Origin: Ensifer adhaerens
Lineage (GTDB): Bacteria; Pseudomonadota; Alphaproteobacteria; Rhizobiales; Rhizobiaceae
Assembly: GCF_013283195.1 (NCBI RefSeq)
Contig: NZ_JABEKT010000002.1
Location: 1,116,001-1,180,000 of the forward strand
Length of the DNA: 64,000 bases
Direction of reading: 5' to 3'
Under the pieces are notes generated by a model. It did not search any database, was not told the origin of the DNA, and was given only the letters and a program-made list of their open reading frames with translations. A program made the translations under genes and the position numbers. This document shows, in pieces, positions 1 through 64,000 of the stretch (the stretch's first letter is position 1; every line of letters starts with the position of its first letter).

Positions 1-1
1 C

Positions 2-790
2 CCGGATTTTCCATTCATGTATTGTTGGGCCAACGAAAGCTGGACACGCGCATGGGATGGCAAGAGCGATGATTTGCTGCTCGAGCAAGTCTACGACGAG
101 GCTACTAAGCGTGGTCTGATTGCTGACCTCGTAGAGGCGACGCAGGATCCTCGGTACATTAGGATCAAGGATAAACCATTCATTCTTATCTACCAGGTTG
201 AACGGATCCCGGACCGCAAGCTGTGGCTTGAGGAACTTCGGCAGGCGATGTGGTCCCGGACTGGACAGGAAGTGACGATAGGCTGTGTCTTTTCGCCGGG
301 TCTCAAGGTGGAAATGTTGCAGGACGTCGATTCCGTCGTACAGTTTCCGCCGCACCGCATCCCGCGCAGTGGTCCGCGAAAATTGCTAGACGTGGAGTTT
401 GTTGAGCCATTCGATAATTCGCGCGGCGATTACTTCGAACCCTATGACGCCATCGTTGAGGCCGCATTAACGCGGGTGAAGGGGTTTGATAGGATGTATC
501 CCGGTGTCACGCCTGATTGGGATAATTCTCCACGCAGGTCGAAAAATGCGCATGTCGTTATAGGCAGCACCCCAGCCAAGTTTGAATCCTGGGTCCGTCG
601 CGCCAGTGATGTGAGCCGCGAAAAGTTCGAATCTGGCGATATCGACGCGCCGCTTCTGTTCGTCAATGCCTGGAATGAATGGGCTGAGGGTGCCGTGCTG
701 GAGCCGACGGAACTGCTGGGCTCGGCCTACCTTTCGGCGCTAACGCATGGTATTTCTTCACAAGCGGTACCTGCATTGTCAACTGAATAA
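2..790 (+). CDS. WbsX-like / GH99-like glycan protein, 5' partial
   Basis: The reading frame is open to the first base of the window, so the N-terminus lies outside. The first visible residues run PDFPF then CWANESWTRAWDG, which is the signature of the WbsX / glycoside hydrolase 99-like family found in O-antigen and capsule clusters. A second family hallmark, NAWNEWAEGA, lies near the C-terminus (codons around 660-695). Family members act on or make surface glycans, but no substrate can be read from sequence. It ends 72 bases before an FkbM methyltransferase gene on the same strand, which fits a glycan modification cluster. I am sure of the family and unsure whether it is a hydrolase or a transferase. 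Confidence 0.85.
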   Translation, partial: PDFPFMYCWANESWTRAWDGKSDDLLLEQVYDEATKRGLIADLVEATQDPRYIRIKDKPFILIYQVERIPDRKLWLEELRQAMWSRTGQEVTIGCVFSPGLKVEMLQDVDSVVQFPPHRIPRSGPRKLLDVEFVEPFDNSRGDYFEPYDAIVEAALTRVKGFDRMYPGVTPDWDNSPRRSKNAHVVIGSTPAKFESWVRRASDVSREKFESGDIDAPLLFVNAWNEWAEGAVLEPTELLGSAYLSALTHGISSQAVPALSTE

Positions 791-862
791 ATTTTGGGAG
801 ATATTTAACCTGCTGCAGATACCTCGTATGGGAGTTGTGGTTGTGTACGCCCGCTTTGAATC

Positions 863-1525
863 TTGGAATGTGATCCCACAATGTACGAGCCCTTCGCGAA
901 AATTCTAAAGCATGTCCCAGGCTATAAGTTTGAGATGGTCTTCGACGTTGGAGCCAACGTCGGGAGCCTGACAAAGCAGTTCTATGAAGATCTGCCGCTA
1001 GCTAAAATATTTGCGTTCGAACCGGTTCTGTCTACTTTCGACGCGGCTTGTGCGCAAACCGTCGATTGTGATCGTGTGACTGTTCTAAATTTGGCACTCG
1101 GGTCATCCGAGGGAACCGCGCATATGAGGATTGGCGATAACTCTGAGATGAATAGAGTAGACCGGCGTGGGGGTGACCAGATAGTGCGGATGAGCACGAT
1201 CGATCATATCTGTTCAGGCTATGAAATCACCCATATCAGCTACCTTAAAATTGATACGGAAGGGCACGACCTGGAGGTTCTGAAAGGAGCGTCCCATATG
1301 CTTAGAAATACCGATTTTGTGGAGTGCGAGGTCAGTCTCAACAATTATAATAAATATCATGTTTCGTACGACGACGTGAGTGAGTTTCTGGAACCATTCG
1401 GTTTTGGAGTATTTCACTTGTTTGAGCAGACGATGGAATGGATCGCGAAGGCGCCAATATTGCGGCGTGCAAACGTAGTATTTGTCAGCTCGCGAATTTA
1501 TGGGGATCTTACGGGCGCGGAATAA
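863..1525 (+). CDS. FkbM-family SAM-dependent methyltransferase
   Basis: A 220-residue protein whose N-terminal third carries the SAM-binding motif I (VFDVGANVGSLT, about residues 26-37) and the acidic motif II (AFEPV). The FkbM-specific stretch YLKIDTEGHDLEVLKGA follows near residues 127-143. Such enzymes O-methylate sugars or small molecules and are common in exopolysaccharide clusters. No strong ribosome site marks the start; a second ATG at 881 would begin at MYEPFAKIL and is equally plausible. It sits between a WbsX-like gene and a BNR-repeat exoprotein, so a glycan substrate is inferred. Confidence 0.88.
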   Translation: MECDPTMYEPFAKILKHVPGYKFEMVFDVGANVGSLTKQFYEDLPLAKIFAFEPVLSTFDAACAQTVDCDRVTVLNLALGSSEGTAHMRIGDNSEMNRVDRRGGDQIVRMSTIDHICSGYEITHISYLKIDTEGHDLEVLKGASHMLRNTDFVECEVSLNNYNKYHVSYDDVSEFLEPFGFGVFHLFEQTMEWIAKAPILRRANVVFVSSRIYGDLTGAE

Positions 1526-1546
1526 TGTATCACGCATGGTGCTAGA

Positions 1547-3007
1547 ATGATTATCGGTAAAAAGCGGCGAGGAACCGTCCGGCCGCTACTAATCCTTCCG
1601 CCGCCTCTCGATATCTTCAGGGTTGCAAGCTTGGAAGTGTGCTTCGGCAAGTTGACTCTGATGGCGTTTGTTTTGCTCTGCCTCTCGGCAATAAACAGCG
1701 GAGCCGCGTCAAAACACTCGGGTTTTGTCGAGGTTGGAGTTGATCGGGTTTGGTCGGGTACAACCGTTAGATTTGGCGGCTTGGTTCACGAGGGATACGC
1801 ATACGTTGCCTACTACGATGCCGAACGTTGGCTGACGGTGGCGAAAGTGAACGTGGAAGTCGTTGATAGCCCGGTTGAGAAAGTGCGCCTTCCAACTCGC
1901 TTTGGAGGTTGGGATGCGCACAACTCTACGGTGCTGACCGTTGACGCTGAGGGGATAATCCACATCTCTGGCAATTTACACGGGGGGGGGCTTGTATATG
2001 CGCGTGGGTTAAAGCCGTGGTCGCTAGCTGGGCTGGATGAACTTCGTCAGATGACAGGGCGCTCGGAAGAGCAGTCTGTGACGTACCCAACGTTCCTTCA
2101 CCTCGCTGATGGTCGTTTAGCATTCATATTCCGCTCGGGCCGAAGCGGAGACGGTGGTTGGTACGCTAATGTCTGGGAGTCGCCTGGCGTTTGGCAGCCA
2201 CTTTTTAAAGGTGCTTTATTCGGGAACACGTGGTTCGCGCAAAGCACCAGCGCTTATCCATCGAATTTTAAGCGAGACGCAGATGGAATCTGGCATGTCG
2301 CATTGGTGTGGCGCATGAACCCCGATGTATCCACCAACCAGCGCTTGTCGTATGCCCGATCGCGAGATTTAATTAAATGGACCACTTCCTCCGGGAAAGC
2401 ACTCAGCGTCCCGCTTTCGCCAACGAATATTGACGTCGTTGACGATATTAAGATGGGGCAAGGCTTGCTTAATAACGTGGTCGTCGGTATCGACGCCCAG
2501 AACCGGCCACTCATTTCATACTCACGCTACGACGCGCGTGGGCACAACCAAGGGTATCTTGCACGTCCGAATGATGGCGACTGGCAGAGGGCTGTTGTAA
2601 CGGATTGGCAAGGAAAATGGAAGATTGAAGGGAAAGGCACGCTACCCGGAAACATCGGCTTCGACAGTGCCGTACAGCGTGAGACGTGCTGCATACTTTT
2701 CTACGCGACGCAATGGCGCGCAGGTCGGCAAGCGATAAAGCTGGATGCTAGGTCATTCGAGGTTATCCAACGCGAACAAAGACCGGACATCGTACCCTCG
2801 TCCTTTAGGGAACTTCGAACTTTTGGCCTGTCCAAGGGCGTTAGTCGAATATTCCCGCTATCCGATCGCTGGGGAAATGAAAGCGCATTCTCACTTCGAT
2901 GGGAGTCGCTTCGTTCAAATGCCGACCAACCGCACGCCTGTGCCGAAGCGGTAATGTCGTCATGCATCCCGCAGGCATCCGAGCTGACCGTTCTCGTGCC
3001 AAGATGA
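1547..3007 (+). CDS. Exported BNR_4-family (sialidase-fold) protein
   Basis: A 486-residue protein resembling the BNR_4 family, which adopts a beta-propeller and includes several polysaccharide lyases. Features consistent with this are the GGWDAHNSTVLTVDAEGIIHISGN stretch (split here by its repeats of G/D turns), SVTYPTFLHLADGRLAFIFR and the FGNTWFAQSTSAYPSNF region. A hydrophobic stretch (TLMAFVLLCLSAINSGAAS, near residues 37-55) looks like a signal peptide, so the true start may be an internal GTG near 1637 or ATG near 1661 rather than 1547; this would remove an odd proline-rich leader. It is probably periplasmic or secreted and acts on or binds a polysaccharide. Catalytic residues cannot be assigned. 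Confidence 0.75.
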   Translation: MIIGKKRRGTVRPLLILPPPLDIFRVASLEVCFGKLTLMAFVLLCLSAINSGAASKHSGFVEVGVDRVWSGTTVRFGGLVHEGYAYVAYYDAERWLTVAKVNVEVVDSPVEKVRLPTRFGGWDAHNSTVLTVDAEGIIHISGNLHGGGLVYARGLKPWSLAGLDELRQMTGRSEEQSVTYPTFLHLADGRLAFIFRSGRSGDGGWYANVWESPGVWQPLFKGALFGNTWFAQSTSAYPSNFKRDADGIWHVALVWRMNPDVSTNQRLSYARSRDLIKWTTSSGKALSVPLSPTNIDVVDDIKMGQGLLNNVVVGIDAQNRPLISYSRYDARGHNQGYLARPNDGDWQRAVVTDWQGKWKIEGKGTLPGNIGFDSAVQRETCCILFYATQWRAGRQAIKLDARSFEVIQREQRPDIVPSSFRELRTFGLSKGVSRIFPLSDRWGNESAFSLRWESLRSNADQPHACAEAVMSSCIPQASELTVLVPR

Positions 3008-3117
3008 TAGAGTTTATCGGTATCGCATGGTGGTGGCCACTCCGGTTGTGATCGGTCAGTGGGATTGGAGTAATTGCTAATGCATTCACTGGCCGCAACC
3101 CGTGGGCGAAATCAAAA

Positions 3118-4083
3118 TCACGAGGCTTTGATGGGCTTCTGCGCTGTCAACACGGTGGCGCAGGCAAGCTCAAACCGCTTCTCTTCACTTAGATTTCGGC
3201 AGAAGGGCTCATGCACCAGGCGATAGGGTTCGGCAAACAGATCCCCGATTTTCATGTCGAGGAATGATTGCCGAGTCTCGCCAGATAGTCCAGCGGCCCA
3301 ACTCTTAACGACCCACGTCAAGCCGAAGATCGGATGAACGGGGTTTGGCACTGTAACGCTCTCTATTTCGAGCATGTCTTCGAAAAGGCGACGGATGCCT
3401 TGTGAAGATGCGTTGAAATAGTGGTGCGGGTACCCGTGAAGAGGCTGAAGGAAAGGGACGCAGCAATAAAGCGTCCCGCCTGGCTTGAGAACGCGAGCTA
3501 TTTCCGCGGCACACCGGAAGGGGTCTCGGACGTGTTCAAGGACGGCGATCGAGAAAATGGCGTCGAACGTGTTGTCCCTGAACGGCAAATGTTCTCCGAC
3601 GGCCAGGACGTCAGTCGACGGGTATGCGGCAATCTCTAGGTTGATGACGTTGCCATAGTACTCGCCGCGAGAGCCCGCGCCACAATCGAGAATAATCCCA
3701 TCCTCGTACTTTTCGATGATGGTGCGCATTTCGCCGTCGTAGGCATTGGACGAGATGTTATTCGTGTCGATGATCTTGGTCTCGGCGCGAATGGCGTCGG
3801 TCAGGAAATTGTGGCGACCTTCCTCATCAATTGTGCTGGCCATATCGGCCCGCAGGCAGCCCTTCACCTTCTCAAGCTTAGTGGCGCGGATGTCTCGCAG
3901 GTCTTTGAGTGCGATCTGGCGCCGGTTCTCATGGTTGCCGAAGTTCTTGAAGTGGTGTTTGCCGGAAGGAATGTGGCCGGCATCAACGGCCGCCTTAACA
4001 TCCGGGTTGCAGGCTAGATATGCGAGTTCGTTGAAGTTCTGCTCGGTGACAATTTCATTGAGTGGTACTGGATCCATCGTCAT
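3118..4083 (-). CDS. Class I SAM-dependent methyltransferase with N-terminal NPDV-type domain
   Basis: A 321-residue protein with two parts. Residues about 16-56 (FNELAYLACNPDVKAAVDAG, then HFKNFG) match the short repeat-like module often fused to glycosyltransferases and glycan proteins in rhizobia. Residues about 128-250 form a Rossmann methyltransferase of the Methyltransf_11 type, with motif I ILDCGAGSRG and the post-motif LEHVRDPF and LKPGGTLY stretches. It points toward the BNR_4 gene, with 110 bases between their 3' ends. The substrate is unknown; the neighbourhood suggests a surface sugar or lipid. Its start at 4083 is the first ATG of the frame (MTMDPVPLNE). Confidence 0.85.
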   Translation of the reverse strand: MTMDPVPLNEIVTEQNFNELAYLACNPDVKAAVDAGHIPSGKHHFKNFGNHENRRQIALKDLRDIRATKLEKVKGCLRADMASTIDEEGRHNFLTDAIRAETKIIDTNNISSNAYDGEMRTIIEKYEDGIILDCGAGSRGEYYGNVINLEIAAYPSTDVLAVGEHLPFRDNTFDAIFSIAVLEHVRDPFRCAAEIARVLKPGGTLYCCVPFLQPLHGYPHHYFNASSQGIRRLFEDMLEIESVTVPNPVHPIFGLTWVVKSWAAGLSGETRQSFLDMKIGDLFAEPYRLVHEPFCRNLSEEKRFELACATVLTAQKPIKAS

Positions 4084-4096
4084 GTTCCTGTGGTAA

Positions 4097-4417
4097 TCAA
4101 TGTGTCGAGCGCGCGGGGATTTGCAACATCATCCGCTTGGCGCTGGCCGTCATAACAGAGAAGTACGAGGCGGCGGCTTGGGCTTCGACCCTCATCGGCT
4201 CGTCAGCATCCTGAGCGGCCTTTACGGCTCGTTCCAGATCTCGCTCCATGTTTTCCATGATGATCTTGACAAATTCGTGCGGGTCGTCTGTCAGGAGACT
4301 CATGCGGATCAACAACTGCATAGAAAGCAAAGTCGTGACGCGTTGCGCGGCCGCAGAATTGCGCACAGATGCTTCCAGCTCGGCCAGCCTCGTTTCGATG
4401 TCCTTGGTATCTGCCAT
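4097..4417 (-). CDS. Small hypothetical protein with helical, alanine-rich profile
   Basis: A 106-residue protein that I do not recognise. The start at 4417 is chosen because a strong purine ribosome site (GGACGGGAGG) ends four bases before that ATG; the frame is open further up, and an ATG at 4492 would add 25 residues. The N-terminus (MADTKDIETRLAELEASVRN) predicts a coiled coil, and the rest is rich in A, M, E and R with no membrane segment. It is encoded 13 bases upstream of the methyltransferase gene on the same strand and could be cotranscribed with it. No function is proposed. Confidence 0.55.
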   Translation of the reverse strand: MADTKDIETRLAELEASVRNSAAAQRVTTLLSMQLLIRMSLLTDDPHEFVKIIMENMERDLERAVKAAQDADEPMRVEAQAAASYFSVMTASAKRMMLQIPARSTH

Positions 4418-4800
4418 GGCCTCCCGTCCTTTCAGATCGGTTCTTGTCAACAGCATGCCCTCAAACAACAGGCGATAGAATTCGTATGACATATACACTG
4501 GTCCTCGAATACTACCGCTCCGGGAAGATCGCTCATCAAGCGAAGTGAGGGTTTGACCCCGGTCAAATCTCAAAGGCTGCTCGACCGGACACTTATCAAC
4601 CAACGAGGGATGGGTGGGAGTCTGATGCGTCCAGATGGGAAGTCGGTGGCAGCGACTGCTTAACGTTGGGAAACTCTCGTGCAATAGAGGATTCAGGCTG
4701 TCGCTCCTGCGATCGGTTCGGAGCCGATGTTGGCTGGCACCGGCGAGCTGGAATGCCTCACAACACTCACGGTGCGCTACGAGCCCGGCCGCTAAACCGG
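4418..4800 (-). other. Intergenic stretch without a supported gene
   Basis: Apart from the optional 25-codon extension of the downstream small gene, I see no credible coding frame here. Open frames on both strands lack ribosome sites and have no recognisable composition. It probably carries the promoter of the small gene ending at 4097. Confidence 0.4.
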
Positions 4801-4974
4801 TCAAGACGATTGGCCGAAAATGTACTTCTCACAGCTTTCGAGGTCGTGAGAAAGTTCACTAATACGACGTTCATCATCTCGGCTCCGCGCGGATGCCAAT
4901 TCAGCCCGCAGCCGATCGCGTTGAACAAGACATCGCCTTGCGATATCAGCAGCTCGTTTTGCGGCGTCAGTCAT
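4801..4974 (-). CDS. Very small hypothetical protein, coiled-coil
   Basis: A 57-residue frame beginning MTDAAKRAADIARRCLVQRD and continuing as a charged heptad-like helix (RAELASARSRDDERRISEL). It is not recognised. The start at 4974 follows a modest AGGAA-type site about nine bases upstream; an upstream ATG at 5049 would add 25 residues of non-helical sequence and is less likely. It resembles the other small helical protein just downstream in general composition only. It could be spurious. Confidence 0.35.
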   Translation of the reverse strand: MTDAAKRAADIARRCLVQRDRLRAELASARSRDDERRISELSHDLESCEKYIFGQSS

Positions 4975-5262
4975 TCCATCAATTCCTATTGGTTCCAGGT
5001 GGCTTTTCAAGCCAGAAGGCGACCCCAAATGAAGGTGCAGCGCGACCATAAGTACACAGTTTCAGAGCTTCTGCTTTGCGCACTTTGGCATGAAGTAGCT
5101 TCGGATCCTGACGAGTGCTTCTGGGTGGCATCCGAAGATCGTGCGTCTGCGCGTGGTGTAGGGTAACTGATCAGATGTGTCGGCCTTCCATAGATTGGTG
5201 TGATGGTAAGACACGTCGTTAGCGATGCAACTTAGTGTAGACCCTATAAACAATATTTGCGA

Positions 5263-6957
5263 CTATCTGGAAAACACAGCAACATATTCATTCAGACCTA
5301 ATCTGGAGTATTGCTCATCCAATTGCAATCCGAGCTCCAGAAGAGGCAAGTCATCTTCTGTGAAATTTCCAATAACGTCGTTCAGCGCGCAGGAATATAT
5401 GACACCTCCGAGGTATTTTATGAGTGCGTCCGGAAATATTTCGTTTAACGACGGCAATATAGCATCGCTATCCGCACATTCGCTAGGATCCGCCTGACGC
5501 AATTTCTCTGGATCAATGTTTGAAACAGTTCGCGAGAAGAGTCCTCCAGGCGCCGTAAGTAAACGCTCAGGTAGCGCTGCGCGAAAACGAGAGGCTGCAG
5601 ACAGATATTCCTCTGAGTACTGCAATCTGTTCGGAGCGATACAATCATTAATGTAGATTGCGCCTCCGGGGTTTAATGAGGCCCGGCTCCACTCCAATGC
5701 TTGTTTGACGTCAAGCATATGATGAAGGGCGCTATTCCAGTATACAAGATCAAATTTTTCCCGCGGTACAAAGTCTTGTATCTCACGCACGATGGTAATC
5801 TGGTCGCTAATGTTCCATTCTTGGGCAAGTTTAAGTGCTTGCGAAGTGCGGGTCTCTGAGATTTCATAGAGCGTAAAGTGCTCTACAAGGCCATTACGGA
5901 TCATTGAAAGCTCTTTGAAGCCATTTCCGCAGCCAACAGATACACCATGGCTAAATCCAGCGGGCTGTTCTTTTCTAAGCCAAGATATGTCGCCGGCGAT
6001 GACGCCGCTCGCCGAAACTTCCCCGATCAGGCGATTCCGGTGCGCAACTACCGTTGGATGGAACCACCATCTAGTTTTGCTTTGATGATTGTGGTGGTTG
6101 GGCTTGGACCATGCCTTTGCTGCCCTATCAATGACGTCCGCCGCACGTTCTGGTGCCGGAGGGAGAGAACTGCGCGATGTACTGGATATGATTTGGCTTG
6201 CATTCTGGAGTATTTGATACCAGCATTTATAGGAGGCAACGCTTGCAGCGCGATATGGTGCGTTTTGATCAAGCGACGCGAAGTAGAGGTCTCTTTCGAC
6301 TTCCCACACGTGCCCGAAGGGTCGTTGTGCTCTAGAGGATACCGCTAGCAGCCTGTTGTCGCTGTTGTATTTTTTTAATTCGGCTAGTAGCTGTCTCATC
6401 TCAGCAATCGTCGGATCCTGCAAGGGAAGGTCCCCACTAGAGAAGTAATCCGGTTCCTGTTCGAGCTTCACTTCTACCTGGGGACTGTGAGGATTCCGCT
6501 TGTAAACAAACGTCCTGTCTCCGGCTTCCAATGCCGCCAACAGCCTGTCTCTGAGTTTAAGAATTGCTAGGCGATCTTGCTCGTAGCATTCACGCAAAGG
6601 AGCGCCAGAGAGCGTGAACTGGCGCGTTCCCTCAAGGGCGACAGACTTCATATTGCTATGAAAGGCAATATCATATCTGCGATCTATTACCATGTCATCG
6701 GTCCATGGCTTTAGGTTCTCAAAATCAAATATGTTCGCGAACTTGCTTTCGAACGCTCTAAGAAGCAAAGGAAAGCGTGGAGTAAATGCCCACCGGAGCA
6801 GGCCACTCTCTTCATTTCCTGCCTTGCGTTTTACCATTCCTAGTTCACAATTATCCCCTAAGCTTTCGAATCTCTGTAGCAACGCTATAAATGTAGGATC
6901 TTGATATTCTTTAGGCGCGTTAATTTTCGAATGCGAAATCGGATAGAGTTCTTGCAT
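5263..6957 (-). CDS. Two-domain protein: SLGDNCELG-type domain plus C-terminal methyltransferase
   Basis: A 564-residue protein from ATG 6957, chosen because AAAGGA lies eight bases upstream. In-frame starts at 6981 and 7005 (TTG) would add 8 or 16 residues. The N-terminal half opens with FESLGDNCELGMVKRKAG (about residues 30-47), a hallmark of a poorly characterised domain found in glycan clusters. After a proline/serine linker, a class I methyltransferase begins, with motif I GVSVGCGNG near residues 339-347, then FDLVYWNSALHHM and LNPGGAIYINDC. The gene is AT-rich compared with the neighbouring rkpK, which suggests recent transfer. A role in methylating a surface glycan is inferred only. 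Confidence 0.75.
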   Translation of the reverse strand: MQELYPISHSKINAPKEYQDPTFIALLQRFESLGDNCELGMVKRKAGNEESGLLRWAFTPRFPLLLRAFESKFANIFDFENLKPWTDDMVIDRRYDIAFHSNMKSVALEGTRQFTLSGAPLRECYEQDRLAILKLRDRLLAALEAGDRTFVYKRNPHSPQVEVKLEQEPDYFSSGDLPLQDPTIAEMRQLLAELKKYNSDNRLLAVSSRAQRPFGHVWEVERDLYFASLDQNAPYRAASVASYKCWYQILQNASQIISSTSRSSLPPAPERAADVIDRAAKAWSKPNHHNHQSKTRWWFHPTVVAHRNRLIGEVSASGVIAGDISWLRKEQPAGFSHGVSVGCGNGFKELSMIRNGLVEHFTLYEISETRTSQALKLAQEWNISDQITIVREIQDFVPREKFDLVYWNSALHHMLDVKQALEWSRASLNPGGAIYINDCIAPNRLQYSEEYLSAASRFRAALPERLLTAPGGLFSRTVSNIDPEKLRQADPSECADSDAILPSLNEIFPDALIKYLGGVIYSCALNDVIGNFTEDDLPLLELGLQLDEQYSRLGLNEYVAVFSR

Positions 6958-7095
6958 GCGTGTGTCCTTTGAATTCGTCATATTAGCTACACCCAGGTTC
7001 CGCAACTTAGCATAAATGGTCGCTCGATCGGGCTCCTTTCCTAGGATCTCTAGCTAATTTTATTTTGCTCCTTCTGTGCGCGGCGCTTCGGCCCC

Positions 7096-8409
7096 TCAGT
7101 GTGGCCGACCGACGCTGGCATAGACAAAGCCATGCTTTGCCACTTCCTCAGGGCGATAGATGTTTCTAAGGTCGACCAGAACCGGCCCTTTCATCACGGC
7201 TTTCAACCGGCGGAAGTCGAGCGCGCGGAACTCGTTCCATTCGGTGACGATGACAAGCACGTCAGCCTCTGTGGCCGCCTCGTAGGGGTCGTTGGCATAG
7301 TCGATGCCGTCGATCAGCTTCTTGGCGTTTTCCATGCCTTCCGGATCGTAGCCGATGACATGGGCGCCGGCATCCTGCAGGGTCTGGACCACTGTTATGG
7401 CCGGGCTGTCGCGCATGTCGTCGGTGTTCGGCTTGAAGGTGAGGCCGAGAACGGCAACCTTGCGTCCGCGCACATCGCCACCGGCAGCGGCAATCACCTT
7501 GCGGCCCATGGCGCGCTTGCGGTTGTCGTTGATGGCGACCGTGGTTTCGACCAGACGAACGGGGCTGTCGAAGTCCTGGGCCGTCTTGACCAGCGCCAGC
7601 GTGTCCTTCGGGAAGCAGGAGCCGCCATAACCCGGGCCGGCATGCAGGAATTTGGCGCCGATACGGCCGTCGAGGCCGATGCCGCGGGCAACGTCCTGCA
7701 CGTTGGCATCGACCTTCTCGCAGAGGTCGGCCATCTCGTTGATGAAGGTGATCTTCATCGCCAGGAAGGCGTTGCCGGCGTATTTGATCAGCTCGGAGGT
7801 GCGGCGCGAGGTGAAGACCAGCGGCGCCTGGTTGAGATAGAGCGGACGGTAGACCTCGGTCATGACGTCGCGTGCGCGTGCACCATCGTCGGCAAGGCCG
7901 ATGACGATGCGATCGGGGCGCTTGAAGTCCTCGATCGCAGCACCTTCGCGTAGGAATTCCGGATTGGAAACCACCGCGAAATCGGCGTCCGGATTGGTTT
8001 CGCGGATGATGCGCTCGACCTCGTCGCCGGTGCCGACCGGAACCGTCGACTTCGTCACGATGACGGTGAACCCCTTCAGGTTGACGGCGATCTCGCGCGC
8101 GGCGGCGTAGACATAGGAGAGGTCCGCATGGCCGTCGCCGCGGCGCGACGGCGTGCCGACGGCGATGAAGATCACGTCGCTGTCGGCAACCGCCGCAACG
8201 AGATCGGTGGTGAACGACAGGCGGCCGGACTGGACATTGCTCGCAACGAGATGGTCGAGACCGGGTTCGAAGATCGGGATGCGCCCCTGCATCAGGGCGT
8301 CGATCTTGCTTTCGTCCTTGTCGAGACAGACCACGTTATGGCCGAAATCGGCAAAACACACACCGGAAACAAGGCCGACATAGCCGGCGCCGATCATCGT
8401 GACTTTCAT
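7096..8409 (-). CDS. rkpK: UDP-glucose 6-dehydrogenase
   Basis: A full-length 437-residue enzyme that oxidises UDP-glucose to UDP-glucuronate with two NAD+, supplying glucuronic acid for capsular and exopolysaccharides. The N-terminus has the NAD-binding GAGYVGLVSG (residues 7-16). The catalytic cysteine lies in GYGGSCFPKD at residue 265, the central dimerisation helix carries IKYAGNAFLAMKITFINE, and the C-terminal UDP-binding domain has GLTFKPNTDDMRDSPA. Its GC content is clearly higher than that of the flanking glycan genes, so it may be older on this replicon. The symbol follows usage in Rhizobiaceae (rkpK); it is ugd or udg elsewhere. Confidence 0.95.
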   Translation of the reverse strand: MKVTMIGAGYVGLVSGVCFADFGHNVVCLDKDESKIDALMQGRIPIFEPGLDHLVASNVQSGRLSFTTDLVAAVADSDVIFIAVGTPSRRGDGHADLSYVYAAAREIAVNLKGFTVIVTKSTVPVGTGDEVERIIRETNPDADFAVVSNPEFLREGAAIEDFKRPDRIVIGLADDGARARDVMTEVYRPLYLNQAPLVFTSRRTSELIKYAGNAFLAMKITFINEMADLCEKVDANVQDVARGIGLDGRIGAKFLHAGPGYGGSCFPKDTLALVKTAQDFDSPVRLVETTVAINDNRKRAMGRKVIAAAGGDVRGRKVAVLGLTFKPNTDDMRDSPAITVVQTLQDAGAHVIGYDPEGMENAKKLIDGIDYANDPYEAATEADVLVIVTEWNEFRALDFRRLKAVMKGPVLVDLRNIYRPEEVAKHGFVYASVGRPH

Positions 8410-8661
8410 CTGCTCTTCCTGCTTGCTTTAGTCCGGTGCGCGGAGTTCCCCCCGCGACGAACGGCCCACCTCGAACATAGGTGAGATATTACTGGTAGCC
8501 TTAAGTGATAGTTGAATGAAACGCTAGGTTGACCGGAGCGCACCAACGAAGTTAGCTGTTAGCTAACTCCAGTTTCAGCAGTTATCGACCCACGACCAAG
8601 ACCCGTCCCGTCTTAGCTCGTTATAAGAGACACCGGCGACCATCATATTCATTCTTGCGAA

Positions 8662-8750
8662 ATTCCGAGGGGAGCACTTGACAGTGCTGAGATGGCGGTG
8701 AGCCGGACCCTTGAACCTGATCCGGGTCTTGCCGGCGTAGGAACGGGAAA
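8662..8750 (+). promoter_or_regulatory. TPP riboswitch, decayed second copy
   Basis: This is nearly identical to the functional-looking element at 14607. It has the pyrimidine-sensor strand GCTGAGATGGCGGTGAGCC and the thiamin-box core ACCCTTGAACCTGATCCGG followed by GCCGGCGTAGGAACGG. Relative to the other copy it carries an A-to-T change at 8729 in the conserved ATGCC segment and lacks one A after the aptamer. What follows is only the 3' end of a permease gene, so the element now controls no intact gene. It is very probably a relic of a duplication. Confidence 0.85.
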
Positions 8751-8782
8751 GAGCCGCTTTCGGTAAACTAATCGCGTCTTCG

Positions 8783-9199
8783 CTGTGGTTCGGCTTCGGC
8801 ATAGCCTCGAAGATCGTGATGGCGGCCATCATTATCTTCTTCCCCGTCGTTTCGGCATTCTCGGACGGTTTGCGCCGTACCGATACACAGATCCTTGATG
8901 CCGTCGCTCTGACAAAGGCAAGCCACTGGCAGACGTTGCGGTTTGTGCGGTTGCCGCTGGCGTTGCCGGGGCTTGTCACGGGCCTGCGTGTCGCGGCTCC
9001 TCTTGCGCCGCTCGGAGCCGTCGTCGGCGAATGGGTAGGCGCCTCGGCGGGCCTCGGCTTTGTGATCGTTCAGGCGAACGCCCGCATGCAGACAGATGTC
9101 GTCTTTGCCGCCATCGCCATTCTCGCCGTGCTTGCCGTCGGCCTCAGGCTTCTCGGCGATGAGGCGACCCGTCCACTCGCGCATTGGGCGCGAGAATAA
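8783..9199 (+). pseudogene. Truncated thiX-like ABC permease, 3' remnant
   Basis: From 8783 this matches the last part of the intact thiX at 15171-15590 almost base for base. The frame carries the permease EAA-loop region (DAVALTKASHWQTLRFVRLPLALPG, split by only a few substitutions) and ends WARE. The first 324 bases of thiX, together with its ribosome site, are missing. The riboswitch leader runs directly into the gene body at 8782-8784, where a shared GCT marks the join. About 440 bases present in the intact locus have been lost. The product would be a fragment of two or three membrane segments and is unlikely to work. Confidence 0.88.
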
Positions 9200-9406
9200 T
9201 AGTTTCGTCATGGTCGAGACGATTGGAAAGCTTTTAGCCTTGGATGGAAGCGGCGGGCGCGCTGCGCCTACGCAACCGCGAAGGCCTGAAGTCCATTCGG
9301 CGCTGCGTTTGGCGCCGCCGATTTGTTGATAATGCCCGGTTTAGTAACGGCAGTGATGGCACTTCTCATGGGTGTATGCGATGAAAGGCTAGCAGCGAGG
9401 GCAAAA

Positions 9407-9979
9407 ATGAGTGATCAGATTGGTCGTTCCGGAGGCGAGGACATACTCCTTCGGACTTTGGCAGCAGCTGTGCAAGACCAGAGGACAGTCGACGAACAGC
9501 GGCAAAGCATAGCGCCACTGCTGGAAGGCATGTCGTTTCACAATAGCGTGCGACATGACGACGATCGGGGCAGCGTTACCGAGCTTTTCGATCCCAGGTG
9601 GGGTTGGCATTCGGACCCACTTGTCTTTTCTTACGTCTTCACAATCCGGCCGGGAACGGTAAAGGGTTGGGGCCTGCATAAGCAACACGAGGATCGTTAC
9701 TTCGTGTTGAGCGGCGAGTTGGAGTTAGTGCTCTACGATCCCAGGCCCGAATCCAGCACGTGCGGGAAGATATGCCGCATATACCTATCCGGCAGTCGAC
9801 CGCGCTTGATCAACGTGCCGAAGTTCGTTTGGCATGCCGATCACAACATTGGTACTTCCGACGTGGTTGTCGTCAACTTCCCAACAATTCAATACGACCA
9901 TTCAAACCCCGATAAATATCGGCTTCCGCTGGACACCGATCTGATTCCCTACAGCTTTGCTGGTGCCAAAGGATGGTGA
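9407..9979 (+). CDS. RmlC-like cupin, dTDP-4-dehydrorhamnose 3,5-epimerase-related
   Basis: A 190-residue cupin. Start 9407 is preferred because GAGGG lies six bases upstream; an ATG at 9323 would add 28 residues. The core resembles the RmlC/WxcM group of sugar-nucleotide epimerases and isomerases: DDRGSVTELFDPRWG, RPGTVKGWGLHKQHEDRY (split by family-typical G/H spacing), VLSGELELVLYDPR and NVPKFVWHADHN. The conserved histidines of the cupin barrel are present. It overlaps the next glycosyltransferase gene by seven bases, which indicates translational coupling and a role in making a modified deoxysugar for a surface glycan. The exact reaction is not determinable. Confidence 0.8.
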   Translation: MSDQIGRSGGEDILLRTLAAAVQDQRTVDEQRQSIAPLLEGMSFHNSVRHDDDRGSVTELFDPRWGWHSDPLVFSYVFTIRPGTVKGWGLHKQHEDRYFVLSGELELVLYDPRPESSTCGKICRIYLSGSRPRLINVPKFVWHADHNIGTSDVVVVNFPTIQYDHSNPDKYRLPLDTDLIPYSFAGAKGW

Positions 9980-11118
9980 GCGTACCCCGTCTATCGATAC
10001 TCATGCCGACGCATACGCGCGTGGACGTGATCGGTATAGCTATCGAATCGGTACTCTCGCAAACGTTCGGTGACTTCGAACTCCTCGTTGTAGGCGACGG
10101 TTGTGTTCCTGGCACGGCTGACGTCGTCGCAGGCTTCAAGGATAAACGAATCCGCTTCTTCGATTTGCCCAAAGCACCATATTTCGGTTACGCGAACCGA
10201 AACATTGCCCTTCGTGAGGCGCGCGGAGAGCTTATTGGTTTCGCGGCCGACGATGACATACTCCTACCGGATCATTTCGAGTTGCTCTCACAATGCCTCG
10301 AAGACGGGGCGGTGATTGCACATAGTCAGGCTTTATGGGTATCGACCGACGGTATCGCGGCGCCGTTCCTGACCAATCTCGAGATTCCCGATGAGCTCGA
10401 GCATTTCATGGAGCGATACAACACCATCCCGGCAAGTTGTTTTCTCTATCGAGCCAATAGCTTGCCATCGCTGGATGCGTGGCCCGAAGACGTCCCGACG
10501 GCCGCAGATTGGCGCCTATGGCATCGAATAATCCGGGAAAATCCGCAATCTGCTGTGATTCATTGTCGACAACCGACGCTCCTACATTTCTCGGCCAAAT
10601 GGAAGAATAGCAGAAATTCGGGAATGGATCAGCTTAGCGCCTTCCTGGATATGGCTGACAACTCAAACTGGTGGCCTTCTGAATTGCGGGTCCAAACGGC
10701 TGAAGGACAGGTTGAGCAACAAGCTTATGCCGCCCTTTTGCGTGCTGATCCCCAACGTTGGATCGCCGGAATCCGCCGGGCTGCTCATGATCTCACCGTC
10801 CGTGTCGCATGGACCGATCTGCAGTTCCTCCGTCCGCAGCTGAAGGCTAGCAAAGACCAAATAACCGCCGTGAGTGCGGAACTCGAATCGACGCGCTCAG
10901 AACGCGCTTCCGCATTTTTACGGGCTGGTTTGTTCGAGAACGAATTGGTGCTTGCCAAGGAAGAGCTCAAAGCTACCCAGGCTGACCAGAAGGCACTCTC
11001 TGATCTTCTCGACGATAGTCTGGCCGACCTCGAGCGGCTGACATCAGAAGTACAGAGGATGCAGGCATCCTTGGGATGGCGCTTGCATCAGGCGGTCACG
11101 CGTTTTCGGCGAAGGTAG
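9973..11118 (+). CDS. Family 2 glycosyltransferase with C-terminal coiled coil
   Basis: A 381-residue GT-A enzyme. Residues 6-14 (RLSILMPTH) open the nucleotide-sugar fold, and the metal-binding acidic triad sits at residues 93-95 in GFAADDDILLPDH. An acceptor-side TAADWRLWHRI stretch lies near residue 176. From about residue 285 to 370 the sequence is a long heptad-rich helix (SKDQITAVSAELESTRSE onward), a layout common in GT2 proteins that act on long glycans or proteins. It is translationally coupled to the upstream cupin gene. The donor sugar is unknown. The 100 bases downstream hold a short open stretch cut by the insertion sequence. Confidence 0.88.
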   Translation: MVSVPRLSILMPTHTRVDVIGIAIESVLSQTFGDFELLVVGDGCVPGTADVVAGFKDKRIRFFDLPKAPYFGYANRNIALREARGELIGFAADDDILLPDHFELLSQCLEDGAVIAHSQALWVSTDGIAAPFLTNLEIPDELEHFMERYNTIPASCFLYRANSLPSLDAWPEDVPTAADWRLWHRIIRENPQSAVIHCRQPTLLHFSAKWKNSRNSGMDQLSAFLDMADNSNWWPSELRVQTAEGQVEQQAYAALLRADPQRWIAGIRRAAHDLTVRVAWTDLQFLRPQLKASKDQITAVSAELESTRSERASAFLRAGLFENELVLAKEELKATQADQKALSDLLDDSLADLERLTSEVQRMQASLGWRLHQAVTRFRRR

Positions 11119-11219
11119 CTGCGCGCGTCCCTGTCGTCAGTTCTTGATGACTACCACCTCGATCCCGCTGAAACGGATGCGTTACCCGTACTAATGTCAG
11201 TACCGGAGCAATACTCCCC

Positions 11220-13265
11220 ATCGTGTTGCCTCACGTAATTTTGTTACCGCCTGCCTCACCTAGACTGTTACCGCGCTGCCTTGCCCGATGCGGGCCAAAG
11301 TGCCGGCGTCGCCGATCAGCCGTTGAATCGCTTGCTGTCTCCACGCCCTCACTCGCTTCTGTAGCGTGCGGAGGTGACTCGGGCTGTATTGCCCTGGATA
11401 GCGGGCTTGGAATTCGACGAGAAGTTCAAACGCGGTCTGATCTGGGTGTTCTTCGAGGTACCCTTCCATCTCGTTCCAATGGGCTTTGAAGGTCTCTGGA
11501 CGGCGACCTCGGGGGCCGTCGCTGAACCGACGATATGTCTTCGATTCGATGACAACGCCGCGTGCGTGAGCCGCCTTGCGCCAGAGGCTCACTTTGCGAG
11601 CGAGCGTTTTGTACTGTTTCCGGGTAAATCGACCCGGAAACTGGGCACACAACTCTTCAAAGAGCTGCATGGCGTTGATGTTAGGCAATTCCTCCAATCG
11701 CCGGCACGCGATCGGCCACGCCGCGCGGAGTGCGTGAATGCGAGCTTGGCCAGGTTCAGCATAGATCAGCTTCGGCGCCTCTGGTCTGTTCTCTGCTATC
11801 GGAGCTCTCACAGACGGAAGCGCCAGTGCGAGTGGTGCGATCGGGTTCGTGACGGGGGTATGTGTTGAGACCTTTTGAAGACTACGTAAGTAGCGTGGTT
11901 TCGCTTCAATGGAAAAGGTAGGGCGAATCTCACCCGCGTGCCAGGCGCTCGATAGGCCTGCCACGAATGCGGCGAGGTCGGGTGGCGCGGAGGTCGCCGG
12001 CGGCGGTAATTCGCCGTCGGCCAAAGCTGCCAGGTAAGCCTGGACCGCACGCATTTCCTCCAGAAGTTTCAACGGATCGAGTTCGGCGGCGATTTCGCTC
12101 AGTTTTATCCTAACGTCCATTGGCGTGCTCTCGGCTTGCAGCAGACGCTCGCAGGGAGTCAGCGGCGGATGATAGCGTTTGGTCACCTTTGCACCGTCGC
12201 GATGCTTTTCGGCTAACTTGAACGAAGGCTGGAAGAAGTTCACAAATCGCCTGGAAGCACCGTAAAGACGCGTGATCGCCCTGGCGGCCGCTAATCCTTC
12301 AAAGCGCCGATAGCCAAGGAGTTTGCGGACAACGGCGCCGTTTTTCTGCTCTATCCAGGCCTGGTCATTCTTGCGATAAGGCCGTGATCGAGTGAGCTCG
12401 ATGCCGTGAGCAAGGCAATAGTCAATCAGCCTGTTGTTGACGAACTCACTGCCGTTGTCCACGTCCAACGCTATAAGGGGAAACGGCAAACCTGCGCGCA
12501 TGCGCTCGAGTGTCTCGACCACGAGGCTGCCTTCCCGAACCACAATAGGGGCGGCCTCTGTCCAGCCGGTGGCAATATCGGTCAGAACTAAGCTATGGAC
12601 GAAGCTGCCACGGTTGGCATTCCCGCAGTGGGCTACCAAGTCCATTTCCATACTTCCAGGAAGCGGTTCATTCCAGTCGGCGAATGTCCGCATTTTGATG
12701 CGACGTCGTGGTTCTGGCACTATCTTCGGCTTTTTTACTCTGCTGGTGCGCCGCGGCATCTGGAGCAAGCGGTCGATCGTCGCGGCGCTCATCGACAGAA
12801 GTTTACGGCGGATCTCTTCCTCGAGGTTCAGATGACCATTGCGCTCCAAGGCCGGCAATAAGATCGGCAGCAACGCCTTGAGCCGCTTACCACAGACCCG
12901 ATCCGAAGCTTCCCATAGCACGATCAGCGCGCCCCGAGCAGCTTCGTCGTAAAGCGGCCGGCGTTGATGGGCCCGCCGGATCTTCGGCGCCGGCTGATGA
13001 TTGAGAACACGGATGGCGGACTTCTCGTGGTATCCCGTCGCCGAAATGAACTCTTCCAAGATCCTGCGCTTCTCTTTTCCGGTCGCATTCAAGTAGCGTC
13101 CTCGGATCGCGTTGGCGAGTTCCATGCGCATCATGCGCGGCATCGTTGTCGTCATCAGTGAACCTCCCTAACAGTCAGGGCATCATCGCAGCCTGCTGTC
13201 ACGGGTAACAATCTAGATGAGGCAACGAACGCGCCCAGTAACATTTCCACTGAGGCAATGCGACA
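11220..13265. mobile_element. ISNCY-like insertion sequence, apparently intact
   Basis: One transposase gene is bounded by long imperfect inverted ends. Each end carries two tandem copies of a TTGCCTCA-N7/8-TGTTAC unit. On the left they start at 11226 and about 11251; on the right the mirror copies lie at 13238-13258 and 13205-13225. The outermost shared bases read TCG-N2-TTGCCTCA on both sides. Exact ends are approximate. ATACT occurs just outside each end, but at unequal spacing, so I do not claim a target duplication. Confidence 0.75.
11260..13155 (-). CDS. DDE transposase, ISNCY-like (integrase core)
   Basis: A 631-residue transposase. An N-terminal helix-turn-helix region (about 10-60) is followed by an rve-type catalytic core. 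Candidate triad residues are D172 in SMEMDLVAHCG, D233 in LDVDNGSEF and E269 in DQAWIEQKNG. The C-terminal 250 residues contain two similar segments (INAMQLFEELCAQFPGRFTR and TAFELLVEFQARYPGQYSPS) that look like a duplicated DNA-binding module. The gene fills the element, and its stop codon overlaps the inner repeat of the left end. No frameshift or stop is visible, so it may still be active. Confidence 0.9.
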   Translation of the reverse strand: MTTTMPRMMRMELANAIRGRYLNATGKEKRRILEEFISATGYHEKSAIRVLNHQPAPKIRRAHQRRPLYDEAARGALIVLWEASDRVCGKRLKALLPILLPALERNGHLNLEEEIRRKLLSMSAATIDRLLQMPRRTSRVKKPKIVPEPRRRIKMRTFADWNEPLPGSMEMDLVAHCGNANRGSFVHSLVLTDIATGWTEAAPIVVREGSLVVETLERMRAGLPFPLIALDVDNGSEFVNNRLIDYCLAHGIELTRSRPYRKNDQAWIEQKNGAVVRKLLGYRRFEGLAAARAITRLYGASRRFVNFFQPSFKLAEKHRDGAKVTKRYHPPLTPCERLLQAESTPMDVRIKLSEIAAELDPLKLLEEMRAVQAYLAALADGELPPPATSAPPDLAAFVAGLSSAWHAGEIRPTFSIEAKPRYLRSLQKVSTHTPVTNPIAPLALALPSVRAPIAENRPEAPKLIYAEPGQARIHALRAAWPIACRRLEELPNINAMQLFEELCAQFPGRFTRKQYKTLARKVSLWRKAAHARGVVIESKTYRRFSDGPRGRRPETFKAHWNEMEGYLEEHPDQTAFELLVEFQARYPGQYSPSHLRTLQKRVRAWRQQAIQRLIGDAGTLARIGQGSAVTV

Positions 13266-13306
13266 TACTAACTGCTGATCTGCGTTGGTAGAGGCTGCAT
13301 TCCCTT

Positions 13307-13463
13307 GTGAGGTACAAGCGGCTGGAAAAAATCAGTTCGTTTCACCGAAGATCGGGCTGCCTGCGTGCAGCTCAATCACGCCCAGATCCTTGCCCTGGTT
13401 GACGGGATGGACTGGAAACGTGTGCGCACTGTTGTGGTGAAACGGCCGGAATTTGTTGGGTAA
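13307..13463 (+). pseudogene. IS66 tnpB 3' remnant, frameshifted
   Basis: A YKRLEKNQFVSP stretch in one frame is followed in another by LNHAQILALVDGMDWKRVR, ending at the stop 13461-13463. Together these match the C-terminal part of the IS66 accessory protein TnpB with one frameshift. Its 5' part is missing, being cut near the right end of the ISNCY-like element. Confidence 0.7.
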
Positions 13464-13537
13464 AAGCCCTGCGGCAGAGTGAATCAGGGGCCTGAAACGG
13501 CAAGAAATTCCCAGCAGAATATGCTCTATATCAGGGC

Positions 13538-13812
13538 ATGCTTCCTGATGACGTTGACGCGCTGAAAGCCATGATCCTGGCGATGGCCGAAAAGGCTGCG
13601 CGCGCCGACCTCCTGGAGAACGAAGCCGCTGATCTGAAAGCCCGCAATGCGGACGCAGACGAACAGATCGCCAAGCTGAAGCAGGTCCTCAAAGCCTTTG
13701 ATCGGTACCGGTATGGCCGACGCTCGGAAAAGCAGGGCAAGAGCAGTGACACTGATCCGGATGAACAAGGCGCGTTCGTCTTCGAGGAGATAAAGACCGG
13801 CATTGCCGCGAG
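13538..13812 (+). pseudogene. IS66 tnpC 5' remnant
   Basis: This is the N-terminus of an IS66 transposase: MLPDDVDALKAMILAMAEKA, a coiled-coil leucine zipper, then FDRYRYGRRSEK, the usual order in TnpC. Homology stops near 13810, where IS3-family sequence begins, so only about 90 of the usual 500 or so residues remain. It lies 75 bases after the tnpB remnant, in the normal IS66 gene order. Confidence 0.8.
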
Positions 13813-13818
13813 CGAGAC

Positions 13819-14164
13819 CTGCTATCGTTACAGCGCAAGCTGAACGCTGAGAACAAGCAGATCGCCGACCTGTTGATCGGGCTGACGAGGGCGAAGAGGA
13901 CCTGGGGCTTCGGCTTGTGTTTCCTTTACCTGCGCAACGTCCAGGGACATCGCTGGAACCACAAGCGCGTCTACCGCATCTACCGTGAGCTGGAACTGAA
14001 CCTCAGGATCTAGCCACGCAAGCGTTTGAAGCGGGACAAGCCGGATGCACTTGCTTTGCCGGAGGCGCCCAACATGGTCTGGTCCATGGATTTCATGGCA
14101 GACCGTCTGGAGGATGGCAGGTAATTCCGGCTGTTGAACGTCCTGGACGACTTCAACCGCAGGT
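13819..14164 (+). pseudogene. IS3-family OrfB (transposase) fragment
   Basis: Reading from 13819 gives the OrfB core of an IS3/IS407-like element: LTRAKRTWGFGLCFLYLRN, HKRVYRIYREL, then NMVWSMDFMADRLEDG (first catalytic aspartate) and LLNVLDDFNR. Two in-frame stops (TAG near 14012 and TAA near 14122) interrupt it, and both ends are missing. It abuts the IS66 tnpC fragment, so this element inserted into, or recombined with, the IS66 remnant. Confidence 0.8.
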
Positions 14165-14450
14165 TCTTCTCACGAACCTTTTCCGGGTGAAGCCGCTGGA
14201 ATTCTTCGAATGCCTGACGCAGGTTCATTTCGGGGGCGTCAATCGCGCCAACCGTTGCCGCAAGCTCGACCGGGTTGAGTTCGGTAAGCTGGTCGGCGGC
14301 ATTTATCCTTTCGGACCAGTATTCCACATAATCGCGGGTTGGCGGCGACTATTTCTGTGTGGTGCATGTATTCGTAATCGTGGCTCTTCGCCGTTTCCTT
14401 CATCGCGGGAAACGTTATGACGAAATAATATCTTTCGCTACGTTTTTTCA
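14165..14450 (-). pseudogene. Unrecognised frameshifted small gene fragment
   Basis: On the minus strand one frame reads SHDYEYMHHTEIVAANP and, after a shift near 14335, a second reads TRDYVEYWSERINAADQLTE and LNPVELAATVGAID to FQRLHPEK. The two look like one interrupted protein whose far end is cut at the IS3 fragment. I do not recognise the family. It may simply be chance open frame. Confidence 0.3.
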
Positions 14451-14606
14451 TTTTCAAGTTTGAGTGGTGCAAGCATCGCCGATGACTGGATTCGGCGAAA
14501 AAATTGACAAGAAAATTGACGTTTCGGGGGTTTTAGCGGTCTCGGAAGACCAATTTTTTAGAAGTGCCGTTGACAGTCATTCGAAATTCTCCCATAAAAT
14601 CAAACT

Positions 14607-14695
14607 ATTCCGAGGGGAGCACTTGACAGTGCTGAGATGGCGGTGAGCCGGACCCTTGAACCTGATCCGGGTCATGCCGGCGTAGGAACGGGAAA
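14607..14695 (+). promoter_or_regulatory. TPP riboswitch (THI element) of the thiamin-salvage operon
   Basis: All conserved parts of the TPP aptamer are visible. The P1 strand ATTCCGAGGGGAGC pairs with the 3' GGAACGGGAA. The P2/P3 region GTGCTGAGATGGCGGTGAGCC contains the invariant CTGAGA. The second sensor arm ACCCTTGAACCTGATCCGG is followed by GTCATGCCGGCGTAGG. It lies about 150 bases before thiX. No terminator hairpin with a T-run follows, so control by blocking translation initiation, common in Proteobacteria, is inferred. Thiamin diphosphate would shut off the salvage genes and the linked TRAP transporter. Confidence 0.95.
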
Positions 14696-14846
14696 AGAGC
14701 CGGTTTCGGCAAACTAATCGCGTCTTCGCTTTCACCTGGGTCTCCGTGATGTTTTGTCTGGAGATCGATCGTTGCTGTTTTTTGCCAAGTTGCCGCCGGA
14801 TGGCGGGTTTGCATTTTGTCCGGGTTGCTGCGTCGGCTGACCGGCG

Positions 14847-15590
14847 ATGCGCTTGGCTTTCACATTTGTTCGTAGCCTTGCTGTGCTGGCTGTCCTCTGG
14901 CAAGGGGCGGTCGTCGTGTTTGCGCTGCCGCGCTATCTGTTACCAACGCCGATCGAGGTCTTGGCTGTCTTTGCACGGCAGCCAGAATTTCTGCTTGAGC
15001 AGAGCTTTGTGACGATCGCCGAGATGCTGGCCGGGCTCGCGGTCGGCACGGCGTTCGGCGTTGCGACGGCGATCGGGCTGGCGGCTTTTCCGCGGTTCGG
15101 AAAGCTCGTCTGGCCCTTTGTGCTCGTCCTGCAGGCCTTTCCTGTCTTCGTCATCGCACCTTTGCTGGTGCTGTGGTTCGGCTTCGGCATGGTTTCGAAG
15201 ATCGTGATGGCGGCCATCATCATCTTCTTTCCGGTTGTCTCTGCGTTCTCGGACGGTCTGCGCCGTACAGATACGCAGATCCTTGATGCCGTCGCGCTGA
15301 CCAAGGCGAGCCACTGGCAGGCATTGCGGCTTGTGCGGCTGCCGCTGGCGCTGCCCGGGCTGGTGACCGGCCTGCGCATTGCCGCTCCCCTTGCGCCGCT
15401 GGGTGCCGTCGTCGGCGAATGGGTCGGCGCCTCGGCGGGGCTTGGCTTCGTGATCGTCCAGGCAAATGCCCGCATGCAGACAGATGTCGTCTTTGCCGCC
15501 ATGGCCATTCTCGCCGTGCTTGCCGTCGGCCTCAGGCTTCTCGTCGATGAGGCAACCCGTCCACTCGCGCATTGGGCGCGAGAAACCTGA
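14847..15590 (+). CDS. thiX: HMP-precursor ABC transporter permease ThiX
   Basis: A 247-residue inner-membrane permease of the SsuC/TauC/ThiX type with about six hydrophobic segments. The cytoplasmic EAA-like loop is DAVALTKASHWQALRLVRLP and the C-terminus is LGFVIVQANARM. It follows the TPP riboswitch and precedes the ThiY-type binding protein, so the substrate is inferred to be hydroxymethylpyrimidine (HMP) or a formylaminopyrimidine precursor. The start at ATG 14847 lacks a strong ribosome site. No ThiZ ATPase gene is present in the operon. A shortened copy of its 3' half lies at 8783-9199. Confidence 0.88.
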   Translation: MRLAFTFVRSLAVLAVLWQGAVVVFALPRYLLPTPIEVLAVFARQPEFLLEQSFVTIAEMLAGLAVGTAFGVATAIGLAAFPRFGKLVWPFVLVLQAFPVFVIAPLLVLWFGFGMVSKIVMAAIIIFFPVVSAFSDGLRRTDTQILDAVALTKASHWQALRLVRLPLALPGLVTGLRIAAPLAPLGAVVGEWVGASAGLGFVIVQANARMQTDVVFAAMAILAVLAVGLRLLVDEATRPLAHWARET

Positions 15591-15624
15591 ATTTTTGAGA
15601 TCGATTGGGAGAGTTCATAACATT

Positions 15625-16572
15625 ATGATCCGCAAATTCCTGCTTTCCGCCAGCCTCGCGCTCGGCGTCGTCCTTTCCGCCGGCTCCGTAATAGCGGCAG
15701 AAAAATTGACGGTGATGCTGGAGTGGTTCGTCAATCCAGACCATGCCCCCATCGTCGTCGCCAAAGAGCTCGGCCTGTTCAAAAAGGTCGGGCTCGATGT
15801 CGAGCTCTTCCCTCCGGCCGATCCCTCGAGCGTGCCGCGTCTCGTCGCTGCGGGGCAGGCTGATATCGGCGTGCACTATCAGCCGAACCTCTATCTCGAT
15901 CATGCGGCGGGTTTGCCGCTCGTTCGCATTGGCACTCTGGTCGAGACCCCGCTCAACACCGTCACCATCCTTGACGACAGTCCGATCCGCAGCCTTGCCG
16001 ACCTGAAGGGCAAGAAGATCGGCTTTTCCGTCTCCGGTTTCGAGGATGCGATGCTCGGCCGAATGCTTGCCTCGGCCGGCCTCAAGAAGGAGGACGTCGA
16101 GCTCATCAACGTCAACTTCGCCCTGTCCCCGTCGCTGATCGCTGGCAAGGTCGATGCAACGATCGGCGGCTTCCGGAATTTCGAGCTGACACAGATGCGT
16201 ATCGAGGGACATGAAGGCCGGTCATTCTTCCCCGAAGAGCATGGCGTGCCGGTTTATGACGAGCTCGTCTTCGTTGCCGACAAGGCAAAGGTTGGCGACG
16301 GGCGCTTGCCGCTCTTCCTTGCCGCGGTGGAGAGGGGGGCAATTTTCCTCACCAACCACCCTGACGAAGCCTGGAAGCTTTTCGTCAAGGCCTATCCGAA
16401 CCTTGATGACGAGCTCAACCGCAGAGCGTTCGCCGACACCCTGCCGCGCTTTGCCAAAAGGCCGGCCGCACTTGATCGTGGCCGCTACGAGCGGTTTGGC
16501 AAGTTCCTTGCTGAAAGCGGGCTGATCAGCCAGGCACCTGATGTCGAGAACATCGCGGTGGAAATCCGATGA
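15625..16572 (+). CDS. thiY: HMP-precursor binding protein ThiY (NMT1/THI5-like)
   Basis: A 315-residue periplasmic protein starting at ATG 15625, with a clean signal peptide (MIRKFLLSASLALGVVLSAG to about residue 25). The mature part opens EKLTVMLEWFVNPDHAPIVV, the NMT1/THI5-like signature that binds thiamin pyrimidine precursors. Further matches are DIGVHYQPNLYL and KKIGFSVSGFED. It delivers substrate to ThiX. The stop overlaps the thiM start (ATGATGA), so the two are translationally coupled. The frame is open for 159 bases upstream inside thiX, but that extension would destroy the signal peptide. Confidence 0.92.
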   Translation: MIRKFLLSASLALGVVLSAGSVIAAEKLTVMLEWFVNPDHAPIVVAKELGLFKKVGLDVELFPPADPSSVPRLVAAGQADIGVHYQPNLYLDHAAGLPLVRIGTLVETPLNTVTILDDSPIRSLADLKGKKIGFSVSGFEDAMLGRMLASAGLKKEDVELINVNFALSPSLIAGKVDATIGGFRNFELTQMRIEGHEGRSFFPEEHGVPVYDELVFVADKAKVGDGRLPLFLAAVERGAIFLTNHPDEAWKLFVKAYPNLDDELNRRAFADTLPRFAKRPAALDRGRYERFGKFLAESGLISQAPDVENIAVEIR

Positions 16573-17309
16573 TGAGCGAAACTGGATTCGTCGAAAATGC
16601 TGCTGCATCGCTGGCGCGGGTCCGGCAACAGCGACCCCGTGTACACTGCTTGATGAACACGGTGGTGCAGAAGTTCGTGGCGGATGGCCTCGCGGCGCTT
16701 GGCGCGATCCCCTCCATGACATCATCGACAGAAGAGGTCGAGGCCTTTGCCCGGCGCGCCGATGTGCTCGTTGTCAATCTAGGCACGCTGGATGAAGGAC
16801 GGCGCGCGGCGATCCGCCTGGCAACAGCCGTTGCGCGCGACACCCACAAGCCGTGGATCATCGATCCCGTGCATTGCGATTATTCGCCATCGCGGCTCGC
16901 TTTCGCCCGGGAACTCTCGGCTTTCGGGCCCTCCGTTGTTCGCGGCAACGCAAGCGAGATGGACATCATCGGTGATGCCAACGGTGTGTTGAAAATCAAG
17001 ACGGGGGCCGTCGATGAACTCACGCTGGATCGACATACGACCCGGATTGAGAACGGCCACCCCTTTATGGCGCAAGTCACGGGCACCGGGTGCCTCTCGG
17101 GTGCCTTGATCGCGGCCTTCATGGTCGTCCAGCCGGATCGCCTGAAGGCAGCCACGGGTGCGCTACTGACAAGCGGTATCGCCGCGGAGATTGCCGCGGA
17201 ACGATCCAGTGGTCCCGGGACCTTCGAGGCCGCCTTCCGCGATGCGCTCGCATCGCTCCGCCCTGAGGATATCATTGCCAATGCCAGGATTTCTTATGCC
17301 GAAGGTTGA
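16569..17309 (+). CDS. thiM: Hydroxyethylthiazole kinase
   Basis: A 246-residue ribokinase-like enzyme that phosphorylates the thiazole alcohol HET, salvaging the thiazole half of thiamin. Diagnostic stretches are HCLMNTVVQKFVADGLAALG, the substrate loop VVNLGTLDE, PWIIDPVHCDYSPSR, VVRGNASE and the anion-hole GTGCLSGALIAAF. It is slightly shorter than the common 260-270 residues but has no gap in the core. It overlaps thiY by four bases and thiE by fourteen. Its presence means the operon salvages thiazole as well as pyrimidine, so some uptake route for HET is expected. Confidence 0.93.
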   Translation: MMSETGFVENAAASLARVRQQRPRVHCLMNTVVQKFVADGLAALGAIPSMTSSTEEVEAFARRADVLVVNLGTLDEGRRAAIRLATAVARDTHKPWIIDPVHCDYSPSRLAFARELSAFGPSVVRGNASEMDIIGDANGVLKIKTGAVDELTLDRHTTRIENGHPFMAQVTGTGCLSGALIAAFMVVQPDRLKAATGALLTSGIAAEIAAERSSGPGTFEAAFRDALASLRPEDIIANARISYAEG

Positions 17310-17958
17310 TTATCGACTGAATGCCCTCGTCGATGCGCGCCTTGCGGACAAAGGGAATTTGGCTGACCTGGCGCGTACCGCTGCGCTCAATGGCGCGACA
17401 CTCATCCAGTATCGCGACAAGACGAACTCGACACGAGAGATGATCGAACAGGCGCGGGCAATCGGTGCTGCCCTTGCCGGAACCAGCGTGCCTTTTGTTA
17501 TCAACGATCGCGTCGATGTGGCGATCGCGGCGGGCGCCGATGGCGTCCATCTCGGGCGGGACGACATGGACGCGGCCAAGGCGCGTTCGATGATGGGCGA
17601 TGCTGCGATCATCGGCTTGACGGTCAAGAACGATGCGGATGCGCGGGCCGCGATTGGTTCGCCGATCGATTACGCCTGTATCGGTGGGGTCTACGAGACG
17701 CTGTCGAAACGCAATCCCGATCCCCCGGTCGGTCTGGAAGGGTTCGCTAGGCTTCGCGCGGCGCTTCTCACGGCTAAGCCGGATCTGCCGGTCGGAGCCA
17801 TAGCCGGGATAAATGCGCAGCGCGCCGGGGAGGTCGTTGCCGTTGGGGCCGATGGCGTCGCGGTCATTTCCGCAATCTTTGCTGCAGTGGACCCGGCGGC
17901 AGCCACCCGTGAGTTGCGGGCATGCGTCGATAGTGCGTTGAAGGAGGCTGCACGATGA
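17296..17958 (+). CDS. thiE: Thiamin-phosphate synthase
   Basis: A 220-residue TIM-barrel enzyme joining HMP-diphosphate and HET-phosphate to thiamin monophosphate. The start at 17296 ([13 protein letters not shown]) is chosen for the AGGA seven bases upstream; ATG 17281 is possible. Key matches are [11 protein letters not shown] (diphosphate and Mg2+ region), [21 protein letters not shown] with the metal-binding aspartate in [13 protein letters not shown], and [24 protein letters not shown]. It overlaps both thiM and thiD, consistent with a tight operon. Confidence 0.93.
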
Positions 17959-18764
17959 CTGCCATTGCTGTCACCATTGCGGGGTCCGATTCCGGCGGCG
18001 GAGCGGGAATCCAGGCAGACCTGAAGACTTTTTCCGCTCTCGGCGCCTATGGGGCAAGCGTCATCACGGCGATCACCGCACAGAACACCCGAGGTGTGAC
18101 GGCCGTCGAGGATATCTCGCCGGCGATTGTCGAGGCTCAAATTGATGCGGTGTTTTCGGACCTTGCTGTTGGAGCGGTGAAGATCGGCATGGTGTCTCGC
18201 GAGGAAACAATCGCCGTAATCGCCAAGGGGCTTCGGCGATATGGCAAGATGGCAGTGCTCGATCCCGTGATGGTGGCCACATCAGGTGACGCTCTACTGC
18301 GCCCGGATGCCATTGCGGCGCTTCGCGAGGAGTTGCTGCCGATGGCGCTGGTTGCAACGCCGAACCTGCCGGAAGCGGCATTGCTGACCGGGCGCTCGAT
18401 TGCGACGGATGAGACTGAGATGGCCCATCAGGCCGAGATCATTCTAAAAGCTGGCGCGCGCTCGGTTCTGATCAAAGGCGGGCACGGGGACGGCCCCGAG
18501 GCGACGGATATCTTCTTTGATGGGGGAGAGCCTGTTCGGTTGACGGCGCAGCGCATTGAAACCACGAATGACCACGGTACGGGCTGCACTCTGTCGGCGG
18601 CGATTGCCGCCGGGCTGGCACGCGGGCTTTCCTTGGCGGATGCCGTAATCGCTGCCAAGGATTATCTGCACGGTGCCATCGTTGCCGCCGGAGAACTAAA
18701 AGTCGGACAGGGGCGGGGACCGGTCCATCACTTCCACCGCTGGTGGCAGCCCGATGCTCGCTAG
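17955..18764 (+). CDS. thiD: Hydroxymethylpyrimidine / phosphomethylpyrimidine kinase
   Basis: A 269-residue ribokinase-family enzyme that phosphorylates HMP twice to HMP-diphosphate, the partner for ThiE. Matches include the N-terminal [20 protein letters not shown], the VKIGM region, [34 protein letters not shown] and the catalytic anion hole [17 protein letters not shown]. The start overlaps the thiE stop by four bases (ATGA), and its own stop overlaps the next transporter gene by eleven bases. This extends the coupling into the TRAP permease. Confidence 0.95.
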
Positions 18765-20643
18765 CATGGCGCAAGCTCTGTCGCTGCGGCTGGAGCGAGC
18801 GCTCGAGCTTGCCGGGGCGTTGACGCTTGCGGTCCTGCTCGCGACCGTGACGGTTTCCGTCGCTCTTCGGTTTGTTGCTGCAAGCGGCTTTACCGGTGCG
18901 GAAGAAGCGGCAAGTTGGCTGCTGGTAACGCTTGTCTCGATTGGGCTACCGCTCGCTTCGACGGCGAAGGGGTTGCGGATCGATTTATTCGAGGGACGGT
19001 CGGCGTCTAGAGATGGCCGTGATCACGGACCATCGGCGCGCGACTTGGAGCTCATCGTCGACGACGGGGGTACCAAGCCATTTTCGTCGAAAAAAAGCTT
19101 CATGCGCCGGGATCTGCGCACTTTGTTTTCCGGCGCCATCACTCTGGTCGCCTGCATCGTCGTGATATCCGGCAGCGGAAAGGCGGCGCTCGATCTCGGC
19201 GGTGTTTCGCCCTCGCTCGGCCTTTCCGAGGGACTGCGCCCGGCCATGCTGAGCGCCGGAGGAGTGCTGGCGATTGTCGCGATCCTGCTCCGCCACGTCG
19301 CGGACGGCCGGCTTGTCGCGTTCGCCTCGATGCTTGCGATTGCTGTGGGATTACATTGGGCGGTCGGCGCGGTGCCACCTTTGGACCTGGTGTCGCCGAG
19401 CTTCATGCTGTGCTGTCTTGCACTTGTGGCAATTCTCGCCGGAACGCCGCTCCCCCATGCTTTCATCGCTGCGGCCTATGTTACCGTCGCATTCGGCGCG
19501 CCGATGCCGGAGGAGGCGATGGCGGCGACCACATTGTCCGGCCTGTCGCGCTATCTTCTGACCGCCATTCCATTTTTCCTGCTCGCCGGCGCGCTTTTGA
19601 CTGCGTCAGGGATCGCCAGTGACCTAGTTTGCTTTGCCGCCGCCCTTGTCGGCCACCGCCGCGCCGGGCTCGGTCAAACCGTACTGCTGACAGGTGTTCT
19701 GTTTTCCGGAGCCTCCGGCTCGTCGATCGCCAATGCGGCCTTCGGCACTGCCGCCTTCATGCCGCAGCTAACAGCGCACGGCACGCCGCCTGCGCGCGCC
19801 GGCGCGCTGATTGCTGCCGTCTCGGTGCTCGACAATATCATCCCGCCATCGATCGCCTTTCTGATTCTGGCGGCAGCCGCGGACTTGTCGACCGGCAAGC
19901 TTCTGGCCGGGGGCTTCGTGGCGGGTCTGCTCATGGCAGCTACGCTTGCCGTTGCCATCCACGTAAACGGCGCGACGACGGCGCGCACCGCCAGGGCATC
20001 CGCCGGAGAGTCCCGACGGCTCGGTGTACGGGCGCTGCCCGCCTTCGGTCTCGGAATCATCGTCGTCGCCGGTATTCGCGCCGGCGTGGTCTCACCCACG
20101 GAAGCTGCAGCGCTTGCGGCGGCCTATACCCTGATCGCAGCTTTCTTGAAGCGGACAGCCGTTTACGAGGTCTGCGCCGCTTTCCGCCAATCGGCGCGCG
20201 AAACCACCGCGATCCTGCTGTTGATCGGTTCGGCCGCGCCCTTCGCATTTCTCATCGCGGTTGATGGCGTTGCGGCTCACCTGTCGTCTGCAGCGAGTTG
20301 GCTCGGGTCCAATCCGTTCCTTGTGATTGCCGCGCTCAATCCCCTCTTGCTCGGTGTTGGGCTCTTCCTCGATATCGGCGCAGCGATCCTGCTGTTCGCG
20401 CCCTTGACGCTGCCGATCGCCGTTTCCGCCGGCATCGATCCAATTCATTTCGGCGTCATCCTGGTCGTCAATCTGATGATCGGCGGTTTGACACCACCCG
20501 TCGGCATCCTCGTGCAGACCGTCGGCAACGCTTCCGGCGTGCCCGCGGTCGCGCTGTTTGCCGCGTCGCGGCCCTATCTGCTCGCACTGTTATCGGCACT
20601 TGGACTTCTCAGTTTTTCCGCAGCACTCGTTGCCTGTTTTTGA
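18754..20643 (+). CDS. Fused TRAP transporter permease (DctQ-DctM)
   Basis: A 629-residue membrane protein. The first about 200 residues hold the small DctQ-like subunit (VTVSVALRFVAASGFTGAEEAASWLLV), and the rest is the large DctM-like transport subunit (LSGLSRYLLTAIPFFLLAGA, GASGSSIANAAFGTAAFMPQ, DNIIPPSIAFLILA, NLMIGGLTPPVGILVQTVG). Fused QM permeases are a known TRAP arrangement and move organic acids or amphipathic substrates using an ion gradient. The gene overlaps thiD by eleven bases, so it falls under the same TPP riboswitch. A thiamin precursor such as HET or its carboxylate is the inferred cargo; the sequence does not prove it. Confidence 0.88.
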   Translation: MLASMAQALSLRLERALELAGALTLAVLLATVTVSVALRFVAASGFTGAEEAASWLLVTLVSIGLPLASTAKGLRIDLFEGRSASRDGRDHGPSARDLELIVDDGGTKPFSSKKSFMRRDLRTLFSGAITLVACIVVISGSGKAALDLGGVSPSLGLSEGLRPAMLSAGGVLAIVAILLRHVADGRLVAFASMLAIAVGLHWAVGAVPPLDLVSPSFMLCCLALVAILAGTPLPHAFIAAAYVTVAFGAPMPEEAMAATTLSGLSRYLLTAIPFFLLAGALLTASGIASDLVCFAAALVGHRRAGLGQTVLLTGVLFSGASGSSIANAAFGTAAFMPQLTAHGTPPARAGALIAAVSVLDNIIPPSIAFLILAAAADLSTGKLLAGGFVAGLLMAATLAVAIHVNGATTARTARASAGESRRLGVRALPAFGLGIIVVAGIRAGVVSPTEAAALAAAYTLIAAFLKRTAVYEVCAAFRQSARETTAILLLIGSAAPFAFLIAVDGVAAHLSSAASWLGSNPFLVIAALNPLLLGVGLFLDIGAAILLFAPLTLPIAVSAGIDPIHFGVILVVNLMIGGLTPPVGILVQTVGNASGVPAVALFAASRPYLLALLSALGLLSFSAALVACF

Positions 20644-20663
20644 ACCCTTTGGGAGGGATCGAA

Positions 20664-21665
20664 ATGCTTCGCCTCAATCGCCGTGCGTTCAACCTGAGCC
20701 TGCTTGCCACCGGTGCCGCAGCGCTTGCTACCCCGGCTTTGACGGGCCAGGCCTCCGCCGCACGCCCAGTGCTCATCGCTTCGCTGCTGGGCGAAAACAA
20801 ACCGGAAACCAAGGTCTGGCTCAAGATCCGTGACCTCGTCGAGGCCGCGCTTCCAGGGCGGTTTGCCTTCAACATTGTCCCGAACGCGGCCCTTGGGGGC
20901 GAGAAAGATGTCAACGAGGGGCTGCGGTTGGGCGCCATCCAGGGGAGCTTGTCCACTCTGTCGGCCCTATCTGCCTGGGTGCCCGAGAGCCAGCTCTTCG
21001 ATATGCCGTTTCTCTTCCGCGATGCCGACCATGTCCGCGCGGCAGTCACTTCGAACGCTGGTGACGCGCTGAAGGTGAAGCTTGAGGGTGAGGGCTTCAT
21101 CGTTGGAGATTATGTCAACTACGGTGCGCGGCATCTGCTCGCCAAGGAACCCTTGATGCATCCCGGCGATGTTGCCGGAAAGAGATTGCGCGTCATCCAG
21201 AGCCCGCTTCATGCGGCGCTATGGGAGAGCTTCGGCGCCGTCTCGGTCGGCCTGCCGATCACCGAGACATATAACGCGCTTGCAACGGGCGTCGTCGACG
21301 CCATGGACCTGACGAAGTCGGCATATGCCGGATTCAAGCTCTACGAAGTCGTGCCTGACGTGATCGAGACTGGCCACATCTGGGCATCCGGCGCCATCGT
21401 CTTTGCCAAACCCTTCTGGAACAGCCTGACATCTGAGGAGCGGGACGTCTTCCGGCATGCAGCTATAGAGGGCGCGCGGCATTTCAACGCATTGATCGTT
21501 GCCGATGAGGCTGCCTCTGTCGAAACGGCGAAGGCTGCCGGTGCGCGCTTGCATGCCGCCGAAGATCGCGAAGACTGGGTCGCGGGCGCACGAAAGGTTT
21601 GGGCGGCCTACGCCGCGAAGGTCGGCGGCATGGAAGCAATCGAGTCTGTGCAGGCAATGGGTTAG
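20664..21665 (+). CDS. TRAP transporter solute-binding protein, DctP family
   Basis: A 333-residue periplasmic binding protein starting at ATG 20664, with the ribosome site GGGAGG seven bases upstream. A twin-arginine-like leader (RLNRRAFNLSLLATGAAALA) precedes the DctP fold: PNAALGGEKDVNEGLRLG, LFDMPFLFRDADHVRAAV, KRLRVIQSPLHAALWESFGA and GLPITETYNALATGVVDAMD, the substrate-handling motif of the family. It follows the fused permease by 20 bases and is the last gene of the riboswitch-led operon. Presence of both TRAP parts suggests a complete importer. Confidence 0.9.
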   Translation: MLRLNRRAFNLSLLATGAAALATPALTGQASAARPVLIASLLGENKPETKVWLKIRDLVEAALPGRFAFNIVPNAALGGEKDVNEGLRLGAIQGSLSTLSALSAWVPESQLFDMPFLFRDADHVRAAVTSNAGDALKVKLEGEGFIVGDYVNYGARHLLAKEPLMHPGDVAGKRLRVIQSPLHAALWESFGAVSVGLPITETYNALATGVVDAMDLTKSAYAGFKLYEVVPDVIETGHIWASGAIVFAKPFWNSLTSEERDVFRHAAIEGARHFNALIVADEAASVETAKAAGARLHAAEDREDWVAGARKVWAAYAAKVGGMEAIESVQAMG

Positions 21666-21836
21666 GATAGCTTGGCCGGTAAGGCGCGAAAGCTGAAATC
21701 TTCCTGCTGTTTCATAATATTGCTAGACGTTATGACCGTGGTCTGAGCGGCGGCCCGTCCTAGTCTTTGCAGCTGTAAAGCAAACGGGGGTTGCTTGGGA
21801 GTGCCGAGCCGAGCCCCAGCAAGGAAAGGACGGACC

Positions 21837-22949
21837 ATGACCGAGGATAGCGTTTTTTACGTCGGTGTCGATGTCTCGAAAGCCAAGCACGCGATCGCAA
21901 TTGCCGAGAGCGGACGCAATGGAGAAGTTCGGTATTTCGGCGAGATCGAGGCGACGCCGGCGGCCGTGGAACGGTTCGTGCGCAAGTTGGAGAGCAAGTC
22001 TCGACGCCTGCACTTCTGCTACGAAGCGGGTCCGACCGGTTATGGGCTTTATCGCCAGCTCGTTGAACTCGGCCACCGCTGTGATGTCGTCGCGCCCTCG
22101 CTGATCCCGAAGCGGGCGGGCGAACGGGTCAAGACGAACCGGCGCGATGCGGTCAGCCTGGCGCGGCTTTTGCGGGCAGATGAGTTGAAGGGAATATGGG
22201 TTCCCGACACGGTGCATGAAGCGGTGCGCGATCTGGTGCGGGTGCGGGCCGCAGCGAGCGAAGATTTGCGCAAGAAACGCCAGCAACTGCTCTCGTTCCT
22301 GCTGCGCCATGGCCGCGTGTTTACTGGCCACAAGAATTGGAGCCGTGCGCATGTCCGCTGGCTGGCGTCACAGAAGTTCGATCACCCGGTCCAGCAAATC
22401 GTCTTCCAGGACCAGATCGACGCGATCACCGATGCGCAGAACCGGCTGGCGCGGCTGGATGCTCAGCTGGCCGAGCTGGTGCCGAGTTGGTCTATGGCAG
22501 CGGTGGTCACGGCCTATCAGGCGCTTCGCGGCGTCTCTTTCCTTGTTGCCGTCACCTTCGTCAGCCAAGTCGGCGATGTACGCCGCTTCGACAACCCGCG
22601 GCAGTTGATGGCTTTCCTGGGCCTCGTACCCTCGGAACGGTCGACTGGCGAGACGGTCAAACGCGGCGGCCTGACGCTGGCCGGAAACCGCCGTGCGCGC
22701 CGCGTCCTGGTCGAGGGCGCCTGGAGCTATCGCCATGCCGCCAGGGTGACGGAAACCATTCGCGTCCGGCTTGAGGGTCTGCCGAAGGCGGTGCGGGAGA
22801 TCGCCTGGAAAGCGCAGACGCGGCTGTGCGGCCGCTACCGGCGCCTGACGGCTGCGGGCAAGAAAAACCCCATCGTCGTTGCGGCGATCGCGCGCGAGAT
22901 GGCAGCGTTCCTGTGGGCCATCGGCCACCAGGTCGAACCGGTGCGCTGA
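21837..22949 (+). CDS. IS110-family transposase (DEDD recombinase)
   Basis: A 370-residue protein starting at ATG 21837, with AAGGA upstream. The N-terminal RuvC-like DEDD domain shows VGVDVSKAKHAIAIAES, CYEAGPTGYGLYRQL and KTNRRDAVSLARLLRADELK. After a helical linker, the C-terminal Transposase_20 domain has FLGLVPSERSTGE and KRGGLTLAGNRRARRVLVEG. Length and domain order fit a complete enzyme. Known relatives are guided by a bridge RNA from the element's non-coding end; that RNA is not proven here. Confidence 0.93.
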   Translation: MTEDSVFYVGVDVSKAKHAIAIAESGRNGEVRYFGEIEATPAAVERFVRKLESKSRRLHFCYEAGPTGYGLYRQLVELGHRCDVVAPSLIPKRAGERVKTNRRDAVSLARLLRADELKGIWVPDTVHEAVRDLVRVRAAASEDLRKKRQQLLSFLLRHGRVFTGHKNWSRAHVRWLASQKFDHPVQQIVFQDQIDAITDAQNRLARLDAQLAELVPSWSMAAVVTAYQALRGVSFLVAVTFVSQVGDVRRFDNPRQLMAFLGLVPSERSTGETVKRGGLTLAGNRRARRVLVEGAWSYRHAARVTETIRVRLEGLPKAVREIAWKAQTRLCGRYRRLTAAGKKNPIVVAAIAREMAAFLWAIGHQVEPVR

Positions 22950-22974
22950 CGATGCGGTGCGCTGCTCCCTTAAA

Positions 22975-23045
22975 GGTCCAAGTTGCAACCAGCTGCCCCC
23001 CAGCGCGGGCGCCGCCTCATTGAGGGGCTTTGCCCGCGCCGGAGC
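22975..23045 (+). ncRNA. Candidate structured RNA (bridge-RNA-like) at the IS110 right end
   Basis: An eight-pair stem GCGCGGGC (23003-23010) with GCCCGCGC (23032-23039) encloses an inner hairpin CCTC-ATT-GAGG (23015-23025), leaving unpaired side loops. This is the kind of stem with internal loops seen in IS110-family bridge RNAs. No T-run follows, which argues against a simple terminator. It begins some 50 bases after the transposase stop. It may instead be a chance GC-rich hairpin. Confidence 0.35.
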
Positions 23046-23060
23046 CTCGGCGGACATCAG

Positions 23061-23250
23061 GGGCAGCACGGAGACGGGATGGGCCGCGGTGGGGAATTCC
23101 CGGCGACCCTATGTGGCTGGACATCAGATTCCAACGCCCGACTTCTAGACAGGGATGGCCCAAGACGAATTACGGAAGTGCGGTAACCAACCCGCGGATA
23201 AGAGCTGGATCAACCGTCGTCTGAAGGCCCATCCCGTCCCCGTGCTGCCC
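23061..23250. repeat. 25-base inverted repeat pair
   Basis: The arm at 23061-23085 (GGGCAGCACGGAGACGGG onward) recurs in inverted orientation at 23226-23250 with a single mismatch, separated by 140 bases. In both orientations the arm would read GQHGDGMG in an open frame, but neither frame resembles a known protein. It follows the IS110 element; it may be related to the element's end or its target, or be the scar of an earlier insertion. The remainder of 22950-23417 shows no gene I can support. Confidence 0.6.
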
Positions 23251-23417
23251 CATCAGCGGTAACAAAATCGGTGTCAAAGACATGGACGCATAAGTGCGCG
23301 TATCACCCTTGACCACGGTCATAAGAGGGTTTTCACTGCCATGCTCGCGGTTTAGAGTGTCGCGAATCGCATGCCACAGGTTGACGAATGCAGGGTCCAC
23401 AACACAACCACGCGCCG

Positions 23418-24347
23418 ATGAAATCGAGCATCGCTCATCTTCCTGAGCGTATGCAGCGGGAACTCGCTCGCATCGTCGAGGTTCTGCATGAGGAGTTCGA
23501 GGACGCGCTGAAGGACGGCACCGCCGACTTTAAGAAGCGCGGCCGCATTCTGAAGATAATTTTGTTCGGTTCTCACGCTCGCGGAAACTGGGTCGATGAG
23601 CCGCACACGAAAAAGGGTTACCGCTCGGACTACGATATCCTTGTTGTTGTGAACAACAGTAAGTTGACGGATTTCGCACGTTATTGGGCGAAGGCACAGG
23701 ATCGTCTGCTGCGGCTGTCGGGGATCGAAACACCCACTAGCTTGATCGTGCACTCCCGGCGCGAGGTGAATACCGCTCTCTATGACGGACGGTACTTCTT
23801 TGTTGACATTCGACGGGACGGCGTAGTGCTCTACGAACTCGATGATGAGCCTTTAGCAATGCCGAAACCGCTGACACCGGCAGATGCGCGTCGTGTGGCG
23901 AAAGAGCATTACGAAACCCGGATAGTTACTGCGGTTAACTTTTTGCAGCTCTCTCGTTCCGCGGCGACGGCGAGCATGTGGAAAGAGGCCTCCTTTCTTT
24001 TGCATCAGTCAATCGAGCAAGCCTACGCCACCGTGTTACTGGTACTGACGAACTACAGCCCTGCATCCCACAATCTGAAATTCCTGCGCGGTCTTGCTGA
24101 AGAGCAGTACAGGGAATTGGCTGAGGTCTGGAGGGTTGATCATCAGCGCTTCGTTTCTTGGTTTAATATCGTCAACGAAGCCTATGTAAAAGCACGTTAT
24201 TCTCGGCACTATGAAATCACCGAGGAAGCATTGGTGTGGCTACTCGCCCGGACCGCGATGCTGATCGATCTAGTAGAAAAAGCCTGCCGCTCCCACCTTG
24301 AAAGACTCAAAGCAGAAGACGAAAGCGCTGGGAAGCTTCTAGAATAG
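23418..24347 (+). CDS. Nucleotidyltransferase-HEPN fusion protein
   Basis: A 309-residue protein beginning at ATG 23418 (MKSSIAHLPE). The N-terminal domain is a minimal nucleotidyltransferase: LFGSHARGNW, then SDYDILVVV gives the G-S-x-D-x-D metal site (about residues 50-82). The C-terminal part is a HEPN domain (KEASFLLHQSIEQAYATVLL, HNLKFL, EAYVKARYSRHYEIT). HEPN ribonucleases carry R-x4-6-H; here only RYSRH is seen, so RNase activity is doubtful. Fused MNT-HEPN proteins have been linked to toxin-antitoxin, defence or antibiotic nucleotidylation functions. No partner gene is present; the neighbour is an IS110 element. Confidence 0.8.
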   Translation: MKSSIAHLPERMQRELARIVEVLHEEFEDALKDGTADFKKRGRILKIILFGSHARGNWVDEPHTKKGYRSDYDILVVVNNSKLTDFARYWAKAQDRLLRLSGIETPTSLIVHSRREVNTALYDGRYFFVDIRRDGVVLYELDDEPLAMPKPLTPADARRVAKEHYETRIVTAVNFLQLSRSAATASMWKEASFLLHQSIEQAYATVLLVLTNYSPASHNLKFLRGLAEEQYRELAEVWRVDHQRFVSWFNIVNEAYVKARYSRHYEITEEALVWLLARTAMLIDLVEKACRSHLERLKAEDESAGKLLE

Positions 24348-24484
24348 AAAGAGATATCAGTTAGTTGTGCTGCGATCTTGATATTCTTCCTTGGCTTTTC
24401 GATCGAAACGCGTTGGGGCGCTCGATGGCGCTGAAGGGCGAAGTGACCTTAGCTGGGTTCTCCGCCCGCCAAGTCCTCATGATG

Positions 24485-25537
24485 TTAGGTCACGCGCCGG
24501 CCCCTATCGTCGAACACATGCAGGTCCTTGGCCTTCGCTCCGACCACGACATGGTCGTCGATCTGCCTTACCGAGCGTCCAGGAACTCGGAACACTAGAT
24601 CCTGACCATTGGCGAATTTGCCGTGCACATAGCTTTCTGCGCCGACAAGTTCGATGCTGTCGATGCGGACCTTGGCGGTGAAATCCAAGTCTGCTGCGTC
24701 CGGTTCACAGACTGTGAGGTCTTCCGGGCGGATGCCGATGGTGAATGCGCCTGTTGGTTTCGGCACATTGGGTAAGATCGACCAGCCTTCAAGAGTTTCA
24801 GCATGTTTGAGCAGATTCATCGACGGCGAGCCGATAAACGTTGCCACAAAGGTCGTTGCCGGCTTTTCGTAGAGTTCGATTGGCGATCCGACCTGCTCGA
24901 TCTGTCCGCCGTTGACCACCACCAGCTTATCGGCAAGCGTCATGGCCTCCATCTGGTCGTGCGTCACGTAAACGCTGGTCGTGCCAAGAGACCGCTGCAA
25001 CCGTTTGATTTCGATGCGCATCTGGCCCCTCAGCTTTGCATCGAGATTGGAGAGCGGTTCATCGAACAGGAACGCAGCCGGTTCGCGCACGATCGCACGT
25101 CCCATGGCGACGCGCTGGCGTTGACCGCCGGAAAGCTGGCGCGGTTTGCGCTGGAGATAGGGTTCGATCTCTAGGGTTTTTGCAGCCTTGGCGATACGGC
25201 GTTCGATCTCGTCCTTCGGCGTGTTGCGGTTCTTCAGCCCATAGGCAAGGTTCTGATGCACGGTCATATGCGGGTAGAGCGCGTAGTTTTGAAACACCAT
25301 CGCGATGTCGCGCTCGGCCGGTTCCAGATCATTGACCGTTCGGTCGCCAATGGCGATCTCGCCGGAGCTGATGCTTTCGAGACCTGCGATCATACGCAGA
25401 AGGGTGGACTTTCCGCATCCGGAAGGGCCGACCAGGACGACGAGTTCGCCATCATCGATCTCGAGGGATACACCCTTGATCGCCTCGATATTGCCGCCAT
25501 AGACCTTGCGGACATTGTTTAAGGTAATTTGAGCCAT
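24485..25537 (-). CDS. ugpC: sn-Glycerol-3-phosphate ABC transporter ATPase
   Basis: A 350-residue ATPase of the MalK/UgpC type. It has Walker [10 protein letters not shown], the Q-loop [10 protein letters not shown], signature [14 protein letters not shown], Walker [11 protein letters not shown] and switch [11 protein letters not shown]. The C-terminal regulatory OB domain carries GIRPEDL near residue 265. It powers import by UgpA-UgpE. The ATG overlaps the ugpE stop by one base (TAATG). A dedicated ugpQ diesterase gene is not present next to it. Confidence 0.93.
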
Positions 25538-26385
25538 TACTTCTCAGTCTCCACAAGTCCTTTGACGAACCAGCGCTGCATCAGGACGACGACGAGGATC
25601 GGCGGGATGATCGCCAGGATCGCCGTCACCATCACGTAGTTCCAGGGGGTCGAGGCGTCGGTGAAATCGACCATGCGGCGCAGGCCGATGATGATGGTGT
25701 TCATCTTGGCATCGTTGGTCACCAGCAACGGCCAGAGATATTGCGTCCAGCCATAGATGAAGAGGATGACGAACAGCGCTGCAATGTTGGTTTTTGAAAG
25801 CGGAAGCAGGATGTCGCGCATGAAACGAAACGGGCCGGCATTGTCAATGCGGGCCGCTTCCACAAGCTCTCCCGGGATCGTCAGAAAGAATTGCCGGAAG
25901 AGAAATGTCGCCGTTGCCGACGCCATCAGCGGTAGCGTCAGGCCGGCATAGGTGTCGATCAGGCCGAGGTCGACGATCACCTTGTATGTGGGCAGGATGC
26001 GCACCTCGACCGGAAGCATCAGCGTAATGAAGATCATCCAGAAGAAAAACATCTTCAGCGGAAAGCGGAAGAACACGATCGCGAAAGCCGACAGGAAGGA
26101 GATGACGATCTTGCCGACCGCGATCGCAGTGGCAACGACGGTCGAATTGAACAAGAGCCGTTCAAGGCTGACACCGACAACGCGCTCGACCCCACCGGAC
26201 ATGGCCTCCGTATAGTTCTCGGTCAGATGATCACCGATTGCCAGCGACACCGGCGGACGGATAATTTCGACTGAGGTGCGGGTGGAGGCAACGAAGGTGT
26301 AGTAGATCGGAAAGGCGACGATGATGACGCCGATGATCAGCACGAGATGGCCGATGAAATTGGCGATGGGACGTTTTTCAATCAT
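25537..26385 (-). CDS. ugpE: sn-Glycerol-3-phosphate ABC transporter permease UgpE
   Basis: A 282-residue inner-membrane permease with about six hydrophobic helices, starting [19 protein letters not shown]. The EAA motif is [20 protein letters not shown], placed as usual in the second-last cytoplasmic loop. [13 protein letters not shown] stretch is typical of UgpE/MalG-type partners. It is ten bases downstream of ugpA and overlaps ugpC. Confidence 0.93.
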
Positions 26386-26394
26386 CTGATCGCC

Positions 26395-27276
26395 TCATGA
26401 GTAGTGAACCCGCTTCTCGACGAAGCGGAACTGGAACGCCGTCAATGCGACGACTATGACCATGAGAATGACCGACTGCGCCGCAGAGCTGCCGAGGTTG
26501 AGATTGACGAAGCCATCATTGTAGACCTTGTAGACGAGCGTTTCCGTCGCCTTTGCCGGGCCGCCGCCGGTCACTGCATGGATAATGCCGAACGTGTCGA
26601 AGAAGGCGTAGACCGTGTTGACCACGAGCAGGAAGAAGGTTGTGGGCGCCAGCAGCGGGAAGACGATCGTCCAGAAACGCCGCGCGCCTCGTGCGCCATC
26701 TATCGAAGCAGCCTCGATCAGCGATTTCGGGATCGCCTGCAGTCCGGCGACGAAGAACAGGAAATTATAGCTGATCTGCTTCCAGGCGGCCGCAACGATG
26801 ACCAGGACCATGGCCTGATTACCGTTCAGGAGCGGATCCCAGGCAAAGCCGTTCCGCCGCAGGATATAGGCAAATGTGCCCATCGCCGGATTGAACATGA
26901 AGAGCCACAGCATGCCGGCCACGGCTGGTGCGACCGCATAGGGCCAGATCAGCAGCGTGCGATAGACGTTTCTGCCGCGAACCACCCGGTCTGCCGCCGT
27001 TGCCAACAAAAGGGCCATGCCCATCGACAGCAGTGCCGTTGCCAGGCTGAAGCCGACAGTCACTTCCAGGGAGTGGAGATAATCCGGATTTGAAAGCACG
27101 GCGCGAAAGTTGGCGAGGCCGACGAAACCGGATTTCAGGCCGAACGGGTCTTCACGCAGCACCGATTGATAAAGAGCCTGGCTCGCCGGCCAAAAGAAGA
27201 AGATGACCGTAAGCACGATCTGCGGCGCGAGCAGGAGATAAGGCAGGATTTTATTGGGAAAGACGACAGGCTGCAA
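26395..27276 (-). CDS. ugpA: sn-Glycerol-3-phosphate ABC transporter permease UgpA
   Basis: A 293-residue permease of the MalF/UgpA type: N-terminal [20 protein letters not shown], loop [13 protein letters not shown], and EAA motif [21 protein letters not shown]. About six membrane segments are visible. It pairs with UgpE to form the channel. The gap of 72 bases from ugpB contains a hairpin, described separately. Confidence 0.93.
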
Positions 27277-27304
27277 AGCGGCCCCCTTCTTTGCATGAGG
27301 AGAT

Positions 27305-27334
27305 GACCCACCCTGGGTGGTGCCGGGGTGGGTC
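27305..27334 (-). promoter_or_regulatory. Intergenic hairpin between ugpB and ugpA
   Basis: GACCCACCC at 27305-27313 pairs perfectly with GGGTGGGTC at 27326-27334 across a 12-base loop. No T-run follows on the minus strand, so it is unlikely to be a full terminator. Such hairpins after a binding-protein gene commonly protect its mRNA or partly attenuate transcription, giving more binding protein than permease. Confidence 0.6.
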
Positions 27335-27348
27335 TGCTTTTGCGTCGT

Positions 27349-28656
27349 TTAGTTTCCGATGGCTGCCGCGATTGCAGCGTTCGCCTTCTTGGTGCCTTCG
27401 GTCAGGGCCGCTTGCGCATCCTTCTGACCGGCAAGCATTGCCTCGAACTCCTCGTTGAGAATGTCTCTCACCTGAGGAAGATTGACGAGCCGCACACCCT
27501 TGGAGTTTTCCGTCGGCGCCTTGCCCATCATCTGCAGGATCGGCGTCTCGCGGCCGGGGTTCTTTTCATAGAAGCCCGACTTCTTGGTTTCGTCGTAGGC
27601 GGCAAGGGTGACGGGCAGATAGCCCGAGACCTGATGCAGTCGTGCCTGGATTTCCGTCTTCGACAGGAAGTTGAAGAACTCGGCGATGCCCTTGTATTCA
27701 TCATCGGACTTGTCGCCGAACACCCAAAGGCTTGCGCCGCCGGGGATCGTGTTCTGCGGACCGTTGCCGTCGTAATAGGGCAACTGGCCGATGCCGTACT
27801 TAATGCCCGACTTGATGATGTCGCCGAGACCGCCCGATGATTCCGTCAGAATGGCGCATTCACCTGAAGTGAAGAGCTGCTTGGCCTCCGAGGTGCGGCC
27901 GCCATAGCGAAACGTGCCGTCCTTGGCGAGATCTGCAATCGCCTGGAAATGCTGGACGAACAGCGGCGCGTCGACCTTGAGTTCGACGTCGAGACCGGCA
28001 AGGCCGTTCTCATTGGTTCCGTAAGGCACGTTGTTCCAGGCCGCGAAGTTCTCTGTCTGGATCCAGGTGAGCCAGGTAGAAGTGAATCCGCAGGCTGAAG
28101 CGCCGCTGGCCTTGATCTTCTTGGCTGCGTCGAACACTTCCGGCCAGGTCTTCGGCGGATTCTCCGCATCAAGGCCGGCTTTCGCGAACGCATCCTTGTT
28201 GTAGTAGAGGATCGGCGACGACGAATTGTAGGGGAAGGACAGCATCGTGCCGTCAGCCTTCGAATAATAGGCGACGATCCCGGGCAGGTACTGGTCCTTG
28301 TTGAATTCGTAACCGCCTTTCTGAAGCACCTCTGCCACCGGCAAGATTGCGCCTTCGGCGCCCAGCATCACGCCACTGCCGGCATCGAAGACCTGCAGGA
28401 TAGCGGGGGCCTGCTTGGAACGGAATGCGGCAATGCCGGCGTTCAACGTTTCCGGGTAGGTGCCCTTGAAGACCGGAACCACCTTGTAGGCGGTCTGGCT
28501 GTCGTTGAACTCCTTTGCCAGCTTGTCGACGACCTCGTTGTTGGCGCCGGTCATGGCATGCCACCAGGAAAGCTCGGTGGCTGCCAGCGCATTCGAGGCA
28601 AAGCCGGCTGAAAATACGGACGCGACCACAACGGTCCAGTTCAAATGTCTGAACAT
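27349..28656 (-). CDS. ugpB: sn-Glycerol-3-phosphate binding protein
   Basis: A 435-residue periplasmic protein. The start at 28656 (MFRHLNWTVVVASVFSAG) has GGGAGG seven bases upstream and a signal peptide ending near AALA at residue 26. UgpB hallmarks include ELSWWHAMTGANNEVVD, YKVVPVFKGTYPETLNAGIA, APAILQVFDAGSGVMLGA and PFNSSSPILYYNKDAF-like sequence (here PYNSSSPILYYNKDAF). First gene of the ugpBAEC operon, which imports glycerol-3-phosphate and phosphodiesters as phosphate sources. I could not find a convincing Pho box upstream. Confidence 0.95.
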   Translation of the reverse strand: MFRHLNWTVVVASVFSAGFASNALAATELSWWHAMTGANNEVVDKLAKEFNDSQTAYKVVPVFKGTYPETLNAGIAAFRSKQAPAILQVFDAGSGVMLGAEGAILPVAEVLQKGGYEFNKDQYLPGIVAYYSKADGTMLSFPYNSSSPILYYNKDAFAKAGLDAENPPKTWPEVFDAAKKIKASGASACGFTSTWLTWIQTENFAAWNNVPYGTNENGLAGLDVELKVDAPLFVQHFQAIADLAKDGTFRYGGRTSEAKQLFTSGECAILTESSGGLGDIIKSGIKYGIGQLPYYDGNGPQNTIPGGASLWVFGDKSDDEYKGIAEFFNFLSKTEIQARLHQVSGYLPVTLAAYDETKKSGFYEKNPGRETPILQMMGKAPTENSKGVRLVNLPQVRDILNEEFEAMLAGQKDAQAALTEGTKKANAAIAAAIGN

Positions 28657-28736
28657 AATTCCTCCCATTTCTCAAAAGCCAGGCTATTAGGCGGGCCCGG
28701 CGGATTCGATCCTCCTCGACCGAAGCTTGCACAACC

Positions 28737-28790
28737 TTCGTTGCGAAACCAAAAAGTAGTAGAAACGAAATGAAATGAATATGCAACGAA
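28737..28790. promoter_or_regulatory. Inverted repeat in the ugp promoter region
   Basis: TTCGTTGC at 28737-28744 and GCAACGAA at 28783-28790 are perfect mirror halves, 38 bases apart, in the AT-rich region upstream of ugpB. They could be spaced operator halves or chance. No regulator gene is adjacent. Confidence 0.25.
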
Positions 28791-28910
28791 AATTTGCCGC
28801 CGGAATGCCTGTTCCACTGAGCCTCGGAGGGCTGCGGTTCAGCACCCCTCCGATCGTTAGTATCTGCAGAAACCAATCTGTGCCGACAACGTATTAATCG
28901 GATCATAGCT

Positions 28911-29388
28911 TCAGATAGCTGGTGTTAATGCGGCATTGACACCGATTGGGGCGATGATATCGCCGGTCACGACATGACCGCAAATGACGGGTCGCCACTG
29001 CTTTTCGGCGAAGTCGGTACTCAGCAGGAAACCGACACGCCAATCCATGCTGTCATAGGTTTGAGCATCGATCTGGCTGAAGCGGGGGCGATGTTTCCCA
29101 GGTGTTTCCGCCTGGCTCGCCGATATCCGGTTATATTCTGCAACGATGGTCTGCACGGCCTGGTGTTCGGTCGTTTCCATCGGCGCATTCAAGGCGTCGG
29201 GACCGATGAGCAGCGGGATCCACTGGCGCGGATCGATGAACTTCGGTCCGATGATGGATGATGAGGGCCGTTAGATAACCGTCCAGGCCGCTCATGGCGG
29301 CAATGGCCGACGCCTCTGCATGAAGGCTGCGAATGCCTCGTCGCCCAGCTTTGATCGTGCGGTTGGAGCCTGGCTATGATCCGTCATG
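28911..29388 (-). pseudogene. UPF0149 / YecA-family gene, frameshifted
   Basis: Starting at ATG 29388 the frame gives MTDHSQAPTARSKLGDEAFA and stops early. A second frame continues SGLDGYLTALII, and a third carries GPKFIDPRQWIPLLIGPDAL to DSMDWRVGFLLSTDFAEKQW. In order these make a UPF0149/YecA-like protein, a family with a domain often followed by a metal-binding SEC-C motif. One base is lost near 29330 and a four-base repeat (ATCC-type) is inserted near 29262. The gene is therefore broken. Products of this family are often found beside IS66 elements in rhizobia, and an IS66 tail lies directly upstream here. Confidence 0.7.
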
Positions 29389-29394
29389 CTGCAA

Positions 29395-29656
29395 TCTGCC
29401 TGATTTGCCTGACTAACAATACCGCCGAACGGGCGCTGCGCGGCTTCGCTCTCGGCAGAAAATTGTGGTTGTTCACCAGCTCCGACCGCGGTGCTGAGCG
29501 GGCCGCATTCATGGCGACGCTGATCATGACCGCCAAGCTTTAATGACATCGGTCCTCAAGCTTGGCTTGCCCATGTGCTCGCCCGCATCGCCGATGATCC
29601 GGTCAGCAAGATTGACGAGCTTTTGCCTTGGAATTGGAAAGCGAAAAAGGGCTGCT
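29395..29656 (+). pseudogene. IS66 tnpC 3' remnant, frameshifted
   Basis: The frame reads NTAERALRGFALGRKLWLF and RGAERAAFMATLIMTAKL before a stop near 29540. Removing one T there restores NDIGPQAWLAHVLARIAD and the typical IS66 ending KIDELLPWNWKAKKG. Only the last about 85 residues of a 500-residue transposase remain. It is not adjacent to the tnpC head at 13538, so it is probably a separate copy. Confidence 0.82.
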
Positions 29657-29888
29657 AACGCGGCTGCCGCGTAAACAATGCTCGAAAAAGCTCCTCCGAG
29701 CGCTGGAGGCCTTCATCCGTCAAGATCAATGACTTCGTCTTGTTCGCCGGATCGCCGATCAGGCCCTTTTTGAACAATCGATCTGTCGTATCCCAATCAA
29801 AACCCTTCCACGCCCGACGCCCGTCATGCAGCGTCAGCCATAGTAGCGCCAGGACAGCGTCGTCGATCTTGTCCTCGTCGATCTCCAT
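29655..29888 (-). CDS. DUF6429 family protein
   Basis: A 77-residue protein: MEIDEDKIDDAVLALLWLTL, HDGRRAWKGFDWD, then LILTDEGLQRSEELFRALF. It is well conserved with the DUF6429 family, common near transposases in rhizobia. It looks like a small winged-helix-type protein, but no function is known. The frame is intact although flanked by broken genes on both sides; its stop overlaps the end of the IS66 remnant. Confidence 0.8.
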   Translation of the reverse strand: MEIDEDKIDDAVLALLWLTLHDGRRAWKGFDWDTTDRLFKKGLIGDPANKTKSLILTDEGLQRSEELFRALFTRQPR

Positions 29889-29925
29889 GCCGAAATGATA
29901 ACATGCCCGCGACCCAATATCCTGC

Positions 29926-30086
29926 GGCCTTCAGCGTATGCGTACGATCTACCAGCGTGCAGACCAGATCAACAGCGCCGGCGGCTATCTGCGCAGCCTG
30001 ACCGACAAGGCGAGGGAAGGAAAATTCTCGACCTGGTCAATGGTCATGGCCCTGCTGCGCGCCACGCTGGACGAAAGCAAGAGACT
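29926..30086 (+). pseudogene. repC 3' fragment (plasmid replication initiator)
   Basis: The frame gives IYQRADQINSAGGYLRSLTD and KAREGKFSTWSMVMALLRA, matching the conserved C-terminus of RepC from repABC plasmids. Everything upstream of this short piece is missing, and the frame runs on into the antisense of a PIN-toxin gene. It is evidence that a repABC replicon recombined here. Confidence 0.7.
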
Positions 30087-30405
30087 TCAATCCCGTCCCG
30101 AAGCAATTGCTTCGGCTTCGAGCTTGCCGGAAATCGCAGAAACCGCTGCGTCGATCGACAGGATCCGATCCTCGTATGTCGAGAACAGGCCGTCCATCCA
30201 GCGCCTGAGACCGTTTGCCTTGGCGGCAGCACCTTTCCGCTCGAGCAACATGATCCCGCGCTCGATCTCGTGGACTGTGACCGACAGGAAAAACTCAGTT
30301 GTGTCTTCAGCCTTGTCCAGCCACGCGATCAGCCCCGTCGCGGTCTCGGTCCGCGAAAGGTGACAATAGCCAGACCACATTCGTGTCGAGGAGATATGCT
30401 GTCAA
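30087..30405 (-). pseudogene. PIN-domain (VapC-like) toxin, frameshifted and truncated
   Basis: A TTG at 30405 overlaps the antitoxin stop and begins LTAYLLDTNVVW, the N-terminal PIN motif with its first acidic residue. The frame then shifts near 30350 to give TGLIAWLDKAED, FFLSVTVHEIERGI and DAAVSAISGKLEAEAIASGRD. It stops at the repC fragment, so the last about 35 residues, including the final acidic residues, are gone. The toxin is almost certainly inactive. Confidence 0.8.
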
Positions 30406-30650
30406 AGAGCGACATCCCGTGAAGGCGAGGTATTGCGCTCAAACTCTCCGCCGGGAAAGGTCTTCAGGTATGAAACGAAGCTGGAACGACGGGGTTTAAG
30501 GGCGCGCTGTGCAATCTCCGCCGGCTGTAAGGGGACAAGAGCAGCTACCGGCTTTCCATGCCGGGTGATCGTGACGAATTCGCCCTTGATGGCTTCATCG
30601 ACATAGCTGGAGAGACCAGCTTTCGCATCCTTTAAACTGACAGTGGACAT
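30402..30650 (-). CDS. Phd/YefM-type antitoxin
   Basis: An 82-residue antitoxin starting at ATG 30650 with GGAGG seven bases upstream. The DNA-binding part reads MSTVSLKDAKAGLSSYVDEA, then GEFVTITRHGKPVAALVPL, as in the PhdYeFM family; the C-terminal tail (FVSYLKTFPGGEFERN) would wrap the toxin. It is intact, while its toxin gene next door is broken, so it is now an orphan that may still neutralise related toxins. Confidence 0.88.
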   Translation of the reverse strand: MSTVSLKDAKAGLSSYVDEAIKGEFVTITRHGKPVAALVPLQPAEIAQRALKPRRSSFVSYLKTFPGGEFERNTSPSRDVAL

Positions 30651-30718
30651 CGGCGCCTCCGTAAAGTGGTCACATATAACTATGTATGGGCTTGACCCCA
30701 CTCAGGGTCAAAGGACGG

Positions 30719-30859
30719 TTACGCCGCTTCGATCGCCAGAAGTCCGGATCGCCTCGCGCGATCACACAGATTCTTGACAGATGAAGGCGACCATTTGGTC
30801 CCGCCGCGTGGCGTACGCTCGTAAAGTTTCTTGAGCTGCGCCCCAATCTCCCGAATCAT
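30719..30859 (-). CDS. Very small hypothetical protein (46 aa)
   Basis: ATG 30859 opens MIREIGAQLKKLYERTPRGG and continues TKWSPSSVKNLCDRARRSG to a TAA at 30719. Composition is basic and helix-turn-helix-like, but I do not recognise a family. It begins 15 bases after the stop of the 67-residue frame, so the two could be a small operon or one gene split by a frameshift. Confidence 0.4.
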   Translation of the reverse strand: MIREIGAQLKKLYERTPRGGTKWSPSSVKNLCDRARRSGLLAIEAA

Positions 30860-30874
30860 GCGGTTGTCTGTTGT

Positions 30875-31078
30875 CTACGACTTCCTGAACCGCTCCAAGC
30901 GGTTGTCGACGATGTATTTTTCGTGTGCGGTTAGCTTAATCAGCAGCTTGCCGGCATCGCTGGTGCGGCCATTGGCAATTGCGTCCCGGAGCTGGTTAGC
31001 GATGCTGTCCCTTTGAGCCAGATAGTTCCTCGCAAACAGTACTACCGTTGATGGATGTGGCCTATCGGTGTCGCTCAC
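30875..31078 (-). CDS. Small hypothetical protein (67 aa)
   Basis: The frame reads MSDTDRPHPSTVVLFARNYL, AQRDSIANQLRDAIANGRTS and a charged C-terminus ending LERFRKS. It is helical, soluble and not recognised. No strong ribosome site is visible. The 46-residue frame follows at once. Confidence 0.4.
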   Translation of the reverse strand: MSDTDRPHPSTVVLFARNYLAQRDSIANQLRDAIANGRTSDAGKLLIKLTAHEKYIVDNRLERFRKS

Positions 31079-32003
31079 GCTTACGTTTCTCCGGTCCGTG
31101 ATTTCTTTTGGATCACCAATCCCAATTGCGTCAAAAGAGGTTGAAACTGTGTCCGAAGCGACCCTTGGTGATCAAGATCGATAGTACACCGGCGTCATCT
31201 GCAGCAGCGAGCCTCGATAAGCCGACTGCTGCCTCAGCTCACACTGAACGGGCCGTCGGGAAGGTTGAGACCGAAGCGGCTAGCCTTGGCGCGGTGTTGA
31301 ACGAGGCTGGCTACGATGCCCGGAAGGCTGAATAACAGAAAAATTCATAAGTTGTGTCGTCGCGCTATTGCGATCAGGTTTGAATTGAGCATCATCGTAG
31401 CGTCTGTGAATTCGAACGCTCAGACGGGGCCCTTTCTCTTGCTTGCAGGAGAAGGGGCCTTTTCGTCTCCACATGCGCTACGACGCTAGCCAAGCGAACC
31501 ATCGAGCGGCTTCAGAGTCCCGCCATCGTACGCATCTTCTGGAACCTCGGCGGCCGAAGGGGCTGCTGGCGGCGTTTTTCAAGCCACCATACGAGCGCCA
31601 CTATGTCTTCTTCCATGCATTCTGCACGAGCGGGGGATCTGCCTGTTAGGCTCATGACGATCTGGTGGCGAAGGGTGACATCTCTCGGGAAAGCGGAGCG
31701 GCTTGCCGGGGGTGGTCGGTCCCGGTTCCCGGCCTGCGGCCGGCGCTTGCGCTGAACCTCCTGCGGCGACCCTTTTAACCGGTCAAGCCGCGCGCGAACG
31801 GGCTCTGGCCGCAATGGCGGCCGCCGCCTGGTACGCTCATCCTAGTTTGGTCCGTGCAGCATGACCAGCGTGGGCACACACGCGCCCGAAGCCAGTTTCA
31901 CGGAGATGCCCAGCCGACTGGGCACCAGGCGCCGTGCGGTCGCGTTGGCGCATTTGATCTCGCATTGTGCGCTCGTTAAGCCATGCGCTTCCGCAGAACG
32001 TCT
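31079..32003. other. Long stretch without a supported gene
   Basis: A 75-codon frame at 31108-31335 (ending LNEAGYDARKAE) has no ribosome site or known relative. The part from 31475 to 31975 contains short frames on both strands that look random. Apart from a terminator-like hairpin near 31430 and the out-of-frame tail of hicB at 31976-32003, nothing can be assigned. Position and texture suggest decayed plasmid DNA. Confidence 0.5.
31430..31465 (+). terminator. Rho-independent terminator-like hairpin
   Basis: GGCCCTTTCTC (31430-31440) pairs with GAGAAGGGGCC (31451-31461) with one mismatch, over a ten-base loop, and TTTT follows. On the plus strand this is a good terminator shape; no clear gene ends upstream. 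Confidence 0.6.
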
Positions 32004-32300
32004 TCAGCGAGTGAAACGTTGACGCGAACTGCCTTTTTCGCCGCAGTCTTCATCGCAACGATGAATGGCCACACCGTCTTTATTTTCAAGGTCTGACATA
32101 ACATTTTCAAGGCTAGATGGCTCAGGAATAGCCTCCCCGTCCTCTACAAGACCTTCGACGTGCAGCGCCAAGGCTTCCTCGACCTTCGCGCGCGCCTCAT
32201 CGAGGTTGGTACCGGCGGTTACGACACCAGGAAAATCGGGAAAGGAAGCACCGTAGTCACTGTCGGCGTCCTTGTGGATCAGTCCAATATAGTTGCGCAT
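31976..32300 (-). pseudogene. hicB: HicB-like antitoxin, frameshifted near its 3' end
   Basis: From ATG 32300 the frame gives MRNYIGLIHKDADSDYGASF and PDFPGVVTAGTNLDEARAKV, the HicB RNase-H-like antitoxin fold. After GVAI it runs out of family sequence and stops at 32004. The neighbouring frame holds the missing end, FIVAMKTAAKKAVRVNVSLAE then DVLRKRMA, the ribbon-helix-helix-like tail (written here in two parts). A single-base shift near 32070 thus breaks the DNA-binding region. An ATG-less GTG at 32309 would add three residues. Confidence 0.75.
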
Positions 32301-32305
32301 GGTCG

Positions 32306-32404
32306 TCACCTCAGTTTCGAGCCGGATTGCTTGATCGGGATATCCCTTTTTGGATGCGGGACCGTAACCCGGCCAGGCTTCGTTTTTTAGGAAGACCCAA
32401 GCTA
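32306..32404 (-). pseudogene. hicA 3' remnant
   Basis: Upstream of hicB one frame ends KTKPGRVTVPHPKRDIPIKQ then SGSKLR, with a TGA overlapping the hicB start region. This is the C-terminal half of a HicA mRNA interferase. A stop codon precedes it and the N-terminal half, including the catalytic histidine region, is missing. Gene order hicA-hicB is the usual one. Confidence 0.7.
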
Positions 32405-32441
32405 TCTGTTTGATGTTCGGTTGTTTTGCGGGTGTTTCGCG

Positions 32442-33512
32442 CTAGCGAAGCCACTCGTTCCAGCGTTGCAGCAATTGCGCCGCATTGGCGTTGATCCATT
32501 CAGCGTCGGGGACAACCATAAAGTCCCGAACCTCGTTCGCATGCGGCATCGTCTTGCGTACCTCTTCCGACATCAAGGCGATCGCGTCGGTGCTTGGCGG
32601 TGTGCACGAGAGCACTTCGCAAGCCATCGCCTGCGCCTCCGGCGAATTCAGCCAGAAGGCCATCAGTTTCAGTGCGTTGTCGCGATTCTGTGCTCCTTTG
32701 ACGAGCGCAATGCGGTCGCCGACCAGAAACGATGCCTTATAGGACCATCCAATCGGTAAACCTTCGTTCTGCATCGCCTTGGCGCGCGTCAGCCAAATCT
32801 GCCCAATCGAATAGTCGCCATTGCGAAAGCCTTGCACACTCTGATCGCCAGTTTTCCACCAGACTGAAACCGCGGGCCGGATTTCGTCGAGTTTTTTCAG
32901 CGCCCGTTCCACGTCGAGCGGAAACAGCTCTTCTCGGCTGACGCCATCGGCAAGCAGCGCCGCTGCCATCACACGCCAGGGGTCGTCGAAATTGGGAAAT
33001 GCCCGCTCGCCGGAAAAGGTCTTGCTATCCCACATATCGGCCCAGGTCTCAGGTGTCGGTCCGCCATCGCCGGTTCGATAGGCGAGCAACGTCGCCGTCG
33101 ACTGCAACAGCGCGCCGCCGGCAGCACAGGCGTTTGGGCCGAGATCTTTTCGTCCGGCAAACTGTTTGCAGAAATCCGTCAGGTCCTCCGTGACCGCCTT
33201 GTGGGCCGTCGATGCCGCCTGGATCTCACCGTCGAGATAAAGATCCCAGGTGACATTCCCAGTCTTCACCATCGCCGCGACTTTGGCCCGCATTTCAGCA
33301 TTGGTCGCAACAACCGTCACGACCTCAATCCCGGTCGCCTTTGTGAAGGGATCGAACCAGGCCGCTTTCAGCGCGCGGTCGTAGGCACCGCCCGTCGAAG
33401 CGATGACAACCTGCTCGGTTGCAAGCGATACCGAGGACCAGGATAAAAGAGACAAGGCGCTTGCAGCCACCACTCGGTGAGCTCTCGTCCAACGCAGCGG
33501 AAATGAAATCAT
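32442..33512 (-). CDS. Polyamine-type ABC transporter binding protein (PotD-like)
   Basis: A 356-residue periplasmic protein. A signal peptide covers about residues 1-32 (MISFPLRWTRAHRVVAASAL onward, cleaved near SLATEQ). The mature domain belongs to the PotD/SBP_bac family: EQVVIASTGGAYDRALKAAW, TWDLYLDGEIQAAS, FPNFDDPWRVMAAALLADG and VGDRIALVKGAQNRDNALKL. It is the last gene of a four-gene importer operon and lies 48 bases after the second permease gene. The substrate is not spermidine with any certainty; the linked aminotransferase suggests an amine or amino acid derivative. Confidence 0.88.
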   Translation of the reverse strand: MISFPLRWTRAHRVVAASALSLLSWSSVSLATEQVVIASTGGAYDRALKAAWFDPFTKATGIEVVTVVATNAEMRAKVAAMVKTGNVTWDLYLDGEIQAASTAHKAVTEDLTDFCKQFAGRKDLGPNACAAGGALLQSTATLLAYRTGDGGPTPETWADMWDSKTFSGERAFPNFDDPWRVMAAALLADGVSREELFPLDVERALKKLDEIRPAVSVWWKTGDQSVQGFRNGDYSIGQIWLTRAKAMQNEGLPIGWSYKASFLVGDRIALVKGAQNRDNALKLMAFWLNSPEAQAMACEVLSCTPPSTDAIALMSEEVRKTMPHANEVRDFMVVPDAEWINANAAQLLQRWNEWLR

Positions 33513-33560
33513 GGCAGTTTCCTTTGTAGGGTTGGCAGGGGAAATGGATCGCGCACTTGC

Positions 33561-34424
33561 TCAGCCGCGCTTTTGGGCATTGGCCAAGTGAATGGCGCCC
33601 ATCAACAGGAGGGAGATGACGACCAGCACCGTCGAAACAGCTGCGATGACGGGCGTGAGGTTGAAGTCGATATCTTCGAACATCTTGCGACCGATCGACT
33701 TGCCGCCGATATCCGAGATGAAGAACGCGACCGTGGCTTCATCGAACGACGCCAGAAAGGCAAACACCGCCCCTGCTGCCACCCCCGGTGCAATATTGGG
33801 CAAGACCACAAGGGCGAAGGCTTGCAGCCTGTTGGCGCCGCAGTTCAACGCTGCCAGTTCCAGCGCCGGGTCGAAGCGTTGCAGCGCCGCCGTCACTGTG
33901 ATCATCACGTAAGGTGTGGCAAGGACCGTATGGGCGATGAGAAAGCCGAGGAAGTTGCCCGTCAGTTGCAGCGGCGAGAACACCAGATAAAGGGCGACGC
34001 CGAGCACAATGTGCGGCACGATCATCGGCCCGAGCGCAAGCGCTTGCAACGCCGAACTGAAGGGGAGACGCCCGCGCACGATCGCGAGCGCGGCCATCGT
34101 GCCCATAATCGTAGCGGTCGCAGTCGTGGCAAGTGCGATCTTAAGGCTGAACCAGGTTGCCGCCATCCAGTCCGGATCGCTGAAATAGGCGCGGTACCAT
34201 TTGAGGGTGAGCCCGCTCGTTGGAAACTCAATATAGTCCTTTTCGCTAAGCGACATCGGGATGACGATCAACGTTGGCAGCAGTAGGAAGAAAAGGACGC
34301 AGCCGATGACGACAGCCAGAATAGTCACGCCAAAAGCCTTGGCGAAGACCTGAACGGCGGCCGAGTCGTAAAGGTCGCGAACCGGTGACAGACGATTGGT
34401 GGAGTGGGTGAGATCAGTGGACAC
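33561..34424 (-). CDS. ABC transporter permease, PotC-like
   Basis: A 287-residue permease with about six hydrophobic segments. Typical sequence includes LPTLIVIPMSLSEKDYIEFP near the N-terminus and an EAA loop LELAALNCGANRLQAFALVV. The C-terminal FLASFDEATVAFFISDIGGK is a PotC/PotI hallmark. It overlaps the preceding permease gene by eleven bases. Confidence 0.9.
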   Translation of the reverse strand: MSTDLTHSTNRLSPVRDLYDSAAVQVFAKAFGVTILAVVIGCVLFFLLLPTLIVIPMSLSEKDYIEFPTSGLTLKWYRAYFSDPDWMAATWFSLKIALATTATATIMGTMAALAIVRGRLPFSSALQALALGPMIVPHIVLGVALYLVFSPLQLTGNFLGFLIAHTVLATPYVMITVTAALQRFDPALELAALNCGANRLQAFALVVLPNIAPGVAAGAVFAFLASFDEATVAFFISDIGGKSIGRKMFEDIDFNLTPVIAAVSTVLVVISLLLMGAIHLANAQKRG

Positions 34425-35313
34425 TGTGCAATCCCTTGCTGAGCGAGAGTGTCTTTCGAAACAGGAAAACGAAGATCAGCGTCACGGTCAAAAGCACCGT
34501 CGACAGCGCTGCGGCAAACGGCCAGTCGAGCAGCACAGTCGTCTGCTGTCCGATCAGGGTCGCCATGAGCATCGATCCGGGACCGCCTACCAACGCCGGC
34601 GTGATGTAAAAGCCCAGCGCAAGGACGAAGCACAAAACGCTGCCGGCAAAGACACCCGGCAGGCTGAGAGGCAATGTGATGCTGATGAACGCGCGAAACG
34701 CGCCAGCTCCCAGGTTCCGCGCAGCCCTGTTATAGTCGGGCGGCAATGTCCGCAGGGTTGAATAGATCGGCAGGATCATGAACGGCATCAGCACATGCGT
34801 CATTGCGACGATCACCGCACCCTGCGTGTAGATCAGCTTCATCGGCCCGTCGGTGATACCGGCATCGGCTAGTAGCGTATTGACGATGCCGTTGCGCTGG
34901 AGAAGCACCACCCAGGCATAGGATCTGACCAGAACCGAGGTCCACAAAGGTATGAAGACGCAGGCCGCAACCACCATGGCGATGCCATGTCTCAACCGTG
35001 CCATCAGATAGGCGACGGGAAAGCCGAGAAGAAGGCTTGCAATCGTCACAATGAAGGCAACCTTGACCGTACTCGCCAACACGCCGAGATAGAGCGGCTC
35101 GGCAACAAGACGCCGATATTGCTCAAGGCTTCCGCCCTCAAAACTCAAGCCAACAAGCCGGGTGACGGGGTAGACGAACCCGATGGCCAGAGCCACGACG
35201 AGGGGCGCCGCCAAGCACACCGAAACGCCACGCGAATAAAACCGCGCGGATGCCGCAGTCGATCGTCGCTGGTGGGGAGAAGTCGGCTGCAGAACTTCGG
35301 AAGGCCCGCTCAT
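34414..35313 (-). CDS. ABC transporter permease, PotB-like
   Basis: A 299-residue permease partner of the PotC-like protein, with six or so membrane segments. It has FVYPVTRLVGLSFEGGSLEQ near the N-terminus, LVRSYAWVVLLQRNGIVNTL as in PotB/PotH, and an EAA loop AARNLGAGAFRAFISITLPL. The start overlaps the ATPase gene stop by four bases (ATGA). Confidence 0.9.
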   Translation of the reverse strand: MSGPSEVLQPTSPHQRRSTAASARFYSRGVSVCLAAPLVVALAIGFVYPVTRLVGLSFEGGSLEQYRRLVAEPLYLGVLASTVKVAFIVTIASLLLGFPVAYLMARLRHGIAMVVAACVFIPLWTSVLVRSYAWVVLLQRNGIVNTLLADAGITDGPMKLIYTQGAVIVAMTHVLMPFMILPIYSTLRTLPPDYNRAARNLGAGAFRAFISITLPLSLPGVFAGSVLCFVLALGFYITPALVGGPGSMLMATLIGQQTTVLLDWPFAAALSTVLLTVTLIFVFLFRKTLSLSKGLHSVH

Positions 35314-36422
35314 GCCGCGTGCCTTTCCGTGTTCGCAAACAAGTGGATGGCGCCATCATCAAGCAGGAGGTCAACCGTATCCCGCTCCTGAAACGGCAGC
35401 CCGCCTTCGGCAGGCAACTGTATCTGCAACAAAACGTCCGGGCGGCTTTCCAGCCGAACCACGAGAATATGGACCGAGCCGACGAAGACGCAGGTCTGAA
35501 CGACCGCCGCAAGGCAACCCGAACCACCTTCACCGCGCCTGGCAACGCGGACCCGCTCTGGGCGTATCGCGAGCTTTATGGTTTGCCCGGCCATTGCGGT
35601 TGCCGGCAGACCTTGCGCGCGAATGGAGAGAACCGTGTCGTCTGAAAGACGCACCACGGCCGTGCCACCTGCGTTCTCGACGCAATTGCCTTCTATGAAG
35701 TTCATACGTCCGATGAAATCGGCGACAAATGCGGAATTCGGATACCGGTAGAGTTCCGTCGGCGTGCCGAACTGCTTCAACTCGCCGCCTGCCATAACCG
35801 CTACGCGGTCCGACATCGTCAGTGCCTCGTCCTGGTCATGCGTCACATAGACAACTGTTGCGCCCAGCCGCTCTTGCAGGCGCTTGATTTCGAACTGCAT
35901 CGCCTCCCGTAGCTTTTTGTCCAGCGCGCCCAGTGGTTCATCCATCAATAGAACGGGCGGTTCGAATGCCAGCGCGCGCGCCAAGGCAACACGCTGTTGC
36001 TGGCCGCCGGACAATTGCTGGGGGTAGCGCTCGCCATAGCTTGAGAGCTGCACGAGTTCGAGCATCTCCCCGACCCGCGTGGCAATCCGCGTCTTGTTTG
36101 ATTGTCTTCGCATGCGCAGCGGAAAAGCAATGTTCTGTCGAACCGTCAGATGCGGAAACAAAGCGTACTTCTGGAACACCATGCCGATGCCGCGACGGTT
36201 GGGAGCAACATGCGTAACATCGCGACCTCCAATGACGATCTTGCCGGCGCTCGGTCCTTCAAATCCCGCGATCATGTTTAATGCCGTCGTCTTGCCGGAA
36301 CCGGAAGGACCCACAAGCGAAACAAACTCACCCGCCCCGATCTCAAGTGACAGGCTTGTGACCGCCCTGACACTGCCGAAATGCTTCTCAAGCCCAACAA
36401 GAGACAAATATTGACCAATCAA
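35310..36422 (-). CDS. ABC transporter ATPase, PotA-like
   Basis: A 370-residue ATPase. The start is a TTG at 36422 with AAGGAAG upstream; no ATG is available nearby. Walker A is GPSGSGKTTALN, the Q-loop FQKYALFPHL, signature LSGGQQQRVALARAL, Walker B LLMDEPLGALD, and a TOBE domain occupies the last 120 residues (LAIRPERVRV). It is first in the importer operon and is transcribed away from gntR across a 280-base promoter region. Confidence 0.92.
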   Translation of the reverse strand: MIGQYLSLVGLEKHFGSVRAVTSLSLEIGAGEFVSLVGPSGSGKTTALNMIAGFEGPSAGKIVIGGRDVTHVAPNRRGIGMVFQKYALFPHLTVRQNIAFPLRMRRQSNKTRIATRVGEMLELVQLSSYGERYPQQLSGGQQQRVALARALAFEPPVLLMDEPLGALDKKLREAMQFEIKRLQERLGATVVYVTHDQDEALTMSDRVAVMAGGELKQFGTPTELYRYPNSAFVADFIGRMNFIEGNCVENAGGTAVVRLSDDTVLSIRAQGLPATAMAGQTIKLAIRPERVRVARRGEGGSGCLAAVVQTCVFVGSVHILVVRLESRPDVLLQIQLPAEGGLPFQERDTVDLLLDDGAIHLFANTERHAA

Positions 36423-36655
36423 CTCTGACTTCCTTTCAACTGTTCCGGCGACGATCTACGGCGTCGAACCTCATAGAAGGCCGCGAGGCGGCCACGTACG
36501 GATAAGTCCAACGAGCGACCCCGTGGCGCCGTCGGGACAAGCAATGCTGATGAAGAATCCGCGCCAAGCTGGCAGGCGGCACTCGTGACGTTAATCAAGA
36601 AAGCTGCTAGGGATTGTTGATGCGACAAAACCTTTGCGAAACTTTCACATTTCAA

Positions 36656-36671
36656 TTTTGTTGCATCAAAA
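36656..36671. promoter_or_regulatory. Candidate GntR operator upstream of gntR
   Basis: TTTTGTTGCATCAAAA is a palindrome with one mismatched position. It lies in the divergent region between the importer operon and the gntR gene, 32 bases before the gntR start. A near-identical perfect palindrome lies before the aminotransferase gene. A weaker relative, TTGTTGATGCGACAAAA, is at about 36614. Autoregulation and control of the importer are inferred. Confidence 0.6.
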
Positions 36672-36702
36672 TATTGCATTGTCAACCGAGCGAGGAGACT
36701 GA

Positions 36703-37401
36703 ATGGCGGCCCATGTGAAAGAACTGAGCAATCCCGATCGTTCTGCGGAGAGCCTTGGTGATGCCGCATATCGCCAGATGAAGGAGCGCATCATCCGTGG
36801 CGTCTACCGTCCCGGCCATAAGCTGACCGTGAGGGCTGTTGCGCAAGAATTGGATGTGAGCACCACTCCTGCGCGTGATGCGATCAATCGATTGGCCAGC
36901 GAAGCTGCGCTCGTCTATGCCGGTCCAAAGACGGTCGTCGTGCCTGTCCTTGACGCAGACGCCCTCAAGGAGATCACGCTTATTCGCCTGGCGCTCGAGG
37001 GCTTGGCGGCGCAACAGGCTGGCGAACATGTTGCCGACGATGATGTCGAAGCTCTTGGATTGCTGCAAAAGCAGATCAATTCAGCGCTCGACGCCGGGCG
37101 ATATGCGGACGCCCTTTGGCATAACAAGGAGTTCCACTTTGCGATCTATCGCCTGGCAAAACTGCCGCATCTTGTCTTGATGATCGAGACACTTTGGCTG
37201 CGCATCGGCCCTTCCTTGCATAACCTCTATCCGGAGTTCGCAAAGGAGCGCTTTGGCGTTCACAACCATGAGGTTGCTATGGAGGCGCTGCAGGAGCGGG
37301 ACGGCGCCAGCGTCAGGGCCGCGATTGAGAATGATATTCGCGACGGTTATCGGCGTCTGAAGCGGGCTTGTCGTGAGAAGGCGACCCTTCATGTGGCGTA
37401 G
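36703..37401 (+). CDS. GntR-family transcriptional regulator (FadR/FCD subfamily)
   Basis: A 232-residue regulator starting at ATG 36703 with GAGGAG six bases upstream. The N-terminal winged helix reads YRQMKERIIRGVYRPGHKLT and VRAVAQELDVSTTPARDAIN. The C-terminal FCD ligand-binding domain includes EITLIRLALEGLAAQQAG, NKEFHFAIYRLAKLPHLV and HNHEVAMEALQERDGASVRA; its histidines suggest a metal-linked effector site. It is divergent from the importer and codirectional with the catabolic genes, so it probably represses both until the substrate or an intermediate binds. Confidence 0.92.
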   Translation: MAAHVKELSNPDRSAESLGDAAYRQMKERIIRGVYRPGHKLTVRAVAQELDVSTTPARDAINRLASEAALVYAGPKTVVVPVLDADALKEITLIRLALEGLAAQQAGEHVADDDVEALGLLQKQINSALDAGRYADALWHNKEFHFAIYRLAKLPHLVLMIETLWLRIGPSLHNLYPEFAKERFGVHNHEVAMEALQERDGASVRAAIENDIRDGYRRLKRACREKATLHVA

Positions 37402-37432
37402 ATAATTTGTTGTATGGAATTGAAGGCTGATA

Positions 37433-37450
37433 TTTTTGTTGCAACAAAAA
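37433..37450. promoter_or_regulatory. Perfect 18-base palindrome, candidate GntR operator
   Basis: TTTTTGTTGCAACAAAAA is a perfect palindrome in the 102-base gap between gntR and the aminotransferase gene, 53 bases before the latter's start. It shares TTTTGTTGCA with the site upstream of gntR. A half-site (TTTGTTGTA) occurs just before it. Repression of the aminotransferase-led genes by the adjacent GntR protein is inferred. Confidence 0.7.
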
Positions 37451-37503
37451 TGTAAAGCTCGTACAAACAGCGAGCCGAACGTGTTGCTCAGAAAGAACAA
37501 GCC

Positions 37504-38859
37504 ATGCCAGTTCAAGAAATTCATGCCGCGCAGGCTTCGCCTGCACGGACTAAATCGTCACGCCTGTACCGTCGCGCAATGCCGGTCTTCCCCGGCGGAG
37601 TGACCCGCGCAACGGTCGAGAAAGACCCCATTCCATTTTACGTCGCGTATGGAGAAGGCGCCTATCTGGTTGATGTCGACGGAAATCGTCTGCTCGATCT
37701 CAACAACAATTTCACGACGCTCATCCACGGGCACGGTTTCGAACCGGTTTGCCGGGCCGTCAGCGATCTCATGCGGACGGGCACGTGTTTTGCCAATCCG
37801 ACACAACACGAGATCAGGCTTGCTGAGCTACTGGTCGACCGAATCCCTGCCATGCAGCAGGTGCGCTTCGTTAACAGCGGCACCGAAGCGGTGATGTTTG
37901 CGATCAAGGCCGCTCGCGCATTTACAGGTCGACCCGGCATTGTCAGAATCGAGGGGGCCTATCACGGCGCCTATGACTGGGCGGAGGCGGGACAAGCCGT
38001 GGTCTCGAACCCGGACGACCGGGCAGCGAAACCAAGGGCCCTGCCTGCCTATCGTGGCACGCCTGAAAGTGTCGCCGATGACGTCCATCTCATTCGTTTC
38101 AACGATGTCGAAGGACTGGAGCGACGCCTATACGCCTTGCGCGACCGTGTCGCTTGCGTGTTGATCGATCCGATGCCGAGCCGCGCCGGTCTTGTTCATC
38201 CCACGACGGCCTTCATCGAGGCGCTCACTTCGGCCGCCCGCAAGAACGGCATCCTCATCATTGCCGATGAGGTGCTCAATCTGAGGCAGAGCTACTCAGG
38301 CGCGTCACCGCGTTATGGCTTGACGCCCGATCTGGTCACCGCAGGCAAAATTATCGGCGGTGGCTTTCCGATCGGGTCAATCGGCGGGCGCGAGGAGATC
38401 ATGCGGGTCTTCGGTACCGAAGACGCAAGGCCGCTTTTGCCGCAGGGAGGTACGTTTTCCGCCAACCCCGTCTCAATGGTCGCCGGTCGCGTCGCGATGG
38501 AGGCAATGACACGGGAAAACTTCGATCATTTGGAAGCGCTCGGAGAGCGGCTGCGCAGCGGTCTTCTGAGCAGCCTCAACCGGACCGGTGCACCATTCTC
38601 TGTCACCGGGGCTGCTTCGCTGTTTCGCATACATCCCAAACGTCATGCGCCAACCGAGTTTCGAGAAGCGTTGTTGAGTGATGCGGAGGGCCGCGTGATG
38701 AAGGGACTGGCACGGCATTTCCTTCAACACGGCATCCTCCTTCCCCATGGCGCCGCAGCGTGCCTTTCGACACCCATGACCAACAGCGACATCGACCGCG
38801 TTCTTACTGCCTTTGATGATTTCCTCGATGTTCACGCCGCCAACGAGAGGGCGCAATAA
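37504..38859 (+). CDS. Class III pyridoxal-phosphate aminotransferase (GSA-aminomutase-like)
   Basis: A 451-residue PLP enzyme of the glutamate-1-semialdehyde aminomutase/omega-aminotransferase fold. It shows SRLYRRAMPVFPGGVTRATV, the cofactor phosphate loop VNSGTEAVMFAIKAARAFTG, YHGAYDW, and ADEVLNLRQSY with the conserved aspartate. The Schiff-base lysine is in TAGKIIGGGFPIG (about residue 284), followed by GGTFSANPVSMVAG. It stands in a catabolic operon rather than with haem genes, so it probably transaminates an imported amine. The start shows only a weak ribosome site. Its last base overlaps the next gene's start. Confidence 0.88.
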   Translation: MPVQEIHAAQASPARTKSSRLYRRAMPVFPGGVTRATVEKDPIPFYVAYGEGAYLVDVDGNRLLDLNNNFTTLIHGHGFEPVCRAVSDLMRTGTCFANPTQHEIRLAELLVDRIPAMQQVRFVNSGTEAVMFAIKAARAFTGRPGIVRIEGAYHGAYDWAEAGQAVVSNPDDRAAKPRALPAYRGTPESVADDVHLIRFNDVEGLERRLYALRDRVACVLIDPMPSRAGLVHPTTAFIEALTSAARKNGILIIADEVLNLRQSYSGASPRYGLTPDLVTAGKIIGGGFPIGSIGGREEIMRVFGTEDARPLLPQGGTFSANPVSMVAGRVAMEAMTRENFDHLEALGERLRSGLLSSLNRTGAPFSVTGAASLFRIHPKRHAPTEFREALLSDAEGRVMKGLARHFLQHGILLPHGAAACLSTPMTNSDIDRVLTAFDDFLDVHAANERAQ

Positions 38860-40568
38860 TGACCGATACCGCAACTGAAACTGTCGCCGAGCGCATTGCC
38901 CGTATCCTTTGCCGCCACAAGGTCGAATTCATCTTCGCCCAAAGCCTTCCCTCGGCCGTTATTCTCGCGGCGGAGGCAGCTGGCATCAAGCAGATTGCCT
39001 ATCGGCAGGAAAATATGGGTGGGGCGATGGCAGACGGATATGCCCGCATATCCGGTAAAGTCGCCGTCGTTGCCGCACAGAACGGTCCTGCCGCGACACT
39101 TCTTGTCCCACCACTTGCGGAAGCGTTGAAAGCCAGCGTTCCGATCGTTGCGCTCGTTCAAGATGTCGAACGCGATCAAACGGACAGAAATGCATTCCAG
39201 GATCTCGACCAAATCGAACTCTTCCAATCCTGCGCCAAATGGGTCCGGCGCGTTCAAGTTCCAAACCGAATTGACGACTATATGGATGCTGCCTTCACCG
39301 TCGCTGCGTCTGGCCGTCCGGGGCCTGCTGTCCTGCTCCTGCCCGCCGACCTGTTGCGTGCCGAATCGGCCCCCACTGCCAGCCCAAGATTGAAATGCCT
39401 TGGTCACTGGCCACTTGATCGCACCCGCCCACAGGAGGATGCGCTTAATGAGGTGGCGCGCCTTATTGCATCGGCGAAGGCGCCTATCATCGTTGCTGGT
39501 GGCGGCGTGCATGCGTCGGGCGCCTCGGAAGAATTGACAGCCTTGCAGCACGAAGCAAGCCTGCCCGTGATCACAACCAATATGGGCAAGGGGGTTGTCG
39601 ACGAGTTTCATCCCTTGTCTGCCGGTGTCCTTGGGTCATTAACCGGCCCACGCTCGCTCGGGCGTCATTCCCTGCCACTGATTGAGGAGGCGGACCTGGT
39701 AATCCTGGTCGGTACGCGAACCAATCAGAACGGAACAGACAATTGGCGGCAGATCGCAAATTCCGCGACTGTCGTGCATATCGATGTCGACCCGATCGAG
39801 ATCGGCCGGAATTACGAGGCTGTGCGGCTAGTTGGTGACGCGGCCGAGACGATTACGGCCCTTCGTACGGCCCTTGGTCGCGTCGACCTTGCCCGTCGCA
39901 ATCGCGAACGTCCGCGATTGGAAGAACGCATAGCGGCGATCTGGTCTGCATTTGAACGTGATCGCCGGGACGTTGCGACCGCAGCCTCCAGGCCCATCCG
40001 ACCAGAGCGGGTAATGGCTGAACTTCAGTCCGTTTTGACCCCTGATATGACGATCGTCGCTGACGCTTCCTATTCCTCGATGTGGGTTGTCGGGCAGTTG
40101 CGTGCTCCGGGCGCCATGCGCTTTATCACGCCGCGCGGACTCGCGGGCCTTGGTTGGGGTGTGCCACTCGCAATGGGAGCCAAGGTTGCCCGACCTCAAA
40201 ATCCGGTCATTGCCCTCGTCGGTGATGGCGGCTTCGCCCATAGTTGGGCCGAGCTTGAAACGATCGTGCGCATGCAGCTTCCGGTGATCACGATCCTATT
40301 GAATAACGGCATCCTCGGCTTTCAACGGGATGCGGAGACCGTCAAGTTCGGTCGCTTCACGACGGCCTGCCACTTCGCCGACGTCGATCATGTGCAGATC
40401 GCAAGAGCTTGTGGTTGCCCTGCGGCCCGCATTGAGGATCCCGGTGATCTGACCGATCTGCTTGAACGCAGTATCCGGGCGCCGACGCCCATGCTGATTG
40501 AGGTCATGACGGACCCGGAAGCACATCCTCCCCTTTCTCTCTTTGCCAACATGGATGCGGCGGCATGA
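38859..40568 (+). CDS. Thiamin-diphosphate-dependent enzyme, acetolactate-synthase-like
   Basis: A 569-residue enzyme with the three-domain ThDP layout. The N-terminal Pyr domain has the catalytic glutamate in AYRQENMGGAMADGYARISG. The central domain holds PLDRTRPQEDALNEVARLI and GVLGSLTGPRSLGRH. The C-terminal PP domain has ITPRGLAGLGWGVPLAMGAK and the metal motif LVGDGGFAHSWAELET...LNN. It resembles the large subunit of acetolactate synthase or related carboligases/decarboxylases, but no regulatory subunit is present and the context is catabolic. It probably decarboxylates or ligates a 2-oxo acid made by the preceding aminotransferase. The substrate is unknown. Confidence 0.88.
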   Translation: MTDTATETVAERIARILCRHKVEFIFAQSLPSAVILAAEAAGIKQIAYRQENMGGAMADGYARISGKVAVVAAQNGPAATLLVPPLAEALKASVPIVALVQDVERDQTDRNAFQDLDQIELFQSCAKWVRRVQVPNRIDDYMDAAFTVAASGRPGPAVLLLPADLLRAESAPTASPRLKCLGHWPLDRTRPQEDALNEVARLIASAKAPIIVAGGGVHASGASEELTALQHEASLPVITTNMGKGVVDEFHPLSAGVLGSLTGPRSLGRHSLPLIEEADLVILVGTRTNQNGTDNWRQIANSATVVHIDVDPIEIGRNYEAVRLVGDAAETITALRTALGRVDLARRNRERPRLEERIAAIWSAFERDRRDVATAASRPIRPERVMAELQSVLTPDMTIVADASYSSMWVVGQLRAPGAMRFITPRGLAGLGWGVPLAMGAKVARPQNPVIALVGDGGFAHSWAELETIVRMQLPVITILLNNGILGFQRDAETVKFGRFTTACHFADVDHVQIARACGCPAARIEDPGDLTDLLERSIRAPTPMLIEVMTDPEAHPPLSLFANMDAAA

Positions 40569-41335
40569 CAAACGCCGCTAGGATCGCCGTGGTCACTGGC
40601 GGCACGACAGGTATTGGGCTGGCGACAGCCCGATATCTTCTCCAACGCGGGTACAGAGTTGCGATCTTCGGTCAAAACGAAGGCCATGTGGAGAACGCCA
40701 AAGATTGCCTTGGCCGCGAATTCGGTGCTGACCGCATCTTTGCGCGCACGGTCGATCTCGGGCAGCCAGCTCAAATCACCACATTCTTTCGTGAGCTCGA
40801 ACAAGGCTGGGGAAGTGTTGCTGTTCTCGTTTGCAACGCCGGCGTCTCGCCAAAAGGTGTCGACGGTCCGGCGCCTTTCAGCGAGGTGTCGCTCGACGAG
40901 TGGAACTTTGTTCTCTCCGTCAATCTGACCGGTGCGATGCTTTGCTGCCAGGCGGTGCTGCCAGGCATGGTGCGTCACGGCTTCGGGCGTATCGTCTTCA
41001 TCGGCTCGGTTGCCGGGCGAACACTTCCGCGCATCGCCGGCAGTGCATATGTTGCCTCTAAAGCAGCGATTGCCGGTCTCGCGCGGTCTCTCGTCTGGCC
41101 CTATGCCGCCCACGGCATCACAGTCAACGTCGTTGCTCCGGGTAGGATCGCTACAGCCATGGCGGGTGCGAGCGGCAACCAAATCAACCGTGCGGCTGTC
41201 ACCCGTATTCCCGCCGGCCGAATGGGCGACCCCCACGAAGTCGCTGCGGTCGTCGGTTTTCTCGCCGGCGAAGAAGCCGCCTTCGTCAACGGGGCAATCC
41301 TGGATGTCAATGGCGGGGAGTACGCGCCAGCGTGA
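40565..41335 (+). CDS. Short-chain dehydrogenase/reductase (FabG-like)
   Basis: A 256-residue classical SDR. The cofactor motif is VVTGGTTGIGLATARYL (TGxxxGIG), then VCNAGVS (NAG). The catalytic serine is in IGSVAG and the Tyr-Lys pair in SAYVASKAAIAGL, and the C-terminus has LAGEEAAFVNGAILDVNGG. It overlaps the ThDP-enzyme gene by four bases. In this operon it probably reduces or oxidises the carbonyl/alcohol produced by that enzyme. Confidence 0.92.
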   Translation: MTNAARIAVVTGGTTGIGLATARYLLQRGYRVAIFGQNEGHVENAKDCLGREFGADRIFARTVDLGQPAQITTFFRELEQGWGSVAVLVCNAGVSPKGVDGPAPFSEVSLDEWNFVLSVNLTGAMLCCQAVLPGMVRHGFGRIVFIGSVAGRTLPRIAGSAYVASKAAIAGLARSLVWPYAAHGITVNVVAPGRIATAMAGASGNQINRAAVTRIPAGRMGDPHEVAAVVGFLAGEEAAFVNGAILDVNGGEYAPA

Positions 41336-41373
41336 GCCTGTAGTCGGGAAATTCTTGCGCAATGGAGCGAGTG

Positions 41374-41688
41374 ATGAACGGACGAATCCTTATCCATACG
41401 GAAGACGCGGAGCTTTACCTTCTCCTTAAGCACATCCTCACGCTTGAAGGTTTCGAGGCTGGAAACACCAGCCGTTTGAGCGAGCTTCTGGGCCGTGTCC
41501 ATCAAGCCCCACCGCTGGCGGTCATAATCGACTGCTCTGGTCCAGACATGGATCCATTTGCGTTCTGTGCGCAAATCAAGGCCGCCACAACGCTCCAGAC
41601 AAAGATAGTGTCTCTCGAGCAGACGACCGACGGCAATCACGGTCGCTCGCTTGCCCCGCCCATGGTGGACTGCAGGCTGCGCCCGTGA
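41374..41688 (+). pseudogene. Response-regulator receiver fragment
   Basis: From ATG 41374 the frame reads MNGRILIHTEDAELYLLLKH, an early receiver-domain strand with acidic residues, and later LAVIIDCSGPDMDPFAFCAQ with the position of the phosphoacceptor aspartate. It then loses receiver similarity around 41630 and stops where traA sequence begins. No output domain remains. It appears to be the head of a response regulator joined to plasmid DNA. Confidence 0.55.
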
Positions 41689-44600
41689 GATCATTCTAGC
41701 GCTTCCGGTCGAATTAAGTCGCGAGCAGAACATAGAACTTGTCCGCGACTTCGTGCGGCAGAACCTCACGTCGCGAGGAATGGTCGCCGATTGGGTTTAT
41801 CACGACAAGGACGGCAACCCGCATATCCATATCATGGTAACGCTGCGGCCTTTGGCGGAGGTGGGGTTCGGGCCGAAGAAAGTTGCGATCATTGGTGAAG
41901 GCGGCCAGCCGGTACGCGTCAACACGCCTGACCGACCTGAGGGAAAAATCATTTATCGACTGTGGGCAGGCGACAAGGAGGTGCTGAGGAAGTGGAAGGT
42001 CGCCTGGGCGGAAACCGCAAGCCGCCATCTGGCGCTTGCCGGCCATGATTTCCACCTCGATGGCCGTTCCTACGATGAACAAGGACTTCGCGGACTGGAG
42101 CAGCGGCATCTTGGTCCGAATCGTGCTGCGCTTGTTCGCAAAGGCATCGAAAATTACTTTTCACCGGCGGCATTGGCCAAGCGCTATGAGATTGCCGACC
42201 GACTGATGGACGATCCGGCTCTGTTGCTCAAGAAACTCGCCAACGAGCGATCGACCTTTAGCGAGTGGGACATCGCCCGCGAGATTCATCGCTACATCGA
42301 CGATCCGATTGTCTTTGCCAATGTTCGCGCCAGACTGATGTCATCGGACGATCTCGTTATACTGCAGCCACAGCGGCTAAATGGCGAAACCAACAAAGTC
42401 GAGCAGCCGACAGTGTTCACTACGCGCGGTCTGGTGAAATCCGAGTATGAAATGGCACGCTTGGCCACCGCGTTGTCGAAGATGAGCGGCTTTGGTGTCT
42501 CAAGCACCAGAGTTGCTGCCGCCGTTGCATCGCACGAACGCTCTGCCGCGGGTGTTCGCCTCGACGCAGAGCAAATTGACGCCGTCCGGCATATTACCGC
42601 CGAAGGCGCAATCGCTGCAGTCGTCGGTGTGGCCGGTGCCGGTAAATCGACATTGTTGAGTGCTGCCCGCGCTGTCTGGGAAACAGAGGGTCGGTGTGTA
42701 GTCGGTGCGGCACTCGCCGGAAAGGCTGCTGAAGGATTGGAGGAAAGCTCGGGCATTCGGGCTCGCACAATCGCCTCTTGGGAGCACGCTTGGCAGCGAC
42801 GAAACGACCTTCTCCAAAAAGGAGATGTGCTAATCGTCGACGAGGCCGGAATGGTGTCGTCACAACAGATGGCGAGTTTGTTGAAGCATATCGAGGAAGC
42901 GGGCGCAAAGGCGGTACTCGTTGGTGATCCTATGCAACTCCAGCCGATTCAGGCGGGCGCGGCTTTCCGGGCGATTGTCGAGCGCATCAGCTTTGTGGAA
43001 CTAGCTGGTGTTCGACGGCAGAAAATGGAATGGGCGCGTGCTGCCTCAAAGCAATTTGCCCGCGGTGAAGTGAAAGAGGCGCTTGCCGCTTATAGCGAAC
43101 GCGGACATATCGTTAGCGCTCAGACCCGTCAGGCTGCCATAGAGCGCATTGTCGTAGACTGGACAACTGCACACCGCGGATTGGTAGCGAAATCGGCAGC
43201 CGAAGGTCGCCAGCCGCATGGCAACGAGTTGGCTGTGCTCGCGCATACCAATGACGACGTAAGGGTGCTGAACCGTTCTATTCGCGAAGTGCTTTCGACG
43301 GATGGATTGTTACCGGACGGCAGGCCGTTCTTGACTGAGCGCGGTATGCGGGAATTCGCGGTTGGCGACCGTATCATCTTTCTCGAGAATGCCCGGTTCG
43401 TTGAGCCACATGCCGCGCACCTAGGTGTTCAACACGTGAAGAACGGCATGCTCGGGACTGTTCGTGCAACAGTAGCCGGTAGGCAATCGGTGGCGCTCAC
43501 AGTTCGGCTCGACAATGGACGCTCTGTCGTTTTTGCTGAGAGTACCTATCGGAATGTCGATCATGGCTACGCCGCGACCATCCATAAAAGCCAAGGCTCG
43601 ACCTTTGATCGCGCCTTCGTGCTCGCCACTGGGATGATGGACCAGCATCTGACGTATGTCGCGATGACCCGCCACCGTTACCGCGCAGATCTGTATGCCG
43701 CGTCAGAGGATTTCCAGCGGAGACAGGCATACGAAAGAGGGCCGCATGCCGATTGCACCTACGGCGTTACCGGCGAGCTCGTCGAGACAGGTATCGCAAA
43801 GTTTCGCGCACGCGAGGGTGCCGGTCCAAGTCCTTATGCTGATCTGCGTCTGGAAGATGGAGTGACGCATCGCCTGTGGGGCGTCAATCTACCCAAGGCA
43901 CTAGAGGATGGCGGAGTGAAATTCGGCGACTCCGTAATACTTCGAAGGGACGGGACAGAAAAGGTCACGATCAAGGTTGCGGTCCTCGGTGAGAATCCTG
44001 CCAGAACGCGCTTCGAAGAGCGTGTGGTCGAGCGCAATGTCTGGACAGCGAGGTTGATTGAGAGGGCAGGGGATCGACAACGTCGGATTGCCAGGGAAAA
44101 TCGTTTGCCGGCCCTGTTTCCTGAGCTGGTTGAACGGCTCTCCCGTTCGGGTGGGAAAACGACCACGCTGGATTATGTGACTGAAGATGCATATCGCTCA
44201 CTGGCAGAAGACTTCGCGCAGCGCCGCGGAATTGAGGCTATTTCGCGCTCAAGCCTGGTCAAGACAGCTATTAGTGCGCTGAGTTGGGTTTCCGATCAGC
44301 GTCGTAGTGTGGTCCAGCTATGGCAACGAGCCAACGTCGCAATTGAGCTTGCGACTGTCCATTCCGAACGCATTAGCGCAAGGTGCGGTGCAGCCGAGCG
44401 GCAATCGATTGAGATAGAGGCGGATGGTGATAGAGAATTGCTCTCAGCAACGACCTCGTTCTCGCGGCCACTCGTGGAGGATGCACGTCTCGCCCATCTT
44501 GCGTCTGCGGCTTGGGCGGAGCGTGAGGCGGTGATCATGCCTCTACTCAAGCGGATTTACCGCGATCCGGCGGTCGCGCTTGCGCGATTGAACGCGCAAA

Positions 44601-45994
44601 CCTCGAATACCATCGGGAATCCGCAACTGATCGCAGATGGGCTTATTCGCTCTCCGAAAGAACTTGGGAAGCTGCGTGGTGGCCAGAACCTTGTCGATGG
44701 CCAAGCTGCCCGGAAGGAGCGGGTGGCGGCAAAATCGGCTTTGTCAGAGCTCGCGCTTTTGGCACGAGCTCATGCGGCGGAGTTTCGCAGACATGAAGGG
44801 CGCTTTCTAAACAACGAACGAATGCGCAGAGCGTGTGTGGGTTTCGCTATTCCGCCGCTCTCCAATAACGCGAGAGCGCGGCTTCTAGAGATCGAAGCAG
44901 CCGGGGACCGCGGAGGGTATGAAGCCTATCGGTCCGCGTTCCGGATTGCTGCGGAGGATCGCTCAATCGTCCAAGAGGTCAAGGCCATCGATGAGGCCCT
45001 GACCCGTCGGTTTGGATGGCTTGCATTTTCCGACAAGGCAGATGACGTCGCTAAGCGCGACGCGACGATGCGGATGCCGGAAAACATGTCTAAGGAGAAG
45101 AGGGCCGAACTGACAGATTTGTTTGAGGTCGTTAGACGGTTTGCAGCAGTGCAGCGTACAGTCGAGAAACGCGAGCCCGGTCAACTCATTGTGCCGGCAG
45201 CATTTACTCCACAGTCCCCCGTCGCGCGCTTGCCAATGTTGCCCGCTGTAACCGAATTCGAGAACTGCGTTGAGGACGAGGCGCGGTTGAGGGCCGTGAA
45301 AGCTGAACATTATAGACAGGAGAAGGCGATATTCGGCCGAGACGCGGTGCGGATCTGGCGTGATCCAGGTGCTGCGGTTGCGACGATCGAAGGCATTCTA
45401 ACGATGAAAGTTGATCCCGAACGCATTGTCCGTGCCGTTGTCACTGATCCCGTCGCCTATGGCACATTGCGTGGCTCTGGCAGGATGTTGGATGGGCTCT
45501 TGGCAGCCGGACGAGAGCGTCGGGCAGCTTTGCAGGCCGTCAAGACCGCTGCCGCCTGCATTCGTGCCATGGGGCGCTCTTACGCCGCCGCCTACGAGGC
45601 TGAGTTGTTGGCAGTGAGCACTGAACGAACCCGCATGTCCGTCGCTATTCCAGGATTGACGAAGGAAGCTGAGAGAGAACTCCGACACTTGACTAAACAC
45701 ACGGCGAAGAACGCAGCCCACCTAGAACGGAGGGTTCGGGCGCTTAGTCCGGAGGTCCGTGCGGAGTTCCAAGCCGTCAGTAAGGCACTTAATGCACGTT
45801 TCGGACCGGGAGCACTCGCCCACAGCGAGAGAGGTGCGAGCAACTTGGTCCCGAAATCGCAAAGAGCGGCATTTGAGGCGATGCGCCATCGTTTACACAG
45901 CCTTCAGCGGGCCACTAGCGCCTACCAAGCAGAGGAGGCAAGCGTCGTCCGGCAGCGCCGTGCGATCGAACACCGCGCGCCCGCGATAGGTTGA
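41651..45994 (+). pseudogene. traA: Conjugative relaxase-helicase TraA, 5'-truncated
   Basis: A 1447-residue frame whose recognisable sequence starts near 41681 (AREIILALPVELSREQ). The relaxase head with the catalytic tyrosine is missing; only the HUH metal motif survives in DGNPHIHIMVTLRP. The helicase part is intact: Walker A GVAGAGKST near residue 325, LIVDEAGMVS, VLVGDPMQLQPIQAG and YAATIHKSQGSTFD. A long rhizobial C-terminal extension follows. Without motif I it cannot nick an origin of transfer, so it is probably non-functional for conjugation, though a helicase fragment could be made. Upstream bases 41651-41680 belong to the receiver fragment region. Confidence 0.88.
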
Positions 45995-46599
45995 GGGAGT
46001 ATGTAAATTGGCTGTAAGACGACTTCGACGTCGGATTGAAATCCAAAACCCGGAATGGCTGGCGCAATCAACGCTGAGCGAAAAGGCGTAGCCGAGGCTT
46101 ATTGCCGCCCAGAGCGGCAGGAGCCATGTCAAACTCGTGACAAGAATGCCGGCGACCAGTTCAGCATTGCGGTCTGACGTCTTGTCGAGGGGCGTGGCAG
46201 CAGCAGGGCGGAGACCATTGAACGCCGCAGTATCAAGCGTGGTTGCGCCCAGGGTTAGGCTGCATTCCGCTCGGACCAGCACGACATATTGACGTTGACC
46301 ATCGACCCTACCGTCGAGACAGCGAGGCGTACGGCGAAAGTTCCGCACACTTCTTACTGGATCGCGCCATTCACGCAAAGCCGGCATGCGAAATCTTGCT
46401 CAGACTAAGGTCCGAGAACGGTGGGGACCAAAGTATTCTGGTTGGGCCGTCCTTTAGTCGCGAAAATCACGCGACCTTGTTCTCTACGCCGGCCGAGGCT
46501 TCGATGCGTTAATGCCGGCCAGTATCAGTGACGCGACCTCTGTTGGCGGAAAGACATGTGTCCTTCCGGGGGGATCGCTGTGTCTCGACGGAGGGGAAA
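45995..46599. other. Stretch without a supported gene after traA
   Basis: Short open frames exist on both strands. One on the minus strand (about 46030-46200) contains a hydrophobic run, AELVAGILVTSLTWLLPLWA, that may be a relic of a membrane protein, but no ribosome site or family match is visible. I assign nothing else. Confidence 0.4.
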
Positions 46600-47295
46600 A
46601 TGGCCGCGTTCAAGCTCAATCTTCAGGACATGATGTTCATTCTGCGCCAGATCAAGATCGCAGAAGGCAACTCGACCGCGCATTCAGGCGCGAATGCGCA
46701 GGACCTTAGGGAGATCTACGTCGACGCCGCCGGCAATGTGGTTCCGGCGGGCACGCCCGGTGCGCAGCTCGCGATCCCCGACCCCCATGTTCCAAACGGC
46801 CTTCGCACTGTTGACGGCACCTACAACAACATCGTGCCCGGCCGCGAGACCTGGGGCTCCGCCGACCAGGCCATGCCGCGGCTGCTGGACGCCGAGTATC
46901 GCAACGACACCGATGGCGACAGCATCGACGTCAACGGGCCAGCGCCCGGCGGCATCCTGACCGGCGGCAACTACGGCGCACCCAACGCCAATGTGGTTGA
47001 TGCCGATCCGCGCATCATCTCCAATCTCATCGTCGACATGTCGATCAACAATCCAGCAGCCATCATCGCGGCGCTGACGTTTGCCGGTTCGGAAGACCCG
47101 CAAGCTGACATGCAGCGTTTGCTTGCCGCCCGGGTCAAATCCAGCTCACCTCTTCCATGCGCCTCAGGAAAACCCAGGCGCTCCCATTACGAGATCGATC
47201 AAGCTGAATTCAGCCAGCCTATCGATCTCCCCGTTGAGCTCGAACCAGACCCCACAATGTCGCCGTCGAAGCAGCTTTCTCGCTCGGCTTGTTGA
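46600..47295 (+). pseudogene. N-terminal fragment of a haem-peroxidase-type calcium-binding exoprotein
   Basis: From ATG 46600 the frame reads MAAFKLNLQDMMFILRQIKI, IPDPHVPNGLRTVDGTYNNI, VPGRETWGSADQAMPRLLD, DADPRIISNLIVDMSINNPA and AIIAAL. This is the conserved start of very large rhizobial peroxidase/RTX-type exoproteins. Similarity ends near residue 170 (about 47110); the rest to the stop looks unrelated. Only a small fraction of a protein of usually over 2000 residues is left. Likely a deletion scar. Confidence 0.75.
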
Positions 47296-47664
47296 GTTGG
47301 CCGAACACAGCACCATTCCCCAAAACCTCGATAGCGTTTGCCGTCGAAGCCGTCAGCCCAAACTATCAATTTCGCGGGCACCAACAACGCAATTTTTTGA
47401 CTGCAAGAGGCCTCAAAACGAAACTGATTTCGCTGAGAAACGCGTCAAAGGAAACACTCTGCCTCAAGCATTGTTCCGCGGCCAATACGGCGTTCTCGGT
47501 GACGTGATTTGAGGTGGAAGAAAGTTATGCTATAGAAATTATAGATATTGAACATTCCTTGCTTACATCGTGCCATTCACCTTCGCATAATCGTCTCATG
47601 AACTGTTTGACCAACAGTCGGTGGGCGTGCCGTCACTTTTGCCCATTCGCAAGAGGCTGATACC
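47296..47664. other. Intergenic stretch, no gene seen
   Basis: AT-rich near 47520-47600, with no supported frame. It probably contains the promoter of the hydrolase gene at 47665. Confidence 0.5.
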
Positions 47665-48273
47665 ATGGCAAGAACCTTGATTATTCCGGGCCTGTTCGGC
47701 TCAGGTGCGGGGCATTGGCAACGTCACTGGCTGGACGACCAGCAGCAGGCCACCCTCGTTGAGCAGGACGATTGGGACCACCCGGTACTCGCGAGATGGC
47801 TAGACGCATTGGAGCGAGCCATAGTTCGACACGGTGTCGTGGATCTTGTCGCGCACAGTCTGGGCTGTATTCTCGTTGCCAGCCTGGCGCGAAGACCGCT
47901 GGCGCGTCATATCAGAAGCGCGCTTCTCGTGGCGCCATGCGACCTCGATGTGACCGACCGGCTTCATCCCGGCGCGATCGAGTTCGGCGCCATGCCGGAG
48001 CAGCCGCTGCCGTTTCCGAGCCTGATCGTCGGCAGCCTCAACGACCCCTATATGTCTTTCGACCGGCTGCGGCACGTGTCCACCCGTTGGGGGAGCCGCC
48101 TCGTCGATCTCGGTCATGCCGGCCACATCAATGTTGCCAGTGGGTTCGGTCGCTGGCAGCGAGGTTATGACCTGCTGACGGTCTTGAACGGCATTGCGCG
48201 GCGCGAGCAGCCCTCGGTGAATGCTGTTCAGGCCGGTGAAAAGCGGGAGGTCAGCGCTGCCGCGGGGCGGTAG
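47665..48273 (+). CDS. RBBP9/YdeN-family serine hydrolase
   Basis: A 202-residue alpha/beta hydrolase. The family opener LIIPGLFGSGAGHWQRHWLD is followed by the nucleophile elbow VAHSLGCIL, the acid in VGSLNDPYMSF and the histidine in DLGHAGHINVASGFGRW. That completes a Ser-Asp-His triad. Its ribosome site is AAGAGG, ten bases before the ATG. Natural substrates of this family are mostly unknown. It sits upstream of the sulfonate cluster and may or may not belong to it. Confidence 0.9.
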   Translation: MARTLIIPGLFGSGAGHWQRHWLDDQQQATLVEQDDWDHPVLARWLDALERAIVRHGVVDLVAHSLGCILVASLARRPLARHIRSALLVAPCDLDVTDRLHPGAIEFGAMPEQPLPFPSLIVGSLNDPYMSFDRLRHVSTRWGSRLVDLGHAGHINVASGFGRWQRGYDLLTVLNGIARREQPSVNAVQAGEKREVSAAAGR

Positions 48274-48615
48274 AGAGGTCAGCGCGTCACCCCGTGCCCG
48301 CCGGCTCGAAACGGAGGTGTGCACAAAGGGCTTGATGTAGCTCCGTTTTCGCGCTCTAATAGCGCATAAACTTTATAGAGTATGCCGTATAGGGATGACC
48401 ATGTGCCAAGGTGCCAGGCCAGCCAGAACAACGGATACCTCCTCGCCGGCCCATGCGGCTGGCGGCTCCATCCCCGACACTGCAGATATGCGCCAGCGCA
48501 GCGGCCGATCGCGGTGCAGGGCGATACCCCAAGGTCCGGTCCGTGTTCGGGATCGGAACAGCCATGCGTTTCAAACTTTGCCGGCTGATCACAGTCAGGC
48601 AACAAGGGAGCTCAC
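48274..48615. other. Promoter-bearing stretch upstream of the first FAD/NAD(P) protein
   Basis: No gene is supported in these 342 bases. It carries the pseudo-palindrome described at 48365, which recurs upstream of tauA and ssuD, about 230 bases before the FAD-protein start. Confidence 0.5.
48365..48384. promoter_or_regulatory. Shared sulfonate-cluster motif, site 1
   Basis: CATAAACTTTATAGAGTATG. It matches site 2 (53606) in ATAAA-N-TTTATAGAGT-N-T and site 3 (52844) in the TTTAT-N-GAG core. The consensus reads as an imperfect palindrome, ATAAACTnTATAnAGTTTAT, consistent with a dimeric regulator; no regulator gene for it lies in the cluster. Confidence 0.55.
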
Positions 48616-50022
48616 ATGACTGTCCACGGATTGTTTGCCAAGATTTCGCCAGATAATGACGGTTCGCAGGCAAAACCGCGCATCGCCATCATCGGCCGGG
48701 GCTTCTCGGGGATCATGATGGCGATCGCGCTGATGAAGTCGGTACGAACGGCATTTCATGTTCATCTCTTCGACCCGCAACCGACGATCAGCGGCGGACA
48801 GGTGATGGCCGCCGCCCAGAGTGGCGAGATCCTCAACAGCCGCGTCCGGGATCTTTCGGTTGCTGCCGGGCAGCCTGAGGATTTCAACGAATGGCTTTGC
48901 GCAAATCAGGATTTCCGCTCCGCCGTTTCCGCAGCCATTCCCGGGTTCCAGCAGATCTTCGTACCGAAGAGCATTTTCAGCGATTATGTCTACCAGCGCT
49001 TTTCCGAAGCGTTGACGCGACGGCCGGATATTTCGATGCAGCTCTCCTGCCAGGCGGTGCTCGGACTGCGGAAACTGCCGTCGGGACGCTTTCTCGTCCT
49101 GCAGGAGGAAGGCTCGATAGAATGCGATATAGCCGTGCTTGCAACCGGATTCGGTATCCGCGCCCTGGAAATGGAAGTCGCGGATGAGGAGCGCCCGCTG
49201 GTGAGAGCACGACGCCTGGTCGTGCCACGCCATGCGGTGCTGCTTGGCAGTGGCGTGCGCGTCGTCGATCGTCTGCTGCAAATGCGCGATAGCGGCTATG
49301 CCGGCGAAATCACCATTGTTTCTCGCCATGGGTTCCTGCCGCAGGCGCACACACGGCTGGCGGCAGCACCCACGTTCCCCGTCGATCCGATGCCGACAAG
49401 GCTTCGCGATATCGTCCCCTTCGTCCGCCACGCTTGCGCCGACGCCGAAGCCAATGGCCTTGGCTGGCAGGCGGCGATGAACGGGCTCAGGCGCCGCGCA
49501 CGTTCGCTATGGCAATCCTTGCCGGAACACGAGAAGCGACAGTTCAACCGCCATCTGCGCTCGATCTACGACAGCCACCGCAATCGCCTGCCGGCACCCT
49601 TGCATCTGCGACTGCAGCAGGAATTGACCGATGGCCGCACCGTCGTGCGCAAGGGTTGGGCAGGGCGCCGACGGTCGGACGGATTGATGGTTCGTTGGGC
49701 AGGGGTCACACAGGAAGAGCTGTTGGAGGCCGATCAGGTCATCGATTGCCGCTGTTCTGCGCCGGATCTCAAGGCTCCGGTCATCCAGAACCTCTTTGCC
49801 GGTGGCCTGGCAGAGCCGGACGAACTCGGGCTCGGCCTCGCGGTCAGCCCTGCGGGCGAGGTGCTTGCGGAAGGTCATCCGACCGCCAACCTCTACGCGG
49901 TCGGCCCTTTGGGTCTCGGCAGCCTGCCCGATATCGATCTGGTCCCGGAGATCGTGACGCAAACCTATGCTGCAGCACGGTTGATCGCAACGCGTCGCCG
50001 CGTGACCCAGAAGTCCGCATAG
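48616..50022 (+). CDS. FAD/NAD(P)-binding protein (FAD_NAD_binding_9-like), first paralogue
   Basis: A 468-residue flavoprotein with AGGGAG ahead of the ATG. The dinucleotide motif is IAIIGRGFSGIMMAIALM at residues 19-36, and HLFDPQPTISGGQVMAAAQS contains the acidic end of the first Rossmann strand. A second nucleotide-binding segment is HAVLLGSGVRVVDRLLQM, followed by ITIVSRHGFLPQAH. The C-terminal part holds a GLAVSPAGEVL and YAVGPLGLGSLPD flavin-contact region. It resembles the second flavoprotein at 54854, with the same order of motifs. It points tail to tail at tauC with 20 bases between. Role in sulfonate use is inferred from position. Confidence 0.82.
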   Translation: MTVHGLFAKISPDNDGSQAKPRIAIIGRGFSGIMMAIALMKSVRTAFHVHLFDPQPTISGGQVMAAAQSGEILNSRVRDLSVAAGQPEDFNEWLCANQDFRSAVSAAIPGFQQIFVPKSIFSDYVYQRFSEALTRRPDISMQLSCQAVLGLRKLPSGRFLVLQEEGSIECDIAVLATGFGIRALEMEVADEERPLVRARRLVVPRHAVLLGSGVRVVDRLLQMRDSGYAGEITIVSRHGFLPQAHTRLAAAPTFPVDPMPTRLRDIVPFVRHACADAEANGLGWQAAMNGLRRRARSLWQSLPEHEKRQFNRHLRSIYDSHRNRLPAPLHLRLQQELTDGRTVVRKGWAGRRRSDGLMVRWAGVTQEELLEADQVIDCRCSAPDLKAPVIQNLFAGGLAEPDELGLGLAVSPAGEVLAEGHPTANLYAVGPLGLGSLPDIDLVPEIVTQTYAAARLIATRRRVTQKSA

Positions 50023-50041
50023 GGACGACGATGACCGACCG

Positions 50042-50881
50042 TCAGCGGCGGTTTGACCATGGAACCAGCCGCCGCTCCATCCACCGCGCAATAACTTCGA
50101 ACAGGAAGGCAACGAGCGCGATCACCACAATGCCGGCAATGACGATGTCGGTGACGAGGAACTGTGCCGCGGACTGGATCATGAAGCCGAGGCCGCGTGT
50201 CGCGGCCACAAGCTCGGCGGCAACCAGCGTCGACCAGCCGGCGCCGAGCGCAATCCGCGTACCGGTGAGAATGGACGGCAGCGCGCCAGGCAGGATGACA
50301 TGCGCTAGCAGTTGCCGTCGCGATGCACCGAAGGCGCGCGCGGCATTGATGTGGTCAGCAGATGCGGATTTGACGCCTGATGCCGTCGACAGAATGATCG
50401 GAGGCAACATTGCCAGTGTGATTACGGCGATCTTCGAGGCTTCACCGATCCCGAGCCAGATGATGACCAGCGGCAGATAGGCAAGCGGCGGCAGCGGGCG
50501 GAGAAATTCCACGATCGGATCGAGGATGCCTTTGCCCCAACGGCTGGTTCCGATCGCCAGACCCGCGGGCACGCCAAGGATAAGGGCAGCGGCAAGAGCA
50601 CCGAAGATGCGCGAAAGGCTGGCGGCGACATGCTGCACCAGCGTCGCATCGACAAATCCCGTCGTCGCCAGCCCGCTCAGTGCGCGAAGCACAGCAAGCG
50701 GTGAGGGCAGGAACAGCGGCGGCACCAGCCCGTAAAACGAGACGAGGCTCCAAAGGCCGACAAGCGCGGCAATCGTCGCTGCTGAGATCCAGAGAACGGG
50801 CCGCGGCCGTGCTGGTCGCCCGGTATCCGTTTCACCCGTTGTTTCGTTGTCGATCGACGCCGTCTCCAGGGAAAGGGTCAT
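50042..50881 (-). CDS. tauC: Taurine/sulfonate ABC transporter permease
   Basis: A 279-residue permease of the SsuC/TauC family with about six membrane segments and an EAA loop INAARAFGASRRQLLAHVIL. It also has LPPLAYLPLVIIWLGIGEAS and GWSTLVAAELVAATRGLGFM, both hallmarks of nitrate/sulfonate/taurine permeases. The start overlaps the ATPase stop by four bases. Whether the cargo is taurine or another aliphatic sulfonate is not resolved. Confidence 0.88.
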   Translation of the reverse strand: MTLSLETASIDNETTGETDTGRPARPRPVLWISAATIAALVGLWSLVSFYGLVPPLFLPSPLAVLRALSGLATTGFVDATLVQHVAASLSRIFGALAAALILGVPAGLAIGTSRWGKGILDPIVEFLRPLPPLAYLPLVIIWLGIGEASKIAVITLAMLPPIILSTASGVKSASADHINAARAFGASRRQLLAHVILPGALPSILTGTRIALGAGWSTLVAAELVAATRGLGFMIQSAAQFLVTDIVIAGIVVIALVAFLFEVIARWMERRLVPWSNRR

Positions 50882-51675
50882 GCTGCAACACCTTCGTCTT
50901 CTGAATGAATGAGACCGGTCAAGCCATCGTGCAGCCGCCGGAATTCGGCAGAGGCGCGCAGCTCGGATTGCGGTACGCCGGCGAGATAGTCCCGCGCGAA
51001 GTTCACCGGGATCACCCTTGCGATCCGGCCGGGGTTGGCATTGAGTACGATGACGCGTGTTGCCAGCATCAAGGCTTCATCGATGCTGTGCGTGATCAGT
51101 AGCGCGCCGGCACGGCTCGCCTGCCACATGTCCAGGAGAAATCCCTGCATGCGCACCCGCGTCAGTGCATCGAGGGCGCCGAGTGGCTCGTCCAACAACA
51201 GGAACCGCGGATGCGAGGCCAAGGCTCTCGCAATGCCGACACGTTGGCGCATGCCGCCGGAAAGCTCCCAGACGTTGCGGTCGGCCGCATCCGGCAGGCC
51301 GACACGTTCGAGCAGAGCGCGCGCCTCCTTCAGCCGTTGGTCCCTGCCGACGCCGCGCAGGCGCAGCGGGAAAGCGACATTTTCAATCGCCGTCAGCCAT
51401 GGATAAAGCGCGTCGTCCTGAAAGACGACCGCCCGGTCCGAGCCCGGTCCGGATAACGTCTGCCCATCAAGCGTGATCCGGCCACTGCTTGGCGCCAGGA
51501 AACCCGCTGCAAGGTTGAGCAGGCTGGTTTTGCCCGAACCGGACCTGCCGATCACCACGACGAAGTCGTCGCCGGCAATCTCCAGGTTGATCCGGTCCAG
51601 AACCAGCGGTGCCTGCGACCGACCATCGCCAGGTGCATAGCGCAGCGAGACATTTTCAAGCCCAAGCACCGACAT
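50878..51675 (-). CDS. tauB: Taurine/sulfonate ABC transporter ATPase
   Basis: A 265-residue ATPase: Walker A GRSGSGKTSLL, Q-loop FQDDALYPWLTA, signature LSGGMRQRVGIARAL, Walker B LLLDEPLGALD and switch LLITHSIDEALMLA. The FQDDALYPWL form is typical of the SsuB/TauB group. It lies 95 bases downstream of tauA and overlaps tauC. Confidence 0.9.
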   Translation of the reverse strand: MSVLGLENVSLRYAPGDGRSQAPLVLDRINLEIAGDDFVVVIGRSGSGKTSLLNLAAGFLAPSSGRITLDGQTLSGPGSDRAVVFQDDALYPWLTAIENVAFPLRLRGVGRDQRLKEARALLERVGLPDAADRNVWELSGGMRQRVGIARALASHPRFLLLDEPLGALDALTRVRMQGFLLDMWQASRAGALLITHSIDEALMLATRVIVLNANPGRIARVIPVNFARDYLAGVPQSELRASAEFRRLHDGLTGLIHSEDEGVAA

Positions 51676-51770
51676 TGTGCAGTCCTCTTACTCTCAGACG
51701 TGGATCGATGGGCGGACCGGCGGTTTGCCTGCAGGCGCTCCGCCAGCCCCTTGATTGCTAATCCAGTCGC

Positions 51771-52778
51771 TCAGAACGAGAGCTTGGCTGCTTCCTGTGC
51801 CCAGCGCGCCGAGACGTAAGGACCGTAATCGGCAAGAACCGCGGGGATCTTTCCCTGTTCGAGCAGGAAGGCCGACGTTTCGGCGACCGCCTTGGCGGTT
51901 GCGCCGCCGAGGAGATCGGCACCGGCCTGCTCCTCGAGGGACGGGAAATAATATCCCTTCAGCAAGGCCGGCACGTCCTCCTGTTTGGCACCCGTCAACC
52001 GAGCGATTTTTTCCGCCTGGGTCGAGGTTGCGTTCCACGCATCCGGCTTTGCTCGGTAATCGGCATAGGCGTCACCGGTCACCTTGACGAACCCGGTCAC
52101 GATATCAGGATGCGCCTCGGCGAATTTCTTGCTGACGATCCAAGCATCGAAGGTCGGGCCACCCCACTTGGCGACGTCGGCGGAGGTGGCGAGCACTGTC
52201 GATGTCTTCTTGATTTCGGACAGAACCGGATCCCAGACATAGGCGCCGTCAATGTCGCCGCGCGTCCAGGCTGCGGCGATTTCCGGCGGTCGCAGGTTGA
52301 GGATTTCGACGGACTTCGGATCGACGTTCCAATGCTTCAGTGCCGTCAACAGGCTGTAGTGCGCAGTCGACACGAAGGGAGTTGCGATCTTCTTGCCGGC
52401 AAGTTCCTCCGGCTTGCTGATGCCCTTGACCGCCAGAGCCTCCGCCTCGCTGATGAGGCCGACCACGAAGATGGTTTCGAACGGCAACTCACGGCTGGCA
52501 GCAGCCGCCAGCGGCGACGAGCCGACATAGCCGATATCGATCGAGCCGGATGCAAGGGCTGCGATGACATCCGCACCGCCATCGAACTTCTGCCAGTTGA
52601 TCTTTGCGCCAGTCACCTTTTCATAGGTTCCATCGGCCTGTGGCACGCGCGACGGCTCGACGATCGGCTGATAGCCGATGGTCAGCGTGGTGTCGGCGGC
52701 ATGTGCTGCGAACAGTCCCTGTGTCGCCAGCAACAGCGCCGCGGTTGAGACCAAAAGGGTGCGTCTTGCGATTGTCAT
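51771..52778 (-). CDS. tauA: Taurine/sulfonate ABC transporter binding protein
   Basis: A 335-residue periplasmic protein from ATG 52778 (GAGGAG ten bases before it). The signal peptide is MTIARRTLLVSTAALLLATQ, cleaved near HAA at about residue 27. The mature protein has LTIGYQPIVEPSRVPQADGT, INWQKFDGGADVIAALASGS, DIGYVGSSPLAAAASRELPF and DIDGAYVWDPVLSEI, all TauA/SsuA-type. First gene of tauABC; the shared motif at 52844 lies 66 bases upstream. Confidence 0.92.
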   Translation of the reverse strand: MTIARRTLLVSTAALLLATQGLFAAHAADTTLTIGYQPIVEPSRVPQADGTYEKVTGAKINWQKFDGGADVIAALASGSIDIGYVGSSPLAAAASRELPFETIFVVGLISEAEALAVKGISKPEELAGKKIATPFVSTAHYSLLTALKHWNVDPKSVEILNLRPPEIAAAWTRGDIDGAYVWDPVLSEIKKTSTVLATSADVAKWGGPTFDAWIVSKKFAEAHPDIVTGFVKVTGDAYADYRAKPDAWNATSTQAEKIARLTGAKQEDVPALLKGYYFPSLEEQAGADLLGGATAKAVAETSAFLLEQGKIPAVLADYGPYVSARWAQEAAKLSF

Positions 52779-52843
52779 TGCCGTGCTCCTCAACGGTTTG
52801 CCGATGGCCCCGTCGTGGAGCCTGCAATGATAGTCTCAAAACC

Positions 52844-52863
52844 CATGGATTTTATGGAGATAA
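52844..52863. promoter_or_regulatory. Shared sulfonate-cluster motif, site 3
   Basis: CATGGATTTTATGGAGATAA. It is weaker than the other two sites but keeps ATTTTAT-N-GAG; read on the minus strand, CTCCATAAAAT matches CTCTATAAAAT of site 2 at ten of eleven bases. It lies in the tauA promoter region. Confidence 0.45.
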
Positions 52864-52955
52864 AAAATACCCCGTTTGCTCGACGGGGTATGACGCCATT
52901 CCAAACTTCGGCCACTTGCACGTCGTCTGTGCCCAAGTTGGGCCGATGCTTGCGG

Positions 52956-53504
52956 TTATGGCTGAAAGCTGCCGTAACGGCCGCCATGGTAAAGCACCGG
53001 TTCGCCGGCGCCGGAGGTAATCGCCAGGACCCTTCCCAGAATGATCGCGTGGCTATGGCGCTCGATGACTTCCTCGACTTCGCAATCGATAGCAGCGAGC
53101 GCACCGTGAAGGACAGAAGCACCGCTGACGAGGGTCCGCCAGTGCGCGCCGTCGTAGCGCGCCGAGCCTTTGAGGCCGCCGAAGCCGGCGAACCTTTCGG
53201 CGACGTGCTGCTGCTCGCTTGCGAGAATGTTGACGCAGAAATGACGGTAGCGTTCGATAACCGGCCAGGTGGACGACGTCCGGTTGATGTTGACGATCAT
53301 CGTCGGTGGGTCGACCGACAGGGCCGTTGCCGACGTGACCGTCGCGCCGGTTCGGTCGTCGCCGACGCCGGCGGTGATGACCGAGACGCCACCTGAAAGA
53401 TTGCGCATTGCCGACTTCAGTTCGTTAGCCGTGACCGGGGAGGGACGGTCGGCGGCATGACTGGATGTCGTGAATGCGGGGGAAGCGGCAAGAGCGATGT
53501 TCAT
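52956..53504 (-). CDS. Flavin reductase-like protein (FMN reductase for SsuD)
   Basis: A 182-residue member of the flavin reductase like domain family, starting at ATG 53504 (GAGGA nine bases upstream). Key stretches: SAMRNLSGGVSVITAGVGDD, RTGATVTSATALSVDPPTMI, VNINRTSSTWPVI, FCVNILASEQQHVAERFAGF and GRVLAI near the C-terminus. It differs in family from E. coli SsuE but can fill the same role of supplying FMNH2. It is divergent from ssuD, with site 2 between them, so the pair is probably co-regulated. Confidence 0.85.
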   Translation of the reverse strand: MNIALAASPAFTTSSHAADRPSPVTANELKSAMRNLSGGVSVITAGVGDDRTGATVTSATALSVDPPTMIVNINRTSSTWPVIERYRHFCVNILASEQQHVAERFAGFGGLKGSARYDGAHWRTLVSGASVLHGALAAIDCEVEEVIERHSHAIILGRVLAITSGAGEPVLYHGGRYGSFQP

Positions 53505-53605
53505 GGCAATATCCTCGAAAAATTTCACCTGCTTCCCGGTCGGCAATGCGCAATCCGGGAAAAATTTTTCCTCCACTCAAAAATGATCGCCTGATTTTTC
53601 ATTGT

Positions 53606-53628
53606 CAATAAATTTTATAGAGTTTATC
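53606..53628. promoter_or_regulatory. Shared sulfonate-cluster motif, site 2
   Basis: An AT-rich sequence containing AATAAATTTTATAGAGTTTA and then TC, between the divergent flavin reductase and ssuD. It is the best palindrome of the three: ATAAA at the left arm mirrors TTTAT at the right, with AnTnTATAnAnT inside. It lies 60 bases before ssuD and about 100 before the reductase start. Confidence 0.6.
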
Positions 53629-53687
53629 TTTTTCGAGCTGCCGGCCCTGTTGCCGTCCGCCACAGATCGCGTCCGAGGAGAATTCGC

Positions 53688-54857
53688 ATGGGCAACACGC
53701 CTGACAAAATCAACGTTCTCTGGTTCCTGCCCACCCACGGCGACAGCCGCTATCTCGGCACGACGCGGGGAGGGCGCAATGTCGACCTGAACTACCTCAA
53801 GCAGGTCGCCCAGGCCGCCGATTCACTCGGCTATTACGGCGTATTGATACCCACTGGCCGCAGTTGCGAGGACAGCTGGGTGGTGGCGTCGGCGCTCGCG
53901 CCCTTGACCGAGAAGCTGCGCTTCTTGATCGCGGTGCGACCCGGCCTGTTGTCGCCGACGCTGGCTGCCCGGATGACAGCCACACTCGACCGACTTTCCG
54001 AGGGGCGGCTGCTTATCAACGTGGTGACCGGCGGCGACCCGACGGAAAACAAGGGCGACGGCATCCATCTCTCTCATGCCGAGCGCTACGAGGTCACAGA
54101 GGAATTTCTGAACGTCTACAAATCCGTGCTTCGTGGAGAAGACGTCACTTTCAAGGGAAAGCATTTCGACGTCGAAGGTGGCAAGCTGCTGTTTCGGTCG
54201 GTGCAACAACCGCATCCGCCGCTCTATTTCGGCGGTTCATCGGGCAAGGGCCAGGAGGTGGCGGCCAGGACGATCGACAAATACCTGACATGGGGAGAGC
54301 CGCCGGAGGATGTCGCCAAGAAGATCGCCGAGGTGCGCGCGCTGGCCGATGCCGAAGGCAGAGAGGTTACATTCGGCATCCGGTTGCATGTGATCGTCCG
54401 CGAGACGGCAAAGGAAGCGTGGCAGGCGGCTGATGAGTTGATACAATATGTTGATGACGAAACGATCGCCGCGGCACAAAAGGTGTTCGAGCGCATGGAT
54501 TCGGTAGGTCAAAGCCGCATGAGCCGGTTGCATGGCGGCCGGCGCGACAAGCTTGAGGTGGCGCCCAATCTTTGGGCCGGCGTCGGTCTCGTGCGCGGCG
54601 GCGCTGGCACCGCACTCGTCGGTGACCCGGATCAGGTCAAGGCGCGGATGGAAGAATACCGCGAGATTGGCATCGATACTTTCATCATGTCCGGCTACCC
54701 GCATCTGGAGGAGGCCTATCGCTTCGGCGAACTCGTGCTGCCGAACCTGCCGCTTAACCATTCGGTCCCTGCCCGAGAAACGTCTATCAACACCGGCCCG
54801 TTCGGTGAGACCATCGCCGGCGACCACAGGCCGAAGCTCAAGGTCTCTCAATCGTGA
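53688..54857 (+). CDS. ssuD: FMNH2-dependent alkanesulfonate monooxygenase
   Basis: A 389-residue luciferase-like monooxygenase that splits sulfonates to aldehyde and sulfite. Matches include [60 protein letters not shown] and [38 protein letters not shown] holds the flavin-phosphate region and [18 protein letters not shown] ends the family core. The C-terminus is near the usual length. A GGAGAA ribosome site precedes the ATG. It is coupled to the next gene by a four-base overlap. Confidence 0.95.
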
Positions 54858-56287
54858 CGCGCCTATCCCGCCGACCGGTTGTCGCAATCATTGGCGGGGG
54901 GTTCACCGGTGCGGTGCTGGCAGCCAATCTCGCCAGGAGCATGCCCGAACACGCGGCCGACGTCTTCGTCTTCGAACCGAGGTCGCGGCTTGGGGCCGGC
55001 CTCGCATACGACACGTCGGACCCGGCCCACCGCGTCAACGTACCGGCTGCGCGGATGAGCCTGTTGACGGACGATCCGGATGACTTCCTGCGATGGCTTG
55101 CGGCCAAGGGAGAACCTCGCGACGACCAGGATGCTCTTGCAGCCGACGGAAACCTCTACCCGAGGCGTACGGTCTTCGGCCGTTATGTGGGCGACTTTAT
55201 CGCTCCGCTTCTTGCAAACGGGCAGGTCCACCACTGCCGTGAACGGGTGATCCAGATGTCCAGAGCGGGGGATCGGTGGCACATCAAGGCGGACGGCGGT
55301 ACCGAGGTTCTGGCTGACATCGCCATCATCGCCACCACCCATCCGGCGCCATGCCCGCCTCAGCATGTTTCCAGCGCGCTTACCGGCCATCCGCGTTTCG
55401 TTCCCGATTCGACATCGTCAGGCGCCCTGTCGGTGATCCGCGCGGATGATCGCGTCCTGATTATCGGCAACGGGCTGACTGCGGCCGATGTCATCGCTTC
55501 CCTGCGCCGCAGCGGGCACCGTGGGACGATCACTGCCGTATCTCGCAGGGGGCTACGCTCGAGGGGGCACGCGACGACGGCGCAGGAACCATTCGGGGAT
55601 TTCGTTGCCGACCCTTCGCGAACGGCGCGGACACTGTTGCGCCGAGTACGCCTTGCGCTGCAGCAGGTCCCGGCGGAAGGACGAAGCTGGCACGCCGTCT
55701 TCGATGCTTTGCGCGCACAGGGGGGCGACATCTGGAAAGCGCTGTCTGTTGCGGAGCGGAGGCGGCTCGTCCGTCACCTGCGCGTCTATTGGGACGTGCA
55801 CCGATTCCGTGTCGCTCCGCAGATCGACGCGGTGATCACCCAAGGGCTTGAACATGGTGACATCAGGGTCATTGGCGGACTGGTGAAGGAGATAAGCCAG
55901 CAGGGCGAGACCATCATCGCCGAGATCCGCCACCGCCATACCAACCACGCTGAGACGATGAAATTTGATACTTGCGTCGTCACCACAGGCCCCGCACACA
56001 CGAGCATCCTGAAGAGCCAGCGCTGGCTGGCGGAGTTGGCAGAAGGAGGGCACTTCCAACTGGATGCCGTCGGCCTCGGTCTTGCATGCGATGACCAAAG
56101 CCGGGCAACCGACCGCGATGGAAACGGCAACGACACGCTTTTCATCGCCGGCCCGCTTGCCCGCGGCACGTTCGGCGAGCTGATGGGACTGCCTCAGGTC
56201 AACGAGCATGCGATCTTCGTTGCCGACCGGGTCGCGCAACGGCTGGAACGTCAATTCCGGTTCGGGCCCATGGCAAAGACGGCCTGA
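54854..56287 (+). CDS. FAD/NAD(P)-binding protein, second paralogue
   Basis: A 477-residue flavoprotein starting at GTG 54854, overlapping the ssuD stop (GTGA). The dinucleotide motif is [20 protein letters not shown], followed by [20 protein letters not shown] and the [20 protein letters not shown] segment typical of the FAD_NAD_binding_9 family. A second Rossmann motif is [20 protein letters not shown]. The C-terminus has [20 protein letters not shown]. It is related to the protein at 48616. Translational coupling to SsuD makes a part in sulfonate metabolism likely, perhaps an electron-transfer or oxygenase step; this is inference. Confidence 0.85.
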
Positions 56288-56333
56288 CACTCAGTGGATT
56301 TCTGCCCTGGCGCAAGGAAGCCGCGAGCCGCAT

Positions 56334-57044
56334 CTAGCCTTCCTGCTGGCCTTCAAGACGCCGTGTCCAATCCTCGACAGTTCGGGTTGCCAAGCGTTTA
56401 CTGGCATAGTCGCGCCAATTTGCCGGCAATATCGCGAGATTGGCGATTTCCCGGAGTGCATCCCGGTTCATCGTGTCGACGTAGAGATAATGCCAGAGCC
56501 GACGGATGGTCCAAGCAGGGTATAGGCGCTCGACCATGATGAGGGCATCGTCAGGGCAAACGCGTCCTTCCTCGATCACCCGATAGTACCATCCGGTGCG
56601 GCCGGATTGCTGGACGCGGCGGGCCATGTCGTTCAGCCCAAAGCGCTTGTTCAGTTTCCAGCATGGCTGCCTTCCCTGGCTGACTTCGAGAAGGGCACTC
56701 CCCAAACGGAAGCGATCTCCAACGGCAACGTCATCTTCGGTCAACCCTGAGGTCGACAGGTTCTCGCCGAACGCCCCCGGGTGATCGAGAACGGAGATCG
56801 GGCCGATCTCTGACTGCCAGAGCCGGTAATGATCACCGGGATAATGATGCACGGCCTTTTCGACGCCGCCATGTCGCTTGAGGTCGCCCTGATGATCGCC
56901 AATGAGCCCGGTAGCCGACAGGTTCAACGGTCCGGTAACCGGCCTCTTGTCGATGCCGCTCTGCGTTCCGCGTTCGTCGATCGCGGTCAGGTCGCCCACG
57001 AGCAATGCCTCGAGGGGGATTGGTTTTGCTCGATCAATCCGCAT
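56334..57044 (-). CDS. MOSC domain protein (YiiM-like)
   Basis: A 236-residue MOSC protein. The N-terminal half shows TGLIGDHQGDLKRHGGVEKA, VHHYPGDHYRLW and PGAFGENLSTSGLTEDDVAV, the YiiM signature, then GSALLEVSQGRQPCWKLNKR with the conserved cysteine that binds molybdenum cofactor in related proteins. A C-terminal 3-alpha helical part follows. YiiM-type proteins reduce N-hydroxylated or related compounds with electrons from a reductase. It overlaps the amidotransferase gene by eleven bases and ends tail to tail with the second FAD protein. Confidence 0.9.
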   Translation of the reverse strand: MRIDRAKPIPLEALLVGDLTAIDERGTQSGIDKRPVTGPLNLSATGLIGDHQGDLKRHGGVEKAVHHYPGDHYRLWQSEIGPISVLDHPGAFGENLSTSGLTEDDVAVGDRFRLGSALLEVSQGRQPCWKLNKRFGLNDMARRVQQSGRTGWYYRVIEEGRVCPDDALIMVERLYPAWTIRRLWHYLYVDTMNRDALREIANLAILPANWRDYASKRLATRTVEDWTRRLEGQQEG

Positions 57045-57744
57045 GCACCTGCTCCAACCATTCCGTGATCATGGCTTCGGCGGCGACTGCCAGTGTCGCT
57101 CCGAACTCAGCCGCATCGTTTCGGAGTTTTCCTATATCGATCTTGGCTGCCGCCAGCTCGCAGGCGTGGCCGACAAGCCACCGTTCGAACGCCGCTCCCG
57201 CATCCGCTTCAGGGTGAAACTGAAGCCCGAGTATGTTGCTGCCGATCGAGAACGCCTGTTGCACGTTCCTGGATGTCGATGCCAGCAGGGTTGCACCGGT
57301 GGGAAGGTCGTAGGTATCGCCGTGCCAATGCAGCATCGGCACCCGTTCCAGATGGCGAAGAGGAGAGGCACGGCCAGCCTCGTTGAGGCTGATCGGATCG
57401 AAACCGATCTCCTTGGCGCCTGTCGGAAAGACCTTCGCGCCGCTTGCGCGGGCTATCAGTTGCGCGCCAAGGCAGATGCCCAGGGTCGGCCGTGCTGTCT
57501 TCAAGCGGGCCCGCACGACTTCGACCTCCCGCTGCAGGAACGGGTAGGTCAAATCCTCATAGGCACCTATCGGCCCGCCGAGGGCAATCAGGAGGTCGGG
57601 AGCGTCCGGAACGAAATTCAGAAAATCTTCTGTTCCGACATCGCGGTACTTTATGTCGTAGCCGGCACGACGAAGGGGAGCGGCAAAGGTGCCGAGATCT
57701 TCGAAGTGAACGTGCCTGATCACCACGGCCGATTTCAGTGTCAT
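57034..57744 (-). CDS. Class I glutamine amidotransferase-like protein
   Basis: A 236-residue protein of the GMP-synthase-like amidotransferase family: VVIRHVHFEDLG at the start, the nucleophile in TLGICLGAQLIARASGA (GxCxG), and the His-Glu pair in LGLQFHPEADAGA. Gly-rich LIALGGPIGAYEDLTYPFL is typical of stand-alone members. No synthetase partner is encoded nearby, so it may hydrolyse a gamma-glutamyl compound. It overlaps both neighbours. Confidence 0.88.
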   Translation of the reverse strand: MTLKSAVVIRHVHFEDLGTFAAPLRRAGYDIKYRDVGTEDFLNFVPDAPDLLIALGGPIGAYEDLTYPFLQREVEVVRARLKTARPTLGICLGAQLIARASGAKVFPTGAKEIGFDPISLNEAGRASPLRHLERVPMLHWHGDTYDLPTGATLLASTSRNVQQAFSIGSNILGLQFHPEADAGAAFERWLVGHACELAAAKIDIGKLRNDAAEFGATLAVAAEAMITEWLEQVHAD

Positions 57745-58310
57745 CGTGTCCCTGTCTCCAAACTACGCAAGCTCCCCCCGGGGATAGTGCAGCCGTCCGT
57801 GCTGCAACCTGCGAGATCCTGACGCGTTGTTGCCGGTGGCTCGTTGAGGGCGTTTGCGAGCCATGCGCCGACGAGTAGATCGTCCTCGATGCCGAAGCGA
57901 TGGTGGCGCACGGTACCGTCGCGGCCGATGATGATGGTCGTCGGCGTGCCGCGCATGCCATAGCGCTGCATCGTACGCGGTATCGGTGTATCGGCCGCTG
58001 CGGCGTCGACACCGATCGGGAAGGTCAGCCGGTATTCGTGGATGAAGGCCCTGAGAGCCTCCGGCCCCATCGCCGCATGATGTTCAAAGACTGTGTGCAG
58101 CCCGATCACCTGAAGGTCCGTGTCGCGAAACAGGCTTTGCACGCGCTGGGTTTGCGGCAGCCCGTGCGAGACGCAAGCCGGGCAAAGCATCTGAAAGGCA
58201 TGAATGAAGACGACGCGTCCGCGCAGCATATCGAGGTTGAGCGGCGCGGTGGTGTTGAACCAGCTGGTGACTTCCAGTTCTGGCGCCTGATTTGGGGTGT
58301 CAGCGATCAT
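57741..58310 (-). CDS. Thioredoxin-fold protein with CPAC motif (redoxin/TlpA-like)
   Basis: A 189-residue thioredoxin-fold protein with APELEVTSWFNTTAPLNLDM, then VVFIHAFQMLCPACVSHGLP, where CPAC is the redox pair near residue 43. GTPTTIIIGRDGTVRHHRFG contains the cis-proline. No signal peptide is seen, so it is cytoplasmic. A cysteine pair near the C-terminus (AGCSTDGC) is unusual and could take part in electron relay. It is co-transcribed with the amidotransferase (four-base overlap). Confidence 0.88.
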   Translation of the reverse strand: MIADTPNQAPELEVTSWFNTTAPLNLDMLRGRVVFIHAFQMLCPACVSHGLPQTQRVQSLFRDTDLQVIGLHTVFEHHAAMGPEALRAFIHEYRLTFPIGVDAAAADTPIPRTMQRYGMRGTPTTIIIGRDGTVRHHRFGIEDDLLVGAWLANALNEPPATTRQDLAGCSTDGCTIPGGSLRSLETGTR

Positions 58311-58361
58311 GGGGCCGTTCCTTTGGGAGGGGGCGGGCAGGCAGACCTGCCCGCCGGGTTC

Positions 58362-58910
58362 TCAGGCAGCTTCGCGCACCAGCTTGACGCCGGGGAAATC
58401 GACCGGCACGGCGAGCGCTACGTTGATGTAGTTGGTGAAAAGATTGAGCGCGACATGTGCGATGATCTCGACGATATCCTGATCGTCGAAGCCGCTATCG
58501 CGCACTGTCTTGATGTCGGCATCCGACACCTGGCCGCGCCTGTCGACCAGGCTCCGGGCGAACGAGAGCACCGCCGCCGTCTTCGGGTCGCTGGAGTGGC
58601 CGCGCTGGGCGTCGGCCATTTCCTGCGCGGTGGCCCCGGCCTTGCGACCGAGTGCGGTATGGGCGGCAAGGCAATAGTGGCAATCATTGCGGTCGGCGAC
58701 GGCAACGGCGATCTGCTCGCCGAGCTTGGCGCCGAGCCGGCCATTGCCGAGTGCGCCGAACGAACCCCACATGCTGGCAAGGGCCGCCGGGGAGTTGGCG
58801 ACTGCCTTGAACATGTTCGGCGTCGCGCCGAAGGCCGCGTGGATGTTGCCCAACAGTTCGGCGCTGGTGCCGGTTGCCGACTTGGGGTCAACTAGATTAA
58901 TTCTACTCAT
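58362..58910 (-). CDS. Carboxymuconolactone decarboxylase / AhpD-family protein
   Basis: A 182-residue helical protein. The alkylhydroperoxidase core NDCHYCLAAHTALGRKAG carries the CxxC redox pair and the proton-relay histidine. Upstream FKAVANSPAALASMWGSFGA and downstream FDDQDIVEIIAHVALNLFTN complete the family pattern. It precedes the redoxin gene by 51 bases on the same strand and probably shares electrons with it in removing peroxide or nitrosative species. Confidence 0.9.
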   Translation of the reverse strand: MSRINLVDPKSATGTSAELLGNIHAAFGATPNMFKAVANSPAALASMWGSFGALGNGRLGAKLGEQIAVAVADRNDCHYCLAAHTALGRKAGATAQEMADAQRGHSSDPKTAAVLSFARSLVDRRGQVSDADIKTVRDSGFDDQDIVEIIAHVALNLFTNYINVALAVPVDFPGVKLVREAA

Positions 58911-58940
58911 GGTTTTCTCTTTCTATTCGCGTGGAGGGAG

Positions 58941-58977
58941 AAAATGCCGGTCCGCCGATGGCAGTCGACGGACCGGC
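58941..58977 (-). terminator. Hairpin after marR, terminator-like
   Basis: GCCGGTCCG at 58946-58954 pairs with CGGACCGGC at 58969-58977. On the minus strand the hairpin is followed by ATTTTCTCC. It lies between the end of marR and the start of the AhpD-like gene, so it may end or attenuate marR transcription and set the level of the downstream operon. The following ATTTT is a weak T-run. Confidence 0.6.
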
Positions 58978-59148
58978 GCCGACATCATCGAGGCTGAAAG
59001 TACGCTTGAATACGGTGAGTTCTTTCGGTCCCGACGGTGAAGAGGCTTGTCCTGGTGACCTCTGCAGACGTGGGCGTGGCAGCGCCGGATGCATTGGTCA
59101 AAACAGAGGATGAGCGACGAATGTCATTCATTGCATCTGGTCTCGGCT

Positions 59149-60404
<1,256 letters not shown>

Positions 60405-60488
60405 GGCTGAGGCTTGCCAAAAACGAGCGGGCAGGGACAGGCCGCTCGAAGGCGCCGCTTAACTGGGCGGAAGGCGGTGCCATCCGGT

Positions 60489-60519
60489 GGAACCAATGCG
60501 ACACGTTCGCGTTGGTTCC
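60489..60519 (+). promoter_or_regulatory. Strong hairpin at the mgtC-type gene start
   Basis: GGAACCAATGCG (60489-60500) pairs with CGCGTTGGTTCC (60508-60519) as a 12-pair stem with one G-T wobble around a seven-base loop. It ends two bases before the start codon at 60522, and no purine-rich ribosome site lies outside it. The structure would cover the initiation region, so it may gate translation, or be a DNA palindrome bound by a regulator. Confidence 0.65.
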
Positions 60520-60521
60520 GC

Positions 60522-61070
60522 ATGGATCAGATCGTTGCAGACATGTTTCCCCCGTCCCACATCCCTTATCAGGTCATCTTCGCGCGCATGCTCGCATCCC
60601 TGATGATGGGTGCGCTTATCGGTTTCGAGCGTGAGGCGAAATCGCGCCCGGCCGGGCTGAAGACGCACATGCTAGTATCCCTTGCCGCATGTACCTTCTC
60701 GATCATTTCCCTTGAAAGCGTCTACATGAAGGGCTTCTTCGACCAGAGGGTTCAGATCGACCCGCTGCGCGTCGTTGAAGCGGTGACCGCGGGCGTTGCC
60801 TTTCTTGCGGCGGGCACCATCGTCCTGTCGCGCGGGCGCGTGCAGGGCCTGACCACCGGCAGCAGCCTCTGGCTGGCTGGCGCTATCGGCCTTTCACTCG
60901 GCTTCGGCCATTGGATTATCGCCATCTTTGCCGCGGGGTCTGCCTTCTTCGTCCTTACCGTCGTCGGCTGGTTCGCAGCGACGTCCAAGGACGAGGCAAA
61001 GACGAACGACGGGCCCAAGTCCGCCAAACTGTCCGGCGACGCCTCCGCCGCTCACAACCGCGTTCGCTAG
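60522..61070 (+). CDS. MgtC/SapB-family membrane protein
   Basis: A 182-residue membrane protein starting at ATG 60522 (MDQIVADMFPPSHIPYQVIF). Family hallmarks are MLASLMMGALIGFEREAKSR, PAGLKTHMLVSLAACTFSII, VTAGVAFLAAGTIVLSRGRV and GLTTGSSLWLAGAIGLSLGF. It has about four or five membrane helices and a soluble C-terminal tail. MgtC-type proteins help growth under low magnesium or modulate ATP synthase. The hairpin at its start is described separately. Confidence 0.9.
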   Translation: MDQIVADMFPPSHIPYQVIFARMLASLMMGALIGFEREAKSRPAGLKTHMLVSLAACTFSIISLESVYMKGFFDQRVQIDPLRVVEAVTAGVAFLAAGTIVLSRGRVQGLTTGSSLWLAGAIGLSLGFGHWIIAIFAAGSAFFVLTVVGWFAATSKDEAKTNDGPKSAKLSGDASAAHNRVR

Positions 61071-61220
61071 ACGCCCTTCCTTTTCGATCCGCGCGGGATG
61101 TCCGCTTCGGCTGTGGGTGGCTGGATCCGCTCATGCCTCTTCGGTGGCGCATGGTGTCGACCGCCATCTTGCGATCGCGGTCACCTATTGCGCCTTGCAA
61201 ATCGCCTGCATATGTGAACA

Positions 61221-61234
61221 TTATCTTCAGATAA
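61221..61234. promoter_or_regulatory. Palindrome upstream of the MaoC operon
   Basis: TTATCTTCAGATAA: six-base arms mirror each other around TC. It lies about 20 bases before the short leader frame and 112 before the MaoC gene, within an AT-rich promoter-like area. A candidate operator; no regulator gene is adjacent in the window. Confidence 0.4.
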
Positions 61235-61254
61235 GAACACTTATGGAGGAAACT

Positions 61255-61345
61255 ATGCCCGACGACAGTCGAGAAATACGCGTCCCAGGCGCCAGCAGCG
61301 ATAGCGGGCCACCCGCACTGACGCGAATCGGTGCAGGGTCTTCCC

Positions 61346-61353
<8 letters not shown>
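61255..61353 (+). CDS. Short open frame (32 aa) coupled to the MaoC gene
   Basis: ATG 61255 has the best ribosome site of the region (GGAGG, six bases upstream) and encodes a 32-residue peptide starting [18 protein letters not shown], with no membrane segment. Its stop overlaps the MaoC start by eight bases (ATGAGTGA), so it could couple translation of the operon. The MaoC gene itself lacks a good ribosome site. I recognise no family. Confidence 0.45.
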
Positions 61354-61897
<544 letters not shown>

Positions 61898-61899
61898 GA

Positions 61900-63066
61900 A
61901 TGACGATGCACGAGGAAAACGAACTGCCACTTGCCGGTCTTGTCGTCGTCGACATGAGCCAGTTTCTCTCCGGCCCCTATTGCTCCCTGCGACTGATGGA
62001 TCTCGGCGCCCGCGTCATCAAGATCGAACGCCCAGATGGAGGCGACCTGTCGCGACGTCTCTATTTGAGTGACACCGAGATCGGTGGCGACTCCACCATT
62101 TTCCACGCGATCAATCGCGCCAAGGAGAGCCTGGCGATCGATCTCAAGAACCAAGCCGACGTGGCGGCGCTGAAGGCGCTGCTCGCCAAGGCCGACGTCC
62201 TGATCCAGAATTTTCGCCCCGGCGTCATCCAGCGGCTCGGGCTCGATTACGAAGCGGTGCGGGCGATCAACCCGCGCATCGTCTACGCCTCGATCAGCGG
62301 CTACGGCGAGGAGGGCCCCTGGGTCAAGCGTCCCGGCCAAGATCTGCTGGCGCAGGCGCGCTCCGGCGTCATGTGGCTGAACGGCGACGAGGCGCAAGGG
62401 CCGGTGCCTTTCGGGCTTGCCATCGGCGATATGCTGGCCGGCGCTGCCGCCGCCCAGGGGATTCTTGCCGGCCTCGTGCGCCGCGGCATCTCCGGCAAGG
62501 GCAGCCTGATCGAAACCAGCCTGCTCGAAGCCCTGGTCGACTTCCAGTTCGAGGTGCTGACCACCCATCTCAACGACGGCAGGCGGTTGCCCAAGCGCTC
62601 CGATTTCCGCAGCGCCCATGCCTATCTCTCGGCGCCTTATGGCGTCTATCCGGCCAAGGACGGTTATCTCGCCATCGCCATGACGCCGATCTCCAAACTC
62701 GCGCAACTGTTGGAGATGCCGCAGCTCGCTCCTTATTGCGACGATCCGTCGTCCTGGTTTTCGGCCCGCGACGCAATCAAGGCGCTGATTGCGGAGCGCG
62801 TCAGTGAAAACACCGTGGATCATTGGCTGGCTGTGCTCGAGCCGGCCGACATCTGGTGTGCGCGCGTGCTCAACTGGAACGAGTTGCTGGAGAGCGACGG
62901 CTTCCGCACGCTCGACATGCTGCAGACTGTCAACCGCGAAGACGACGTGTCGATCCTGACGACGCGTTCGCCCCTCAGGGTCAACGGAAGGCGTGCCCAG
63001 GTCGATCGCGCCGCCCCGCGGATCGGCGAACACAGCGCATCAATCCGCGAAGAGTTCGGCCTATGA
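61900..63066 (+). CDS. CaiB/BaiF-family CoA-transferase
   Basis: A 388-residue family III CoA-transferase starting at ATG 61900. Matches are LAGLVVVDMSQFLSGPYCSL, RLMDLGARVIKIERPDGGDL, FHAINRAKESLAIDLKNQAD and ADVLIQNFRPGVIQRLGLDY. The catalytic aspartate is in FGLAIGDMLAGAAAAQGILA, then PYGVYPAKDGYLAIAM. It moves CoA between carboxylic acids. It overlaps the next gene by four bases. Confidence 0.95.
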   Translation: MTMHEENELPLAGLVVVDMSQFLSGPYCSLRLMDLGARVIKIERPDGGDLSRRLYLSDTEIGGDSTIFHAINRAKESLAIDLKNQADVAALKALLAKADVLIQNFRPGVIQRLGLDYEAVRAINPRIVYASISGYGEEGPWVKRPGQDLLAQARSGVMWLNGDEAQGPVPFGLAIGDMLAGAAAAQGILAGLVRRGISGKGSLIETSLLEALVDFQFEVLTTHLNDGRRLPKRSDFRSAHAYLSAPYGVYPAKDGYLAIAMTPISKLAQLLEMPQLAPYCDDPSSWFSARDAIKALIAERVSENTVDHWLAVLEPADIWCARVLNWNELLESDGFRTLDMLQTVNREDDVSILTTRSPLRVNGRRAQVDRAAPRIGEHSASIREEFGL

Positions 63067-64000
63067 GTGTCACTCTCAAGGGCATGACCTGGAGCCACCC
63101 GCGCGGCTACGATCCGATGGTGAAGTGCTCGAAACTCTGGCTGGAAAAGACCGGCGTCGCGATCCACTGGGAGAAGCGCTCGCTGCAGGATTTCGAGACG
63201 TTTCCGGTCGAGGAACTCGCCAGGGCATATGACCTGATCGTCATCGATCACCCGCATATCGGGCAGATCACCAATGAAGCGTGCCTGGCTCCGCTCGATG
63301 TGGTCGGCCGGGAGGCGGAACGTTCAGCACTTGCAGCCGGCTCCGTCGGGCAATCCTATCCGAGCTATGCCTGGAAGGGGCGGCAATGGGCCTTCCCGAT
63401 CGATGCGGCGACACAAGTCCAGGCCTGGCGGCCGGATCTCTGTGAACGGGTATCGACCTGGTCTGATATGCTGGATCTCGCCCGGAAGGGAAAAGTCCTG
63501 CTGCCGATGCGGCCGCCGCATTCGCTGATGAGTTTCTATACGCTCTGCGGCAATCTCGGCCACGCCTGCAGGGTGGACGGTCGAGCGGAGCTTGTCGATG
63601 TCGATGGGGGTGTGGTCGCCTTCGAAATGCTTTCCGAGCTTGCCGCGCTTATAGATCCGGCTTGCTTCGAGATGGACCCCATTGCGGTCCTTGAAGCCAT
63701 GGCGCTACCGGAGACAACGGCCGCCTGCGCGCCGCTGATCTATGGCTATGTCAGCTACTCGGTCGCCGGCTTCCGCCCATCGCTCGTCCGGTTCGGCGAT
63801 ATTCCGGTTGCGGGCGAGAGCGGTCCGAACGGTTCCGCGCTCGGGGGTACAGGCATCGCCGTCTCCGCCTTCTCCTCGAATATCGCGGCTGCGACCGACT
63901 TTGCCTATTGGGTGGCAAGCGGCGAAGTCCAGCGCCAGGCCTATGCCTTTGGCGGCGGTCAGCCAGGACATGGCGACGCCTGGGACGACGCCGCCGTCAA
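63063..64000 (+). CDS. Extracellular-type solute-binding protein lacking a signal peptide, 3' partial
   Basis: An open frame from ATG 63063 that runs off the window; over 310 residues are visible. It begins MSVTLKGMTWSHPRGYDPMV, followed by WLEKTGVAIHWEKRSLQDFE, YDLIVIDHPHIGQIT, WAFPIDAATQVQAWRPDL and GGTGIAVSAFSSNIAAATDF, matching the family 1 SBP_bac fold. No signal peptide is present at this start, and the overlap with the CoA-transferase gene leaves no room for one. It may be a cytoplasmic ligand-binding protein or use another export route. Confidence 0.8.
   Translation, partial: MSVTLKGMTWSHPRGYDPMVKCSKLWLEKTGVAIHWEKRSLQDFETFPVEELARAYDLIVIDHPHIGQITNEACLAPLDVVGREAERSALAAGSVGQSYPSYAWKGRQWAFPIDAATQVQAWRPDLCERVSTWSDMLDLARKGKVLLPMRPPHSLMSFYTLCGNLGHACRVDGRAELVDVDGGVVAFEMLSELAALIDPACFEMDPIAVLEAMALPETTAACAPLIYGYVSYSVAGFRPSLVRFGDIPVAGESGPNGSALGGTGIAVSAFSSNIAAATDFAYWVASGEVQRQAYAFGGGQPGHGDAWDDAAV

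Follow-up and report, generated by a model that had tools for sequence, protein, structure and literature searches.

A TRAP transporter in a TPP riboswitch thiamin salvage operon of Ensifer adhaerens: a candidate importer of an acid-bearing thiazole precursor

What would a TRAP transporter do in an operon for thiamin salvage? The question is raised by a locus within a 64,000-nucleotide stretch of the Ensifer adhaerens genome, hereafter the window. A complete TPP riboswitch aptamer (RF00059; 14603..14705, + strand; cmscan 77.2 bits over the full model, 1-105) is followed on the + strand by thiX, encoding the ABC permease of a pyrimidine importer (14847..15590; PF00528, BPD_transp_1), thiY, encoding an NMT1/THI5-like binding protein (15625..16572; PF09084, 239.7 bits), thiM, encoding a short hydroxyethylthiazole (HET) kinase (16569..17309; PF02110 and NF006830, in two stretches), thiE, encoding thiamin phosphate synthase (17296..17958; TIGR00693, 174 bits; an in-frame ATG also lies at 17281), thiD, encoding an HMP(-P) kinase (17955..18764; TIGR00097, 323.8 bits), dctQM, encoding a fused TRAP permease (18754..20643; PF06808, 247.7 bits; PF04290, 24.3 bits), and dctP, encoding a TRAP solute-binding protein (20664..21665; PF03480, 182.5 bits). 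The Rfam, Pfam and NCBIfam matches thus agree with the first-pass annotation of this DNA on every gene and on the completeness of the aptamer; only its start has moved, from 14607 to 14603. The annotated eleven-base overlap between thiD, which ends at 18764, and dctQM, which starts at 18754, also stands, and 20 bases separate dctQM from dctP.

As in other TPP regulons, the aptamer lies 5' of the first gene, all genes run in one direction and there are no large gaps; the whole operon is likely to be read as a single transcript. Pattern scans gave 15 terminator-like sites where shuffles led to an expectation of 8.2, including one at the 3' end of dctQM (20620-20633, with a 5-pair stem), and 3 promoter-like sites against 1.2 expected, one of them between thiX and thiY on the + strand (15595-15623). 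Folding of the leader for an expression platform was no better than in shuffles (z 0.03). The thiX gene is 89-96% identical in three related loci (L001, L015, L016). No gene for the ATPase ThiZ was found among the open reading frames of the operon, leaving the ThiXYZ importer set incomplete, with ThiX and ThiY present. The RibXY riboflavin transporter of Chloroflexi, as presented in part of PMC3766115, is likewise a ThiXY-like pair under a vitamin riboswitch with no ATPase gene; it is unrelated to TRAP systems, and the parallel extends to the missing thiZ only.

The products of the last two genes have the parts of a DctP-type TRAP system: DctP and DctM are clearly matched, and DctQ is recognized weakly in the fused protein, its PF04290 score falling below the cut-off of 28.3 bits. 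The 629-residue DctQM nevertheless aligns over its full length with six fused relatives. Within the DctQ half, a loop of variable length (about 31 residues in the window, at about 19012-19104) was considered as a sign of decay and ruled out as such, because it also occurs, with length differences that keep the frame, in the intact copies L015 and L016. The TRAP genes are under purifying selection, with dN/dS values between the window and L016 of 0.129 for dctQM and 0.087 for dctP (0.05-0.14 for the thi genes) and of 0.09-0.18 among intact TRAP copies. The window DctP is 95% identical to that of Ensifer adhaerens SD006. Its structural model (pLDDT 85.8) has the fold of a TRAP binding protein, and all 50 PDB matches listed for it are TRAP binding proteins by title, with TM scores of up to 0.85 by query length. 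A search of a phage collection returned distant TRAP proteins only.

Two arginines of DctP, R156 and R176, are present in 101/101 DctP sequences from all genomic contexts. They align with R152 and R173 of the TRAP protein structure 4p47, where, according to the part of PMC11668362 available to us, R173 forms a salt bridge with the ligand carboxylate and R152 and N213 support R173. The same source assigns this arginine pair to an isethionate TRAP protein, and the available portion of PMC4646407 describes Arg-147 of SiaP, the equivalent of R173, as limiting SiaP to acids. The protein resembles SiaP, IseP and other DctP-type binding proteins in its fold, its DctQ and DctM partners and its arginine pair. 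It differs from these systems in having a fused DctQM, Leu216 at the position of N213 of 4p47, Ile199 at that of aromatic residue 196, and a place under a TPP riboswitch.

The arrangement is conserved well beyond this strain. A DNA search of plasmids recovered the entire layout in Ensifer canadensis, at 84% identity, and in Rhizobium sp. SSA_523, Allorhizobium pseudoryzae and R. rhizoryzae (66-68%), and the riboswitch-TRAP link is found in the window and in loci L001-L004. A protein scan of genome contigs yielded 165 DctP relatives, and 16 of the best 80, which were kept, lie behind a TPP riboswitch. Seven of these are full TPP-thiXYMED-dctQM-dctP operons; the other nine are TPP-NIPSNAP-dctQM-dctP operons without thi genes, in seven assemblies titled Pleomorphomonas and two MAGs titled Proteobacteria bacterium. 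At one further locus (L065), which lies at the edge of a contig, thiE-thiD precede the TRAP genes. Genome G263 shows a third layout, with dctQM-dctP as the only genes behind the TPP riboswitch (L159), and has a separate TPP-thiXYMED operon elsewhere. The first-pass annotation had made its reading depend on conservation outside the strain, and a link across several genera in three riboswitch layouts rules out a one-strain accident. In an order-wide sample the DctP subfamily itself is rare (4/199). In a phylogeny of 99 DctP proteins, seven label changes are needed for the 33 that are linked, two of which (L085 and L160) count as linked solely by their place at contig ends, and a single clade of linked proteins is rejected (p-AU 0.011; several rows are long-branched). 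Since one clade is rejected, either repeated recruitment to riboswitch control or repeated loss of the linkage would have to be assumed.

If the TRAP system has a role in thiamin supply, the rest of the genome may show which half of the vitamin is wanting. The assembly (7.07 Mb, 99.95% complete) contains four TPP aptamers, which belong to the TRAP operon, to thiBPQ, to thiC and to the partly duplicated operon head at 8658. ThiB and ThiP score above their cut-offs and ThiQ slightly below (240.2 vs 245.05 bits). ThiC is present and no match to ThiG was found in the genome; the same search was positive in 14/14 control genomes, 13 of them over the cut-off. As ThiC is present and a ThiG match absent, thiazole is the missing half here. 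Within a genus sample of 16 genomes, ThiG was lacking in two, the window genome and G062 (the source of L016). In E. oleiphilus, a riboswitch-thiO-thiS-thiG-thiE operon lies within a stretch whose remainder follows positions 18.4-36.9 kb of the window piece by piece in the same order; between colinear flanks, the counterpart site in the window (31917-32440), some 10 kb away from the TRAP genes, consists of 524 bases that hold no thi gene. In E. canadensis and E. adhaerens SD006, short sequences with homology to positions 31.7-31.9 kb of the window are found near the thi operon. Because relatives have the operon and 14/16 genus members have ThiG, thiO-S-G-E appears to have been lost here rather than gained in the relatives.

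Does the TRAP system accompany the absence of ThiG elsewhere? Six genomes of the genus have the thiXYMED operon together with TRAP genes or their remains. Both ThiG-lacking genomes have intact TRAP genes, and among the four ThiG-bearing ones only SD006 does. In E. canadensis, dctQM is frameshifted, with several frame-changing length differences that may include sequencing errors; in E. oleiphilus, a loss of about 1.8 kb has removed the bulk of dctP together with the last third of dctQM, and about 1 kb containing a transposase-like frame is present; and G059 is without dctQM and half of dctP. With six genomes (Fisher's p 0.4), this pattern serves as an illustration. Clear ThiG was found in two (G001, G004) of the 17 genomes identified by way of linked loci (G001-G017), G015 having a weak partial match, and in 12 of the 30 genomes reached through unlinked loci (G018-G047), a set in which G037 also holds a linked copy, G046 probably a linked one and G042 a broken linked one.

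An even sample of 247 family genomes gave a broader comparison. With the DctP subfamily called at E 1e-110 or better and short ThiM as A3 at 1e-80, the subfamily was found in 25 genomes, short ThiM in 18 and ThiG in 118. ThiG was absent in 21/25 carriers of the subfamily vs 108/222 others (p 0.001, kinship ignored). Among the 18 short-ThiM genomes, the subfamily was present in 13/13 ThiG-lacking vs 2/5 ThiG-bearing genomes (p 0.012, kinship again ignored). For riboswitch linkage against ThiG in these 18 related genomes, p was 0.12 by adjacency and 0.02-0.05 with G263 counted as linked and G268 either way. Exceptions occur on both sides: ThiG and an intact linked TRAP system are found together in SD006 (L015; G001/G049), Pleomorphomonas G004 and R. 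rhizoryzae G457, and G288 (L030) and G383 (L023) lack ThiG and have short ThiM and a TRAP system with no TPP aptamer nearby.

The TRAP genes are also associated with the short form of ThiM. In an alignment with four usable canonical ThiM proteins, the window ThiM lacks 27 mid-protein residues. ThiM is over the cut-off in 46/48 genomes carrying the DctP subfamily (carriers only), and the subfamily is found in 15/18 short-ThiM genomes vs 10/229 others of the family sample (p 6e-15, kinship ignored). With the ten short-ThiM genomes in which the genes are adjacent set aside, the subfamily is still present in 5/8 (p 3e-5, kinship ignored); G263, one of the five, has a copy behind a riboswitch of its own, and in another, G268, a single operon has probably been broken across two contigs.

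These observations lead to the question of the ligand. Neither HET nor HMP nor thiamin carries an acid group, unlike the thiazole vitamer cHET, 5-(2-hydroxyethyl)-4-methylthiazole-2-carboxylate. Of these four compounds cHET would be the best candidate, as DctP keeps a carboxylate-binding arginine pair and as E. coli without ThiG needs far less cHET than HET: sub-picomolar cHET suffices, compared with 10^6 pM or more of HET, in the available part of PMC5899164. The same text reports that marine algae use cHET and that O. tauri depends on ThiM for this. Leu216, in place of N213 as the third residue at the carboxylate, counts against an acid ligand. We consider it fairly probable that the TRAP system imports an acid-bearing thiazole-type B1 precursor, most likely cHET, and that it stands in for ThiG, since imported thiazole would feed ThiM and ThiE in its absence. 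At low TPP the riboswitch, judging from its family, would permit expression of the operon. ThiXY, with an ATPase from elsewhere, would import the pyrimidine; DctP would capture the thiazole precursor through its two arginines, and DctQM would carry it into the cell with an ion gradient as driving force. Phosphorylation of the imported precursor would fall to the short ThiM, and ThiE would join the product to pyrimidine, either phosphorylated by ThiD or made through ThiC, to give thiamin phosphate. A more specific version, which we put forward tentatively and hold to be somewhat doubtful, is that of a high-affinity cHET importer recruited more than once from organosulfur-acid TRAPs to TPP control, replacing ThiG, with the short ThiM adapted to the carboxylate. 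The first-pass annotation had suggested import of a thiazole precursor or of thiamin; its thiazole part is strengthened by the conserved link, by the lack of a ThiG match here with the thi operon missing at a site where a relative carries it, and by the association with ThiG absence, and its thiamin part has lost ground, for reasons given below.

The organosulfur acids also provide the strongest alternative, in which the TRAP system imports such an acid (e.g. a sulfonate), structurally unrelated to thiamin, and was captured by riboswitch operons because thiamin status is linked to the supply of sulfur or to a TPP-dependent metabolism of the acid. Near 43/91 DctP rows an SsuD-like flavin monooxygenase is encoded, and 37 of those 43 also have an SsuA-like protein; a further 25/91 have neither riboswitch nor SsuD context. 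The two monooxygenases that were classified reach 420-432 bits, short of the cut-offs for alkanesulfonate monooxygenase. Operons of this kind in other rhizobia and in the window genome itself (L020, L042 and L155, the last at C12:1223282) share the TRAP subfamily and the arginines with the riboswitch-linked systems and differ from them in the flavin monooxygenase alongside and in the lack of a riboswitch pattern, none being found within 9 kb upstream of the 43 rows. A sulfonate ligand is possible because the SsuD-neighboring proteins carry the same arginines, as does the isethionate protein mentioned above. Given the shared arginines, the subfamily may bind organosulfur acids generally. No DctP position separates all riboswitch-linked groups from the SsuD-linked ones; only scattered substitutions were seen. 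However, no SsuD-like gene was found in the searched range of the riboswitch-linked copies, and import of an organosulfur acid does not predict riboswitch linkage in several branches or the tie to ThiG absence and to short ThiM. We regard this explanation as unlikely.

Somewhat less likely still is that the TRAP system complements ThiXY by importing a pyrimidine vitamer with an acid group, namely a relative of HMP that bears a carboxylate or a sulfonate. No ThiC match was found in 14/17 linked genomes (it is full in G001 and G002, with a weaker partial match in G015), so pyrimidine would often be needed too, and the sulfonate-type relatives would fit pyrimidine methanesulfonate. However, operons of the thiXYMED layout already encode ThiXY themselves, and the window genome has ThiC and no ThiG match.

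Import of intact thiamin, or of an oxidation product such as thiamin acetic acid, would agree with riboswitch control, which is typical of thiamin importers. We consider it improbable: thiamin is disfavored as ligand because thiBPQ is already present behind its own riboswitch and because the DctP arginines fit carboxylates and so favor acids, and thiM, thiE and thiD would all be needless for imported thiamin. That the TRAP genes are mere passengers on the transcript, as their breakage in three relatives might suggest, is hardly credible given the purifying selection among intact copies, the linkage in several layouts and branches, and decay within the genus only where ThiG is kept.

A thiazole precursor importer of the TRAP class would stand apart from the importers described so far. 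ThiW and ThiU are secondary or ECF carriers. They are predicted HET importers, alike in the proposed uptake of the thiazole half, and in the part of PMC6593275 concerned with them they are not described as TRAP systems; in the survey reported there, ThiW occurs in 64% of the HET auxotrophs, so that predicted HET importers cover just part of these organisms. ThiXYZ, ThiBPQ, ThiV, CytX, YkoEDC and ThiT import thiamin or pyrimidine, several under TPP riboswitches, and none is a TRAP system in the available text of PMC10881298, PMC12236431 and PMC6593275. The first-pass annotation had listed no TRAP system among the known importers; its list omitted ThiU and so was incomplete. We found no TRAP importer of thiamin precursors in the open-access papers searched: none appears in the accessible portions of PMC9870897, PMC6478431, PMC2258182, PMC6593275, PMC5874261 and PMC7997004, or in the main text of PMC3766115, whose supplement lists 19 TPP-controlled transporter orthologs. 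An unnamed putative HET transporter is mentioned in the text seen of PMC5874261 and a putative thiazole transporter of another class in that of PMC7997004; the words "thiazole transporter" are counted three times in PMC6478431 by the search index and are absent from a look-up of its main text. No cHET importer is named in the available part of PMC5899164.

TRAP systems are a known transporter class, and a vitamin-related role would probably be new. If true, vitamin precursors would join the TRAP substrate range, genome surveys would be better able to recognize thiazole scavengers and, should cHET be the ligand, bacteria would be seen to swap thiazole synthesis for scavenging. As DctP is a purifiable protein, the question of its ligand is directly testable.

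The window also holds a partial duplicate of the operon head, consisting of a second TPP aptamer (8658..8760, + strand; 72.9 bits), 96.8% identical to the operon aptamer over 124 bases, followed by a truncated thiX (8783..9199, + strand). The truncated gene corresponds to residues 109-246 of ThiX, with 94.9% identity in protein and 89.9% in DNA over 415 bases.

The thiM gene of the operon (16569-17309) encodes a short protein in which 27 residues are absent, a form that occurs in several genera. This short ThiM may act on a different substrate from the canonical enzyme. No gene encoding ThiZ adjoins the thiX and thiY genes (14847-16572). A partial copy of the operon head, with a TPP aptamer fused to the 3' part of thiX, was observed at 8658-9199 and is likely non-functional. 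The riboswitch-thiO-S-G-E operon is absent from 31917-32440, the site where E. oleiphilus carries it; a reading frame named HicB-like by eye lies inside this gap (32004-32309).

The DctQ half of the TRAP permease contains a variable loop of ~31 residues (19012-19104), shared, with in-frame length differences, with the loci of E. adhaerens SD006 (L015) and of the second ThiG-lacking genome of the genus (L016), and not present in six other relatives. Immediately 3' of dctP is a transposase-like gene (21795-22949), judged by eye to be IS110-type.

Many rhizobia carry SsuA-like/SsuD-like/TRAP operons, such as L020:6158-8133 and, in the window's own genome, L155:3921-8778; by eye, the SsuA-like protein of these operons seems to be missing its signal peptide. 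A NIPSNAP-family gene lies between the riboswitch and dctQM in Pleomorphomonas (L026:7843-8175) and adjoins riboswitch-free TRAP genes in two Kaistia loci, Terrarubrum, and one Rhodoferax MAG. Because the L055 record, titled Bacillus subtilis SK6B4, encodes a DctP nearly identical to that of Pseudochrobactrum, this assembly is mislabelled or contaminated.
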